Origin: a virus | Direction: 5' to 3' (one strand) | DNA length: 29,135 nucleotides | Virus record (IMG/VR): IMGVR_UViG_3300010885_038082 | Coordinates: 1 to 29,135 of that record | In this document: piece by piece, positions 1 through 29,135 of the stretch | How the letters are laid out: the number at the start of each line of letters is the position of its first letter | Position numbering within the stretch: position 1 is the stretch's first letter | Made by a program: the position numbers and the translations under genes | Notes under the pieces: generated by a model | Seen by the model: the letters and a program-made list of their open reading frames with translations, nothing else | Databases searched by the model: none | Told to the model about the DNA's origin: nothing

Positions 1-2036
1 ACCATACCACTGCCTGTTCCACCCATTGTGATGCCCGATGCTATTGCTCCAGTAGTAGTACTAGTAACCGAACCAATGGCTAATGCCGCTGTTGGGGGTG
101 TAAAGGCTGTGGTATAACGTGCATAACCCTTAGTGATACGTAGGTCATCAATATAACCGTTGAGGTCATATACATTGTCTATAGTTTTACCTACTCTTAA
201 AGGTCCAGTTGGCATCATACTAGTTGAGTTTGCTCCACTGTAGCCTTGTACTCCATCATTGAAAATTCGCAGTGTTCCGCTTGCTCTACAAATTGCAATG
301 TGTGTCCAAGTATTTGCCGGAACAGCGATTGAACTGTTAATATCGCTTGCTATCAAAATGTAAGGTTGATTGCTGGAATTTAACAATACTGCCCAAGGCG
401 ATGCAGTTCCCGAACTTCGTGTATCAAGTATAGTTTGGTAAACTGAGCCACCGGATCTATAAAGCCAAAATTCTATGGTAAAATCTCCAGTGCCGAATTG
501 TGTTAGTGGAGAAAATGGTGTTGTTAAATAATCACCAGTGCCATCAAACGCCATACTTGATCCGCCAAACTTACTTTGTACTGTAGATATTTTAGCATTG
601 CCAACTGTTTCCAAATCGGTCATCATTGACGAATCGACGATGCCGCCGTTGGTATAATTTAACAATAGACTTGTGTTTGCAACCGATGTTAATGGTGCAG
701 TTGGTGGTGTGAACACAGTTGTTCCTGTTGTGACACTGCTGGTCTGATATGCAGTCGGAATTGAACCATTTACCAAACGGAAATCAGTCATGTAACCTTG
801 GTAGTAATTGGCAATACCTTCTTCGGAGCCAATTACATATGAATCACCTTGTATGCGAACTGATCCAAGACCAGTGACTACACTACGCAATACTCCATTA
901 ACAAACATCCTTGCAGTACCTCCTGTAATTGTTACTACCAAATGAGTCCATGCATTTAAAATTACTGGAATTCCTGTATCTCTAATAGTATCATCACTGA
1001 CAGTATACGCATAGTTGGTGTACTGTAATATACGAATTGACGAATAAGGTCCACCGTTTTGCCCGCACATGACAACAACTCCGGCATTAGTTGAATAACA
1101 CCACATCTCAACTGACGCACTATTGCTTCCAATACTAAATGCCGCATGGTTGGCCGCATATAAATAATCTCCGGAGCCGTCAAAGTACGCTGACCCACCG
1201 ATTGTACTTGCTGAGTATGCGGCACTTGGTGCGAATGGACTAAACCGTTGTACCTGTGTATCGCCATTCTTTGTAATAGTAAATGCATTGCTTGAGTTGT
1301 CAATGAATCGGTTTGACTGACAGGTTAATAGACTTGTATTTGTTATTGCGGTTAATGGCGTTGTACTTGGGGTAAAATTACCTGTATAAACTGCTGTTCC
1401 TTTAACAACTCTGATATTACTTAAATAGCCATTCCAATAATTTGCACCTTGATGAGAACCAATGTAGTTGGAAGTTACTGAAGTTCCAATGGATGATGCA
1501 GTAGTTATTGAGCCAACTGACGTTCCATTTACATAACAGGTAAGTGTCGTACCGCTACGCACAAATGCAATATGCGACCATGTATTTAAAGCTACTGCCG
1601 TAGAACCAATTACGGCGTCAGACACCATATAAATTCCATAACATGGAATTCCAGAAGAATTCAAGTAAAAAACATTTGTGTTTGCAAAAGATATTAATGC
1701 CTGGCCAGGAGAATAACTTGTCGGGAATATCCATGTTTCAAATGTAAAATTTCCGGTTCCAATATTCATATTGACTGATGCCGGTGTTGTCAAATAATCC
1801 CCAGACCCATCAAAATAGTTACTCCAGTTATCACCATAAGGCGAGAACGTGCCTTGAGTAGTATTACCCACACGAGTAATAGCAAAATTATTTGAACTTG
1901 AATCAACAAATGTATTATTTGTTGCATTATTGCTGCCGTTACCTGACAATAATAATGTTGTATTTTGTGCATTTGAATCACCAGGCACTGTAGTAGTCAC
2001 CGAGCCCGTTGCTTGTCCGCTTATAATAAATCCCAT
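1..2036 (-). CDS. Phage surface/tail protein with three LamG-like domains (3' truncated by window)
   Basis: An open frame of 678 codons starts at ATG 2036 behind a good Shine-Dalgarno (AAGGAAA) and runs off the left edge without a stop. The protein is Gly/Ser/Thr/Asn-rich and has three repeats of roughly 200 residues (about 74-225, 284-445 and 497-645). Each has the pattern of a concanavalin A-like LamG domain: FDGxGDYL near the start, then xxWTHIA/V, then V/FNDG or VNG, a VGS-like turn and an N/QGYxxDxR strand. Linkers repeat too (NTSLL...FTP). Phage proteins of this kind are usually tail or baseplate adhesins or capsid decorations that bind host polysaccharide; that role is inferred. No signal peptide or membrane segment is visible. 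Confidence 0.85.
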   Translation of the reverse strand, partial: MGFIISGQATGSVTTTVPGDSNAQNTTLLLSGNGSNNATNNTFVDSSSNNFAITRVGNTTQGTFSPYGDNWSNYFDGSGDYLTTPASVNMNIGTGNFTFETWIFPTSYSPGQALISFANTNVFYLNSSGIPCYGIYMVSDAVIGSTAVALNTWSHIAFVRSGTTLTCYVNGTSVGSITTASSIGTSVTSNYIGSHQGANYWNGYLSNIRVVKGTAVYTGNFTPSTTPLTAITNTSLLTCQSNRFIDNSSNAFTITKNGDTQVQRFSPFAPSAAYSASTIGGSAYFDGSGDYLYAANHAAFSIGSNSASVEMWCYSTNAGVVVMCGQNGGPYSSIRILQYTNYAYTVSDDTIRDTGIPVILNAWTHLVVTITGGTARMFVNGVLRSVVTGLGSVRIQGDSYVIGSEEGIANYYQGYMTDFRLVNGSIPTAYQTSSVTTGTTVFTPPTAPLTSVANTSLLLNYTNGGIVDSSMMTDLETVGNAKISTVQSKFGGSSMAFDGTGDYLTTPFSPLTQFGTGDFTIEFWLYRSGGSVYQTILDTRSSGTASPWAVLLNSSNQPYILIASDINSSIAVPANTWTHIAICRASGTLRIFNDGVQGYSGANSTSMMPTGPLRVGKTIDNVYDLNGYIDDLRITKGYARYTTAFTPPTAALAIGSVTSTTTGAIASGITMGGTGSGM

Positions 2037-2084
2037 GATTATTTTCCTTTGATTTTAGCAGATTTTGACTGCTGTTGATACTGC

Positions 2085-2097
2085 TATTTAGTAAATA
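2085..2097. promoter_or_regulatory. Near-palindromic bidirectional late-type promoter box
   Basis: TATTTAGTAAATA is palindromic except at its centre. It gives AGTAAATA on the plus strand, exactly five bases before ATG 2103, and ACTAAATA on the minus strand facing the LamG gene. Both resemble the T4 late box TATAAATA. It is the only candidate promoter in the gap between these divergent genes. Confidence 0.45.
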
Positions 2098-2102
2098 ACA
2101 TT

Positions 2103-2744
2103 ATGAAACCTACTATCGCCTTATTTTTGGCAGATCCAATGTGCTCTGTACAAAGTGGGAATGGTGTAATGTTAGCACTCAGTGAACATTACAACTTCAA
2201 AATATTTGGAAAAAACCCACTAGAAAATTGTTTCTTTGATGGCGTAGATGCTGTTGCTGTGCCAGGTGGCTTTGGTGATGCTGAAAGTTTTGAAAAACTA
2301 TTCAAACACAACAAAGATCGAGTCAAGGGGTTTGTACAGGGTGGTGGTCGATATCTGGGCATTTGTATGGGTGCATATTGGGCAGGGTCAAATTATTTTG
2401 ACATATTGGAAAGTGTAGATGCTGTACAGTATCTGTCACAACCTAACACTGATACACGCAGACCACATGCCAAAAACATTAGTATAACCTGGCAAGGACA
2501 ACCTAACAACATGTTCTGGTATGATGGTTGTGCCTTAGTTGGAGATACAAACAAATTCGAAACTGTTGCTACCTATGCCAATGGTGATGCCATGGCCATC
2601 ATACAAAATAATATAGGCCTAATAGGTTGCCATCCTGAAAGTGAACAGTTTTGGTATGACAGCTACTCGTGGATGCGTGGCAAGTACCATGCGGGTACTC
2701 ACCACAAACTTTTGCTAGAATTCACTGACTTGCTGATTTCTTAA
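2103..2744 (+). CDS. Class I glutamine amidotransferase-like / BPL_N-type protein
   Basis: 213 residues with the flavodoxin-like fold signature of class I amidotransferases: VPGGFGD at 53-59, a nucleophile elbow GICMGAYWAG with Cys88, and a C-terminal H-x-E (His177, Glu179) completing a Cys-His-Glu triad. The layout fits the BPL_N family (N-terminal domain of eukaryotic biotin-protein ligase), whose stand-alone members are of unknown function. It lies on the opposite strand to its neighbours and its 3' end overlaps the convergent membrane-protein gene by 23 bases. No convincing ribosome binding site precedes the ATG, while a late-type box lies five bases upstream, so a leaderless late transcript is possible. 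Confidence 0.75.
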   Translation: MKPTIALFLADPMCSVQSGNGVMLALSEHYNFKIFGKNPLENCFFDGVDAVAVPGGFGDAESFEKLFKHNKDRVKGFVQGGGRYLGICMGAYWAGSNYFDILESVDAVQYLSQPNTDTRRPHAKNISITWQGQPNNMFWYDGCALVGDTNKFETVATYANGDAMAIIQNNIGLIGCHPESEQFWYDSYSWMRGKYHAGTHHKLLLEFTDLLIS

Positions 2745-2970
2745 GCTTCATGCCTGCATAAGTTCCAAGGAACGCACCAGCAACAGCAGGTATTACCAGC
2801 AGGTGATCTGATGTATAGTTAATGACTGCTATACTGCCTAGTATATAACAACCCACTGACCATATGCCTGCGCCCAAGGCCTTATTTTCCTGTACAGCTC
2901 TTAGATAGTACGTGTAAACAATATCTAATAAAAATACAGCCAGAAAGGTAAAGACATAGTCCCAGATCAC
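2722..2970 (-). CDS. Small membrane protein, GTG start
   Basis: 82 residues with about three hydrophobic segments (near 4-20, 35-52 and 58-75) and a basic C-terminus (MKLKKSASQ). It starts with GTG at 2970 inside a GTGA overlap with the stop of the preceding 48-residue gene, so translation is probably coupled. It is the last gene of the clpP operon and converges with the amidotransferase-like gene, overlapping it by 23 bases. No family recognised. Confidence 0.65.
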   Translation of the reverse strand: MIWDYVFTFLAVFLLDIVYTYYLRAVQENKALGAGIWSVGCYILGSIAVINYTSDHLLVIPAVAGAFLGTYAGMKLKKSASQ

Positions 2971-3113
2971 TTTTTATCTTCCACTGGAATCTTTTCTTCT
3001 GCTTTCTTTTCCTTGACAACAGTTTCAGGAAAGTAGGGTACAATCACATAATGATTTGCACCCCACCAGCCAATGGCAGAAAGAAAGCCAATTATGATAT
3101 ATTCTATTATCAT
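2967..3113 (-). CDS. 48-residue single-pass membrane protein
   Basis: A short frame that joins its neighbours at both ends: its ATG overlaps the clpP stop (ATGA) and its TGA overlaps the next gene's GTG (GTGA). The product has one N-terminal hydrophobic helix ([20 protein letters not shown]) followed by a short charged Lys/Glu tail. The conserved-looking overlaps are the main reason to call it real. Function unknown. Confidence 0.6.
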
Positions 3114-3730
3114 ACTCGTTTAGACATAACCTTGTCAGCCAAGCCGTAGGCCACTGCTTCATCTGCTGACAAGAATGTATCAAACTTCATTGTAGCAAAC
3201 AGTTCATCATACGTTTTGCCTGCTGTATTATGACGCACATACAATTCTGTCAAACGCTTGTTGATTCTAACACTTTCTTCAAAGCTTCGTTTAGCATCTT
3301 CAAACTGCAAGTCTTGTACGTGTACCGAACCGCTTGTACCACGTGTTCCAGAACTTACACGATGGATCATGGTACGTGCTTCTGGGAGTACATAACGCTT
3401 TCCTGGTGCGCCTGCTTGTGCTAGGAACGAACCCATACTAGCCGCTTGTCCCATAACGTAAGTTGATACATCTGGTTTAATAAACTGCATAGTATCGTAA
3501 ATTGCCAAGCCTGATGTAACGCTACCGCCAGGGCTGTTGATAAACAAGCTAATGTCCTTATCTGGATTCTCTGCTTCAAGATAAAGCATCTGCGCTACGA
3601 TTAGATTGGCCATTTGATCATGGACTTCGCCTTCGAGCATGATGATTCGTTCTTTTAAAAGGCGACTGTAAATATCATATGCTCGCTCACCTGTGCCGGT
3701 CTTTTCAACGACCATTGGTACTAAACTCAT
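3110..3730 (-). CDS. clpP: ATP-dependent Clp protease proteolytic subunit ClpP
   Basis: 206 residues, full ClpP length. The serine-protease triad is intact: Ser98 in GQAASMGSF, His123 in RTMIHR and Asp184 in KFDTFLS. The INSPGGSV loop is also present. ClpP forms a tetradecameric barrel that degrades proteins fed by ClpX or ClpA-type ATPases; no Clp ATPase is seen here, so a phage ClpP would use the host unfoldase. I chose ATG 3730 rather than an upstream ATG at 3769: it has AAGGA in front, matches the usual ClpP N-terminus (SLVPMVVE) and makes an ATGA overlap with the gene before it. It could mature phage proteins or remodel the host proteome; the sequence does not say which. Confidence 0.93.
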
Positions 3731-3975
3731 TCTGTTCCTTTTCTTTCTGTTAAATGCCAAATGAAACATTCATCTGCTTCTGCCCATGATACATCTTCTG
3801 CATACAGTGGAACATCCCAGTGGCTCAATACAGCATTGGCCATTAGCAAAAGACTATGAGGATGTTCCTTATATGCGTTTAGATCTTGATACCAGACATC
3901 ACAAAATACGTCCCAGTAATCAGAATCAACATACGCTAGTAGTTGATTGATTTCTCGAAGTTCGTTTATTAGCAT
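3727..3975 (-). CDS. Unknown acidic 82-residue protein, first gene of clpP operon
   Basis: Acidic, tryptophan- and tyrosine-rich protein without signal peptide or membrane segment ([20 protein letters not shown] at the start). It sits directly behind a sigma-70-type promoter and overlaps clpP by ATGA, so the two are probably co-translated. Start 3975 is the first ATG after the promoter. No family recognised. Confidence 0.65.
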
Positions 3976-3976
3976 A

Positions 3977-4013
3977 GTTCAACTATTATAGCTGAACTTT
4001 TTACTGATTGCAA
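3977..4013 (-). promoter_or_regulatory. Sigma-70-type promoter with palindrome over the -10 box
   Basis: On the minus strand TTGCAA (4013-4008) is followed after 17 bases by a perfect TATAAT (3990-3985). The -35 lies in the last codons of the preceding gene. The -10 is the centre of a 21-base near-palindrome, 3977-3997 (GTTCA-CTAT-A-ATAG-TGAAC, one G/T mismatch), which looks like an operator. It drives the small gene at 3975 and clpP. Confidence 0.65.
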
Positions 4014-4306
4014 CGAATTTCTTCTCTAATCGTTTGTCCGTTTTGATCTTGATAGATGTAACGGGTGCATTGTTGTTGAACCACTGGAGGCTGAACATAC
4101 ACTGGGGATTGTTCTACAACCACTGGGCCTGGCCTGTTCAATACATAACCAATGGTGCCACCAATGACCAATGGAGCGACCCAGCCATTGTGAAAATGTC
4201 CTCTATGAACATGACGCTGAACCTGATAACCAGGGTGGCCATGGTGTTGTGCCATTGCTGTTGAAGCAGTCATGGCCAACAATAAAATTGCAACAAATTT
4301 TTTCAT
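4001..4306 (-). CDS. Small exported His-rich protein
   Basis: 101 residues starting with a clear Sec signal peptide (MKKFVAILLLAMTASTAMAQ, cleavage after AMA likely). The mature part has a His/Gly-rich stretch (HHGHPGYQVQRHVHRGHFH), a short hydrophobic segment and a Pro/Val/Gln-rich region, ending in a strand-like piece with two Cys. It resembles small periplasmic proteins of proteobacteria of unknown function; the His cluster could bind metal (inference). Strong Shine-Dalgarno AAAGGAG. It is 12 bases after iscA, so it is probably the last gene of the iscU operon. Confidence 0.7.
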   Translation of the reverse strand: MKKFVAILLLAMTASTAMAQHHGHPGYQVQRHVHRGHFHNGWVAPLVIGGTIGYVLNRPGPVVVEQSPVYVQPPVVQQQCTRYIYQDQNGQTIREEIRCNQ

Positions 4307-4318
4307 AATAAGTCTCCT

Positions 4319-4639
4319 TTAAACTCTAAAACTTTCACCGCAACCGCAACGGTCTCTCTCGTTGGGATTGATGAACTCAAATCCTTCTTGTAAACCTTTA
4401 CGAATATAGTCTACAGTAAGGCCCTGCATGTACACACAACTCTTTGGATCAACAAAAATACGGCAACCTGCACATTCAAATTGTTGATCCTCTGTTTGCG
4501 GTGTGTCTACGTATTCTAACACATAAGCAAGTCCTGAGCAACCGGTGGTCCTAACTCCAAGACGGATACCAAGTCCCGAACCACGACGGCTCAACATATT
4601 TTGTATCTTCTTGGCGGCTTGCTCAGTGACTTGTATCAT
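4319..4639 (-). CDS. iscA: A-type iron-sulfur carrier (IscA/ErpA family)
   Basis: 106 residues with the three invariant cysteines of A-type carriers: Cys34 in TGCSGLAY and Cys98/Cys100 in the C-terminal CGCGESF. These proteins bind iron or a [2Fe-2S]/[4Fe-4S] cluster and pass it to apo-enzymes in the cytoplasm. Length and motif spacing match IscA of the isc operon. Its ATG overlaps the isocitrate lyase stop by one base (TAATG), so it is co-translated with it. Two additional Cys (56, 59) are not typical of the family. IscA versus ErpA cannot be separated with confidence by eye. Confidence 0.9.
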   Translation of the reverse strand: MIQVTEQAAKKIQNMLSRRGSGLGIRLGVRTTGCSGLAYVLEYVDTPQTEDQQFECAGCRIFVDPKSCVYMQGLTVDYIRKGLQEGFEFINPNERDRCGCGESFRV

Positions 4640-5844
4640 TAGAATTGGACCGCTTCGGTTGAGTGAGTATTGGCCACAGTTGATGTAGCACCAACTGCTG
4701 TGCTAATGGCATCAAAATAACTAACGCCAACTTCACGTTGATGCTTAACTGTTGTGAAGCCTCGTTCTTGAGCTTCAAACTCACGCTGTTGCATTTCTGA
4801 ATAACCGGCCATGCCACGTTGGCAATATGCTTCTGCCAATTCAAATGTAGCAAGGTTAACTGAGTGGAAACCTGCTAGCGTAATAAACTGGAACTTGTAG
4901 CCAAGTTCACCAAGCTCACGCTGGAATGTTTCGCATTCTTCTACCGATAAAAATTTACGCCAGTTGAAACTGGGTGAACAGTTATAAGCAAGCATCTGAC
5001 CCGGGAATTGAGCATGTATAGCATCAGCAAATTTCTTGGCCTGTTTGATATCTGGCGTCGAAGTTTCAAACCACAACAAGTCTGCATAAGGTGCAAATGC
5101 TAGGCCACGAGCAATACAAGCGTCAATACCGTTTTTAAACTTGTAAAAGCCCTCTTCGGTTCGTTCGTCAATGATAAAATCTTTGTCTAGTGGGTCGTGA
5201 TTTGACGTAATCAATGTAGCGGCTTCTGCGTCAGTGCGAGCCATAATAACTGTGTCGACACCTGCTACATCAGCGGCAAGTCTTGCGGCATTTAATGTAC
5301 GAATCATTTGACTTGTTGGTACAAGAACCTTGCCGCCCAAGTGACCACATTTCTTTTCAGACGCTAATTGATCTTCAAAGTGAACACCAGCGGCGCCTGC
5401 TTCAATCATAGCGGCCATTAGTTCGTATGCGTTTAACGCACCACCAAAGCCAGCTTCAGCATCAGCTACAATAGGAAGGAAGTAATCAGTTGTTACATTA
5501 CCTTCTAATGTTTCAATTTGATCAGCACGACGAAACGCATTGTTAATACCTTTGACCACACGCGGTACCGAGTCAACTGGATATAGACTTTGATCTGGAT
5601 ATGTTTGATTTGCTGTATTGTTTGCGCCAGCCACTTGCCAACCTGACAAGTAAATTGCTTTCAAACCAGCTTTGGCATGTTGTACTGCCATCTGACCGTT
5701 GTAAGCACCTAATGTGTTTACATATGGTTCGTTTGCCAATAGTTCACGCAACTTTTGTGCGCCACGACGAGCTAATGTATATTCGATCTGTACTGAGCCT
5801 TGTAGCTTTTGTACATCTGCCTGAGTGTAGTTTCTTTTTTTCAT
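4639..5844 (-). CDS. aceA: Isocitrate lyase
   Basis: 401 residues with the isocitrate lyase active-site motif KKCGH at 164-168 (catalytic Cys166) and the metal-binding ADAEAGFGG at 127-135. The conserved [14 protein letters not shown] and YNCSPSFNW segments are also present. The enzyme splits isocitrate into glyoxylate and succinate, the first step of the glyoxylate shunt. It is about 30 residues shorter than cellular proteobacterial forms, which typically have a longer N-terminus and an extra loop before ADAEAG; no catalytic motif is missing. It sits between iscU and iscA, with three bases to iscU and a one-base overlap with iscA. No malate synthase is seen in the window. Confidence 0.95.
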
Positions 5845-5847
5845 AGT

Positions 5848-6222
5848 TTAATGTTTTTTGCGATAGTCTTCTACCGCGGCTTTGATGGCGTCTTCGGCCA
5901 AGATGGAGCAGTGAATTTTGACGGGTGGAAGGGCCAATTCTTCTGCTATATCTGAATTCTTAATTTGTGTTGCGGCGTCAAGTGTCATGCCTTTGACCAT
6001 TTCAGTGATCAAACTGCTACTTGCAATGGCTGAGCCGCAACCATATGTTTTAAACTTTGCATCAGTGATGATACCATTTTCTACCTTGATTTGTAGTTTC
6101 ATTACATCACCACATGCAGGAGCACCTACCATGCCTGTGCCAACATCTTCATCATCTTTTGAAAAACTGCCTACATTTCTAGGGTTTTCATAATGATCAA
6201 CTACCTGTTTACTATATGCCAT
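5848..6222 (-). CDS. iscU: Iron-sulfur cluster scaffold IscU
   Basis: 124 residues, near the usual 128. The scaffold cysteines are all present: Cys37 in PACGD (with Asp39), Cys62 in YGCGSAIASSS and Cys105 in KIHCSILAEDAI. The LPPVK motif (98-102), recognised by the HscA chaperone in cellular IscU, is conserved. IscU assembles [2Fe-2S] clusters from sulfur delivered by IscS; no IscS, HscA or HscB gene is in the window, so host partners would be needed. It is the first gene of a four-gene operon and has AAGGAG before its ATG and a T4-late-type box 22 bases upstream. Confidence 0.96.
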   Translation of the reverse strand: MAYSKQVVDHYENPRNVGSFSKDDEDVGTGMVGAPACGDVMKLQIKVENGIITDAKFKTYGCGSAIASSSLITEMVKGMTLDAATQIKNSDIAEELALPPVKIHCSILAEDAIKAAVEDYRKKH

Positions 6223-6243
6223 AGTGTTCTCCTTAATATACTA

Positions 6244-6251
6244 TATTTATA
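6244..6251 (-). promoter_or_regulatory. T4-late-type promoter TATAAATA before iscU operon
   Basis: Exact TATAAATA on the minus strand, 21 bases before iscU ATG 6222, with AAGGAG between. It follows immediately after an intrinsic terminator, so the iscU-aceA-iscA operon appears to have its own late transcript. Confidence 0.65.
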
Positions 6252-6254
6252 CAA

Positions 6255-6278
6255 GGAAAAAGGAGCATTAGCCCCTTT
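6255..6278 (-). terminator. Rho-independent terminator after the small-gene operon
   Basis: On the minus strand AAAGGGGC and GCTCCTTT (one G-U pair) close a four-base TAAT loop and run into a TTTTT tract. The stop codon of the gene ending at 6268 lies in the loop. It separates the upstream genes from the iscU operon. Confidence 0.75.
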
Positions 6279-6462
6279 GTTCCCTATACTTCATCAAAGC
6301 AACCTGACGGGCTAAGAAAAGTTTCCATTGTATATCTTCTGGTAATGGCTCGTGATCATTGTTGGGGTTAAAAGGGACTTTAACTAACTCTGGTCGACGA
6401 TAACCAACATATACATCCTCATCATCAACTAATACGTGTTTAGGATCAACTCCACCACGTAT
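6268..6462 (-). CDS. Protein-like ORF without a standard start codon (frameshift product, rare start or lost start)
   Basis: The last 60-odd codons of this frame have clear protein character (RGGVDPKHVLVDDEDVYVGY near the start, then a mixed charged/hydrophobic C-terminus) and end at a TAA inside the terminator. No ATG, GTG or TTG exists in this frame between the coding-like part and the low-complexity region that belongs to the exported protein's frame. The position given starts at ATA 6462, 20 bases after the preceding stop. Options are an ATA start with re-initiation, a +1 frameshift from the preceding gene, or a mutated or mis-assembled start. Function unknown. Confidence 0.5.
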   Translation of the reverse strand: MRGGVDPKHVLVDDEDVYVGYRRPELVKVPFNPNNDHEPLPEDIQWKLFLARQVALMKYREQRG

Positions 6463-6481
6463 TAGTGATAAACGAAGTGGA

Positions 6482-6760
6482 TTACTTCTTAGGAGCTTCG
6501 GCTTTCGGATCCTTGGCGACTGGTGCGCTTTTTGTGGCGTCAGTCTTAACTGCCTCCTTGGCGGCTTTTTTCTCTTCTTTAGCGGCTTTCTTTTCTTCTT
6601 TGGCGGCTTTTTTCTCTTCTTTAGTTGGAGTAGAAGCTGGAGCAGCCGGCGCTGTTGCGGCAGGGGCTGGTGTAGCTGGTGCGGCAGGAGCCTTAGCAGG
6701 TTCTGCGGCAAAAGCAGTAGCGGCAAACAATGTTGCGATAAGTGCGGATACTAGTTTCAT
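6482..6760 (-). CDS. Exported Ala/Pro/Lys-rich low-complexity protein
   Basis: 92 residues. A Sec signal peptide (MKLVSALIATLFAATAFA, cut before AEPAK) is followed by an Ala/Pro/Thr segment and three tandem KEEKKAA units, then a Lys-rich tail. Such small periplasmic Ala/Lys-rich proteins are common in proteobacteria and of unknown role; the repeats suggest a helical or disordered polycation-polyanion. Good Shine-Dalgarno (TAGGAG) before ATG 6760. The overlapping frame to 6726 is a compositional shadow here. The signal peptide implies export in a Gram-negative host. Confidence 0.75.
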   Translation of the reverse strand: MKLVSALIATLFAATAFAAEPAKAPAAPATPAPAATAPAAPASTPTKEEKKAAKEEKKAAKEEKKAAKEAVKTDATKSAPVAKDPKAEAPKK

Positions 6761-6831
6761 GGATATCTCCTAAGTTAGAAACAACATACAAACATTATTG
6801 TCTGTATACTATTATAACGCCACAGCTGACA

Positions 6832-7086
6832 TTAAAGTTGACACAATCCGGACAATTTTAATAAAGTGGCAACTTCATCTTCCACCTCGGTCCATATATC
6901 TACTGTAATGCTATAGGAACGCATGGGACCATTGGTCCAGTACATTTGGTCTGTTGTGATACCAAATTCTTCAACCACACGCTTACCATCAGGCTTTTGT
7001 GTCCAATCCCATACAGCGGCTGCCGCATAAATTGCCACATCATCTGGATCACCTAATGCTAAATTGGCTAGTCTAATTCGTCGCAT
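6832..7086 (-). CDS. Unknown 84-residue protein
   Basis: Acidic soluble protein beginning MRRIRLANLALGDPDDVAIY, with a Trp-rich middle and no membrane segment. Its start overlaps the end of the previous gene by 19 bases, as in tightly packed phage operons. It is the last of four genes transcribed from the promoter at 7886-7914. No family recognised. Confidence 0.6.
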   Translation of the reverse strand: MRRIRLANLALGDPDDVAIYAAAAVWDWTQKPDGKRVVEEFGITTDQMYWTNGPMRSYSITVDIWTEVEDEVATLLKLSGLCQL

Positions 7087-7391
7087 TTTAATATTAACTT
7101 TGCTAGTATTTTATCTTCTTTATCTGCAAACCCAATTGCTAAACCTACCCTGGTTCCAAGATTTTTATGGTCAACAAATTCTTGTGTGAAGCAGTCGCTT
7201 ATTTCAATATTGTGTTCTTCTAATAATTCAACAACTTCATTTGTGTCAAATAATATTTGTTTACGTAGACTCATCCAATCATTGCCATCCATGTCGGAAT
7301 ATGAATGATAATATTTGTAAGCTAGCCAGTGAAGCGAGTTTCGGCTAGTTGTCCACCGTCCATTGGGTATGGGATTATTGTGAAGTGCCAT
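7068..7391 (-). CDS. Unknown 107-residue protein
   Basis: Soluble protein with an aromatic N-terminal half (NSLHWLAYKYYHSYSDMDGN) and a charged C-terminal half. It overlaps the preceding membrane-protein gene by 17 bases and the next gene by 19, which supports an operon. No recognised motif. Confidence 0.6.
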   Translation of the reverse strand: MALHNNPIPNGRWTTSRNSLHWLAYKYYHSYSDMDGNDWMSLRKQILFDTNEVVELLEEHNIEISDCFTQEFVDHKNLGTRVGLAIGFADKEDKILAKLILKCDELD

Positions 7392-7620
7392 TGTTAGACA
7401 ATTGCTTTTTGATCAATGAACCAATGGCACTGATAATCACACTGTGAAATATAGCCCATACACCTTGCCAGATACAGAATTTATATATATCTGTGTTCCA
7501 AAAACTCAAAATGTAAATCTCTGTGCCTACAGCAAAACTTAACAATCCGATTAGAAAAAGAAGCCCAGCAATTCGAAAAATTCCTTCTAGCGTTTTTTCT
7601 TCTGCCGCTATGTTACGCAT
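7375..7620 (-). CDS. Small membrane protein, two predicted TM segments
   Basis: 81 residues with hydrophobic stretches at about 16-38 and 46-66 and a short hydrophilic tail. Its ATG (7620) directly follows the TAA of the preceding gene (TAAATG). A holin-like role is conceivable from size and topology only; there is no specific evidence. Confidence 0.6.
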   Translation of the reverse strand: MRNIAAEEKTLEGIFRIAGLLFLIGLLSFAVGTEIYILSFWNTDIYKFCIWQGVWAIFHSVIISAIGSLIKKQLSNNGTSQ

Positions 7621-7866
7621 TTAATTATGTTCTCCAGTTAATTCACCTTCCCTATGCTGGACAATATAATTGGCCTTAGGGAAGGAAAGCCTTAGGGCCT
7701 TGTCTAACTTTCTTTCTAATTCTTCACGTCGATTGGCTTGTACCAAATGTTCCTGATCTGTACATTCAGAACACCCAATAACCTCACTGGCACTCTTGAT
7801 ACTTTGCCAGTGACCAATCCATTTGCCATTTTCTTTGGCTACACTTACTTTAATATGTACAATCAT
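7621..7866 (-). CDS. Unknown 81-residue protein, first gene of operon
   Basis: Begins MIVHIKVSVAKENGKWIGHW and has a CxxC pair (GCSECTD) in the middle, followed by a charged helix. The beta-rich start and later helix resemble small HicB-like or type II TA-associated folds, but no family can be assigned. AAGGTGG precedes the ATG and a sigma-70-type promoter lies 20-48 bases upstream. Confidence 0.6.
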   Translation of the reverse strand: MIVHIKVSVAKENGKWIGHWQSIKSASEVIGCSECTDQEHLVQANRREELERKLDKALRLSFPKANYIVQHREGELTGEHN

Positions 7867-7885
7867 CTTAGACCACCTTTTTTAC

Positions 7886-7914
7886 ATTGTAGTTGATTCA
7901 CAAACAGTTGTCAA
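7886..7914 (-). promoter_or_regulatory. Sigma-70-type promoter TTGACA-17-TACAAT
   Basis: Minus strand: TTGACA at 7914-7909, 17-base spacer, TACAAT at 7891-7886. It lies in the short gap after the D,D-peptidase gene and drives the four small genes 7866-6832. Confidence 0.75.
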
Positions 7915-7918
7915 TATC

Positions 7919-8767
7919 TTATTTAGAAAAGAATTCCAATTCAGGTATTTCATCAAATTTATCTATTTTTTGCATAACTGCTCGTGTAGTTATATAATTC
8001 ATGTGTTCTTTCAATTTTTCAGCAACAAACCTGTTGCGAGTTTCTTTATTTGGGCTACCTAATACCACAATATCAAATACATGATTTCCATGATGTATCA
8101 GCATATCTATACAAAATCCTGCAGGATTTGTAAAACCCGTTTTACCAACTTTTATATCATGTGAACCGGCAAAAAGATTGGTATTGCGAATAACCAATTT
8201 CTGCCAAAATCCACGTTTGTCCTTTACTATCACTGTTGATGTTTTAGACATTGCTGTGTCTGAAAATGCGCTGTACTTGGTCAGTGCTTGATTTAACAAG
8301 TGTAGGTCTTTGGCTGTACTGGTATTGAGCAAAAGGCCAGTTGGTTCAATGTAATTTGTATTTTCCATACCTAATTGTTGAGCGGTGGAATTCATTCGAT
8401 TGATAAATGATTGGTAACCTTCCGGGTCGTTAAGTGCCAGAGTTTTTGCGGCCAGGTTGTCACTGGCTATCAAACTTAGTTCAATTAGAGTTTGGCGTGA
8501 AACACGCATACCGCCACGAAGCACATGGCTGTTTTCAATCTTCTGGGGTACAATAGTGATAAACTCATCCAGCGGTGCATGGCTTTCTAAAACCACATAC
8601 ACAGTCATTAGTTTTGTAATGCTGGCAATAGGCACAATCATGTCAGCATTTATAGATTCACGTACTGTGTTATTTGTACGGTCGTATACAAATACAGCCT
8701 TGGCTGGTTCTGGTATGGGTTTAGATTTTGATTTAGGTTGTGCAGACTGTACCGATGTAGCTGACAT
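7919..8767 (-). CDS. Serine D-Ala-D-Ala carboxypeptidase/endopeptidase (PBP7/DacA-like, peptidase S11)
   Basis: From ATG 8767 the protein has 282 residues with all three penicillin-binding motifs: SxxK (Ser49-I-T-Lys52), SDN at 102-104 and KTG at 209-211. S11 enzymes trim or cut peptidoglycan peptides in the periplasm. The start is uncertain. From this ATG only the end of a signal peptide remains (MSATSVQSAQ). The frame extends upstream to TTG 8863, one base after the stop of a 40-residue ORF, and the extension supplies a plausible signal-peptide core (FLYAGPLIIAMSATSVQSA), but it runs straight through the tRNA-Arg(TCT) gene on the same strand. The enzyme needs export to act, so this overlap may matter. 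Possible roles are cell-wall remodelling or lysis. Confidence 0.85.
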   Translation of the reverse strand: MSATSVQSAQPKSKSKPIPEPAKAVFVYDRTNNTVRESINADMIVPIASITKLMTVYVVLESHAPLDEFITIVPQKIENSHVLRGGMRVSRQTLIELSLIASDNLAAKTLALNDPEGYQSFINRMNSTAQQLGMENTNYIEPTGLLLNTSTAKDLHLLNQALTKYSAFSDTAMSKTSTVIVKDKRGFWQKLVIRNTNLFAGSHDIKVGKTGFTNPAGFCIDMLIHHGNHVFDIVVLGSPNKETRNRFVAEKLKEHMNYITTRAVMQKIDKFDEIPELEFFSK

Positions 8768-8782
8768 TGCTATAATTAATGG

Positions 8783-8854
8783 TCCGGCGTACAGGAATCG
8801 AACCCATATTCTAGAGGTAGAAGCTCTATGTACTATCCATTGTACTAACGCCAG
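8783..8854 (-). tRNA. tRNA-Arg(TCT)
   Basis: Cloverleaf with acceptor CTGGCGT/ACGCCGG (one U-G), D stem GTAC/GTAC, anticodon stem TAGAG/CTCTA and loop CTTCTAC. A73 is followed by encoded CCA at 8782-8780. It reads AGA. It overlaps the 5' extension of the D,D-peptidase frame. Confidence 0.9.
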
Positions 8855-8864
8855 AGAATTCAAT

Positions 8865-8987
8865 TTAAATTACTCTACCAAGTACCTGATAAATTAATTG
8901 GTCTAGTTCGTGTTGGCCAGACCTGCGCTTTAACCAGATTTTGTTTACTAGTTCTTTGACGTCAACTTCTGTATAAACTGTTGGCAT
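8865..8987 (-). CDS. Possible 40-residue protein between tRNA genes
   Basis: Short frame, MPTVYTEVDVKELVNKIWLK at the start, with a charged amphipathic character. The Shine-Dalgarno is weak. Its TAA lies one base before the possible TTG start of the D,D-peptidase, which could allow translational coupling. No family recognised; moderate to low confidence because of size. Confidence 0.4.
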   Translation of the reverse strand: MPTVYTEVDVKELVNKIWLKRRSGQHELDQLIYQVLGRVI

Positions 8988-9007
8988 AATTACAACTTTA
9001 AACTTGG

Positions 9008-9081
9008 TGCCCAGGGCGAGACTCGAACTCGCAAAATTCGGCTTCTAAGACCGACACGTATACCAATTCCATCACCTGGGC
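9008..9081 (-). tRNA. tRNA-Leu(TAG) with a five-base variable loop
   Basis: Acceptor GCCCAGG/CCTGGGC, anticodon stem TCGGT/GCCGA with loop CTTAGAA, T stem GCGAG/CTCGC, A73 and encoded CCA. The D arm is of leucine type, but the variable region is only ATTTT instead of the long class II arm. Confidence 0.85.
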
Positions 9082-9091
9082 ATTATATTGG

Positions 9092-9178
9092 CGGAGCGAC
9101 TGGGAGTCGAACCCAGTCACCTGCGTTAACAGGTGTACGGATTAGCAATCCGCTGCCTTACCGTTCGGCCACCGCTCC
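9092..9178 (-). tRNA. tRNA-Ser(GCT)
   Basis: Class II tRNA with a long variable arm, acceptor GGAGCGG/TCGCTCC, loop TTGCTAA, G73 and encoded CCA. It reads AGC/AGU and is the first tRNA after the promoter at 9198-9226. Confidence 0.93.
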
Positions 9179-9197
9179 AATATTTGCTAATGTATGT

Positions 9198-9226
9198 ATT
9201 ATATAGTAGTTATCAATCAAGGTCAA
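9198..9226 (-). promoter_or_regulatory. Sigma-70-type promoter TTGACC-17-TATAAT for tRNA Ser-Leu-Arg group
   Basis: Minus strand: TTGACC at 9226-9221, 17-base spacer, TATAAT at 9203-9198. It lies just upstream of tRNA-Ser(GCT) and after the DUF6492-like gene. Confidence 0.75.
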
Positions 9227-9232
9227 CAACTT

Positions 9233-10099
9233 TTAACTATTCTGGACAAATGACAACATTGCTTTTTTTGCAATTTCCCTGTCAAAGCCTTTGCCTTTAA
9301 TAAATTCTGCAATCAACAATAAAGCAGGCTCATTTGTTTTCATTATGTTCCTGTGAAATCCAAGGACCTTGATTGCTTCTCGATCATAAAATTCTTGTAA
9401 TTGTTCAGGTGTTGGAACACCTTCATGTGCCCAAAATGTCTTGTGTGGTCTTAGCTTTGGCTTGACATGTACTGGTTCGTCATCAGCAAGAAATCCATAT
9501 AATATAAATTCCGATGGACTACCAATGTTGGTTTTTCCGCCAGCTTTTCTGTCAAGGAACATGGCTTCAAAGTCCATGATGTTTAATATCTTCTTCACTG
9601 TAGATGTTTTACAAACAAAGGGTGTTTGTGTTATCCAATAATGAAAGGGACCAGGAAACCCTGTGACTCTTTTAATATCATTAATCCAAGGTAACCACAT
9701 GTCATTCTGATGATTCTCATCTGTCAAACAACCATTGCCTTCTGCTATTGGCCATTCGCTCAAACGAGTAGGCTTGATAAAAAAGTTCTTGCTATCAAGT
9801 ATAAGGTAAGAACTGCCTTGAATCATTGTAGCAATCTTAAACTTAAATATTTGCTGACGATATCTTCCCGAGACCTTGTAATCAACGTTCCTATCAATGT
9901 TCATGTTGATAATACGCAAGGTATGTTTGGTATAGTACTGCGCCAGTTCACGTTGCCAGCGTTCTATAGACCACTTACTGCTTTCAACAATTACCCAATG
10001 TGTGCAAGGCTCTTCGACGTACAAATTAATTGATTGTGCCTGTAAAAAAAATAAATCTCTATCCCTATCGCATGTTACTGTTACTATTTCGTTCATCAT
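9233..10099 (-). CDS. DUF6492-like glycosyltransferase-fold protein
   Basis: 288 residues. The pattern VTVTCDRDRD at the start, YLILDSKNFFIKP in the middle, a TPFVCKT segment and SEFILYGF later matches the DUF6492 family, which has a GT-A-like fold and is often found in glycan clusters. The ILDSKN site replaces a canonical DxD, so catalytic activity is uncertain. Its ATG is preceded by a weak GAGG. It follows the radical SAM gene by 28 bases, so the two are probably co-transcribed. It probably acts on surface sugars (inference). Confidence 0.65.
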   Translation of the reverse strand: MMNEIVTVTCDRDRDLFFLQAQSINLYVEEPCTHWVIVESSKWSIERWQRELAQYYTKHTLRIINMNIDRNVDYKVSGRYRQQIFKFKIATMIQGSSYLILDSKNFFIKPTRLSEWPIAEGNGCLTDENHQNDMWLPWINDIKRVTGFPGPFHYWITQTPFVCKTSTVKKILNIMDFEAMFLDRKAGGKTNIGSPSEFILYGFLADDEPVHVKPKLRPHKTFWAHEGVPTPEQLQEFYDREAIKVLGFHRNIMKTNEPALLLIAEFIKGKGFDREIAKKAMLSFVQNS

Positions 10100-10127
10100 T
10101 GCCTCAAATTATTTTTCTATACTTATA

Positions 10128-11069
10128 TTATATTTTTCTCTTAGAGATATAGACATCTGTGCTACAATTACAATAGTTCTGACGACAAATGATTGGTTTG
10201 GTGGGCCACGCTATGTTGTCAATATCTTGTATTCTTCCAATTTTTGGTGCAGTTACACAATTGCCCAAGTGAATACGACCATCAAAATGTACAAACAAAC
10301 TTTCAAGTCCAATGTCACACTCCCAACCTGAAAAGTCAGTATTCCCAGAGTTAATTAGAGCCTGTGCTTTTAGATCTAACTCATGTGTGCCATCATCATA
10401 AAAGGCTTCAGCCCCTTTAATTTCCTTTGCCCTATTTGCACCAGGGCTGTTTTTCTTTTTAGCAGACACATAGGGTAAATTGTCTATTATTTGAATTTGC
10501 TCTGGTGTATAATCTCGACCTTCAGATGTAGCAGTTCCCCAGTCACTGACTTTGACAGGTTGTACATCAACTACATTTTCTTTGGCTAGGAAATTATACA
10601 TTGCTAAACTTTTATTAAAGTGCCTAGAATCAAACATCACTGATACGGCTGTTCTTGTATTCTCCTTACATGCATAGGCTTTTTCTATTATCTCAGGCTC
10701 TTCATCGCTGGGATGATAACTTAAAATAATGTAACTAAGATATTGCGTTAACTCTTGGTAGTATCTGGCTGTTCTTGCCCCATTGGACGTTACTCCCACA
10801 GGATGACCAGCATTGCTAAATTTCTTAACCAGGTCTGGTAACCAAGGGCTCAGTGTTGGTTCACCACCAGCAATGGCCAAGCTTATTGTGCTGTACCTAG
10901 ACAACATTTGATCAATGAACTTTTCTGCATGGGTCCAATCATAGTTGTGATTGGTACCTGTGTGTAGGTTGGTACTACAATAACTGCAACGCTTTGTACA
11001 GATATTGTTTATGACCCAGGTCAGATACATTGCTGGTATCTTTTGTTTTATTTCAATGATGTTTGGCAT
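10128..11069 (-). CDS. Radical SAM enzyme with C-terminal Cys-rich (SPASM-like) region
   Basis: 313 residues from ATG 11069. The [4Fe-4S]-SAM motif CTKRCSYC is at 24-31, AGGEPT follows at the usual distance, and the C-terminal part holds a Cys cluster (WECDIG, GNCV, CRQNYCNC) able to bind an auxiliary cluster, as in SPASM/twitch enzymes that modify peptides or small molecules. The frame is open further upstream to 11114, but those codons are the T arm and acceptor of tRNA-Arg(TCG), so I reject the extension. Its cluster requirement fits with the phage-encoded iscU/iscA. Substrate unknown. Confidence 0.85.
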   Translation of the reverse strand: MPNIIEIKQKIPAMYLTWVINNICTKRCSYCSTNLHTGTNHNYDWTHAEKFIDQMLSRYSTISLAIAGGEPTLSPWLPDLVKKFSNAGHPVGVTSNGARTARYYQELTQYLSYIILSYHPSDEEPEIIEKAYACKENTRTAVSVMFDSRHFNKSLAMYNFLAKENVVDVQPVKVSDWGTATSEGRDYTPEQIQIIDNLPYVSAKKKNSPGANRAKEIKGAEAFYDDGTHELDLKAQALINSGNTDFSGWECDIGLESLFVHFDGRIHLGNCVTAPKIGRIQDIDNIAWPTKPIICRQNYCNCSTDVYISKRKI

Positions 11070-11089
11070 TGTATGTTTACATTGTTTGG

Positions 11090-11163
11090 TCGGTCCTGCA
11101 GGATTTGAACCCACGACTTCCTGTTTCGAAGACAGGCACTCTATCCAACTGAGTTAAGGACCG
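11090..11163 (-). tRNA. tRNA-Arg(TCG)
   Basis: Acceptor CGGTCCT/AGGACCG, anticodon stem CCTGT/ACAGG with loop CTTCGAA, T stem GTGGG/CCTGC, A73 and encoded CCA. It reads CGA. It lies between a 75-residue gene and the radical SAM gene. Confidence 0.93.
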
Positions 11164-11165
11164 GG

Positions 11166-11393
11166 TTAGTCTTTGTCGTTAGTGATGATGGCGACTGTAC
11201 CATCCCATACCAGTCGTCCATCACATGCCACATTCCATTTGGTTTCGCCATACTCATTTGTTGTTTCTGTGTACAGCGGACTGAATATTTTAACATCCGA
11301 CGCCAAGTGTTCTACCCCATCTTCAAACACTCGCCATACCAGGTCGGTGTTGCCACCATGCTTGGTATTGAATCTGACATGGAACTTGGACAT
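11166..11393 (-). CDS. Unknown 75-residue protein
   Basis: Begins MSKFHVRFNTKHGGNTDLVW; predicted as mainly beta strands, soluble, without cysteine clusters. Its start overlaps the stop of the kinase fusion by one base (11393) and its stop is two bases from tRNA-Arg(TCG). Probably an operon partner of the fusion. No family recognised. Confidence 0.65.
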   Translation of the reverse strand: MSKFHVRFNTKHGGNTDLVWRVFEDGVEHLASDVKIFSPLYTETTNEYGETKWNVACDGRLVWDGTVAIITNDKD

Positions 11394-12247
11394 TATTTTA
11401 ATCCCATTTCCTTGCGAATCTTGGTTGCTGAAATATCAGTCACTGATGAGTCAAATGACTCTTGTTCAATCTTGTAACCCACATCGCGGCCATATGTGAT
11501 GTTTACAATGTTGGGAACAACTTGTATTTCATACTGTCCCTGAAACAACGGATCCAAATCGCGTCGAATAAATGACTTGACTTGATTGACTTCAAATGGA
11601 TTGCTGTTGTTCCAACCTTGACAGTCGCGGATTTGAATTACAACCTGTCCTGTCTTGGCAATGGCACGTTCAAACAAGGCACGGTGACCAGCATGCCATG
11701 GCTGCCAACGACCCAACATCTGTACAGTTTCTTTTTGCCAATCAAACCGTGGTCTACGACGGTCATGAAGAATATGGTCCCCAACAAATTCTGCCCACTT
11801 TTCTGCGTTTTGTTCTGTGATACGGAAGTCATACACTTCAGGAGGAACAAAGGCTTTGTTGGTATCATCAAAGCGCCCTGAATCAATTGTGTCAATCCAG
11901 ATGGTCCAGTCTGCTTTAAAGTTATTACGCATCTCAACCAATGGAGCAACAAAGTCACAGATAACATAGTCGCCTGTACATTTAAATGCAAATTCCGCCA
12001 TGCGTAAGCTTTGACGAATACGACCTTCTCGACTAAAGTCCCAGTCATTGAAACGCTTGCGTATCTCATCAGCATTGAACCATTCAACTGCGGATTTATA
12101 ATCTGCTGGTGGAAATTCCATGCCGGCAGCTCGCCATAATGGCATTGTAGCAAGACTTGAATTGTCTTCAAGGTACTTCTTTAATCTTTCGGAAAAGTAT
12201 GTTTTTCCCGAGCCTGGTAAGCCCATAACAAGAATCTTTGTGGCCAT
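11393..12247 (-). CDS. APS-kinase-like domain fused to an HxGH nucleotidyltransferase
   Basis: 284 residues. The N-terminal kinase (about 1-165) has a Walker A GLPGSGKT at 9-16, NADEIRKRF at 58-66 and FSREGR at 71-76, the pattern of adenylylsulfate (APS) kinase, which makes PAPS from APS and ATP. The C-terminal domain (about 175-284) has GRWQPWHAGH (179-188) and ISATKIR near the end, the two motifs of cytidylyl/NMN-adenylyltransferase-type enzymes. An ATP-sulfurylase-like role would complete sulfate activation, but the motif is closer to NMNAT/cytidylyltransferases, so the second reaction is open. AAAGGAG precedes the ATG and ATTAAATA lies further upstream. Next to two sulfotransferase-like genes, PAPS supply is a reasonable inference. 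Confidence 0.75.
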   Translation of the reverse strand: MATKILVMGLPGSGKTYFSERLKKYLEDNSSLATMPLWRAAGMEFPPADYKSAVEWFNADEIRKRFNDWDFSREGRIRQSLRMAEFAFKCTGDYVICDFVAPLVEMRNNFKADWTIWIDTIDSGRFDDTNKAFVPPEVYDFRITEQNAEKWAEFVGDHILHDRRRPRFDWQKETVQMLGRWQPWHAGHRALFERAIAKTGQVVIQIRDCQGWNNSNPFEVNQVKSFIRRDLDPLFQGQYEIQVVPNIVNITYGRDVGYKIEQESFDSSVTDISATKIRKEMGLK

Positions 12248-12271
12248 TTGTACACTCCTTTAAAGTGTTAT

Positions 12272-12940
12272 TTAATCATTTTTTCCTACTACTGCGTCCA
12301 TAATATCAACCACTTCGTTATAATTAACAAATATACCTTTGTAATCAAGTCTTGATTCTAATAGGTTGGAGTTTGCTTGCGGTAAATTTGCACGTACCCA
12401 TTCTACACTGTCATTGTATTCGATCACTGTGTAATTTTTGTTTTTTGAATTTAAAAATCTTCTTACCATTCTAAATTTTAGATGATTTAACGATAGGTCA
12501 AAAATTTGAGGGCGGTGAGTCACTGGATCAAATCTAAATGAGCCAGCTGTTATAACAGGAATATTTTTTAACCTTGAATATGCGTATTTGCCAGTTTCTC
12601 TGGCAACTATTAAACTACACAATTGGTCTGCCAAATTGGATCTATAGGTTAGATATATAGAATTAAAAATATCAAAATTAAACCCTGTAAAATCTATCAA
12701 TGGGAAGAAATTGGAAAAATTTCCAATTATATCTGTAGTCTGTAATTTACAGACAAACGAACTGGACGCCGCTGTCAAATCATTAGTTGTCTTAGAAATA
12801 GTAGAATAATAATGTGCTGTGTCTTTTTTATCAACCATGTAGTAAGGTTCTTTTATATTTTCTATGTTGAAGTGTGTAGACAAGCTGTCTACTAGAAAAT
12901 TAGAGCGAGACCTTGGTTGTCCAATGACTAATATTTTCAT
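12272..12940 (-). CDS. Sulfotransferase-like protein, paralogue B
   Basis: 222 residues. The N-terminal MKILVIGQPRSRSNFLVDSL has the 5'-phosphosulfate-binding loop pattern of sulfotransferases (PRSxSxxL after a beta strand), and IYLTYRSNLADQLCSLIVA in the middle resembles the 3'-phosphate-binding strand and helix. It aligns along its length with the adjacent 225-residue gene, including IEYxxSVxWxxxNLP and the C-terminal FxNYNxVVDxxxA, so the pair is a tandem duplication. The stop codon overlaps the late-like ATTAAATA of the next gene. Acceptor unknown; the divergent family could be related to Stf0. Confidence 0.65.
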   Translation of the reverse strand: MKILVIGQPRSRSNFLVDSLSTHFNIENIKEPYYMVDKKDTAHYYSTISKTTNDLTAASSSFVCKLQTTDIIGNFSNFFPLIDFTGFNFDIFNSIYLTYRSNLADQLCSLIVARETGKYAYSRLKNIPVITAGSFRFDPVTHRPQIFDLSLNHLKFRMVRRFLNSKNKNYTVIEYNDSVEWVRANLPQANSNLLESRLDYKGIFVNYNEVVDIMDAVVGKND

Positions 12941-13614
12941 ATCACATTTCCAGTGTACGCATTGACAAAATCAACCACATCATTGTAATTGAAAAATATG
13001 CGAGGATACTCATATCTTGTTGCTATGTTGCCTGCTCGTGTGGCTGGTAGATTTGTGTTCATCCATTTTACAGAATTTTTATATTCTATCAAAGTGTATG
13101 GGATTGATTGCTTTTTAAAGCAATGAATTAACATGCGTAATTTTAAGTGATCAAGCATGACATTGTTTACCAAACTCAAATGTTCCTTTAGATCAAATGT
13201 AAAGGAGTTAACGGGTATAAATGGTGAACTTTTATTTGTTACAAAATTGCCTGTACCATTGGCCACGATCAAACTGCATATCTGTTCAACCATGTTCTTT
13301 CTATGTGTAATATAAATCTTGTCATATGATTTAAAATCAAAAACATCAATGTCGGGCAATAGTGGAGCATTTGTAAAATTTCCCGGCATGTTTGATAATT
13401 GTATTTTGACCAGATAATCTTCACCAGATGAATTTAAGTTGCTTGTTATGGTTTCAGACAGCTCGGAAAACTTATCCATCCTATCCCTGCTGGCAAGAAG
13501 TTCGTACAAGTCCCGATAAGGATCTCCTGCATGTTTAATCCCGTGATAGTTTGATAGACTTGTTGCTAGATAATTTGATCTAGAGCGAAGCTGACTAACG
13601 ACTGCAATTTTCAT
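12937..13614 (-). CDS. Sulfotransferase-like protein, paralogue A
   Basis: 225 residues, beginning MKIAVVSQLRSRSNYLATSL with the same phosphosulfate-loop pattern as its neighbour, and IYITHRKNMVEQICSLIVA as the second nucleotide-binding element. Clear paralogue of the next gene, which it overlaps by four bases (ATGA). There is no ribosome binding site: an exact TATAAATA lies only six bases before the ATG, suggesting a leaderless late mRNA. Confidence 0.65.
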   Translation of the reverse strand: MKIAVVSQLRSRSNYLATSLSNYHGIKHAGDPYRDLYELLASRDRMDKFSELSETITSNLNSSGEDYLVKIQLSNMPGNFTNAPLLPDIDVFDFKSYDKIYITHRKNMVEQICSLIVANGTGNFVTNKSSPFIPVNSFTFDLKEHLSLVNNVMLDHLKLRMLIHCFKKQSIPYTLIEYKNSVKWMNTNLPATRAGNIATRYEYPRIFFNYNDVVDFVNAYTGNVI

Positions 13615-13620
13615 ATTGGA

Positions 13621-13628
13621 TATTTATA
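13621..13628 (-). promoter_or_regulatory. T4-late-type TATAAATA six bases before the start codon
   Basis: Exact TATAAATA on the minus strand followed by TCCAAT and the ATG of the sulfotransferase-like gene. With the usual spacing of late promoters the transcript would begin at or next to the AUG. Confidence 0.6.
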
Positions 13629-13634
13629 TGATGG

Positions 13635-13707
13635 TACCAACGACTGGAATCGAACCAGTGACACACGGATTTTCAATCCGTTGCTCTACCTACTGAGCTA
13701 CATTGGC
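13635..13707 (-). tRNA. tRNA-Phe(GAA)
   Basis: Acceptor GCCAATG/CGTTGGT with G1-U72, anticodon stem ACGGA/TCCGT, loop TTGAAAA, T stem ACTGG/CCAGT, A73 and encoded CCA. It lies one base after the CCA of tRNA-Leu(CAA) in transcript sense. Confidence 0.93.
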
Positions 13708-13711
13708 ATGG

Positions 13712-13790
13712 TACCCTTGGTTGGATTTGAACCAACATATCATACTCCTCTGTTTGAGAGAGGCGACTTTACCAATTTGTCCACAAGGGT
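13712..13790 (-). tRNA. tRNA-Leu(CAA) with shortened variable arm
   Basis: Acceptor ACCCTTG/CAAGGGT, anticodon stem CCTCT/AGAGG with loop CTCAAAC, T stem GTTGG/CCAAC, A73 and CCA. The variable arm is about ten bases (AGTATGATAT), shorter than the usual leucine arm. Confidence 0.9.
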
Positions 13791-13798
13791 GTAACTGG

Positions 13799-13871
13799 GG
13801 TGAAGGATGGGACTCGAACCCACAACAACTGGAATCACAATCCAGGGCTCTACCATTGAGCTACCAACACC
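13799..13871 (-). tRNA. tRNA-His(GTG)
   Basis: Loop TTGTGAT in stem CTGGA/TCCAG, extra G-1 opposite C73 and encoded CCA, as expected for histidine. The acceptor stem GTGTTGG/CCTTCAC has two adjacent U-U mismatches (4-69 and 5-68). Confidence 0.9.
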
Positions 13872-13875
13872 ATTA

Positions 13876-14076
13876 TTAAGCGAATTTGTCTAGGTTTTTA
13901 CCCAGCTCATTTATGGCTTGCATTTGGCCATTGGCTGAGTATGAAAAGAAAGGATGTTGTTCGGCACTGTATGTGACATGGCCACAATCATCAACTTCTT
14001 TGCGATGGATCTCATACTTGCCACGTGGACCATTACCAATAATGTAGCTTGTAGTGTAGATGCTTTCGACTTGCAT
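13876..14076 (-). CDS. Unknown 66-residue protein inside the tRNA cluster
   Basis: Starts MQVESIYTTSYIIGNGPRGK and ends with a hydrophilic helix; no membrane segment. It lies between tRNA-Arg(CCT) and tRNA-His with five bases to the latter. The ATG has no ribosome binding site, but AGTAAATA ends four bases before it, the same arrangement as at other lone genes here. No family recognised. Confidence 0.6.
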   Translation of the reverse strand: MQVESIYTTSYIIGNGPRGKYEIHRKEVDDCGHVTYSAEQHPFFSYSANGQMQAINELGKNLDKFA

Positions 14077-14080
14077 ACAC

Positions 14081-14088
14081 TATTTACT
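14081..14088 (-). promoter_or_regulatory. Late-like box AGTAAATA four bases before the 66-residue gene
   Basis: Minus-strand TTTAGTAAATA followed by GTGT and ATG 14076. The 11-base string is identical to that in front of the gene at 2103. Confidence 0.45.
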
Positions 14089-14097
14089 AAACTCTGG

Positions 14098-14169
14098 TCT
14101 CGCCAACAGGAATCGAACCTATATTTGAAACTTAGGAGGTTTCCGTTCTATCCATTGAACTATGGCGAG
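14098..14169 (-). tRNA. tRNA-Arg(CCT)
   Basis: Acceptor CTCGCCA/TGGCGAG, anticodon stem GAAAC/GTTTC with loop CTCCTAA, T stem ATAGG/CCTGT, A73 and encoded CCA. It reads AGG. Confidence 0.92.
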
Positions 14170-14176
14170 AAGTTGG

Positions 14177-14248
14177 TTCCGGGTGCAAGATTTGAACTTG
14201 CGACCAATGGCTTATCAAGCCACTGCTCTACCACTGAGCTAACCCGGA
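14177..14248 (-). tRNA. tRNA-Ile(GAT)
   Basis: Acceptor TCCGGGT/ACCCGGA, stem GTGGC/GCCAT, loop TTGATAA, A73 and encoded CCA. It reads AUC and AUU. Confidence 0.93.
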
Positions 14249-14294
14249 ATGATCAATATGAGCTATTGAGGCAATATTTTACTTATTAAGGTGG

Positions 14295-14367
14295 TGGGAC
14301 CAGGGAGGTTCGAACTCCCGACCAATGGATTAAAAGTCCACTGCTCTACCGGCTGAGCTATAGTCCC
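14295..14367 (-). tRNA. tRNA-Lys(TTT)
   Basis: Acceptor GGGACTA/TGGTCCC, stem GTGGA/TCCAT, loop CTTTTAA, A73 and encoded CCA. Confidence 0.94.
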
Positions 14368-14378
14368 ATAAATTATGG

Positions 14379-14449
14379 CAGAGGGTAAAGGAATCGAACC
14401 TTTGACAACGGAATCAAAATCCGTGGTTATACCATTTAACTAACCCCCA
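14379..14449 (-). tRNA. tRNA-Gln(TTG)
   Basis: Stem CGGA/TCCG with TTG anticodon, T stem AAAGG/CCTTT, G73 and encoded CCA. Acceptor TGGGGGT/ACCCTCT has an open U1-U72 end, in keeping with the weak first pair of glutamine tRNAs. Confidence 0.92.
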
Positions 14450-14458
14450 ACAATTTGG

Positions 14459-14530
14459 TGCCTTCGTAAAGAATCGAACTTCAATTCCCGGCTTCGTAGG
14501 CCAGTGTATTATCCATTATACGACAAAGGC
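14459..14530 (-). tRNA. tRNA-Arg(ACG)
   Basis: Acceptor GCCTTTG/CGAAGGC, stem around loop CTACGAA, A73 and encoded CCA. A34 is the normal TadA (inosine) substrate. Its first base directly follows the CCA of tRNA-Ile(AAT), with no spacer. Confidence 0.92.
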
Positions 14531-14533
14531 TGG

Positions 14534-14605
14534 TGGTAATGACTGGACTTGAACCAGTAACATTCTCCGTATTAAGGAGGTAGACTACCATTGTCCTACA
14601 TTACC
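14534..14605 (-). tRNA. tRNA with anticodon AAT (nominal Ile)
   Basis: Acceptor GGTAATG/CATTACC, D stem GGAC/GTCT, T stem ACTGG/CCAGT with a normal T loop, A73 and encoded CCA. The anticodon stem has four good pairs (CTCC/GGAG) around loop TTAATAC, giving AAT at 34-36, very rare in bacteria. Amino-acid identity is therefore uncertain. Confidence 0.75.
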
Positions 14606-14609
14606 TTGG

Positions 14610-14684
14610 AGCAACGGGAGGGATTTGAACCCACGGTTTTACGGATTTGCAATCCGTTGCCTTAGACCACTCGGCCACCGTTGC
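14610..14684 (-). tRNA. tRNA-Cys(GCA)
   Basis: Acceptor GCAACGG/CCGTTGC, stem CGGA/TCCG with loop TTGCAAA, U73 (the cysteine discriminator) and encoded CCA. One T-stem position is mismatched. Confidence 0.92.
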
Positions 14685-14705
14685 TTAATAAACTTTAGTG
14701 CTGTT

Positions 14706-14733
14706 TTTACGTTTGTAGGTACGTATCTACAAT
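14706..14733 (+). promoter_or_regulatory. Possible promoter with palindrome for the plus-strand 115-residue gene
   Basis: TTTACG, 16-base spacer and TACAAT on the plus strand. The spacer and -10 contain a 16-base near-palindrome, 14715-14730 (GTAG-TACGTA-CTAC), which could be an operator. Moderate match only. Confidence 0.35.
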
Positions 14734-14768
14734 CTATTAACCTAAGTAATTTATTAAAGGAGATTTAT

Positions 14769-15116
14769 ATGAAAATATATTACAATAAACCTACTCGTAG
14801 AAACAGCATTGGTACAAAAACTTGGCCTGACAAAAAAATTAAACCGACTCCAACGCCAACACCACCTGTTCCAGGTAATGGCAACGGCACATCAGGTGAG
14901 TATGATCTCAATTTAATTGAAGTCCCTGGCATTGCATTAACTATTCCTCTACTAGGTAAGATTTTAGAATTTGCCCGAGAAGAATGTAAATGTGACCGAG
15001 ACATACATGCACTACTGGAGCGTCTTATTGAAGTTGGCCTCAATGAGTTTTTGGATATTGAGAACTATTACGATATCTTTGGTGAAGACCAAGGTAGCGA
15101 TAGTTACACAGAATAA
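14769..15116 (+). CDS. Unknown 115-residue protein with Pro-rich linker, opposite strand inside tRNA cluster
   Basis: Starts at ATG 14769 behind a strong AAAGGAG. The N-terminal basic part (NKPTRRNSIGTKTWPDKK) is followed by a PTPTPTPPVPG linker and an acidic helical C-terminal half with a Cys pair (EECKCDRD). The frame is open upstream into the tRNA-Cys gene, but the ribosome site fixes the start. It is the only plus-strand gene between 2744 and 23845 and ends one base before the CCA of the convergent tRNA-Trp. Function unknown. Confidence 0.7.
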   Translation: MKIYYNKPTRRNSIGTKTWPDKKIKPTPTPTPPVPGNGNGTSGEYDLNLIEVPGIALTIPLLGKILEFAREECKCDRDIHALLERLIEVGLNEFLDIENYYDIFGEDQGSDSYTE

Positions 15117-15120
15117 CTGG

Positions 15121-15191
15121 CATCCCGCGAGAGACTCGAACTCCCACTTACGGTTTTGGAGACCGCAGTGCTGCCATTACACCAGCGAGAT
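15121..15191 (-). tRNA. tRNA-Trp(CCA)
   Basis: Acceptor ATCTCGC/GCGGGAT, stem GCGGT/ACCGT, loop CTCCAAA, G73 and encoded CCA. Confidence 0.93.
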
Positions 15192-15200
15192 ATTGTTTGG

Positions 15201-15274
15201 TGGGCCGTGAGTGATTCGAACACTCCACCAATGGATTATGAGTCCACTGCTCTAACCTAATGAGCTAACGGCCC
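15201..15274 (-). tRNA. tRNA(CAT): elongator Met or lysidine-type Ile
   Basis: Acceptor GGGCCGT/ACGGCCC with G1-C72 (not an initiator), stem GTGGA/TCCAT, loop CTCATAA, A73 and encoded CCA. Elongator Met and Ile2 (C34 to lysidine) cannot be separated by eye. Confidence 0.9.
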
Positions 15275-15283
15275 GTAATCTTA

Positions 15284-15312
15284 ATTATACATGCTTTACG
15301 CATGTTTGTCTA
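15284..15312 (-). promoter_or_regulatory. Sigma-70-type promoter TAGACA-17-TATAAT within the tRNA cluster
   Basis: Minus strand: TAGACA 15312-15307 and TATAAT 15289-15284, 17 apart. It fills the gap between tRNA-Ser(TGA) and tRNA(CAT). The spacer holds an inverted repeat (ACATGC/GCATGT, five-base loop). Transcription would start about three bases before tRNA(CAT). Confidence 0.7.
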
Positions 15313-15315
15313 TGG

Positions 15316-15400
15316 CGGAAGCTGTGAGATTCGAACTCACGGACCTTTTACAATCGGCAGTTTTCAAGACTGCTGGTTTAAACCACTCACCCAAGCTTCC
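15316..15400 (-). tRNA. tRNA-Ser(TGA)
   Basis: Class II tRNA with a long variable arm, acceptor GGAAGCT/AGCTTCC, stem GCAGT/ACTGC, loop CTTGAAA, G73 and encoded CCA. It directly follows noncoding element 1 in transcript sense. Confidence 0.94.
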
Positions 15401-15630
15401 TTGCGCTATTTAACACACTGTCTACGACATTTCAGTCCTGGCAATGTGTGTATTAAAGCATACTAAACGAGGCGTTCCGTCTGCAGACAGTACCAAGCTT
15501 ATCTCTAATATGCTTTAATACGCTGTGATTTTTCGCTCCACAAAAGGAACTCTATCCTACAGGCCGCCCATTTGGAACATGTTTAGAGTGCGTCCCGTAG
15601 CTCGCGTTGCTACCTATTCACACTTTGCGA
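15401..15630 (-). ncRNA. Candidate structured noncoding RNA, element 1 (upstream of tRNA-Ser)
   Basis: No credible ORF. A perfect 12-base inverted repeat (15451-15462 with 15509-15520, TATTAAAGCATA) closes a hairpin; five further pairs, including G-U, form only in minus-strand RNA. A second hairpin (about 15409-15457) shares the seven bases TATTAAA with the first, so the two may be alternatives. Both carry the signature CA(C/U)AUU...AGU(G/A)UG inside the stem. ACTCTA/TAGAGT (15549-15554 with 15584-15589) forms another stem, resembling one in element 2. The 3' end would be set by RNase P at tRNA-Ser. Confidence 0.6.
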
Positions 15631-15792
15631 TCAACGATGTTTTTGAATTAACATCTCCTGCTTTTTCAAAGCCTTGTGCATCGCTTCGGCACGTTTAAAC
15701 TTGCTTTGGATCAGTTGTTTAGACTGCTCTTTTGTCAAGGTGTGCGCTTTGATCCACTCTGCTTCTTTTAATTTCTTACTGTCTGTTGTCAT
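15631..15792 (-). CDS. Unknown 53-residue basic helical protein
   Basis: Starts at ATG 15792 behind AAGGAA. The upstream in-frame ATG at 15834 is rejected because it lies in a terminator hairpin. The product (MTTDSKKLKEAEWIKAHTLT at the start) is Lys/Gln-rich and likely a single amphipathic or coiled-coil helix. It lies directly upstream of noncoding element 1. Function unknown. Confidence 0.55.
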   Translation of the reverse strand: MTTDSKKLKEAEWIKAHTLTKEQSKQLIQSKFKRAEAMHKALKKQEMLIQKHR

Positions 15793-15805
15793 AATTCCTT
15801 GGTCT

Positions 15806-15842
15806 AAAAAGAAAACCCTGGAGTCTTTTGACATCCAGGGTT
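15806..15842 (-). terminator. Rho-independent terminator
   Basis: Minus strand AACCCTGGA/TCCAGGGTT, 9 pairs, 11-base loop (with inner GTC/GAC), followed by TTCTTTTT. It ends the short transcript that begins at the promoter 15987-16015. Confidence 0.8.
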
Positions 15843-15862
15843 CAGTAAATGTTTAGATTACT

Positions 15863-15979
15863 TTATCCTGGATTGGCTCCTAGAATATGACGGCTCATAA
15901 TAAAAGAAGTGCAGAAGCTTGAGCTCTGTTTTGAGCACCAACTTTGTTTCTTCGATATTGATATGAGTTTGTTCATCAT
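15863..15979 (-). CDS. Possible 38-residue leaderless ORF in the short transcript
   Basis: ATG 15979 lies at or next to the expected transcription start. The product (MMNKLISISKKQSWCSKQSS at the start) is basic and Ser-rich without recognisable motif. No Shine-Dalgarno; low confidence. Confidence 0.3.
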   Translation of the reverse strand: MMNKLISISKKQSWCSKQSSSFCTSFIMSRHILGANPG

Positions 15980-15986
15980 AGTAATC

Positions 15987-16015
15987 ATTATACACTTACT
16001 TAGCCTTTGTGTCAA
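15987..16015 (-). promoter_or_regulatory. Perfect sigma-70 consensus promoter TTGACA-17-TATAAT
   Basis: Minus strand: TTGACA 16015-16010, 17-base spacer, TATAAT 15992-15987, both boxes perfect. It lies just after the 70-residue membrane gene. Confidence 0.85.
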
Positions 16016-16042
16016 CCTCTGTTTGACTTTTTAGCAAAAATT

Positions 16043-16255
16043 TTAACTTTTTAATTTCTCTTCTGCTTCCAGTTCGGAAAGCTTCATTTTATACACCACA
16101 AGACCGCCATAGGCTATCATGATAGAACATGCGCCAATGCCGATGATAGCAATTGGTACGGTATTAAGCAAAATGCCGGTACCAATACCAATAACTACAG
16201 CAAGTCCAAAAACTTTTGCCACTTCAAGTGCGGCACGTTGTTTGAGTGTCAACAT
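16043..16255 (-). CDS. Small membrane protein, two predicted TM helices
   Basis: 70 residues with hydrophobic segments at about 12-31 and 34-55, Gly-rich, and a charged C-terminal tail (KLSELEAEEKLKS). AAAGG precedes the ATG and a perfect consensus promoter lies just upstream. Topology would fit a holin or other small inner-membrane protein, but nothing specific supports this. Confidence 0.65.
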   Translation of the reverse strand: MLTLKQRAALEVAKVFGLAVVIGIGTGILLNTVPIAIIGIGACSIMIAYGGLVVYKMKLSELEAEEKLKS

Positions 16256-16276
16256 AGAAATCCTTTAAAAAGAACT

Positions 16277-16305
16277 ATTATAGCAGGAGATTTAGTTTTT
16301 GTCAA
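16277..16305 (-). promoter_or_regulatory. Perfect sigma-70 consensus promoter TTGACA-17-TATAAT
   Basis: Minus strand: TTGACA 16305-16300, 17-base spacer, TATAAT 16282-16277. It drives the 70-residue membrane gene and may continue downstream. Confidence 0.85.
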
Positions 16306-16312
16306 CCAGTGA

Positions 16313-16334
16313 AGTGTTGTAAAAATACAACACT
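16313..16334 (-). repeat. Perfect hairpin at the end of the 13-gene run
   Basis: AGTGTTGTA/TACAACACT, nine perfect pairs with a T-rich four-base loop, beginning at the stop codon of the last gene. No T tract follows, so it may protect the mRNA 3' end or act as a weak terminator. Confidence 0.5.
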
Positions 16335-17017
16335 CAAGATCTACACTTGTTAAAGTGTTCTTGTAACCAACTGTAATTGTTGATTAAATTAAGTCTCGAC
16401 ATGTCGTCTTGACATTCGTTGACATAGGCTACAGCGTCCTGGTAACCGCGGTAACACCAAGCGGCATTATTTTTCCCATCGTCAAGATCTTTACACGCAA
16501 TCCAACTGTTGACAAACTGTTCTCTGTGATGCTTGCCCGGGCGATTTTTAAAGATAACGCTGGTTAATTTAACACAATGACGAAACGCCGCTCGCCAAGC
16601 ATCAAATGGTGTTTCATTGTAAGCAGTGATTGAAAAGGTGTTGTTTACTATTACCTTGCTGTCAGTGGCATTTAAAGAAAATTCACCATGTCGCATGTCT
16701 TTAGCAACAATTTTATCAACTGTCCAAAGTTTAACAGCACCCAGTGTAGAAGTTGTATTCTGTATTGGATCCTGCGCTGTAAACAATATCAGGTCATGCG
16801 TGATCTGTTGGTTATAAACCAATGGTTTTAATAACCAATTATCTCCGTCAACTGTCCAGAAATTCTTAGAAGTTGATAACGATTCGCATGCCAAGTGTAC
16901 ACGATCTATGCCGTTGATTCCGTGTATGCGTTTTGCATCTGGATGTAGCTCAAGCAATCTTTTCCAGTTTTTCTCAGCATTGCTTTCTTGATAGCTTATG
17001 AAAAATATATCAGACAT
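16334..17017 (-). CDS. Phage glycosyltransferase-like protein (GT-A type, DGD)
   Basis: 227 residues from ATG 17017. The pattern DIFFISYQESNAEKNW near the start, then NFWTVDGDNWLL (DGD at the place of a metal-binding DxD), resembles proteins of T4-like marine phages annotated as glycosyltransferase-like. The frame extends to 17065, but the chosen ATG makes a short (8-base) overlap with the previous gene and matches the family start. It is the last gene of the 13-gene run. Sugar donor and acceptor unknown. Confidence 0.6.
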   Translation of the reverse strand: MSDIFFISYQESNAEKNWKRLLELHPDAKRIHGINGIDRVHLACESLSTSKNFWTVDGDNWLLKPLVYNQQITHDLILFTAQDPIQNTTSTLGAVKLWTVDKIVAKDMRHGEFSLNATDSKVIVNNTFSITAYNETPFDAWRAAFRHCVKLTSVIFKNRPGKHHREQFVNSWIACKDLDDGKNNAAWCYRGYQDAVAYVNECQDDMSRLNLINNYSWLQEHFNKCRS

Positions 17018-17570
17018 TTCTTGGTATTTTATCCAGTGCCTTGAGAATCTCTTGATCAGTGTCACTGTAACCTCTGTTTGTATATTTAAAGTATCTTTCT
17101 CGAATTAAACTGTGTTGTCCTGCAAATCCTTCAAGCTGTCCAGTGACTCTAAGCGTTTTATGAATTATATCCTTTAAGGTATTATTATTCATAATGGTGT
17201 ATTTTCCATCTGTGGCAATGGCGCACACACTATAATCAACCCAGCGTATTCTATCTGCGGCTGTGGCATCATGTACCACAGCTTGTACCTGGCAATTGTT
17301 AACGGTCCAGGTGATTTTGGTTTGACCTCTTGAATTTAACTGTTGAAATTTATTGCTTCTTGTTGTACGTTGAATATCAACTGAAATTGGAGATAACAGT
17401 TTGTCAAGTTCAGCAATGCTGGCTTCTGAGCGGCAAACAATATCAATGTCGTTGGCCTGCCATGTGCAACGGCCCAATTGGGACTCAATTTGATATGTTA
17501 GATAACTGCCTGTGATGTAAGGACCTGTAACCAAGTCAAAATTTACCACAGAAGCAAGATAGTTGATCAT
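17010..17570 (-). CDS. Nucleotidyltransferase-fold protein, paralogue 1
   Basis: 186 residues. TGPYITGSYLTY near position 15-26 followed by NDIDIVC gives the G-S...D-x-D signature of the polymerase-beta nucleotidyltransferase fold. The C-terminal part (RERYFKYTNRGYSD) matches the second copy at 23253, and so does the spacing. Such minimal proteins transfer nucleotides to small molecules, proteins or RNA; target unknown. Two bases separate it from the 59-residue gene upstream and it overlaps the GT-like gene by eight. Confidence 0.65.
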   Translation of the reverse strand: MINYLASVVNFDLVTGPYITGSYLTYQIESQLGRCTWQANDIDIVCRSEASIAELDKLLSPISVDIQRTTRSNKFQQLNSRGQTKITWTVNNCQVQAVVHDATAADRIRWVDYSVCAIATDGKYTIMNNNTLKDIIHKTLRVTGQLEGFAGQHSLIRERYFKYTNRGYSDTDQEILKALDKIPRNV

Positions 17571-17572
17571 GT

Positions 17573-17752
17573 TTACCAGTCGCCATTATCAACCACAAGT
17601 CTAAGTGATAAAAATGCAAACTGTGCTGTATATTCACTTCTGTTAGGGGCAGGGCAGACCCACGGATGTTCATTCTTAAACCAATGAAACTGCCAGTGTA
17701 ATGGGTTTAACACCAGTGTAATCCAAATACCGCTGTAGCGTAGCCAATCCAT
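17573..17752 (-). CDS. Unknown 59-residue Trp-rich protein
   Basis: Starts MDWLRYSGIWITLVLNPLHW and holds seven tryptophans in 59 residues; the aromatic N-terminus could associate with membrane. Its ATG overlaps the phosphatase stop (TAATG) and its stop is two bases before the nucleotidyltransferase ATG, so it fits exactly in the operon. No family recognised. Confidence 0.6.
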   Translation of the reverse strand: MDWLRYSGIWITLVLNPLHWQFHWFKNEHPWVCPAPNRSEYTAQFAFLSLRLVVDNGDW

Positions 17753-18288
17753 TAGTTGTTGCCTTTTTTTAATCTATGTTCACGTCTTGCTTGGGCAAGT
17801 GTGTCCCATCTTTCATTTGAATCAAACCACTCTTTATCAAGTGGTGTTCCATTGATGGTGGGCAATTCATTGCTGTCATAGGTCCAGCCTAAGGCCTTCA
17901 TCATGCGATGCTTGACCAACAAGTTTGGAGCACGAAATGCTTCTGTGTCGTCAAATCCCATCATAATGCCTACTTCACACACTGCGCCACTACGGCAAAC
18001 ACCAGCATGGCAATGTACAATAACATTCATACGATTAGCTAATGCATGTTTCAACAATTCAGCCAACTCTGCGGCCTGTTCGTGACTGCATCGCATGGCT
18101 TCGTCGAGTGCAAAGTCCTTCTCTTCAATGTCTAGGAATTGAAACTGATGAGCTTCCTTAAAGTTGTACTTGGGAGTAGGGAAGTCGCCGGGCGGATCAA
18201 CAATTTGAATCAGCATGGCGTTTTCACCAGGATTGATGTGATAACCTTTTTTAATATCACTTAGTGAAACATTTTGAATCCACGGCAT
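17752..18288 (-). CDS. Dual-specificity/tyrosine phosphatase-like protein
   Basis: 178 residues with the Cys-based phosphatase P-loop HCHAGVCRSG (Cys93, Arg99), within the HCx5R signature. The general-acid loop is less clear. Members hydrolyse phosphotyrosine, phosphoserine/threonine or non-protein phosphates, in the cytoplasm. AAAGGAAAAG before the ATG. In this operon it could act on a phosphorylated sugar or intermediate as well as on host proteins. Confidence 0.8.
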   Translation of the reverse strand: MPWIQNVSLSDIKKGYHINPGENAMLIQIVDPPGDFPTPKYNFKEAHQFQFLDIEEKDFALDEAMRCSHEQAAELAELLKHALANRMNVIVHCHAGVCRSGAVCEVGIMMGFDDTEAFRAPNLLVKHRMMKALGWTYDSNELPTINGTPLDKEWFDSNERWDTLAQARREHRLKKGNN

Positions 18289-18300
18289 ATCTTTTCCTTT

Positions 18301-18930
18301 TTATTTTAAGATATTTAAAATCTTATTTTTATAAATCTGGTGTTGTTTGGGACCCGGATGTTGAAGATCTGTGCCAACATCAACAAATTCGTCACCATCT
18401 ACTCCTAGAACAACACCAGGCGCATTGCCAATTAATTTTAAGAAAAGATCTGTTTGTTCTTTTAACAGTCTTCTCATTACCCATATTATACAATAATCAA
18501 CTGAACCTATTTTTTCTAAAAAATTAACAACCTGGCAAACATAATCGCGTGCCTTAAATGCTAAATTTTCATCTAATAACCTTCTGTGACTAATGATATT
18601 TTCAAATTCAGGATTCAATTTATTGTAGTAATGCCAGGTTACATTTTGTTTAGTACCATTGGCAAAATAATAAACAAATCTATTGATACCTGTCAGTCCC
18701 CATATCAGTTTATCACCTGGTCGTATATCAGCCCTGAGTATTTGATCCACTGCCCATTCAATTGACGTTCCGGGTTCTGTCAGATACACAGGAGTCATAT
18801 CTAGTTCATGTGATACTAACTGTCCGTATTTTTCGTCAGCACCGACTCCTGTACCATGAGAAATGCTACAGCCCACAATCCATAGAACAGGATCATCATT
18901 GGGTCTTTTGCTTGTCAGCTTCATACTCAA
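18301..18930 (-). CDS. SGNH/GDSL-like hydrolase, copy 1
   Basis: 209 residues. Block I is VGCSISHGTG (nucleophile Ser22) and block V is a D-x-x-H-P pair (DLQHPGPKQHQ) near the C-terminus, the Ser-Asp-His arrangement of SGNH esterases. Such enzymes remove or transfer acyl groups on glycans and lipids. No signal peptide, so it would act in the cytoplasm. The start (18930 or 18924) overlaps the sulfotransferase gene by about 30 bases. It shares both motifs with the gene at 23845. Confidence 0.65.
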   Translation of the reverse strand: MSMKLTSKRPNDDPVLWIVGCSISHGTGVGADEKYGQLVSHELDMTPVYLTEPGTSIEWAVDQILRADIRPGDKLIWGLTGINRFVYYFANGTKQNVTWHYYNKLNPEFENIISHRRLLDENLAFKARDYVCQVVNFLEKIGSVDYCIIWVMRRLLKEQTDLFLKLIGNAPGVVLGVDGDEFVDVGTDLQHPGPKQHQIYKNKILNILK

Positions 18931-19639
18931 CCGTCAATTTCTCTACAAGATCTAACATTGTCTGACTCAATCGAACACGGTAATCCCTGTTTTGCTTTCT
19001 AGGAAAGCCATCACGTTCAAAGAAATCTATGTCTTCATAAGCCAGTATTTTGGCATTATGACTGTTGACATCATTGATGATACGGTCAAGCGTCTTAATC
19101 CTATCAACTAAATTGTACAACACGCCTGGATCTATGTCAAGCACTTGATCTGTAAATTCACCCTCAATCAACTGTCCAAATTGTTTTGTTGAATATGCAA
19201 TTACGTAACTGCCAAGTTGAGCACGTTTGTCTTTTCGATAAAGATAATAATTCTTTTCTGCCATATTCATCAAATATTGCCTAATTTCAGGATCTATGGG
19301 GTCAACATGATTGTGCATGATTGTTTTTCTATTAGAAGAATATTGCTTTAACAAACTAAATCTATGCTGTTCTTCTTCGTTGGGTGACCTGGTTCTTGGT
19401 TCATACATCTTTTTAAAATCAATTGAACCATTATCAATAAAGTATTCTAAATAATATGCTCCTGGCTCATAATCATTTAAGGCAAACATCAATCCATCAC
19501 TGTTACGCATATAGTAATTTTTCATGTGATGCTTATTAAACAGCTCGTTAATATACACAGAATCTGAGTGAATTGATTTAAGATAATAGCTGTACCATAC
19601 ACTGCCAGTTCTAGGTGTTGACCAAACGTTTATAATCAT
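18896..19639 (-). CDS. Sulfotransferase-like protein
   Basis: 247 residues. MIINVWSTPRTGSVWYSYYL at the start contains the phosphosulfate-binding loop (TPRTGSxW after a beta strand), and YYLYRKDKRAQLGSYVIAY at about 130-150 matches the 3'-phosphate-binding strand and helix. It is the clearest stand-alone sulfotransferase in the window. Acceptor unknown. Located between a dioxygenase-like gene (8-base gap) and the SGNH gene (overlap). Confidence 0.75.
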   Translation of the reverse strand: MIINVWSTPRTGSVWYSYYLKSIHSDSVYINELFNKHHMKNYYMRNSDGLMFALNDYEPGAYYLEYFIDNGSIDFKKMYEPRTRSPNEEEQHRFSLLKQYSSNRKTIMHNHVDPIDPEIRQYLMNMAEKNYYLYRKDKRAQLGSYVIAYSTKQFGQLIEGEFTDQVLDIDPGVLYNLVDRIKTLDRIINDVNSHNAKILAYEDIDFFERDGFPRKQNRDYRVRLSQTMLDLVEKLTVEYEADKQKTQ

Positions 19640-19647
19640 ATCAAATC

Positions 19648-20298
19648 TTAATAGGTAGCAGTGCCTGGCTTTTCTGCGTATTGTTCAAGGTTGTCTATTA
19701 TTTGATAGTCACGTCTATCCATTAAAATCTTCACTTCAGGACCATATTCATCGTGGCCTTCCCAGGGGCTACCCATGGCCAATGTTAACTTTACTGTGTC
19801 ACTTTCATTGTCCATGCCATGTACCCAACTGCCATCCATTAAAAATGCACCGTCAACTTCTGGTACATGTACATCACCTGCCTTGGTCTTGAAAAATAAT
19901 GAGTCTGTGCGGCCTCTTAGTACAATACGGAATTTGTGCTTTTTGGTGCCTACTTCGTGTACCTTACTGTCAATGTGTATTGCATTCTTAGCACCAGGTT
20001 GTGTAATAAGAATCATTAATCTACTACGCATGCCTGTCCAAGGGAATACTACATTTTCAAAGTAGTCTTTAATGGTTGGCGGAGTATGATCTGCCCAAAC
20101 AAATTCACCCTGGTGACGATTTGAAATGCTTTGGGCACCCAATTGACCTGTTTTTGTCACTAAAGGAATCATGTGAATTTCACGGTATGCGTCCCAGAAA
20201 ACAGCGTCAGTTCCCAGCAATGGTTCAATTTCTGCTATTGCCTTGGCCTTGTCAATGGGAGGCAAATCAACAGTTGCAAATAATAAATTTTTACTCAT
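19648..20298 (-). CDS. Fe(II)/2OG-dioxygenase-like (Asp/Asn beta-hydroxylase-type) protein B
   Basis: 216 residues from ATG 20298, which follows the previous stop by one base. It has H-x-D (His108, Asp110 in AIHIDS) and distal His160 in SWVHGMDN with a following basic residue, the 2-His-1-carboxylate layout of double-stranded beta-helix dioxygenases. These hydroxylate peptides or small molecules with O2 and 2-oxoglutarate. The longer frame to 20334 is rejected because it overlaps the upstream gene. Substrate unknown. Confidence 0.7.
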   Translation of the reverse strand: MSKNLLFATVDLPPIDKAKAIAEIEPLLGTDAVFWDAYREIHMIPLVTKTGQLGAQSISNRHQGEFVWADHTPPTIKDYFENVVFPWTGMRSRLMILITQPGAKNAIHIDSKVHEVGTKKHKFRIVLRGRTDSLFFKTKAGDVHVPEVDGAFLMDGSWVHGMDNESDTVKLTLAMGSPWEGHDEYGPEVKILMDRRDYQIIDNLEQYAEKPGTATY

Positions 20299-20299
20299 A

Positions 20300-20938
20300 T
20301 TAAATTCCAAATAATTTCTTTTTTGCGTCGGCAAATGTCATGTCACGATATTCATTTTTAGCCCTCATACCAACAATGGTTCTTGCATTGGCACTGGCAG
20401 TATTGTCCCATTCATGATATATTGTGGTATTAAATAATATAGCATGTTCTTGAGAAAAATGTCTGGCAGCCAGGCATTTGGGTTTTTTAATTGATTCGTC
20501 AAGTATGTAGCTTACAGTGTCATGGTGAACAGCATCTTCACCGTCATACCATCTGGTAATACACTGATCATCTTTAATAAAAACAGGATAATTAAGTCTG
20601 AAATTCACTGGTTTATTGATTTCAGCATTGATGTCCAGGTGTATAGGGCTTTTGACTCCGGGGTAAGTGGTCAAGAAGGCCGCAGATCTATCCAGATGTA
20701 AAAATTCAGAGCATGGATTGTTGTCTATTAGAAGAGTTAAATCCTTGTCATTTTTAACATAAAATTCTTCAGTTTGATAATTGGGATACACTTGTTGTAT
20801 TGCAGTAACGCCTTTGTTGTTTGATACAACAAAATTTGATTGGTTAGCAGTGTCTTGTAACAATTTTATATAATCATCTAGGCCAGGGTAGGAGAAGGTT
20901 ATATAGTACGGACTGCAATCTTTAATAATTTTAAACAT
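20300..20938 (-). CDS. Fe(II)/2OG-dioxygenase-like protein A
   Basis: 212 residues with His100-x-Asp102 (SPIHLDINAE), distal His175 (IYHEWDN) and Arg186 as possible 2-oxoglutarate anchor. The spacing fits a cupin-type hydroxylase. One base separates it from the GNAT-like gene upstream. It differs from the two neighbouring dioxygenase-like proteins outside the metal site, so the three may act on different positions or substrates. Confidence 0.7.
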   Translation of the reverse strand: MFKIIKDCSPYYITFSYPGLDDYIKLLQDTANQSNFVVSNNKGVTAIQQVYPNYQTEEFYVKNDKDLTLLIDNNPCSEFLHLDRSAAFLTTYPGVKSPIHLDINAEINKPVNFRLNYPVFIKDDQCITRWYDGEDAVHHDTVSYILDESIKKPKCLAARHFSQEHAILFNTTIYHEWDNTASANARTIVGMRAKNEYRDMTFADAKKKLFGI

Positions 20939-20939
20939 T

Positions 20940-21485
20940 TTATTTTAATTCCACCGTTAACAATTGCTGAAGCACACCATTGAACATGACAGGGCCGTCA
21001 CTGGGAACAAATACAGTGTCTGGAAATGCTTTTCTTAGATGATATTTTCTGCTTATTTCAAATAATCTCTGATTATAGTCATTGAATGACAGTATGTATT
21101 GTTTACATCCTTGTTCATTTGCTCGACGAAATTGTTCAGTCATAGTATGAGTATGAATATAGGCCTTCATACAGCCCAGCCCCTTTACAATCTTTTCAGC
21201 ATTTGAAAACCATCTAAATCCACCCTGATATATTTTTTTATTGTCAATGTGTCTTACTATTCCGCCACTGCCGCCCCATATTTTGCCATCGACATAGACC
21301 AGGGCATAAGTGTCTAACTTGTCATCACGTAACAAACTCAATAAACTCCACGGATGCATATACCCATAGTTTTCTGGCAAATTGTCTACATCAGCATCAA
21401 AGTACGCTGTTAAACCTGCAGTCAGCTTTTGTGTAAATTCAGCCTTATTCTCAGCAGACAGTACAAGCACATCAATCACATCCAT
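20940..21485 (-). CDS. GNAT-like acyltransferase (tentative)
   Basis: 181 residues. A strand pair YALVYVDGKIWGGSGGIVRH followed by a helix with Gly (EKIVKGLGCMKAYIHTH) is compatible with the GNAT core, and phage homologues of this type are often called acetyltransferases. The acetyl-CoA loop is weak. It lies three bases after the Asp-hydroxylase-type gene and one before the next. Confidence 0.45.
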   Translation of the reverse strand: MDVIDVLVLSAENKAEFTQKLTAGLTAYFDADVDNLPENYGYMHPWSLLSLLRDDKLDTYALVYVDGKIWGGSGGIVRHIDNKKIYQGGFRWFSNAEKIVKGLGCMKAYIHTHTMTEQFRRANEQGCKQYILSFNDYNQRLFEISRKYHLRKAFPDTVFVPSDGPVMFNGVLQQLLTVELK

Positions 21486-21488
21486 GTT

Positions 21489-22040
21489 TCAACTTTCTAC
21501 AACACCAACCAAGTGTAATCTGTCCATTTCAGAACAGTTCATAAATGTGTGATTTTGTCGTGTGTCAGCCCAATACACATGCCCTGCTGACATGTGAGTC
21601 AAATTGGCTGTATCATTATTCTTAAAAACAAAATAACACTCAGGATTGGTAACTAATGGAATATGTATTCTTGGCGTAGAATCCTTGTGTATGCTGTAAC
21701 AACTCATTCGATTGACCCACATGAATCTTGTTCTTGTCATTTTATAGTCTGTGATTAGCTTTTCAAAAACAGTGTCTTTAAAGAATGGATTTATTTTATT
21801 GTAAGACAGTTCCATGCCTTGATTTCTACCCACAGCACTGGTCCATTCATGTTTTGTCCAAGGTTTGCCTGTTTCTGGATTCAATGGCACATCCAGGTCT
21901 CCGGGATTCAAGTCGTCCTTGTATTGCAAGCCAGCTTGTTTGCCCTTGTGTCCACTGCTGGTCCAAACAATGTTGGGTTCTAACCTAAGGAACTCATTTA
22001 AGATATCAGTGATATCAATTTCGTTTAAAATTTTTATCAT
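21489..22040 (-). CDS. Aspartyl/asparaginyl beta-hydroxylase-family protein
   Basis: 183 residues with the family's clearest motifs: HKDSTPRIHIPLVTNP (His118, Asp120, Arg124), then RQNHTFMN (His164) and DRLHLVG (Arg174). These enzymes hydroxylate the beta carbon of Asp/Asn or related substrates using Fe(II) and 2-oxoglutarate. The start overlaps the SDR gene end by 26 bases. Of the three dioxygenase-like genes this is the best supported. Confidence 0.85.
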   Translation of the reverse strand: MIKILNEIDITDILNEFLRLEPNIVWTSSGHKGKQAGLQYKDDLNPGDLDVPLNPETGKPWTKHEWTSAVGRNQGMELSYNKINPFFKDTVFEKLITDYKMTRTRFMWVNRMSCYSIHKDSTPRIHIPLVTNPECYFVFKNNDTANLTHMSAGHVYWADTRQNHTFMNCSEMDRLHLVGVVES

Positions 22041-22545
22041 AATTTATATTATCCCATTCAATTATGCTAACTCTGGTATTATTTATCCAAAAATCAATGC
22101 CATTTAGTACCTCTGAATACATGACAGGTTCTTTGTCAGGGTAGTTTTCTAGGTAACCCATCTTTAACAATAACATTGGCAATTTATTGTTTTTCTTAAC
22201 TCGCTTGTGTGTTTGTTCAATAATATATTTGTTCATATAATATGGATTAGTTTGTCTACTTGGTTCGCTGGCATCTGCGGCCATTGAGCCAGACGTTATG
22301 ACAATGGTATCTTCTGACAATCTTTCAATCATAGTGCTTTGTGTTGCATGACAATAAACATTGTTAAAAAAATAATCAGGCCGTTGGCTTTTGACAAATT
22401 CAATGACCTTTTCAATATCATGTTCAATGTCAAACCCGTTTGACCTGGACAGTCCAGTTACTGAGTAATCTTCTCGGTTGTTAAAATGATTGTAAATTTG
22501 TAAACCCAGGCCTTTTGTATGGCCAGTTACTATAACTTTTTTCAT
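22015..22545 (-). CDS. Short-chain dehydrogenase/reductase-like protein
   Basis: 176 residues, shorter than the usual 250. TGHTKGLG at 7-14 is the dinucleotide loop (TGxxxGxG), SGSM is at the catalytic Ser position and YYMNK gives the YxxxK pair, so the catalytic set is present while the C-terminal substrate region is reduced. It likely oxidises or reduces a sugar or alcohol intermediate with NAD(P). One base separates it from the methyltransferase. Confidence 0.8.
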   Translation of the reverse strand: MKKVIVTGHTKGLGLQIYNHFNNREDYSVTGLSRSNGFDIEHDIEKVIEFVKSQRPDYFFNNVYCHATQSTMIERLSEDTIVITSGSMAADASEPSRQTNPYYMNKYIIEQTHKRVKKNNKLPMLLLKMGYLENYPDKEPVMYSEVLNGIDFWINNTRVSIIEWDNINYDKNFKRN

Positions 22546-22546
22546 A

Positions 22547-23263
22547 TTAGTTCTTTAGACAAAATAAGTCTTGGTATTGATATATGGGAATACCCAGATA
22601 TACAGCTGGTTTGAGTTCTTCTTTGACCCAATTGATATCATAAAATGTGTTGAACGATGTGTTATTTTCCGACACAAAGTTTGCGGTGTCTGTGACAACA
22701 GTGGATGTGTTTATCCAATATGCCATGTTCTTGTAATTGATGTTATTAAAATCCAGTGGCACTACATTTTCAAAGTTGTTAGATATCCAGGTATAAAAAG
22801 GCTGAAAAACGTCCGACCTCCAAATTGTGAATAAAATAGCGCCATTTGGATTTAATAATTTTTTTAATTCGTTTAATTCATCTTTGGCCTGTTCAATTGT
22901 ATTATGGGTAAACACACTGTAGCATATGATAATATCAAACTTTTCAGAAACTGCGTCAGATACCTTGATAGTTTTATTGCCTGTTGGATTGTACGCCTGG
23001 TGCCATTTGTCATAATGCATAAAACGATATCCAGGATGTGCAAGACTGGCTGTTTCTATGGCCATTGGAATAATATCAATACCCAGGTACTTTTCAGCTG
23101 TAATGTGTTCAGCCGCTGATTTTAAAAAGTTGCCTTGGTTACAACCGTAGTCAAGTATTGAAACATTTTTCCAGTCAATGTTTAATTCTTCGTGATTAAA
23201 TGTACGAAAAAGATCTTTGTTATCATTTTGAAGATAGGTTGTGAAAATTTGTTCAGGCTTCAT
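22547..23263 (-). CDS. Class I SAM-dependent methyltransferase
   Basis: 238 residues with motif I ILDYGCNQGN, an acidic motif II end (YLGIDI) and a post-I/IV region KFDIIICYSVFTH typical of Rossmann methyltransferases. The acceptor is not evident; such proteins in glycan clusters often methylate sugars. It overlaps the nucleotidyltransferase gene by 11 bases. Confidence 0.85.
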   Translation of the reverse strand: MKPEQIFTTYLQNDNKDLFRTFNHEELNIDWKNVSILDYGCNQGNFLKSAAEHITAEKYLGIDIIPMAIETASLAHPGYRFMHYDKWHQAYNPTGNKTIKVSDAVSEKFDIIICYSVFTHNTIEQAKDELNELKKLLNPNGAILFTIWRSDVFQPFYTWISNNFENVVPLDFNNINYKNMAYWINTSTVVTDTANFVSENNTSFNTFYDINWVKEELKPAVYLGIPIYQYQDLFCLKN

Positions 23264-23789
23264 ATATTTCAGTGAGTTTATTCCAAGTTATATTACCAAC
23301 GTCCACATATCCTCTGTTTATGTATTTTTTATAACGTCCCATGATGCTTTCTGCTGGCCAGGCATAAATGTTATCATTGAGTCTTAGTGTGCGAGTTTTA
23401 ATATCATCTAGTGTGTTTTTTGCAGTGATAAAATTTATGCCATCGCTGGCAATTGCGGTCACTGTATAATCCACAATGTTCAGGCGTTCAGTTACTGATA
23501 CAGGATGTACAAAGGCCTGATATTTAAAATCATTTATTGTCCAGTACGTTCCGCTGTGCCCTAACCAATTGGTTTCTTTTGTTATTGTGGCTAGTGGCTC
23601 GAGCGTGTGCTTTACTGTCTGAAACTGGTCTTCGCTGGTACAGCAGATGTCTAAATCATCTGGCAGCCAGGTTGGTGTGTGATTGTGTTCAGTTTCCAGT
23701 AACCATGTCATGAAACTGCCTGTGAGAAATGGGCCAGTTTTGGTGTTTAATACTATTAGATTTTTAATGTAATCTAGATGTTGGTGCAT
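23253..23789 (-). CDS. Nucleotidyltransferase-fold protein, paralogue 2
   Basis: 178 residues from ATG 23789. TGPFLTGSFMTW followed by DDLDICC repeats the G-S...D-x-D signature of the copy at 17010; MGRYKKYINRGYVD matches its C-terminus. I chose 23789 over the ATG at 23846 because it aligns with the paralogue's start and lies five bases after GATAAATA, avoiding overlap with the divergent gene. It opens the 13-gene run. Target unknown. Confidence 0.65.
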   Translation of the reverse strand: MHQHLDYIKNLIVLNTKTGPFLTGSFMTWLLETEHNHTPTWLPDDLDICCTSEDQFQTVKHTLEPLATITKETNWLGHSGTYWTINDFKYQAFVHPVSVTERLNIVDYTVTAIASDGINFITAKNTLDDIKTRTLRLNDNIYAWPAESIMGRYKKYINRGYVDVGNITWNKLTEIYEA

Positions 23790-23794
23790 ATAAT

Positions 23795-23802
23795 TATTTA
23801 TC
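23795..23802 (-). promoter_or_regulatory. Late-type box GATAAATA before the 13-gene run
   Basis: Minus-strand GATAAATA followed by ATTAT and ATG 23789. It is the only promoter-like element upstream of the run and faces a plus-strand TATAAATA 30 bases away. Confidence 0.5.
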
Positions 23803-23831
23803 GGCGCATTTCTGGCTATGCAACCAAGTGC

Positions 23832-23839
23832 TATAAATA
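23832..23839 (+). promoter_or_regulatory. T4-late-type TATAAATA five bases before the plus-strand SGNH gene
   Basis: Exact TATAAATA on the plus strand followed by GATTC and ATG 23845. No Shine-Dalgarno, so a leaderless transcript is expected. Confidence 0.6.
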
Positions 23840-23844
23840 GATTC

Positions 23845-24648
23845 ATGTTAGATCATAGATTCTTTAGAGAAAGCCTGGCCAATAAAACTTTGCAATGGTT
23901 TCAATCTGACAATAAAGATAGATATAAATCTGAGAATAAATTTGGATTAAATCTATATCAACCAGACTCATTTAATTATAAATTTAATTCACACGGATTT
24001 CGTTGTGATGAGTTTGACTTGCCAAGTGAATTGCCTATTGTTTTTTTAGGTTGCAGTGTAACAGAGGGGGAAGGGTTACCGGTTGATAAAACTTGGGCGT
24101 ATCACACTGTTGAGAGAATAAGAAAAACAACCGGTAAACATATTCCCTTTTGGAATTTGTCTACAGCTGGTTGCGGTCTTGATTTTAACGCAGGTATTCT
24201 TGCTAATTACATTGATCAGCTTAAACCAATATATATTTTTTATCTTCGTCCAAGTTGGTGGCGTAGAGCTGTGTTTACTCAAAAAAGAGAAATATTAAAC
24301 TGGGTGCCTAATTTTAGCGAACAGCACTCTTGGAATATGCCAAGACACTTTAGTGAAACATTTGTACATGAACATTATGCATTACAGCAAGCAGATCGAA
24401 GTCTAACCATTATAGATTTGTTGGCAGAAAAATACAAAACCAAGGTCTTCCACCATGCATGGGATAGACATCCAGCAACTGAAGAAACAATACAAACAAG
24501 TATTTCCAGACTTAAAAATTTTCAACAATTAAAAGCGGCATGGACTAAAAATGTCGATCTGGCCAGGGATTCTGCACACCCTGGGCCAGCTACACAACAA
24601 ATGGTTGCTGATCAAATATGGGAACTTGATATCAAACAATTGTTTTAA
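23845..24648 (+). CDS. SGNH/GDSL-like hydrolase, copy 2
   Basis: 267 residues from ATG 23845. Block I is FLGCSVTEGEG (Ser71), with a conserved AGCGLDFNAG turn in the middle and DSAHPGPATQQ at the C-terminus supplying Asp/His. The same paired motifs occur in the gene at 18301. The upstream in-frame ATG at 23818 is less likely because the late box lies between. Divergent from the 13-gene run and ends one base before the CCA of the convergent tRNA-Asn. An acyl-esterase role on glycans is the family norm; substrate unknown. Confidence 0.7.
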   Translation: MLDHRFFRESLANKTLQWFQSDNKDRYKSENKFGLNLYQPDSFNYKFNSHGFRCDEFDLPSELPIVFLGCSVTEGEGLPVDKTWAYHTVERIRKTTGKHIPFWNLSTAGCGLDFNAGILANYIDQLKPIYIFYLRPSWWRRAVFTQKREILNWVPNFSEQHSWNMPRHFSETFVHEHYALQQADRSLTIIDLLAEKYKTKVFHHAWDRHPATEETIQTSISRLKNFQQLKAAWTKNVDLARDSAHPGPATQQMVADQIWELDIKQLF

Positions 24649-24652
24649 ATGG

Positions 24653-24725
24653 CTCCTCGACCTGGGCTCGAACCAGGGACCTACGGATTAACAGTCCGGC
24701 GCTCTACCGACTGAGCTATCGAGGA
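24653..24725 (-). tRNA. tRNA-Asn(GTT)
   Basis: Acceptor TCCTCGA/TCGAGGA, stem CCGGA/TCCGT, loop CTGTTAA, G73 and encoded CCA. Confidence 0.95.
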
Positions 24726-24736
24726 ATATATGTTTA

Positions 24737-24764
24737 ATTATAACAACATTGTTGGAGTTGTTAA
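24737..24764 (-). promoter_or_regulatory. Sigma-70-type promoter TTAACA-16-TATAAT for tRNA-Asn
   Basis: Minus strand: TTAACA 24764-24759, 16-base spacer containing an AACAAC/GTTGTT repeat, TATAAT 24742-24737. The -35 overlaps the stop of the fusion gene. Confidence 0.55.
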
Positions 24765-25834
24765 CCTAAGAAGTAAAACGGGTCTCTTTCAAACTCTTCG
24801 GATATTTTGACCAGTTCTTTGTAATTTTCAATCCTGTCTTTATAAGATGGATTCTTCATTGGTATTACCAAATTGGTCAATGGGGATTTTAATTTGAATC
24901 CCATTATAGGTGGCAATAAGTTTATGTCTGCAGAAAAGTCTTTGTATCCAATAAACAACATGTTGGGATGTTCTGCTACAATTGCACTGCGATTAACTCG
25001 ATTGTAAAATTTTAAAACGTGCCTGTAGTAGTCTTTAAATTTGTTTGGATCTATTGAAATTTTTGGCTTGGATTTTTCAACAAACGGAACATAATTGTTG
25101 TTTGAGTACACAGCCCTGATGTGTGCCTGACTATTTGTTCTCATGATGGCCAAACTGAAGGTTGTTTCAACCATGTCCCTGATGCTGATGATACAAGCTG
25201 AATTGGCATCCAATAATTTTAAATTTTCAATGTCATGTGTATGAACAATATCAAATGGACTTAGTTCTTGTATAGGGAACGGTTGTCCATGCATATCGCC
25301 ATAAATTTTTGTAGTCTTTCCAAGTCTCTTGTATATATTTTGAATTATTTTAAATGTAACAGTACTGCCTGTTCTTCTTGGTCCGTGTACCACCCACCTG
25401 TTGATATCGGTTATATATCGTTCGTTTAAGGTTTCTTCTTCCTTAAAGGTATTGTAATCTGATTCAAGTTGAAATGCTATTTTATCAATATCATTGGTAC
25501 CATTGTCGGTGAGTGTGGCCATGCACTCGGTTTCCATTGGCTCACTGAACCATTGTGCTGTTTTCTCTGATTTAAAATAAATTGACCATAATGCATCTAA
25601 ACTAGCACGAGCATTAATTGTAGGAGCCTCTACATCAACAATAATGATGTCACTACAGGTAAAACTTGCATGTTGGTTAAGCTTTATTGTTTGCTCTTTA
25701 TACTTTGTACCTAAATCGTCTTCGCCAAGATAATCCGTGCGAATTCCTTTTTGTATCAATTTTTCTTGTAAAAGTTTGGCAAAACTAGTTTTGTTAGCTG
25801 ACGCATGCCCAATAAGTAAAATTCTTCTTGTCAT
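24761..25834 (-). CDS. Kinase-like domain fused to a sulfotransferase
   Basis: 357 residues. The N-terminal third has a P-loop-like GHASANKT (9-16, Asn14 at the usual Gly) after a beta strand, then SDIIIVDVEAPTINAR, which parallels the APS-kinase-like gene at 11393. The FSREGR-type motif is absent, so this kinase is probably divergent or inactive. The C-terminal part begins VVHGPRRTGSTVTF (PSB loop at 152-158) and has CIISIRDMVETTFSLA as 3'-phosphate site, a sulfotransferase. A PAPS-making or PAPS-binding domain joined to the transferase is suggested. A late-like GCTAAATA lies five bases before the ATG; no Shine-Dalgarno. Confidence 0.7.
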   Translation of the reverse strand: MTRRILLIGHASANKTSFAKLLQEKLIQKGIRTDYLGEDDLGTKYKEQTIKLNQHASFTCSDIIIVDVEAPTINARASLDALWSIYFKSEKTAQWFSEPMETECMATLTDNGTNDIDKIAFQLESDYNTFKEEETLNERYITDINRWVVHGPRRTGSTVTFKIIQNIYKRLGKTTKIYGDMHGQPFPIQELSPFDIVHTHDIENLKLLDANSACIISIRDMVETTFSLAIMRTNSQAHIRAVYSNNNYVPFVEKSKPKISIDPNKFKDYYRHVLKFYNRVNRSAIVAEHPNMLFIGYKDFSADINLLPPIMGFKLKSPLTNLVIPMKNPSYKDRIENYKELVKISEEFERDPFYFLG

Positions 25835-25839
25835 GACAA

Positions 25840-25847
25840 TATTTAGC
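25840..25847 (-). promoter_or_regulatory. Late-like box GCTAAATA five bases before the fusion gene
   Basis: Minus-strand GCTAAATA, TTGTC, ATG 25834. The spacing is the same as for the other boxes that abut a start codon. Confidence 0.4.
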
Positions 25848-25850
25848 TGG

Positions 25851-25921
25851 AGCGGGGTAACAGAATCGAACTGTCAGCATTAGCTTGGAAGGCTAAGGTA
25901 TTACCACTATACGAACCCCGC
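25851..25921 (-). tRNA. tRNA-Gly(TCC)
   Basis: Acceptor GCGGGGT/ACCCCGC, stem TTAGC/GCTAA, loop CTTCCAA, U73 and encoded CCA. Its first base is the end of the closing helix of noncoding element 2. Confidence 0.94.
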
Positions 25922-26211
25922 ACTTTATTGAAACACACTAACCGCTCTGTTTCTTCTGTATGCCTACAGATTGTATCCATTCGTTTAATACGTTTCAATA
26001 AAGTGTCTAGCTACTCACACCACATGAGCCCTAAACTGAGTGGAACTACTCTGTCTACGTATTTTTACTTTTGGGAAAGGTTAGCGTTCCTCACCTAATG
26101 CGTTCCCGCCACTCCACCACAGAGTACGGATGGTCAATGCACTACACACCTAGCACTTTCTTTGGTGACTGCCCCACCCACTTTATAACGTTAAAGTGTA
26201 AACGGGTTTTT
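25922..26211 (-). ncRNA. Candidate structured noncoding RNA, element 2 (tRNA-Pro to tRNA-Gly)
   Basis: No credible ORF in 290 bases. A perfect 14-base inverted repeat (25921-25934 with 25992-26005) closes a hairpin; five further pairs with G-U form only in minus-strand RNA. It has an inner CTGTA/TACAG stem. GAGTGG (26038-26043) pairs CCACTC (26109-26114) while TACTCTGT (26047-26054) pairs ACAGAGTA (26119-26126): a pseudoknot. CTCA/TGAG (26014-26028) and CACTTTA/TAAAGTG (about 26180-26199) add stems. It is probably cut out of a transcript that also carries tRNA-Pro, the minihelix and tRNA-Gly. Confidence 0.7.
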
Positions 26212-26246
26212 TGGTCGGAGTACAAGGATTCGAACCTTGTACTCTA
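26212..26246 (-). ncRNA. tRNA minihelix: acceptor plus T arm with CCA, no D or anticodon arm
   Basis: TAGAGTA and CAAGG run on directly into TTCGAAT, CCTTG, TACTCCG, A and CCA. This is a tRNA acceptor/T-arm stack of 12 positions (ten consecutive pairs next to the loop, then A/C and U-G) with positions 8-48 missing. It starts three bases after the CCA of tRNA-Pro and ends at the edge of element 2. Either a precise tRNA deletion remnant or a processing signal recognised by RNase P. Confidence 0.75.
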
Positions 26247-26252
26247 AATTGG

Positions 26253-26325
26253 TCTCCCTAGGAGGATTTGAACCTCCACCGCATGGTCCCAAACCATGTA
26301 CGCTACCAGGTTACGCCATAGAGAG
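26253..26325 (-). tRNA. tRNA-Pro(TGG)
   Basis: Acceptor CTCTCTA/TAGGGAG (one U-G), stem CATGG/CCATG, loop TTTGGGA, T stem GGAGG/CCTCC, A73 and encoded CCA. Confidence 0.94.
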
Positions 26326-26351
26326 TTTTTTCTTCCACTCTTTAATGTAAG

Positions 26352-26380
26352 AGTATACTAACTCTTCCACTAAATGTCTA
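26352..26380 (-). promoter_or_regulatory. Sigma-70-type promoter TAGACA-17-TATACT before tRNA-Pro
   Basis: Minus strand: TAGACA 26380-26375, 17-base spacer, TATACT 26357-26352. It would make a transcript of tRNA-Pro, minihelix, element 2 and tRNA-Gly. Confidence 0.6.
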
Positions 26381-26386
26381 TATCTA

Positions 26387-27283
26387 CTATGCCACATGAA
26401 AGTTCAAAATGTCATTTTCTAACAGAAGTTGTCTTACCTGTTCTGTTTCTTCTTTGGTTTGAAATTGTAAAGCAACTTCATCAACTGTTACTTGAGTCAA
26501 TTGACCAATTTTAAGATAACCAAAAGCTATCTTGGGGTCATCAATGTCCAGGCCAAAAAAGTCTTTGCCGCCACGTTGATGATAAAAATCTTTCCACTTT
26601 GAAATGTATGTTTCTTTTACGTCATTGTTCATTGAACCAGGTGTACCAGTAAACCACATTACAACTGATGCTGAATGTGTATGTTGTGGTACAAACTGTT
26701 CCTTGGTGCTGGTTAGATCAGCAGAAGTAAACAACTCTCTTGCGTGTTTTCCAACGTGAGTATAGTGTAATGACAGTTCACCAAACACTGTAAAAGGATT
26801 AAATTTTGTGTAATCTTCATTGTTGATACTGTAATACTCTGTACCACCTTTGTTGAAATCTAAAAACATTTTAAAATTTGAACTGCCATTGGATCTGAAC
26901 TCACCCTTTAACCAATGTATAATATCGTTGTATTCACTGGCCACTTCTTCCATGGGAAGAAACCCACGTACACCCATTTTATATATGTCTGGAAAGTGAA
27001 CATGCATGCGATTTAACGCTTCTAATGCATTTTCTTTGGTAATTGTTTCTTTAACAATAGAACCAGGTAATTCCCTGTTTAAAATGTCTACCAGTTTATA
27101 AAGCTGTAGTATTCTTTTTTCAATCAATACAGTATTATTGGTAGAGTTTTTATGATTCAACGGACATAGATTAGAAACATTCATGCGTTTTATTTCTCTT
27201 GCCCAATTGGACAAAGACTTTACTGTGGTATCAAGATCATAAACTAATTTAACATTGTTGGTAAAGTTTACTTGAAATTTCAT
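26387..27283 (-). CDS. Unknown 298-residue phage protein
   Basis: Soluble protein without signal peptide or membrane segment, starting MKFQVNFTNNVKLVYDLDTT. Two His/aromatic segments (NRMHVHFPDIY and ELSLHYTHVGKHARELF) and a C-terminal glutamate-rich helix stand out, with no known active-site pattern. TTTAAATA lies nine bases before the ATG. It is framed by tRNA genes. No family recognised. Confidence 0.7.
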   Translation of the reverse strand: MKFQVNFTNNVKLVYDLDTTVKSLSNWAREIKRMNVSNLCPLNHKNSTNNTVLIEKRILQLYKLVDILNRELPGSIVKETITKENALEALNRMHVHFPDIYKMGVRGFLPMEEVASEYNDIIHWLKGEFRSNGSSNFKMFLDFNKGGTEYYSINNEDYTKFNPFTVFGELSLHYTHVGKHARELFTSADLTSTKEQFVPQHTHSASVVMWFTGTPGSMNNDVKETYISKWKDFYHQRGGKDFFGLDIDDPKIAFGYLKIGQLTQVTVDEVALQFQTKEETEQVRQLLLENDILNFHVA

Positions 27284-27305
27284 CGGAATACCTATTTAAA
27301 ATTGG

Positions 27306-27376
27306 TTGCGGAGGAGGGAATCGAACCCCCAACACCAGCTTATGAGACTGGTAAGATACCGTTTCTATACTCCGCG
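27306..27376 (-). tRNA. Initiator-like tRNA-fMet(CAT)
   Basis: Loop CTCATAA in stem CCAGT/GCTGG. The acceptor CGCGGAG/CTCCGCA leaves C1 and A72 unpaired and the D stem has A11-U24, both marks of bacterial initiator tRNA. The three G-C pairs expected at 29-31/39-41 are absent (AGT/GCT). A73 and CCA encoded. Confidence 0.88.
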
Positions 27377-27384
27377 ATATTTGG

Positions 27385-27457
27385 TGCCCCCACCATGATT
27401 TGAACACGGGACCTACTGATTACAAATCAGTTGCTCTACCAGCTGAGCTATAAGGGC
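27385..27457 (-). tRNA. tRNA-Thr(TGT), copy 1
   Basis: Acceptor GCCCTTA/TGGGGGC, stem ACTGA/TCAGT, loop TTTGTAA, A73 and encoded CCA. Confidence 0.93.
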
Positions 27458-27466
27458 AATACTTGG

Positions 27467-27550
27467 TGGAGACGACTGGAGTCGAACCAGTAGTGCCTTT
27501 CGGGCGGCGGATTTACAGTCCACTGGGGTTACCAATTTTCCTACATCTCC
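27467..27550 (-). tRNA. tRNA-Tyr(GTA)
   Basis: Acceptor GGAGATG/CGTCTCC, stem GTGGA/TCCGC, loop CTGTAAA, long variable arm closed by GCC-CGAAA-GGC, A73 and encoded CCA. Confidence 0.95.
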
Positions 27551-27560
27551 AAATTCTTGG

Positions 27561-27632
27561 TGCCCAATGTCTGATTCGAACAGACGACCTACCGCTTACA
27601 AGGCGGTTGCTCTACCCCTGAGCTAATCGGGC
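27561..27632 (-). tRNA. tRNA-Thr(TGT), copy 2
   Basis: Acceptor GCCCGAT/ATTGGGC, stem ACCGC/GCGGT, loop CTTGTAA, A73 and encoded CCA. Same anticodon as the tRNA at 27385 but different stems, so not a recent duplicate. Confidence 0.92.
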
Positions 27633-27639
27633 TATATGG

Positions 27640-27712
27640 TGGGTCGTGACAGGCTCGAACTGCCGACATTCTGCGTGTAAGGCAGACGCTCTACCAACTG
27701 AGCTAACGACCC
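27640..27712 (-). tRNA. tRNA-Val(TAC)
   Basis: Acceptor GGGTCGT/ACGACCC, stem TCTGC/GCAGA, loop CTTACAC, A73 and encoded CCA. One base after the stop of the GNAT gene. Confidence 0.95.
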
Positions 27713-27713
27713 G

Positions 27714-28154
27714 TTATTCTAAATATCTATAGTTTGTAGTTTCAGTATTCTCTCTATAAACTATAGCACCATTTTTTAAATGAAATTTACGTGCCATTTC
27801 TGTCTTTGGACTTAGTGTAACAAATGTTTTTACGCTGGGTCTAGTTTCTTTGATATGATTTACTGCATCAAAAATTAACTGTCTGCCTGCTCCCGGAGCA
27901 TAACTCCATATGGTATAAAATACTGCTACATCTGGTTCGCTTGTTCCCGATTCAAAAAGCTCGCCTTCTGATGTTGGAATAGAATTTTGGTAACTCACAC
28001 AAGTGATGGCCTGTGCCTCATTATCTGTTTTTCTTAGTACAAAGACATCTTTGTTATTACCAACTCTTTCGTTGTGTGGTATATGAGGACGCACAGGATC
28101 GTGATTTAAAAAATCAATAAACCTATCAGTGAGATTTTGTATTAAATGTAACAT
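27714..28154 (-). CDS. GNAT-family N-acetyltransferase
   Basis: 146 residues with a GNAT core: a strand VAVFYTIWSYAPGAGRQLIF carrying the acetyl-CoA loop (PGAGRQ, a Q/RxxGxG/A variant) and a later strand with FVTLSPKTEMARKFHLKNGA, typical of the C-terminal helix/strand. It transfers an acyl group to an amine of a small molecule or protein; substrate unknown. The next minus-strand feature is tRNA-Val, one base away. Confidence 0.75.
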   Translation of the reverse strand: MLHLIQNLTDRFIDFLNHDPVRPHIPHNERVGNNKDVFVLRKTDNEAQAITCVSYQNSIPTSEGELFESGTSEPDVAVFYTIWSYAPGAGRQLIFDAVNHIKETRPSVKTFVTLSPKTEMARKFHLKNGAIVYRENTETTNYRYLE

Positions 28155-28169
28155 ATTTCTTCACCATAC

Positions 28170-28361
28170 TTATCCACCTTGGACCGAATCTGCGGGTCCA
28201 TTCTGGTCATCTATATCGTAATATTCATCTTTGAGAAAAGCTTCTGCTTGTTTCTCACCTTCGGTTTTCTTCTTGCCAAATGTTGCTTCCCAGTTACTGG
28301 TAAAAGTACTTGGGTCTACACTAAATGGGCGAGGAGAATCACCTTTACCGCCATCTGACAT
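28170..28361 (-). CDS. Small conserved-type phage protein (63 residues)
   Basis: Starts at ATG 28361 behind AAGGAG; the upstream open part lies in tRNA-Ala and is rejected. MSDGGKGDSPRPFSVDPSTF followed by SNWEATFG and an acidic tail resembles a group of small proteins frequent in T4-like phages of unknown function. Confidence 0.7.
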   Translation of the reverse strand: MSDGGKGDSPRPFSVDPSTFTSNWEATFGKKKTEGEKQAEAFLKDEYYDIDDQNGPADSVQGG

Positions 28362-28384
28362 AATTTTCTCCTTGTAAAATTTGG

Positions 28385-28457
28385 TGGAGGTGACAGGGAT
28401 CGAACCTGCGACATTTTGGTTGCAAACCAAACGCTCTCCCAACTGAGCTACACCCCC
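28385..28457 (-). tRNA. tRNA-Ala(TGC)
   Basis: Acceptor GGGGGTG/CACCTCC with the alanine identity pair G3-U70, stem TTTGG/CCAAA, loop TTTGCAA, A73 and encoded CCA. It directly follows noncoding element 3 in transcript sense. Confidence 0.95.
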
Positions 28458-29135
28458 AAAAGCATATTGAAACACACTAACTACCTTGGTATGTACTAAG
28501 GTTCAATGAACCGCTACGACCCTATCTTTAATGTGCTTCAATATGCTCTGCATCCCCCGGCGGTAATTATAGTACAGAAAGATATGACGCTATCATACCC
28601 CTCACACGCACCTTCCACCCGCTTCCCGACAGGGACCGTTCTCGCATTGCTAGCGGCCTTTGGGTTCAAAGACTACCACCCGTAGTTGTCACACTACTTC
28701 TCATCGTGTGGGTCACACTATCCGGAGACACCCGGAACGTTCTTTGCTAAGGGGCACAGGAGTGGCTCCAAGTCTTACGTCACGGTTTTTGCGTAACTGC
28801 TCTGCTGTTGTTTAAGAGTAGGCACCGTAGGCCATGGGCCGCTATGCACACTCCCCCTATAAATCTTATAACAAAACACACTGATGTCCTGTAGCTTTAA
28901 CAGGCCTTTCACTATTTAATAATGACGCAGTCACACGTCAATGTGTTTTAGTATAAGGGAGAGCCACGGTTGCAGGACCTAGTGCTTTGTTACCAAAGGA
29001 AGTATCCAGGCGATGTGGCTCTCAAAATAGATGTAGCCGAGGGAGTTGCACCCTGCTAGTCAGCGCCTCCTGTTGCCGGAAGTGCCCGTAACTACTACTG
29101 CTACAAAATTAGGATTAAGCTACTGGTTTCCACAC
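28458..29135 (-). ncRNA. Candidate large structured noncoding RNA, element 3 (continues beyond window)
   Basis: At least 678 bases without a credible ORF, visibly richer in G+C than the genes and full of complementary segments. The 3' hairpin (28461-28471 with 28537-28547, extended by G-U on the minus strand) is homologous to those of elements 1 and 2. Others: TAGCGGCC/GGCCGCTA (28651-28658 with 28837-28844), GAGAGCCAC/GTGGCTCTC (28959-28967 with 29015-29023), CTTTG/CAAAG, ACTAC/GTAGT, TCCGG/CCGGA, TTACG/CGTAA, CCTGT/ACAGG, and a further signature hairpin AAAACACA/TGTGTTTT (about 28874-28949). Size, tRNA neighbour and phage context recall GOLLD or ROOL RNAs; identity not tested. Confidence 0.7.

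Follow-up and report, generated by a model that had tools for sequence, protein, structure and literature searches.

The 29,135 nt stretch of IMG/VR virus record IMGVR_UViG_3300010885_038082 that we analysed (hereafter the window) carries a run of thirteen genes on its minus strand, which raises the question of whether these genes act together on one product and, if so, of what kind. An initial annotation had read all thirteen as a single decoration or biosynthetic pathway. We found the genes to be real, with thirteen ORFs, all on the minus strand, lying between 16334 and 23789/23846. The first gene, gA, had been correctly placed as starting at 23789 rather than 23846, as all close homologues begin at the methionine there. 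Homologues also suggested starts at 20298 for gG, whose ORF opens with a TTG at 20334, and at 18924 for gI. Gaps of 1–12 bases or overlaps had been described throughout, and this holds for the first ten genes (−35 to +12 nt); the last junction, gL/gM, is also an overlap, of 56 nt with the listed GTG start of gM or of 8 nt with the ATG at 17017, which is favoured by homologue L038. The late-type box said to stand before the first gene was unsupported: TATAAATA was absent from the minus strand upstream of gA, and its count in the window was unremarkable (4 vs 2.5 expected, with at least 4 in 22 of 100 shuffles). The closest candidate, GATAAATA at 23802-23795, ends 5 nt ahead of the gA ATG and was rejected as a T4-type −10 element for being too near to it; a late promoter 5′ of gA was searched for and rejected as absent. 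The window also contains 26 tRNAs within 29 kb.

We compared the locus to other IMG/VR contigs and found that the first seven genes, gA to gG (NTase-like, methyltransferase, SDR, AspH, GNAT, 2OG-1 and 2OG-2), occur in identical order and with near-identical spacing in 5 of them, at 52–91% protein identity to the window. The overlap between 2OG-1 and 2OG-2 was 35 nt in 5/5 compared contigs. pN/pS values for the seven-gene block ranged from 0.08 to 0.41, well below 1, and synonymous divergence among the six contigs was nearly saturated. Because gene order and overlaps have been kept in six contigs despite this divergence, they exceed what chance would produce. In one relative, L004, the block is prolonged by sulfotransferase-like, SGNH and phosphatase genes.

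Conservation of gene order was thus borne out for the first seven genes, with gH and gI as an extension in L004; a single 13-gene pathway was rejected. The dual-specificity phosphatase gJ (17752..18288, minus strand) was confirmed by a Pfam DSPc match (2.2e-6) and an HCx5R motif, and is probably a separate phage module: phosphatases of this type are common in phages of this kind and elsewhere adjoin metallophosphoesterase and polynucleotide-kinase-like (AAA_33) genes. The remaining three genes, gK (a 59-residue orphan, 17573..17752), gL (17010..17570) and gM (16334..17017), all on the minus strand, are specific to the window and lie outside the conserved block. No homologue of gK was found in the loci compared, and it was dropped as a candidate RiPP precursor, being without homologues and outside the block. 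gM belongs to a GT-A-like 'FISYDEPNAEEN' phage family with an invariant DGD; it had no Pfam or PHROG match and no convincing PDB match, and its assignment as a glycosyltransferase is at motif level. The separate module gJ, the unconserved gK–gM and flanks which vary among relatives would fit a hot spot in which independent, co-transcribed accessory genes have gathered and no single pathway exists. We consider this improbable, since seven genes keep both their order and their overlaps across six contigs and the clustering of AspH with 2OG-2 extends beyond the gA–gG block family.

The initial annotation had proposed three hydroxylase-type proteins, and 2OG/Fe(II) residues were indeed invariant within each of the three families (gD, gF and gG). 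gD (21489..22040, minus strand) is an Asp/Arg-hydroxylase-type Fe(II)/2OG dioxygenase (AspH), an assignment which is secure on sequence grounds. It matched Pfam PF05118 (4.6e-5, above cut-off), and its family profile matched Cpz10, the caprazamycin beta-hydroxylase (3.7e-24), and then L-proline cis-4-hydroxylase (4.7e-7) in the PDB. H118, D120, H126, H164, R174 and H176 were invariant across 31 sequences; H118, D120, H164 and R174 are in register with H115, D117, H160 and R170 of Cpz10, and the Cpz10 triad, 2OG-binding Arg and second-shell H123/H172 pair all correspond to invariant gD residues. Cpz10, which beta-hydroxylates an aminobutanoyl group (PDB 7V4F/7V4M; PMC9814697), is a profile-level homologue of similar size, but its gene context differs: no nucleoside-antibiotic genes were recognised near gD. 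As the nearest AspH relatives work on amino-acid moieties, the substrate of gD may by analogy belong to the amino-acid class. Among bacterial AspH relatives, a threonine-aldolase-type lyase adjoins the gene in 5 of 80 loci, which fits such a substrate, as lyases of this class act on beta-hydroxy amino acids. The SAR11 relatives have a housekeeping neighbourhood, which counts against the tailoring reading preferred below.

The other two oxygenases, gF (2OG-1; 20300..20938) and gG (2OG-2; 19648..20298), both on the minus strand, had no match in Pfam, PHROGs or PDB profiles. For gF, profile-profile comparison was also silent, and the call as an Fe(II)/2OG dioxygenase-like protein is supported by an HxD...H...R arrangement (H100, D102, H175 and R186) which was invariant in 29/29 homologues down to ~27% identity. 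For gG, the call is supported by a confident AlphaFold model (pLDDT 87) of a double-stranded beta-helix with Cpz10 (Z 14.1) and L-proline cis-4-hydroxylase (Z 13.2) as top matches, the latter being a larger protein which acts on free proline and shares ~12–14% sequence identity with gG. H120, D122, H172 and K182, the lysine being the putative basic 2OG ligand, were invariant in 9 sequences. When the three 2OG families were compared profile to profile, no score was significant, including that for the alignment of 2OG-2 with AspH, in which the catalytic residues are in register.

The methyltransferase, SDR and GNAT calls were also upheld. gB (22547..23263, minus strand), whose place in the order is conserved in 5 relatives, is a predicted SAM-dependent methyltransferase (Pfam Methyltransf_12, 5.7e-13). 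gC (22015..22545, minus strand) is a short SDR-type NAD(P) oxidoreductase with a PDB profile match to SDRs (5e-7), in which TGxxxGxG and the active-site Ser and Lys are invariant and the Tyr is absent from two distant homologues. gE (20940..21485, minus strand) had no match from Pfam, PHROGs or PDB profiles; its call as a GNAT-fold acyltransferase is supported by a confident AlphaFold model (pLDDT 86; Foldseek vs PDB 1.2e-7; VIA Z 12.2 over 146 residues). Of CoA motif A, (Q/R)xxGx(G/A), GLG was present in 7/8 sequences and the leading Q/R in some only. The best Foldseek matches of gE were NatD N-terminal acetyltransferases, and the gG model has further similarity to human AspH and to HIF prolyl hydroxylases (Z 10–12), both of which would suit protein modification by the oxygenases, the GNAT and the methyltransferase, with proteins of the virion, host translation or host surface as targets. 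Protein hydroxylation is known for AspH and PHD-type hydroxylases elsewhere. We regard protein modification as unlikely here: the gD profile match is to small-substrate enzymes and not to human AspH, and the SDR and NTase-like genes would have no obvious role.

The two proposed nucleotidyltransferases, gA (23253..23789, minus strand) and gL, are paralogues with 35% identity. The GS and DxD residues are kept in both; profile support was lacking, with no match for gA in Pfam, PHROG or PDB profile searches, for gL in Pfam and PHROGs, or for either to PF01743 and PF01909 (PolyA_pol/CCA, NTP_transf_2). Both are thus NTase-like at motif level. gA was found in all 5 relatives, and the second copy was absent from the block of relatives. 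NTase-like genes alongside a large tRNA set (26 in 29 kb) could mean that bases in DNA or tRNA are hypermodified with amino-acid-like groups, and base hypermodification is known in phages. We hold this to be quite improbable, as the AspH profile matches amino-acid hydroxylases rather than AlkB/TET. Nor did 14 large contigs encoding AspH or 2OG-2 yield any TET/JBP, which is weak evidence since a control search was equally silent.

Sulfation had been proposed from gH (18896..19639, minus strand), which has motif-like residues (a P-loop-like STPRTGSVW and RKDKRAQ...S) and an 81% identical copy in the same place in L004. It matched nothing in Pfam, PHROGs or PDB profiles, and we describe it as sulfotransferase-like at motif level. 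The PF09037 profile did not match in the window, and its control search was also silent. gI (18301..18924, minus strand), in the same place in L004, is a putative SGNH-type hydrolase/esterase. Block I GxS (GCS) and block V DxxH were invariant across 9 proteins, and a profile of gI with SGNH2-type proteins weakly matched a lysophospholipase L1-like esterase in the PDB (0.001); PF13472 had no match in the window. A second, divergent SGNH-type hydrolase with GCS and DxxH blocks lies on the plus strand (23818..24648), and its family occurs within 3 genes of 2OG-2 in 4/4 unrelated loci (1.4 expected).

We also examined the neighbourhoods of AspH and 2OG-2 in other phages. The two were within 3 genes of each other in 9 of 11 unrelated large-phage loci, against ~3.5 expected, and a link to glycans was borne out in four other phage contigs (L020, L022, L030 and L057), where AspH is either the final gene of a sugar-nucleotide/GT cluster (epimerases, DegT, FkbM, GT17/GT34) or comes after one; in L057 the SDR is present as well. 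Of the 14 large contigs in which AspH or 2OG-2 occurs, 10 had sugar epimerase genes, a count without a measured background, as large phages often carry such genes. FA-desaturase-like, B12-radical-SAM, DSP and metallophosphoesterase genes were frequent near 2OG-2, but no closer than chance. Against a glycan reading, fold similarity alone does not determine substrate, and the block in the window has no nucleotide-sugar enzyme or profile-supported glycosyltransferase, its sole GT candidate being the motif-level, unconserved gM. This absence of glycan-building genes would suit a cassette for making or altering a diffusible small molecule, such as a hydroxylated, methylated, N-acylated and perhaps sulfated amino-acid derivative which serves the infection as a toxin, a signal or a siderophore-like compound, as would the role of the closest solved AspH relative in nucleoside-antibiotic biosynthesis and the likeness of the gE model to FeeM, an N-acyl amino acid synthase. 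We find a diffusible product doubtful, as there is no ligase, NRPS, ATP-grasp or exporter among the window's annotated genes and AspH is joined to glycan clusters in four contigs.

Cassettes of this type have already been predicted in cyanophages such as S-SSM6a (Iyer et al. 2021, PMC7824862). There, clusters of 8–12 genes combine methyltransferases with several 2OG/Fe(II) hydroxylases, and their predicted role is the decoration of capsular polysaccharide or the production of a secondary metabolite. The presence of several 2OG hydroxylases in one cluster is shared, with three families in the block here. The enzymes differ: among the 13 genes there was no Pfam match to the carbamoyltransferase or halogenase which, with a HemK-like methylase, form the cyanophage core, and no HAD phosphatase was found, the block instead having NTase-like, SDR, GNAT, sulfotransferase-like and SGNH genes. 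No block protein had a detectable homologue in S-SSM6a, which was within the collection searched.

Our preferred reading, to which we give a probability of roughly 40%, is a tailoring cassette whose enzymes hydroxylate a substrate bearing an amino acid and modify it in further ways, most likely on a host surface glycan. It would be a mobile cassette of large aquatic tailed phages, with gA–gG as the core and gH–gI as an extension. We infer the amino-acid substrate class, the glycan carrier, the order of steps and the purpose, and the product would be a glycan, peptide or small molecule. The gA–gI enzymes would act sequentially on a substrate with an alpha-amino-acid group. Hydroxylation would fall to AspH, 2OG-1 and 2OG-2; the SDR would oxidise or reduce a hydroxyl or keto group, the methyltransferase would methylate the substrate and the GNAT would acylate an amine. 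In some phages, the sulfotransferase-like and SGNH enzymes may add or trim further groups. The likeliest carrier would be an amino-acid-decorated sugar of the host surface polysaccharide, or its nucleotide-linked precursor, and the purpose may be to alter the host surface during infection so that competing phages cannot adsorb. It is a rather long shot that the locus holds an entire pathway to a new amino-acid conjugate (hydroxylated, methylated, acylated and sulfated) found in infected cells only, with at least one of the oxygenase families involved (2OG-1) missing from the libraries searched.

Enzyme genes without a known product are numerous in large aquatic phages. An ordered seven-gene block with three separate Fe(II)/2OG families, one of them with a solved small-molecule relative, replaces a vague 'auxiliary gene' label with an enzyme set which could be expressed and assayed, and the link between AspH and sugar clusters in four phage contigs offers a lead on how phages may remodel host surfaces.

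Thirteen minus-strand open reading frames, as described in the initial annotation, were confirmed between 16334 and 23789, and the first ten of these are separated by intergenic spacings of only -35 to +12 nt. The late-type promoter proposed before the first gene was not borne out: the sole candidate, GATAAATA at 23802-23795, stops 5 nt short of the start codon. Just 3' of the run there are two perfect matches to TTGACA-17-TATAAT on the minus strand (16305-16277 and 16015-15987), which are probably the starts of the next transcription units. The 29,135 bases of this IMG/VR virus record also encode a baseplate-type protein, ClpP, Fe-S assembly genes, isocitrate lyase and 26 tRNAs. The isocitrate lyase gene (4639-5844, minus strand; Pfam 1e-104) has an intact KKCGH motif and lies within a group of adjoining genes (4319-6222, minus strand) for an A-type Fe-S protein, isocitrate lyase and a NifU-type scaffold; aceA-type genes have previously been noted in marine viromes (PMC4053976).

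We found five close relatives in IMG/VR, four from a scan with the second 2OG-dioxygenase-like protein (2OG-2) and the fifth, L010, from a scan with the Asp-hydroxylase-type dioxygenase (AspH); like the window, these are genome fragments. The order nucleotidyltransferase, methyltransferase, SDR, AspH, GNAT, 2OG-1 and 2OG-2 was found on a single strand with nearly the same overlaps in all five, and L004 additionally carries the sulfotransferase, SGNH and dual-specificity phosphatase (DSP) genes. Protein identity to the window was 52-91%, with pN/pS of 0.08-0.41 at synonymous sites that are near saturation. The reading of all thirteen genes as one run was upheld in part: conserved order supports the first seven genes, whereas the 59-residue orphan, the second nucleotidyltransferase-like gene and the GT-A-like gene fall outside the conserved block. 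The block has different flanks in different contigs: L004 has a B12-radical-SAM gene upstream, L001, L002, L003 and L010 have a NifU-AhpC-CMD run, and the window has a divergent SGNH gene. As gene order is kept while the flanks differ, the block behaves as a cassette. In L001, L002, L003 and L010 the NifU, AhpC and CMD-family (AhpD-like) genes share the strand of the cassette and run towards it, an arrangement that would be consistent with supplying iron to Fe(II) enzymes and protecting them from peroxide.

AspH matches Pfam PF05118, and a profile of 31 sequences matches the caprazamycin beta-hydroxylase Cpz10 (3.7e-24) and, less strongly, proline cis-4-hydroxylase (4.7e-7). All residues of its triad, the Arg that binds 2OG and the two His known as a pair from Cpz10 (PMC9814697) are invariant. 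The 2OG-2 model (pLDDT 87) also has Cpz10 as its top structural match (Z 14.1, 2.9 A over 155 residues), followed by a match to proline cis-4-hydroxylase (Z 13.2). Profile searches gave no match for 2OG-1; with HxD...H...R present in 29/29 homologues, this motif suggests an Fe(II)/2OG dioxygenase-like protein. The GNAT model (pLDDT 86) has clear matches to GNAT structures, and the SGNH call within the run comes from a motif and a weak profile match. The methyltransferase is identified by Pfam Methyltransf_12 (5.7e-13), and the SDR by its TGxxxGxG motif together with a profile match to SDRs in the PDB (5e-7). The sulfotransferase, both nucleotidyltransferases and the glycosyltransferase are putative identities, assigned by motifs only. 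Elsewhere in the window, a 357-aa protein (24761-25834, minus strand) has a weak N-terminal APS-kinase-like match (0.08) and a second half which looks sulfotransferase-like by eye, with no search supporting this; a PAPS link to the sulfotransferase of the run is possible.

AspH was found in approximately 50 further IMG/VR contigs, some of them >200 kb. Four of these phage contigs (L020, L022, L030 and L057) have AspH at the end of, or after, a sugar cluster; in L057 (374-10477) this is a full cluster, comprising a dTDP-sugar isomerase, DegT aminotransferase, epimerases, FkbM methyltransferase, GT17 and other glycosyltransferases, and then SDR and AspH. The L057 cluster also includes a transketolase-like TPP enzyme split into two genes, which suggests a branched-chain sugar. 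Among 60 non-redundant loci centred on 2OG-2, 11 unrelated ones have both genes, and in 9 of these AspH lay within three genes of 2OG-2 (expected 3.5; p ~0.0008). Like other statistics over related phages, this p is optimistic. The family of the divergent plus-strand SGNH gene (23818..24648) lay equally close in 4/4 unrelated loci, and in the same locus set DSP and metallophosphoesterase were no closer to 2OG-2 than chance. Other genes were also seen near AspH: a run of about seven fatty-acid-desaturase-like genes adjoins it in L015 (10901-19663 of a 113 kb phage contig), and a kinase and cytidylyltransferase-like fusion, present in the window at 11393-12247 on the minus strand (PHROG 10255, 5e-45), is also close to AspH in L015, L021 and L048.

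In cyanophages, Iyer et al. 2021 (PMC7824862) predicted gene clusters in which several 2OG hydroxylases stand among enzymes that modify sugars and amino acids. The idea is alike but the enzyme set differs. No homologue of any block protein was found in S-SSM6a by tblastn. In the annotated phage collection, among the proteins searched, only AspH and DSP had matches: AspH in Pelagibacter phage Mosig and in two records of mycobacteriophage LilMcDreamy, and DSP in Synechococcus phage BUCT-ZZ01.

A genome scan returned 80 bacterial AspH relatives. Those of SAR11 have ALAD, RpiB and SHMT as neighbours, which is likely a housekeeping setting. A threonine-aldolase-type lyase was the next gene in 5 of the 80 (Oceanospirillaceae, Pseudomonadales, Denitrobaculum and Kiloniellaceae). 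Taken together with the likeness to Cpz10 and to proline hydroxylase, these lyase neighbours point to an amino-acid moiety as the putative substrate class of AspH.

Follow-up and report, generated by a model that had tools for sequence, protein, structure and literature searches.

A hairpin behind tRNA-Pro in a phage tRNA array as the probable scar of a decayed tRNA-replacing homing element

A hairpin between tRNA-Pro and element 2

The window, meaning the whole 29,135-base virus record analysed here, carries 26 tRNA genes. On the minus strand, positions 26246-26212 read TAGAGTA-CAAGG-TTCGAAT-CCTTG-TACTCCG-A-CCA; this sequence begins 3 nt (ATT) past the CCA of a tRNA-Pro gene (26250-26325) and abuts a noncoding stretch, element 2 (25922-26211, minus strand). 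Both the letters and the place between tRNA-Pro and element 2 agree with the original prediction. What had been described as a 12-position minihelix is a stable hairpin with a T loop and CCA (-15.2 kcal/mol, z -5.8, equally good shuffles 0/200), but it has 10 bp, the outer two of the 12 positions being U.G and A x C. The locus comprises the following features:

26212..26239, minus strand: putative 3' fragment (28 nt) of a former resident tRNA-Pro(UGG), from the 5' strand of the T stem to CCA; identical to resident/host tRNA-Pro positions 50-77; in locus L215 a complete tRNA-Pro stands here, before element 2
26240..26246, minus strand: TAGAGTA, left end of the hairpin; TAGAGTA, TGGAGTA, TGGAGAA and TGGAATA occur among other carriers
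26247..26249, minus strand: ATT linker from the CCA of tRNA-Pro' to the fragment; identical in most Pro carriers
26250..26325, minus strand: tRNA-Pro'(UGG), complete, the presumed replacement tRNA of a cassette; 70% identity to the resident type
26311..26397, minus strand: putative C-terminal end of an HNH homing-endonuclease-like gene otherwise lost (MWHSRYRHLVEELVYSYIKEWKKKLSMA, then stop), aligning to intact HNH C-termini

The last 28 nt of the hairpin are, letter for letter, the 3' end of Burkholderiales tRNA-Pro(UGG), an identity that excludes chance, and the same holds in more than 100 phage contigs. A 31-mer including the left arm had no match across a genome collection of 84,980 species; the right part, GGTTCGAATCCTTGTACTCCG, had at least 120 matches in the genome collection, mostly in Burkholderiales, and formed the 3' end of tRNA-Pro(UGG) in the contexts of the matches listed. 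Viral stretches with the 27-mer contained a complete tRNA-Pro in 115 cases and lacked one in eight, the window included. Six of these eight have the fragment directly behind a different complete tRNA-Pro(UGG); in L001 the fragment lies further downstream, and in L142 the copy is decayed. Resident phage tRNA-Pro genes are close to bacterial genes (6 of 23 distinct sequences, 39 loci, are identical to one; median identity 99%), while the upstream tRNA-Pro' shares 58-70% identity with the resident type.

The original prediction had the hairpin as a tRNA from which bases 8-48 were removed exactly, a precision that the pairing does not demand. In intact tRNA-Pro, the variable-region sequence GGGGGTC pairs with the acceptor 3' strand at 5/7 positions, so that any 3' half of this tRNA gives 10/12 pairs. 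Consequently, neither an exact loss of bases 8-48 nor an acceptor 5' strand origin of the heptamer preceding the T stem is needed, and a plain 3' tRNA-Pro fragment with a few changes would explain the hairpin. Two parts of the old tRNA could have supplied TAGAGTA, its variable region or its acceptor 5' strand. A permuted or two-piece tmRNA was also considered and dropped, as neither Rfam nor ARAGORN gave a tmRNA match.

Split tRNA genes and nuclease genes in relatives

In relatives, most of the compared loci being metagenomic fragments, the order is 5' tRNA-Pro fragment, homing-endonuclease-like gene, complete but diverged tRNA-Pro', and 3' tRNA-Pro fragment, with the nuclease-like ORF stopping within or just before tRNA' in most carriers. 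The nucleases are of three kinds: HNH in L131, L133, L146 and L307 (Pro), L236 (Leu) and L297 (Ser); endonuclease-VII-like in L329 (Pfam Endonuclease_7, 6.5e-18); and DUF559/Vsr-like in L443 (Leu) and L356 (Pro). The HNH proteins of carriers fall into HNH or homing endonuclease families of PHROGs, which still places in HNH families several that score under the Pfam curated cut-offs. Upstream of the nuclease lies the 5' fragment of the old tRNA, spanning positions 1-16 to 1-39 for Pro, 1-25 for Asp and 1-28 for Leu, with a Ser fragment identified by eye; the Pro fragment stops in the anticodon loop (TTTGGGA) in L355, L358 and L381-L385. The split-tRNA architecture extends to tRNA-Asp, -Leu and -Ser, and to tRNA-Gly and -Thr with one fragment only. 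Neither a nuclease nor a 5' fragment was recognised in carriers L134 and L136. When one HNH family was searched, yielding 60 loci, a tRNA was located -14 to +69 nt from the nuclease stop in 51 and overlapped the nuclease in 38, both hand counts from the table.

Scanned against Rfam at gathering scores, six cassette loci gave no group I or group II intron match, which places the nuclease genes of these loci outside self-splicing introns, as for free-standing homing elements. A group I intron in a tRNA gene was rejected on this result and because the fragments miss part of the anticodon arm. A nuclease stop codon inside a tRNA was likewise dropped as a signature of its own, since other ORFs do the same: in a set of 2183 phage tRNAs, 96 ORFs of at least 90 aa, not only nucleases, have their stop within the 5' portion of a tRNA (at bases 8-10 in 46 cases and at bases 13-15 in 27). 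As an annotation pitfall, ARAGORN merges tRNA-Pro' and the 3' fragment of L131 (also L303) into a false 94-nt tRNA-Ser(CGA).

The window itself contains no intact nuclease and no recognisable 5' tRNA fragment; of the homing-type nuclease gene found in relatives, a C-terminal tail alone is left. The first codons of MWHSRYRHLVEELVYSYIKEWKKKLSMA overlap the end of a 298-aa ORF, and its stop codon occupies a position in tRNA-Pro' shared with L133 and L307. Compared with intact HNH C-termini, the peptide reached a best score of 69 (equally good shuffles 0/500) and aligned with HSRYRHMV (L418) and WHSRYRNVVE (L408). In a control of 1,836 peptides the 99th percentile was 40, and scores of at least 50 were confined to nuclease loci, the window and L001, the other decayed carrier with a nuclease tail. 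These scores and the alignment indicate that the window carries a decayed cassette consisting of the nuclease tail, tRNA-Pro' and the 3' fragment.

Occupied and empty alleles of the same place were found for L376 (nuclease and tRNA-Pro') and L238 (a single full tRNA-Pro), which match on both flanks (left 571 nt, 91%; right 600 nt, 95%). Both homologous flanks end exactly at the tRNA, and L376 retains the first 10 nt of the old one. A second such pair, L391/L143, has shorter flanks. These pairs show that the cassette replaces the resident tRNA. One-sided matches were obtained for L146/L180 (left), L136/L203 (right) and the window/L215 (right); the orthologous place in L203 holds a full tRNA-Pro, and so does L215, with element 2 behind it. 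Since the occupied alleles L376 and L391 have no 3' fragment, the fragment is not obligatory.

Origin of the hairpin and its relation to element 2

Very probably, the hairpin is what remains on the right-hand side of a tRNA-Pro(UGG) gene after a mobile HNH/tRNA-Pro' cassette split it and took over its function, and the best reading of the locus is the scar of a decayed tRNA-replacing homing element. The sequence identity, the architecture, the empty and occupied alleles, the matching anticodons described below and the nuclease tail form its basis. The deletion relic that the original prediction had offered as an alternative survives in outline, with the specification that the tRNA gene in question appears to have been split by a homing-type cassette. 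A relic left by simple deletion in a tandemly duplicated tRNA-Pro, formed without a mobile nuclease, would suffice for the window by itself, where just tRNA-Pro' and the fragment are visible, and for L134/L136, which also have no nuclease. Such an origin is highly improbable in view of the nuclease tail in the window and L001, the relatives of several isotypes with a nuclease and a 5' fragment, and a tRNA-Pro' that is so distant from the resident tRNA (only 58-70% identical). The exact match to the host tRNA 3' end and the inverted-repeat shape would also suit the attP site of a tyrosine integrase targeting host tRNA-Pro, with an inverted repeat round a 7-bp core and 28 bp identical to the host. 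However, no PF00589 integrase domain was found in nine carrier or related records, which may be fragments, and fragments of other isotypes lie beside same-anticodon tRNAs and homing-type nucleases, leaving this option barely any probability.

The original prediction favoured a functional acceptor/T-arm minihelix, at which RNase P and 3' processing would free the 5' end of element 2. In its favour, the hairpin is stable over 10 bp, has a T loop and CCA, and occupies the place where 6 of 10 element-2 relatives have a complete CCA-ending tRNA. Element 2 gave no Rfam match. The phage contigs examined contain at least 10 relatives of it (70-88% identity), of which six stand directly behind a complete tRNA (Thr, Ala, Pro or Gly) and four behind no tRNA. 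A search for the minihelix beside element 2 found it in 0/10 relatives, an outcome that the original prediction itself had named as refuting this role. Moreover, the 3' fragment occurs without element 2 in other phages, where it precedes ORFs or tRNAs, and the hairpin pairing is lost in the cassette copies L358 and L371. L371 and L370 match completely for 1,500 nt downstream and at 96% upstream, yet differ in the fragment, which is unpaired in L371 and deviates there in its distal part; the L358 fragment has a different 3' part. This pattern suits a piece that would be free to change or would be exchanged with recipient tRNA genes. Conservation of a functional minihelix was rejected on similar grounds: the left arm varies while mostly pairing, but L358 and L371 are unpaired, and the halves of intact tRNA-Pro pair at 10/12 positions anyway. 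The hairpin is thus probably no purpose-built RNase P signal, and its proposed role in freeing element 2 is unlikely; in the window, it may have a processing role as a by-product.

Other tRNA-associated stretches were noted alongside element 2. A long noncoding stretch upstream of tRNA-Ala (28460-29135, minus strand), cut by the window end and without an Rfam match, resembles element 2 at its tRNA-Ala-side end (TTAGTGTGTTTCAAT). In L001, L358, L381-L385 and L216, an element of ~140 nt (AGAGCAGCGGATAAGTTACATTATCC...) is located directly behind tRNA-Pro and is possibly another tRNA-following RNA.

Proposed mechanism, known systems and wider occurrence

Returning to the scar of a homing element, the cassette would join two genes, a homing-endonuclease-like HNH gene and a complete, same-anticodon tRNA-Pro' in which the HNH stop codon falls. 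The nuclease would cut the tRNA gene of a co-infecting cassette-less phage in or near the anticodon arm, and repair of the break would copy the nuclease and tRNA' into the cut site. The diverged tRNA' would restore the lost function and should resist cutting, and the leftover 5' and 3' tRNA pieces would serve as homologous sequence in further rounds. Decay in the window would have reduced the nuclease to its C-terminal tail, with tRNA-Pro' and the 3' fragment staying behind; the fragment folds owing to the self-complementarity of the 3' half of tRNA-Pro. From the arrangement of these sequences we infer cutting, resistance of tRNA', homing and the use of fragments as homology arms; by analogy with known elements, the hairpin fragment may formerly have been the right-hand arm.

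The closest known mechanism, taken as an analogy, is that of the WHO elements of Torulaspora and Lachancea yeasts, in which an endonuclease gene is accompanied by a resistant substitute for the portion of the target gene it destroys, and the old FBA1 3' end persists as a fragment acting as a recombination arm (PMC7282813). The phage cassette similarly brings a replacement, the same-anticodon tRNA', and leaves old 5' and/or 3' tRNA fragments. In WHO, however, the target is a protein gene, FBA1, of which only the 3' end is replaced, whereas here it is a phage tRNA gene and a complete tRNA is supplied. The likeness is mechanistic only; we claim neither membership nor common descent. Members of the WHO type would have a nuclease related to WHO/HO, of the intein type with a zinc finger; the families assigned here are HNH, Endonuclease_7 or DUF559.

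Among phage systems, SegB of T4 is, in the cited passages, a free-standing homing endonuclease gene in the tRNA region with a tRNA intergenic region as its reported target, and drives tRNA gene inheritance or amplification (PMC2988022, PMC13096335). It shares with the cassette a nuclease gene within a phage tRNA region, but is GIY-YIG rather than HNH, and those passages do not place it within a split tRNA gene alongside a complete spare tRNA. mobE of Aeromonas phage Aeh1, as portrayed in the cited part of the source, is an HNH homing gene whose insertion divides nrdA in two (PMC2988022). There too an HNH homing gene splits a phage gene; the nrdA parts are thought to reassemble into the enzyme, whereas the split tRNA here would be abandoned and a spare copy supplied, and the same part describes no spare tRNA for mobE. 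The literature searched, with subscription papers mostly outside it, contained no account of a homing element that sits in a split tRNA gene together with a complete spare tRNA of the same anticodon; as this search is incomplete, the novelty is provisional.

A scan of 2,314 phage tRNAs, a set in which Pro is over-represented through locus fetching and some Leu and Ser loci came via a general hairpin pattern, recovered 18 orphan 3' fragments within 70 nt downstream of a tRNA. Isotype and anticodon equalled those of the tRNA immediately upstream in 15/18 (Pro 7, Leu-UAG 3, Ser-UGA 2, and Ser-GCU, Asp-GUC and Gly-GCC), compared with single-isotype frequencies of 2-9%; some of these 15 loci have no recognisable nuclease. 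The other three mismatch in isotype, two of them truncated because the search ended at 70 nt.

Resident phage tRNA-Pro matches the host gene exactly or almost exactly, so the nucleases may also cut the host tRNA gene. We put forward, tentatively and as a possibility we rather doubt, that phage homing elements include a broad class directed at tRNA genes, which compensates for the damage with a spare, uncuttable same-anticodon tRNA, that its nucleases may cut the host tRNA gene as well, and that some phage tRNAs are retained as antidotes to selfish nucleases. For the many, rapidly turning-over tRNA genes of large phages, a mobile nuclease that comes with a replacement for the tRNA gene it destroys would be a concrete selfish route of gaining or swapping tRNAs, and an antidote role, if true, would help account for the size of phage tRNA arrays and how quickly they change. 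Cassette scars would also account for stray orphan fragments of tRNAs and for tRNAs called wrongly in phage genomes.

Among the records of isolated phages that were checked, only Synechococcus phage DSL-LC03 showed such a fragment as expected; in it, a 5' fragment ending in an anticodon-loop-like TTTTG, its Thr origin judged by eye, is followed by an HNH gene overlapping tRNA-Thr(UGU). HNH genes running into tRNAs were clear in Gordonia phages. Sixama and Mareelih share a common tRNA order; Sixama has an HNH gene at tRNA-Leu(UAG) and none at tRNA-Tyr, and Mareelih the reverse, its annotation reading merely similar to HNH. Their tRNA-Tyr genes are 68% identical, while the spacer behind and tRNA-Ala (99%) are nearly the same. 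Since neighbours without HNH (Pro, Asp) differ too, the Tyr contrast is suggestive only. Gordonia phages may offer a laboratory system for HNH-tRNA alleles.

Unusual tRNA-like stretches were also noted in two other loci. In L010 (3720-4020, minus strand), a tRNA-Leu-like gene has a long intron-looking insertion in the anticodon region, and in L296 (8261-8295, plus strand) the acceptor strand of a tRNA-like stretch seemingly lies only ~14 nt from the T arm.
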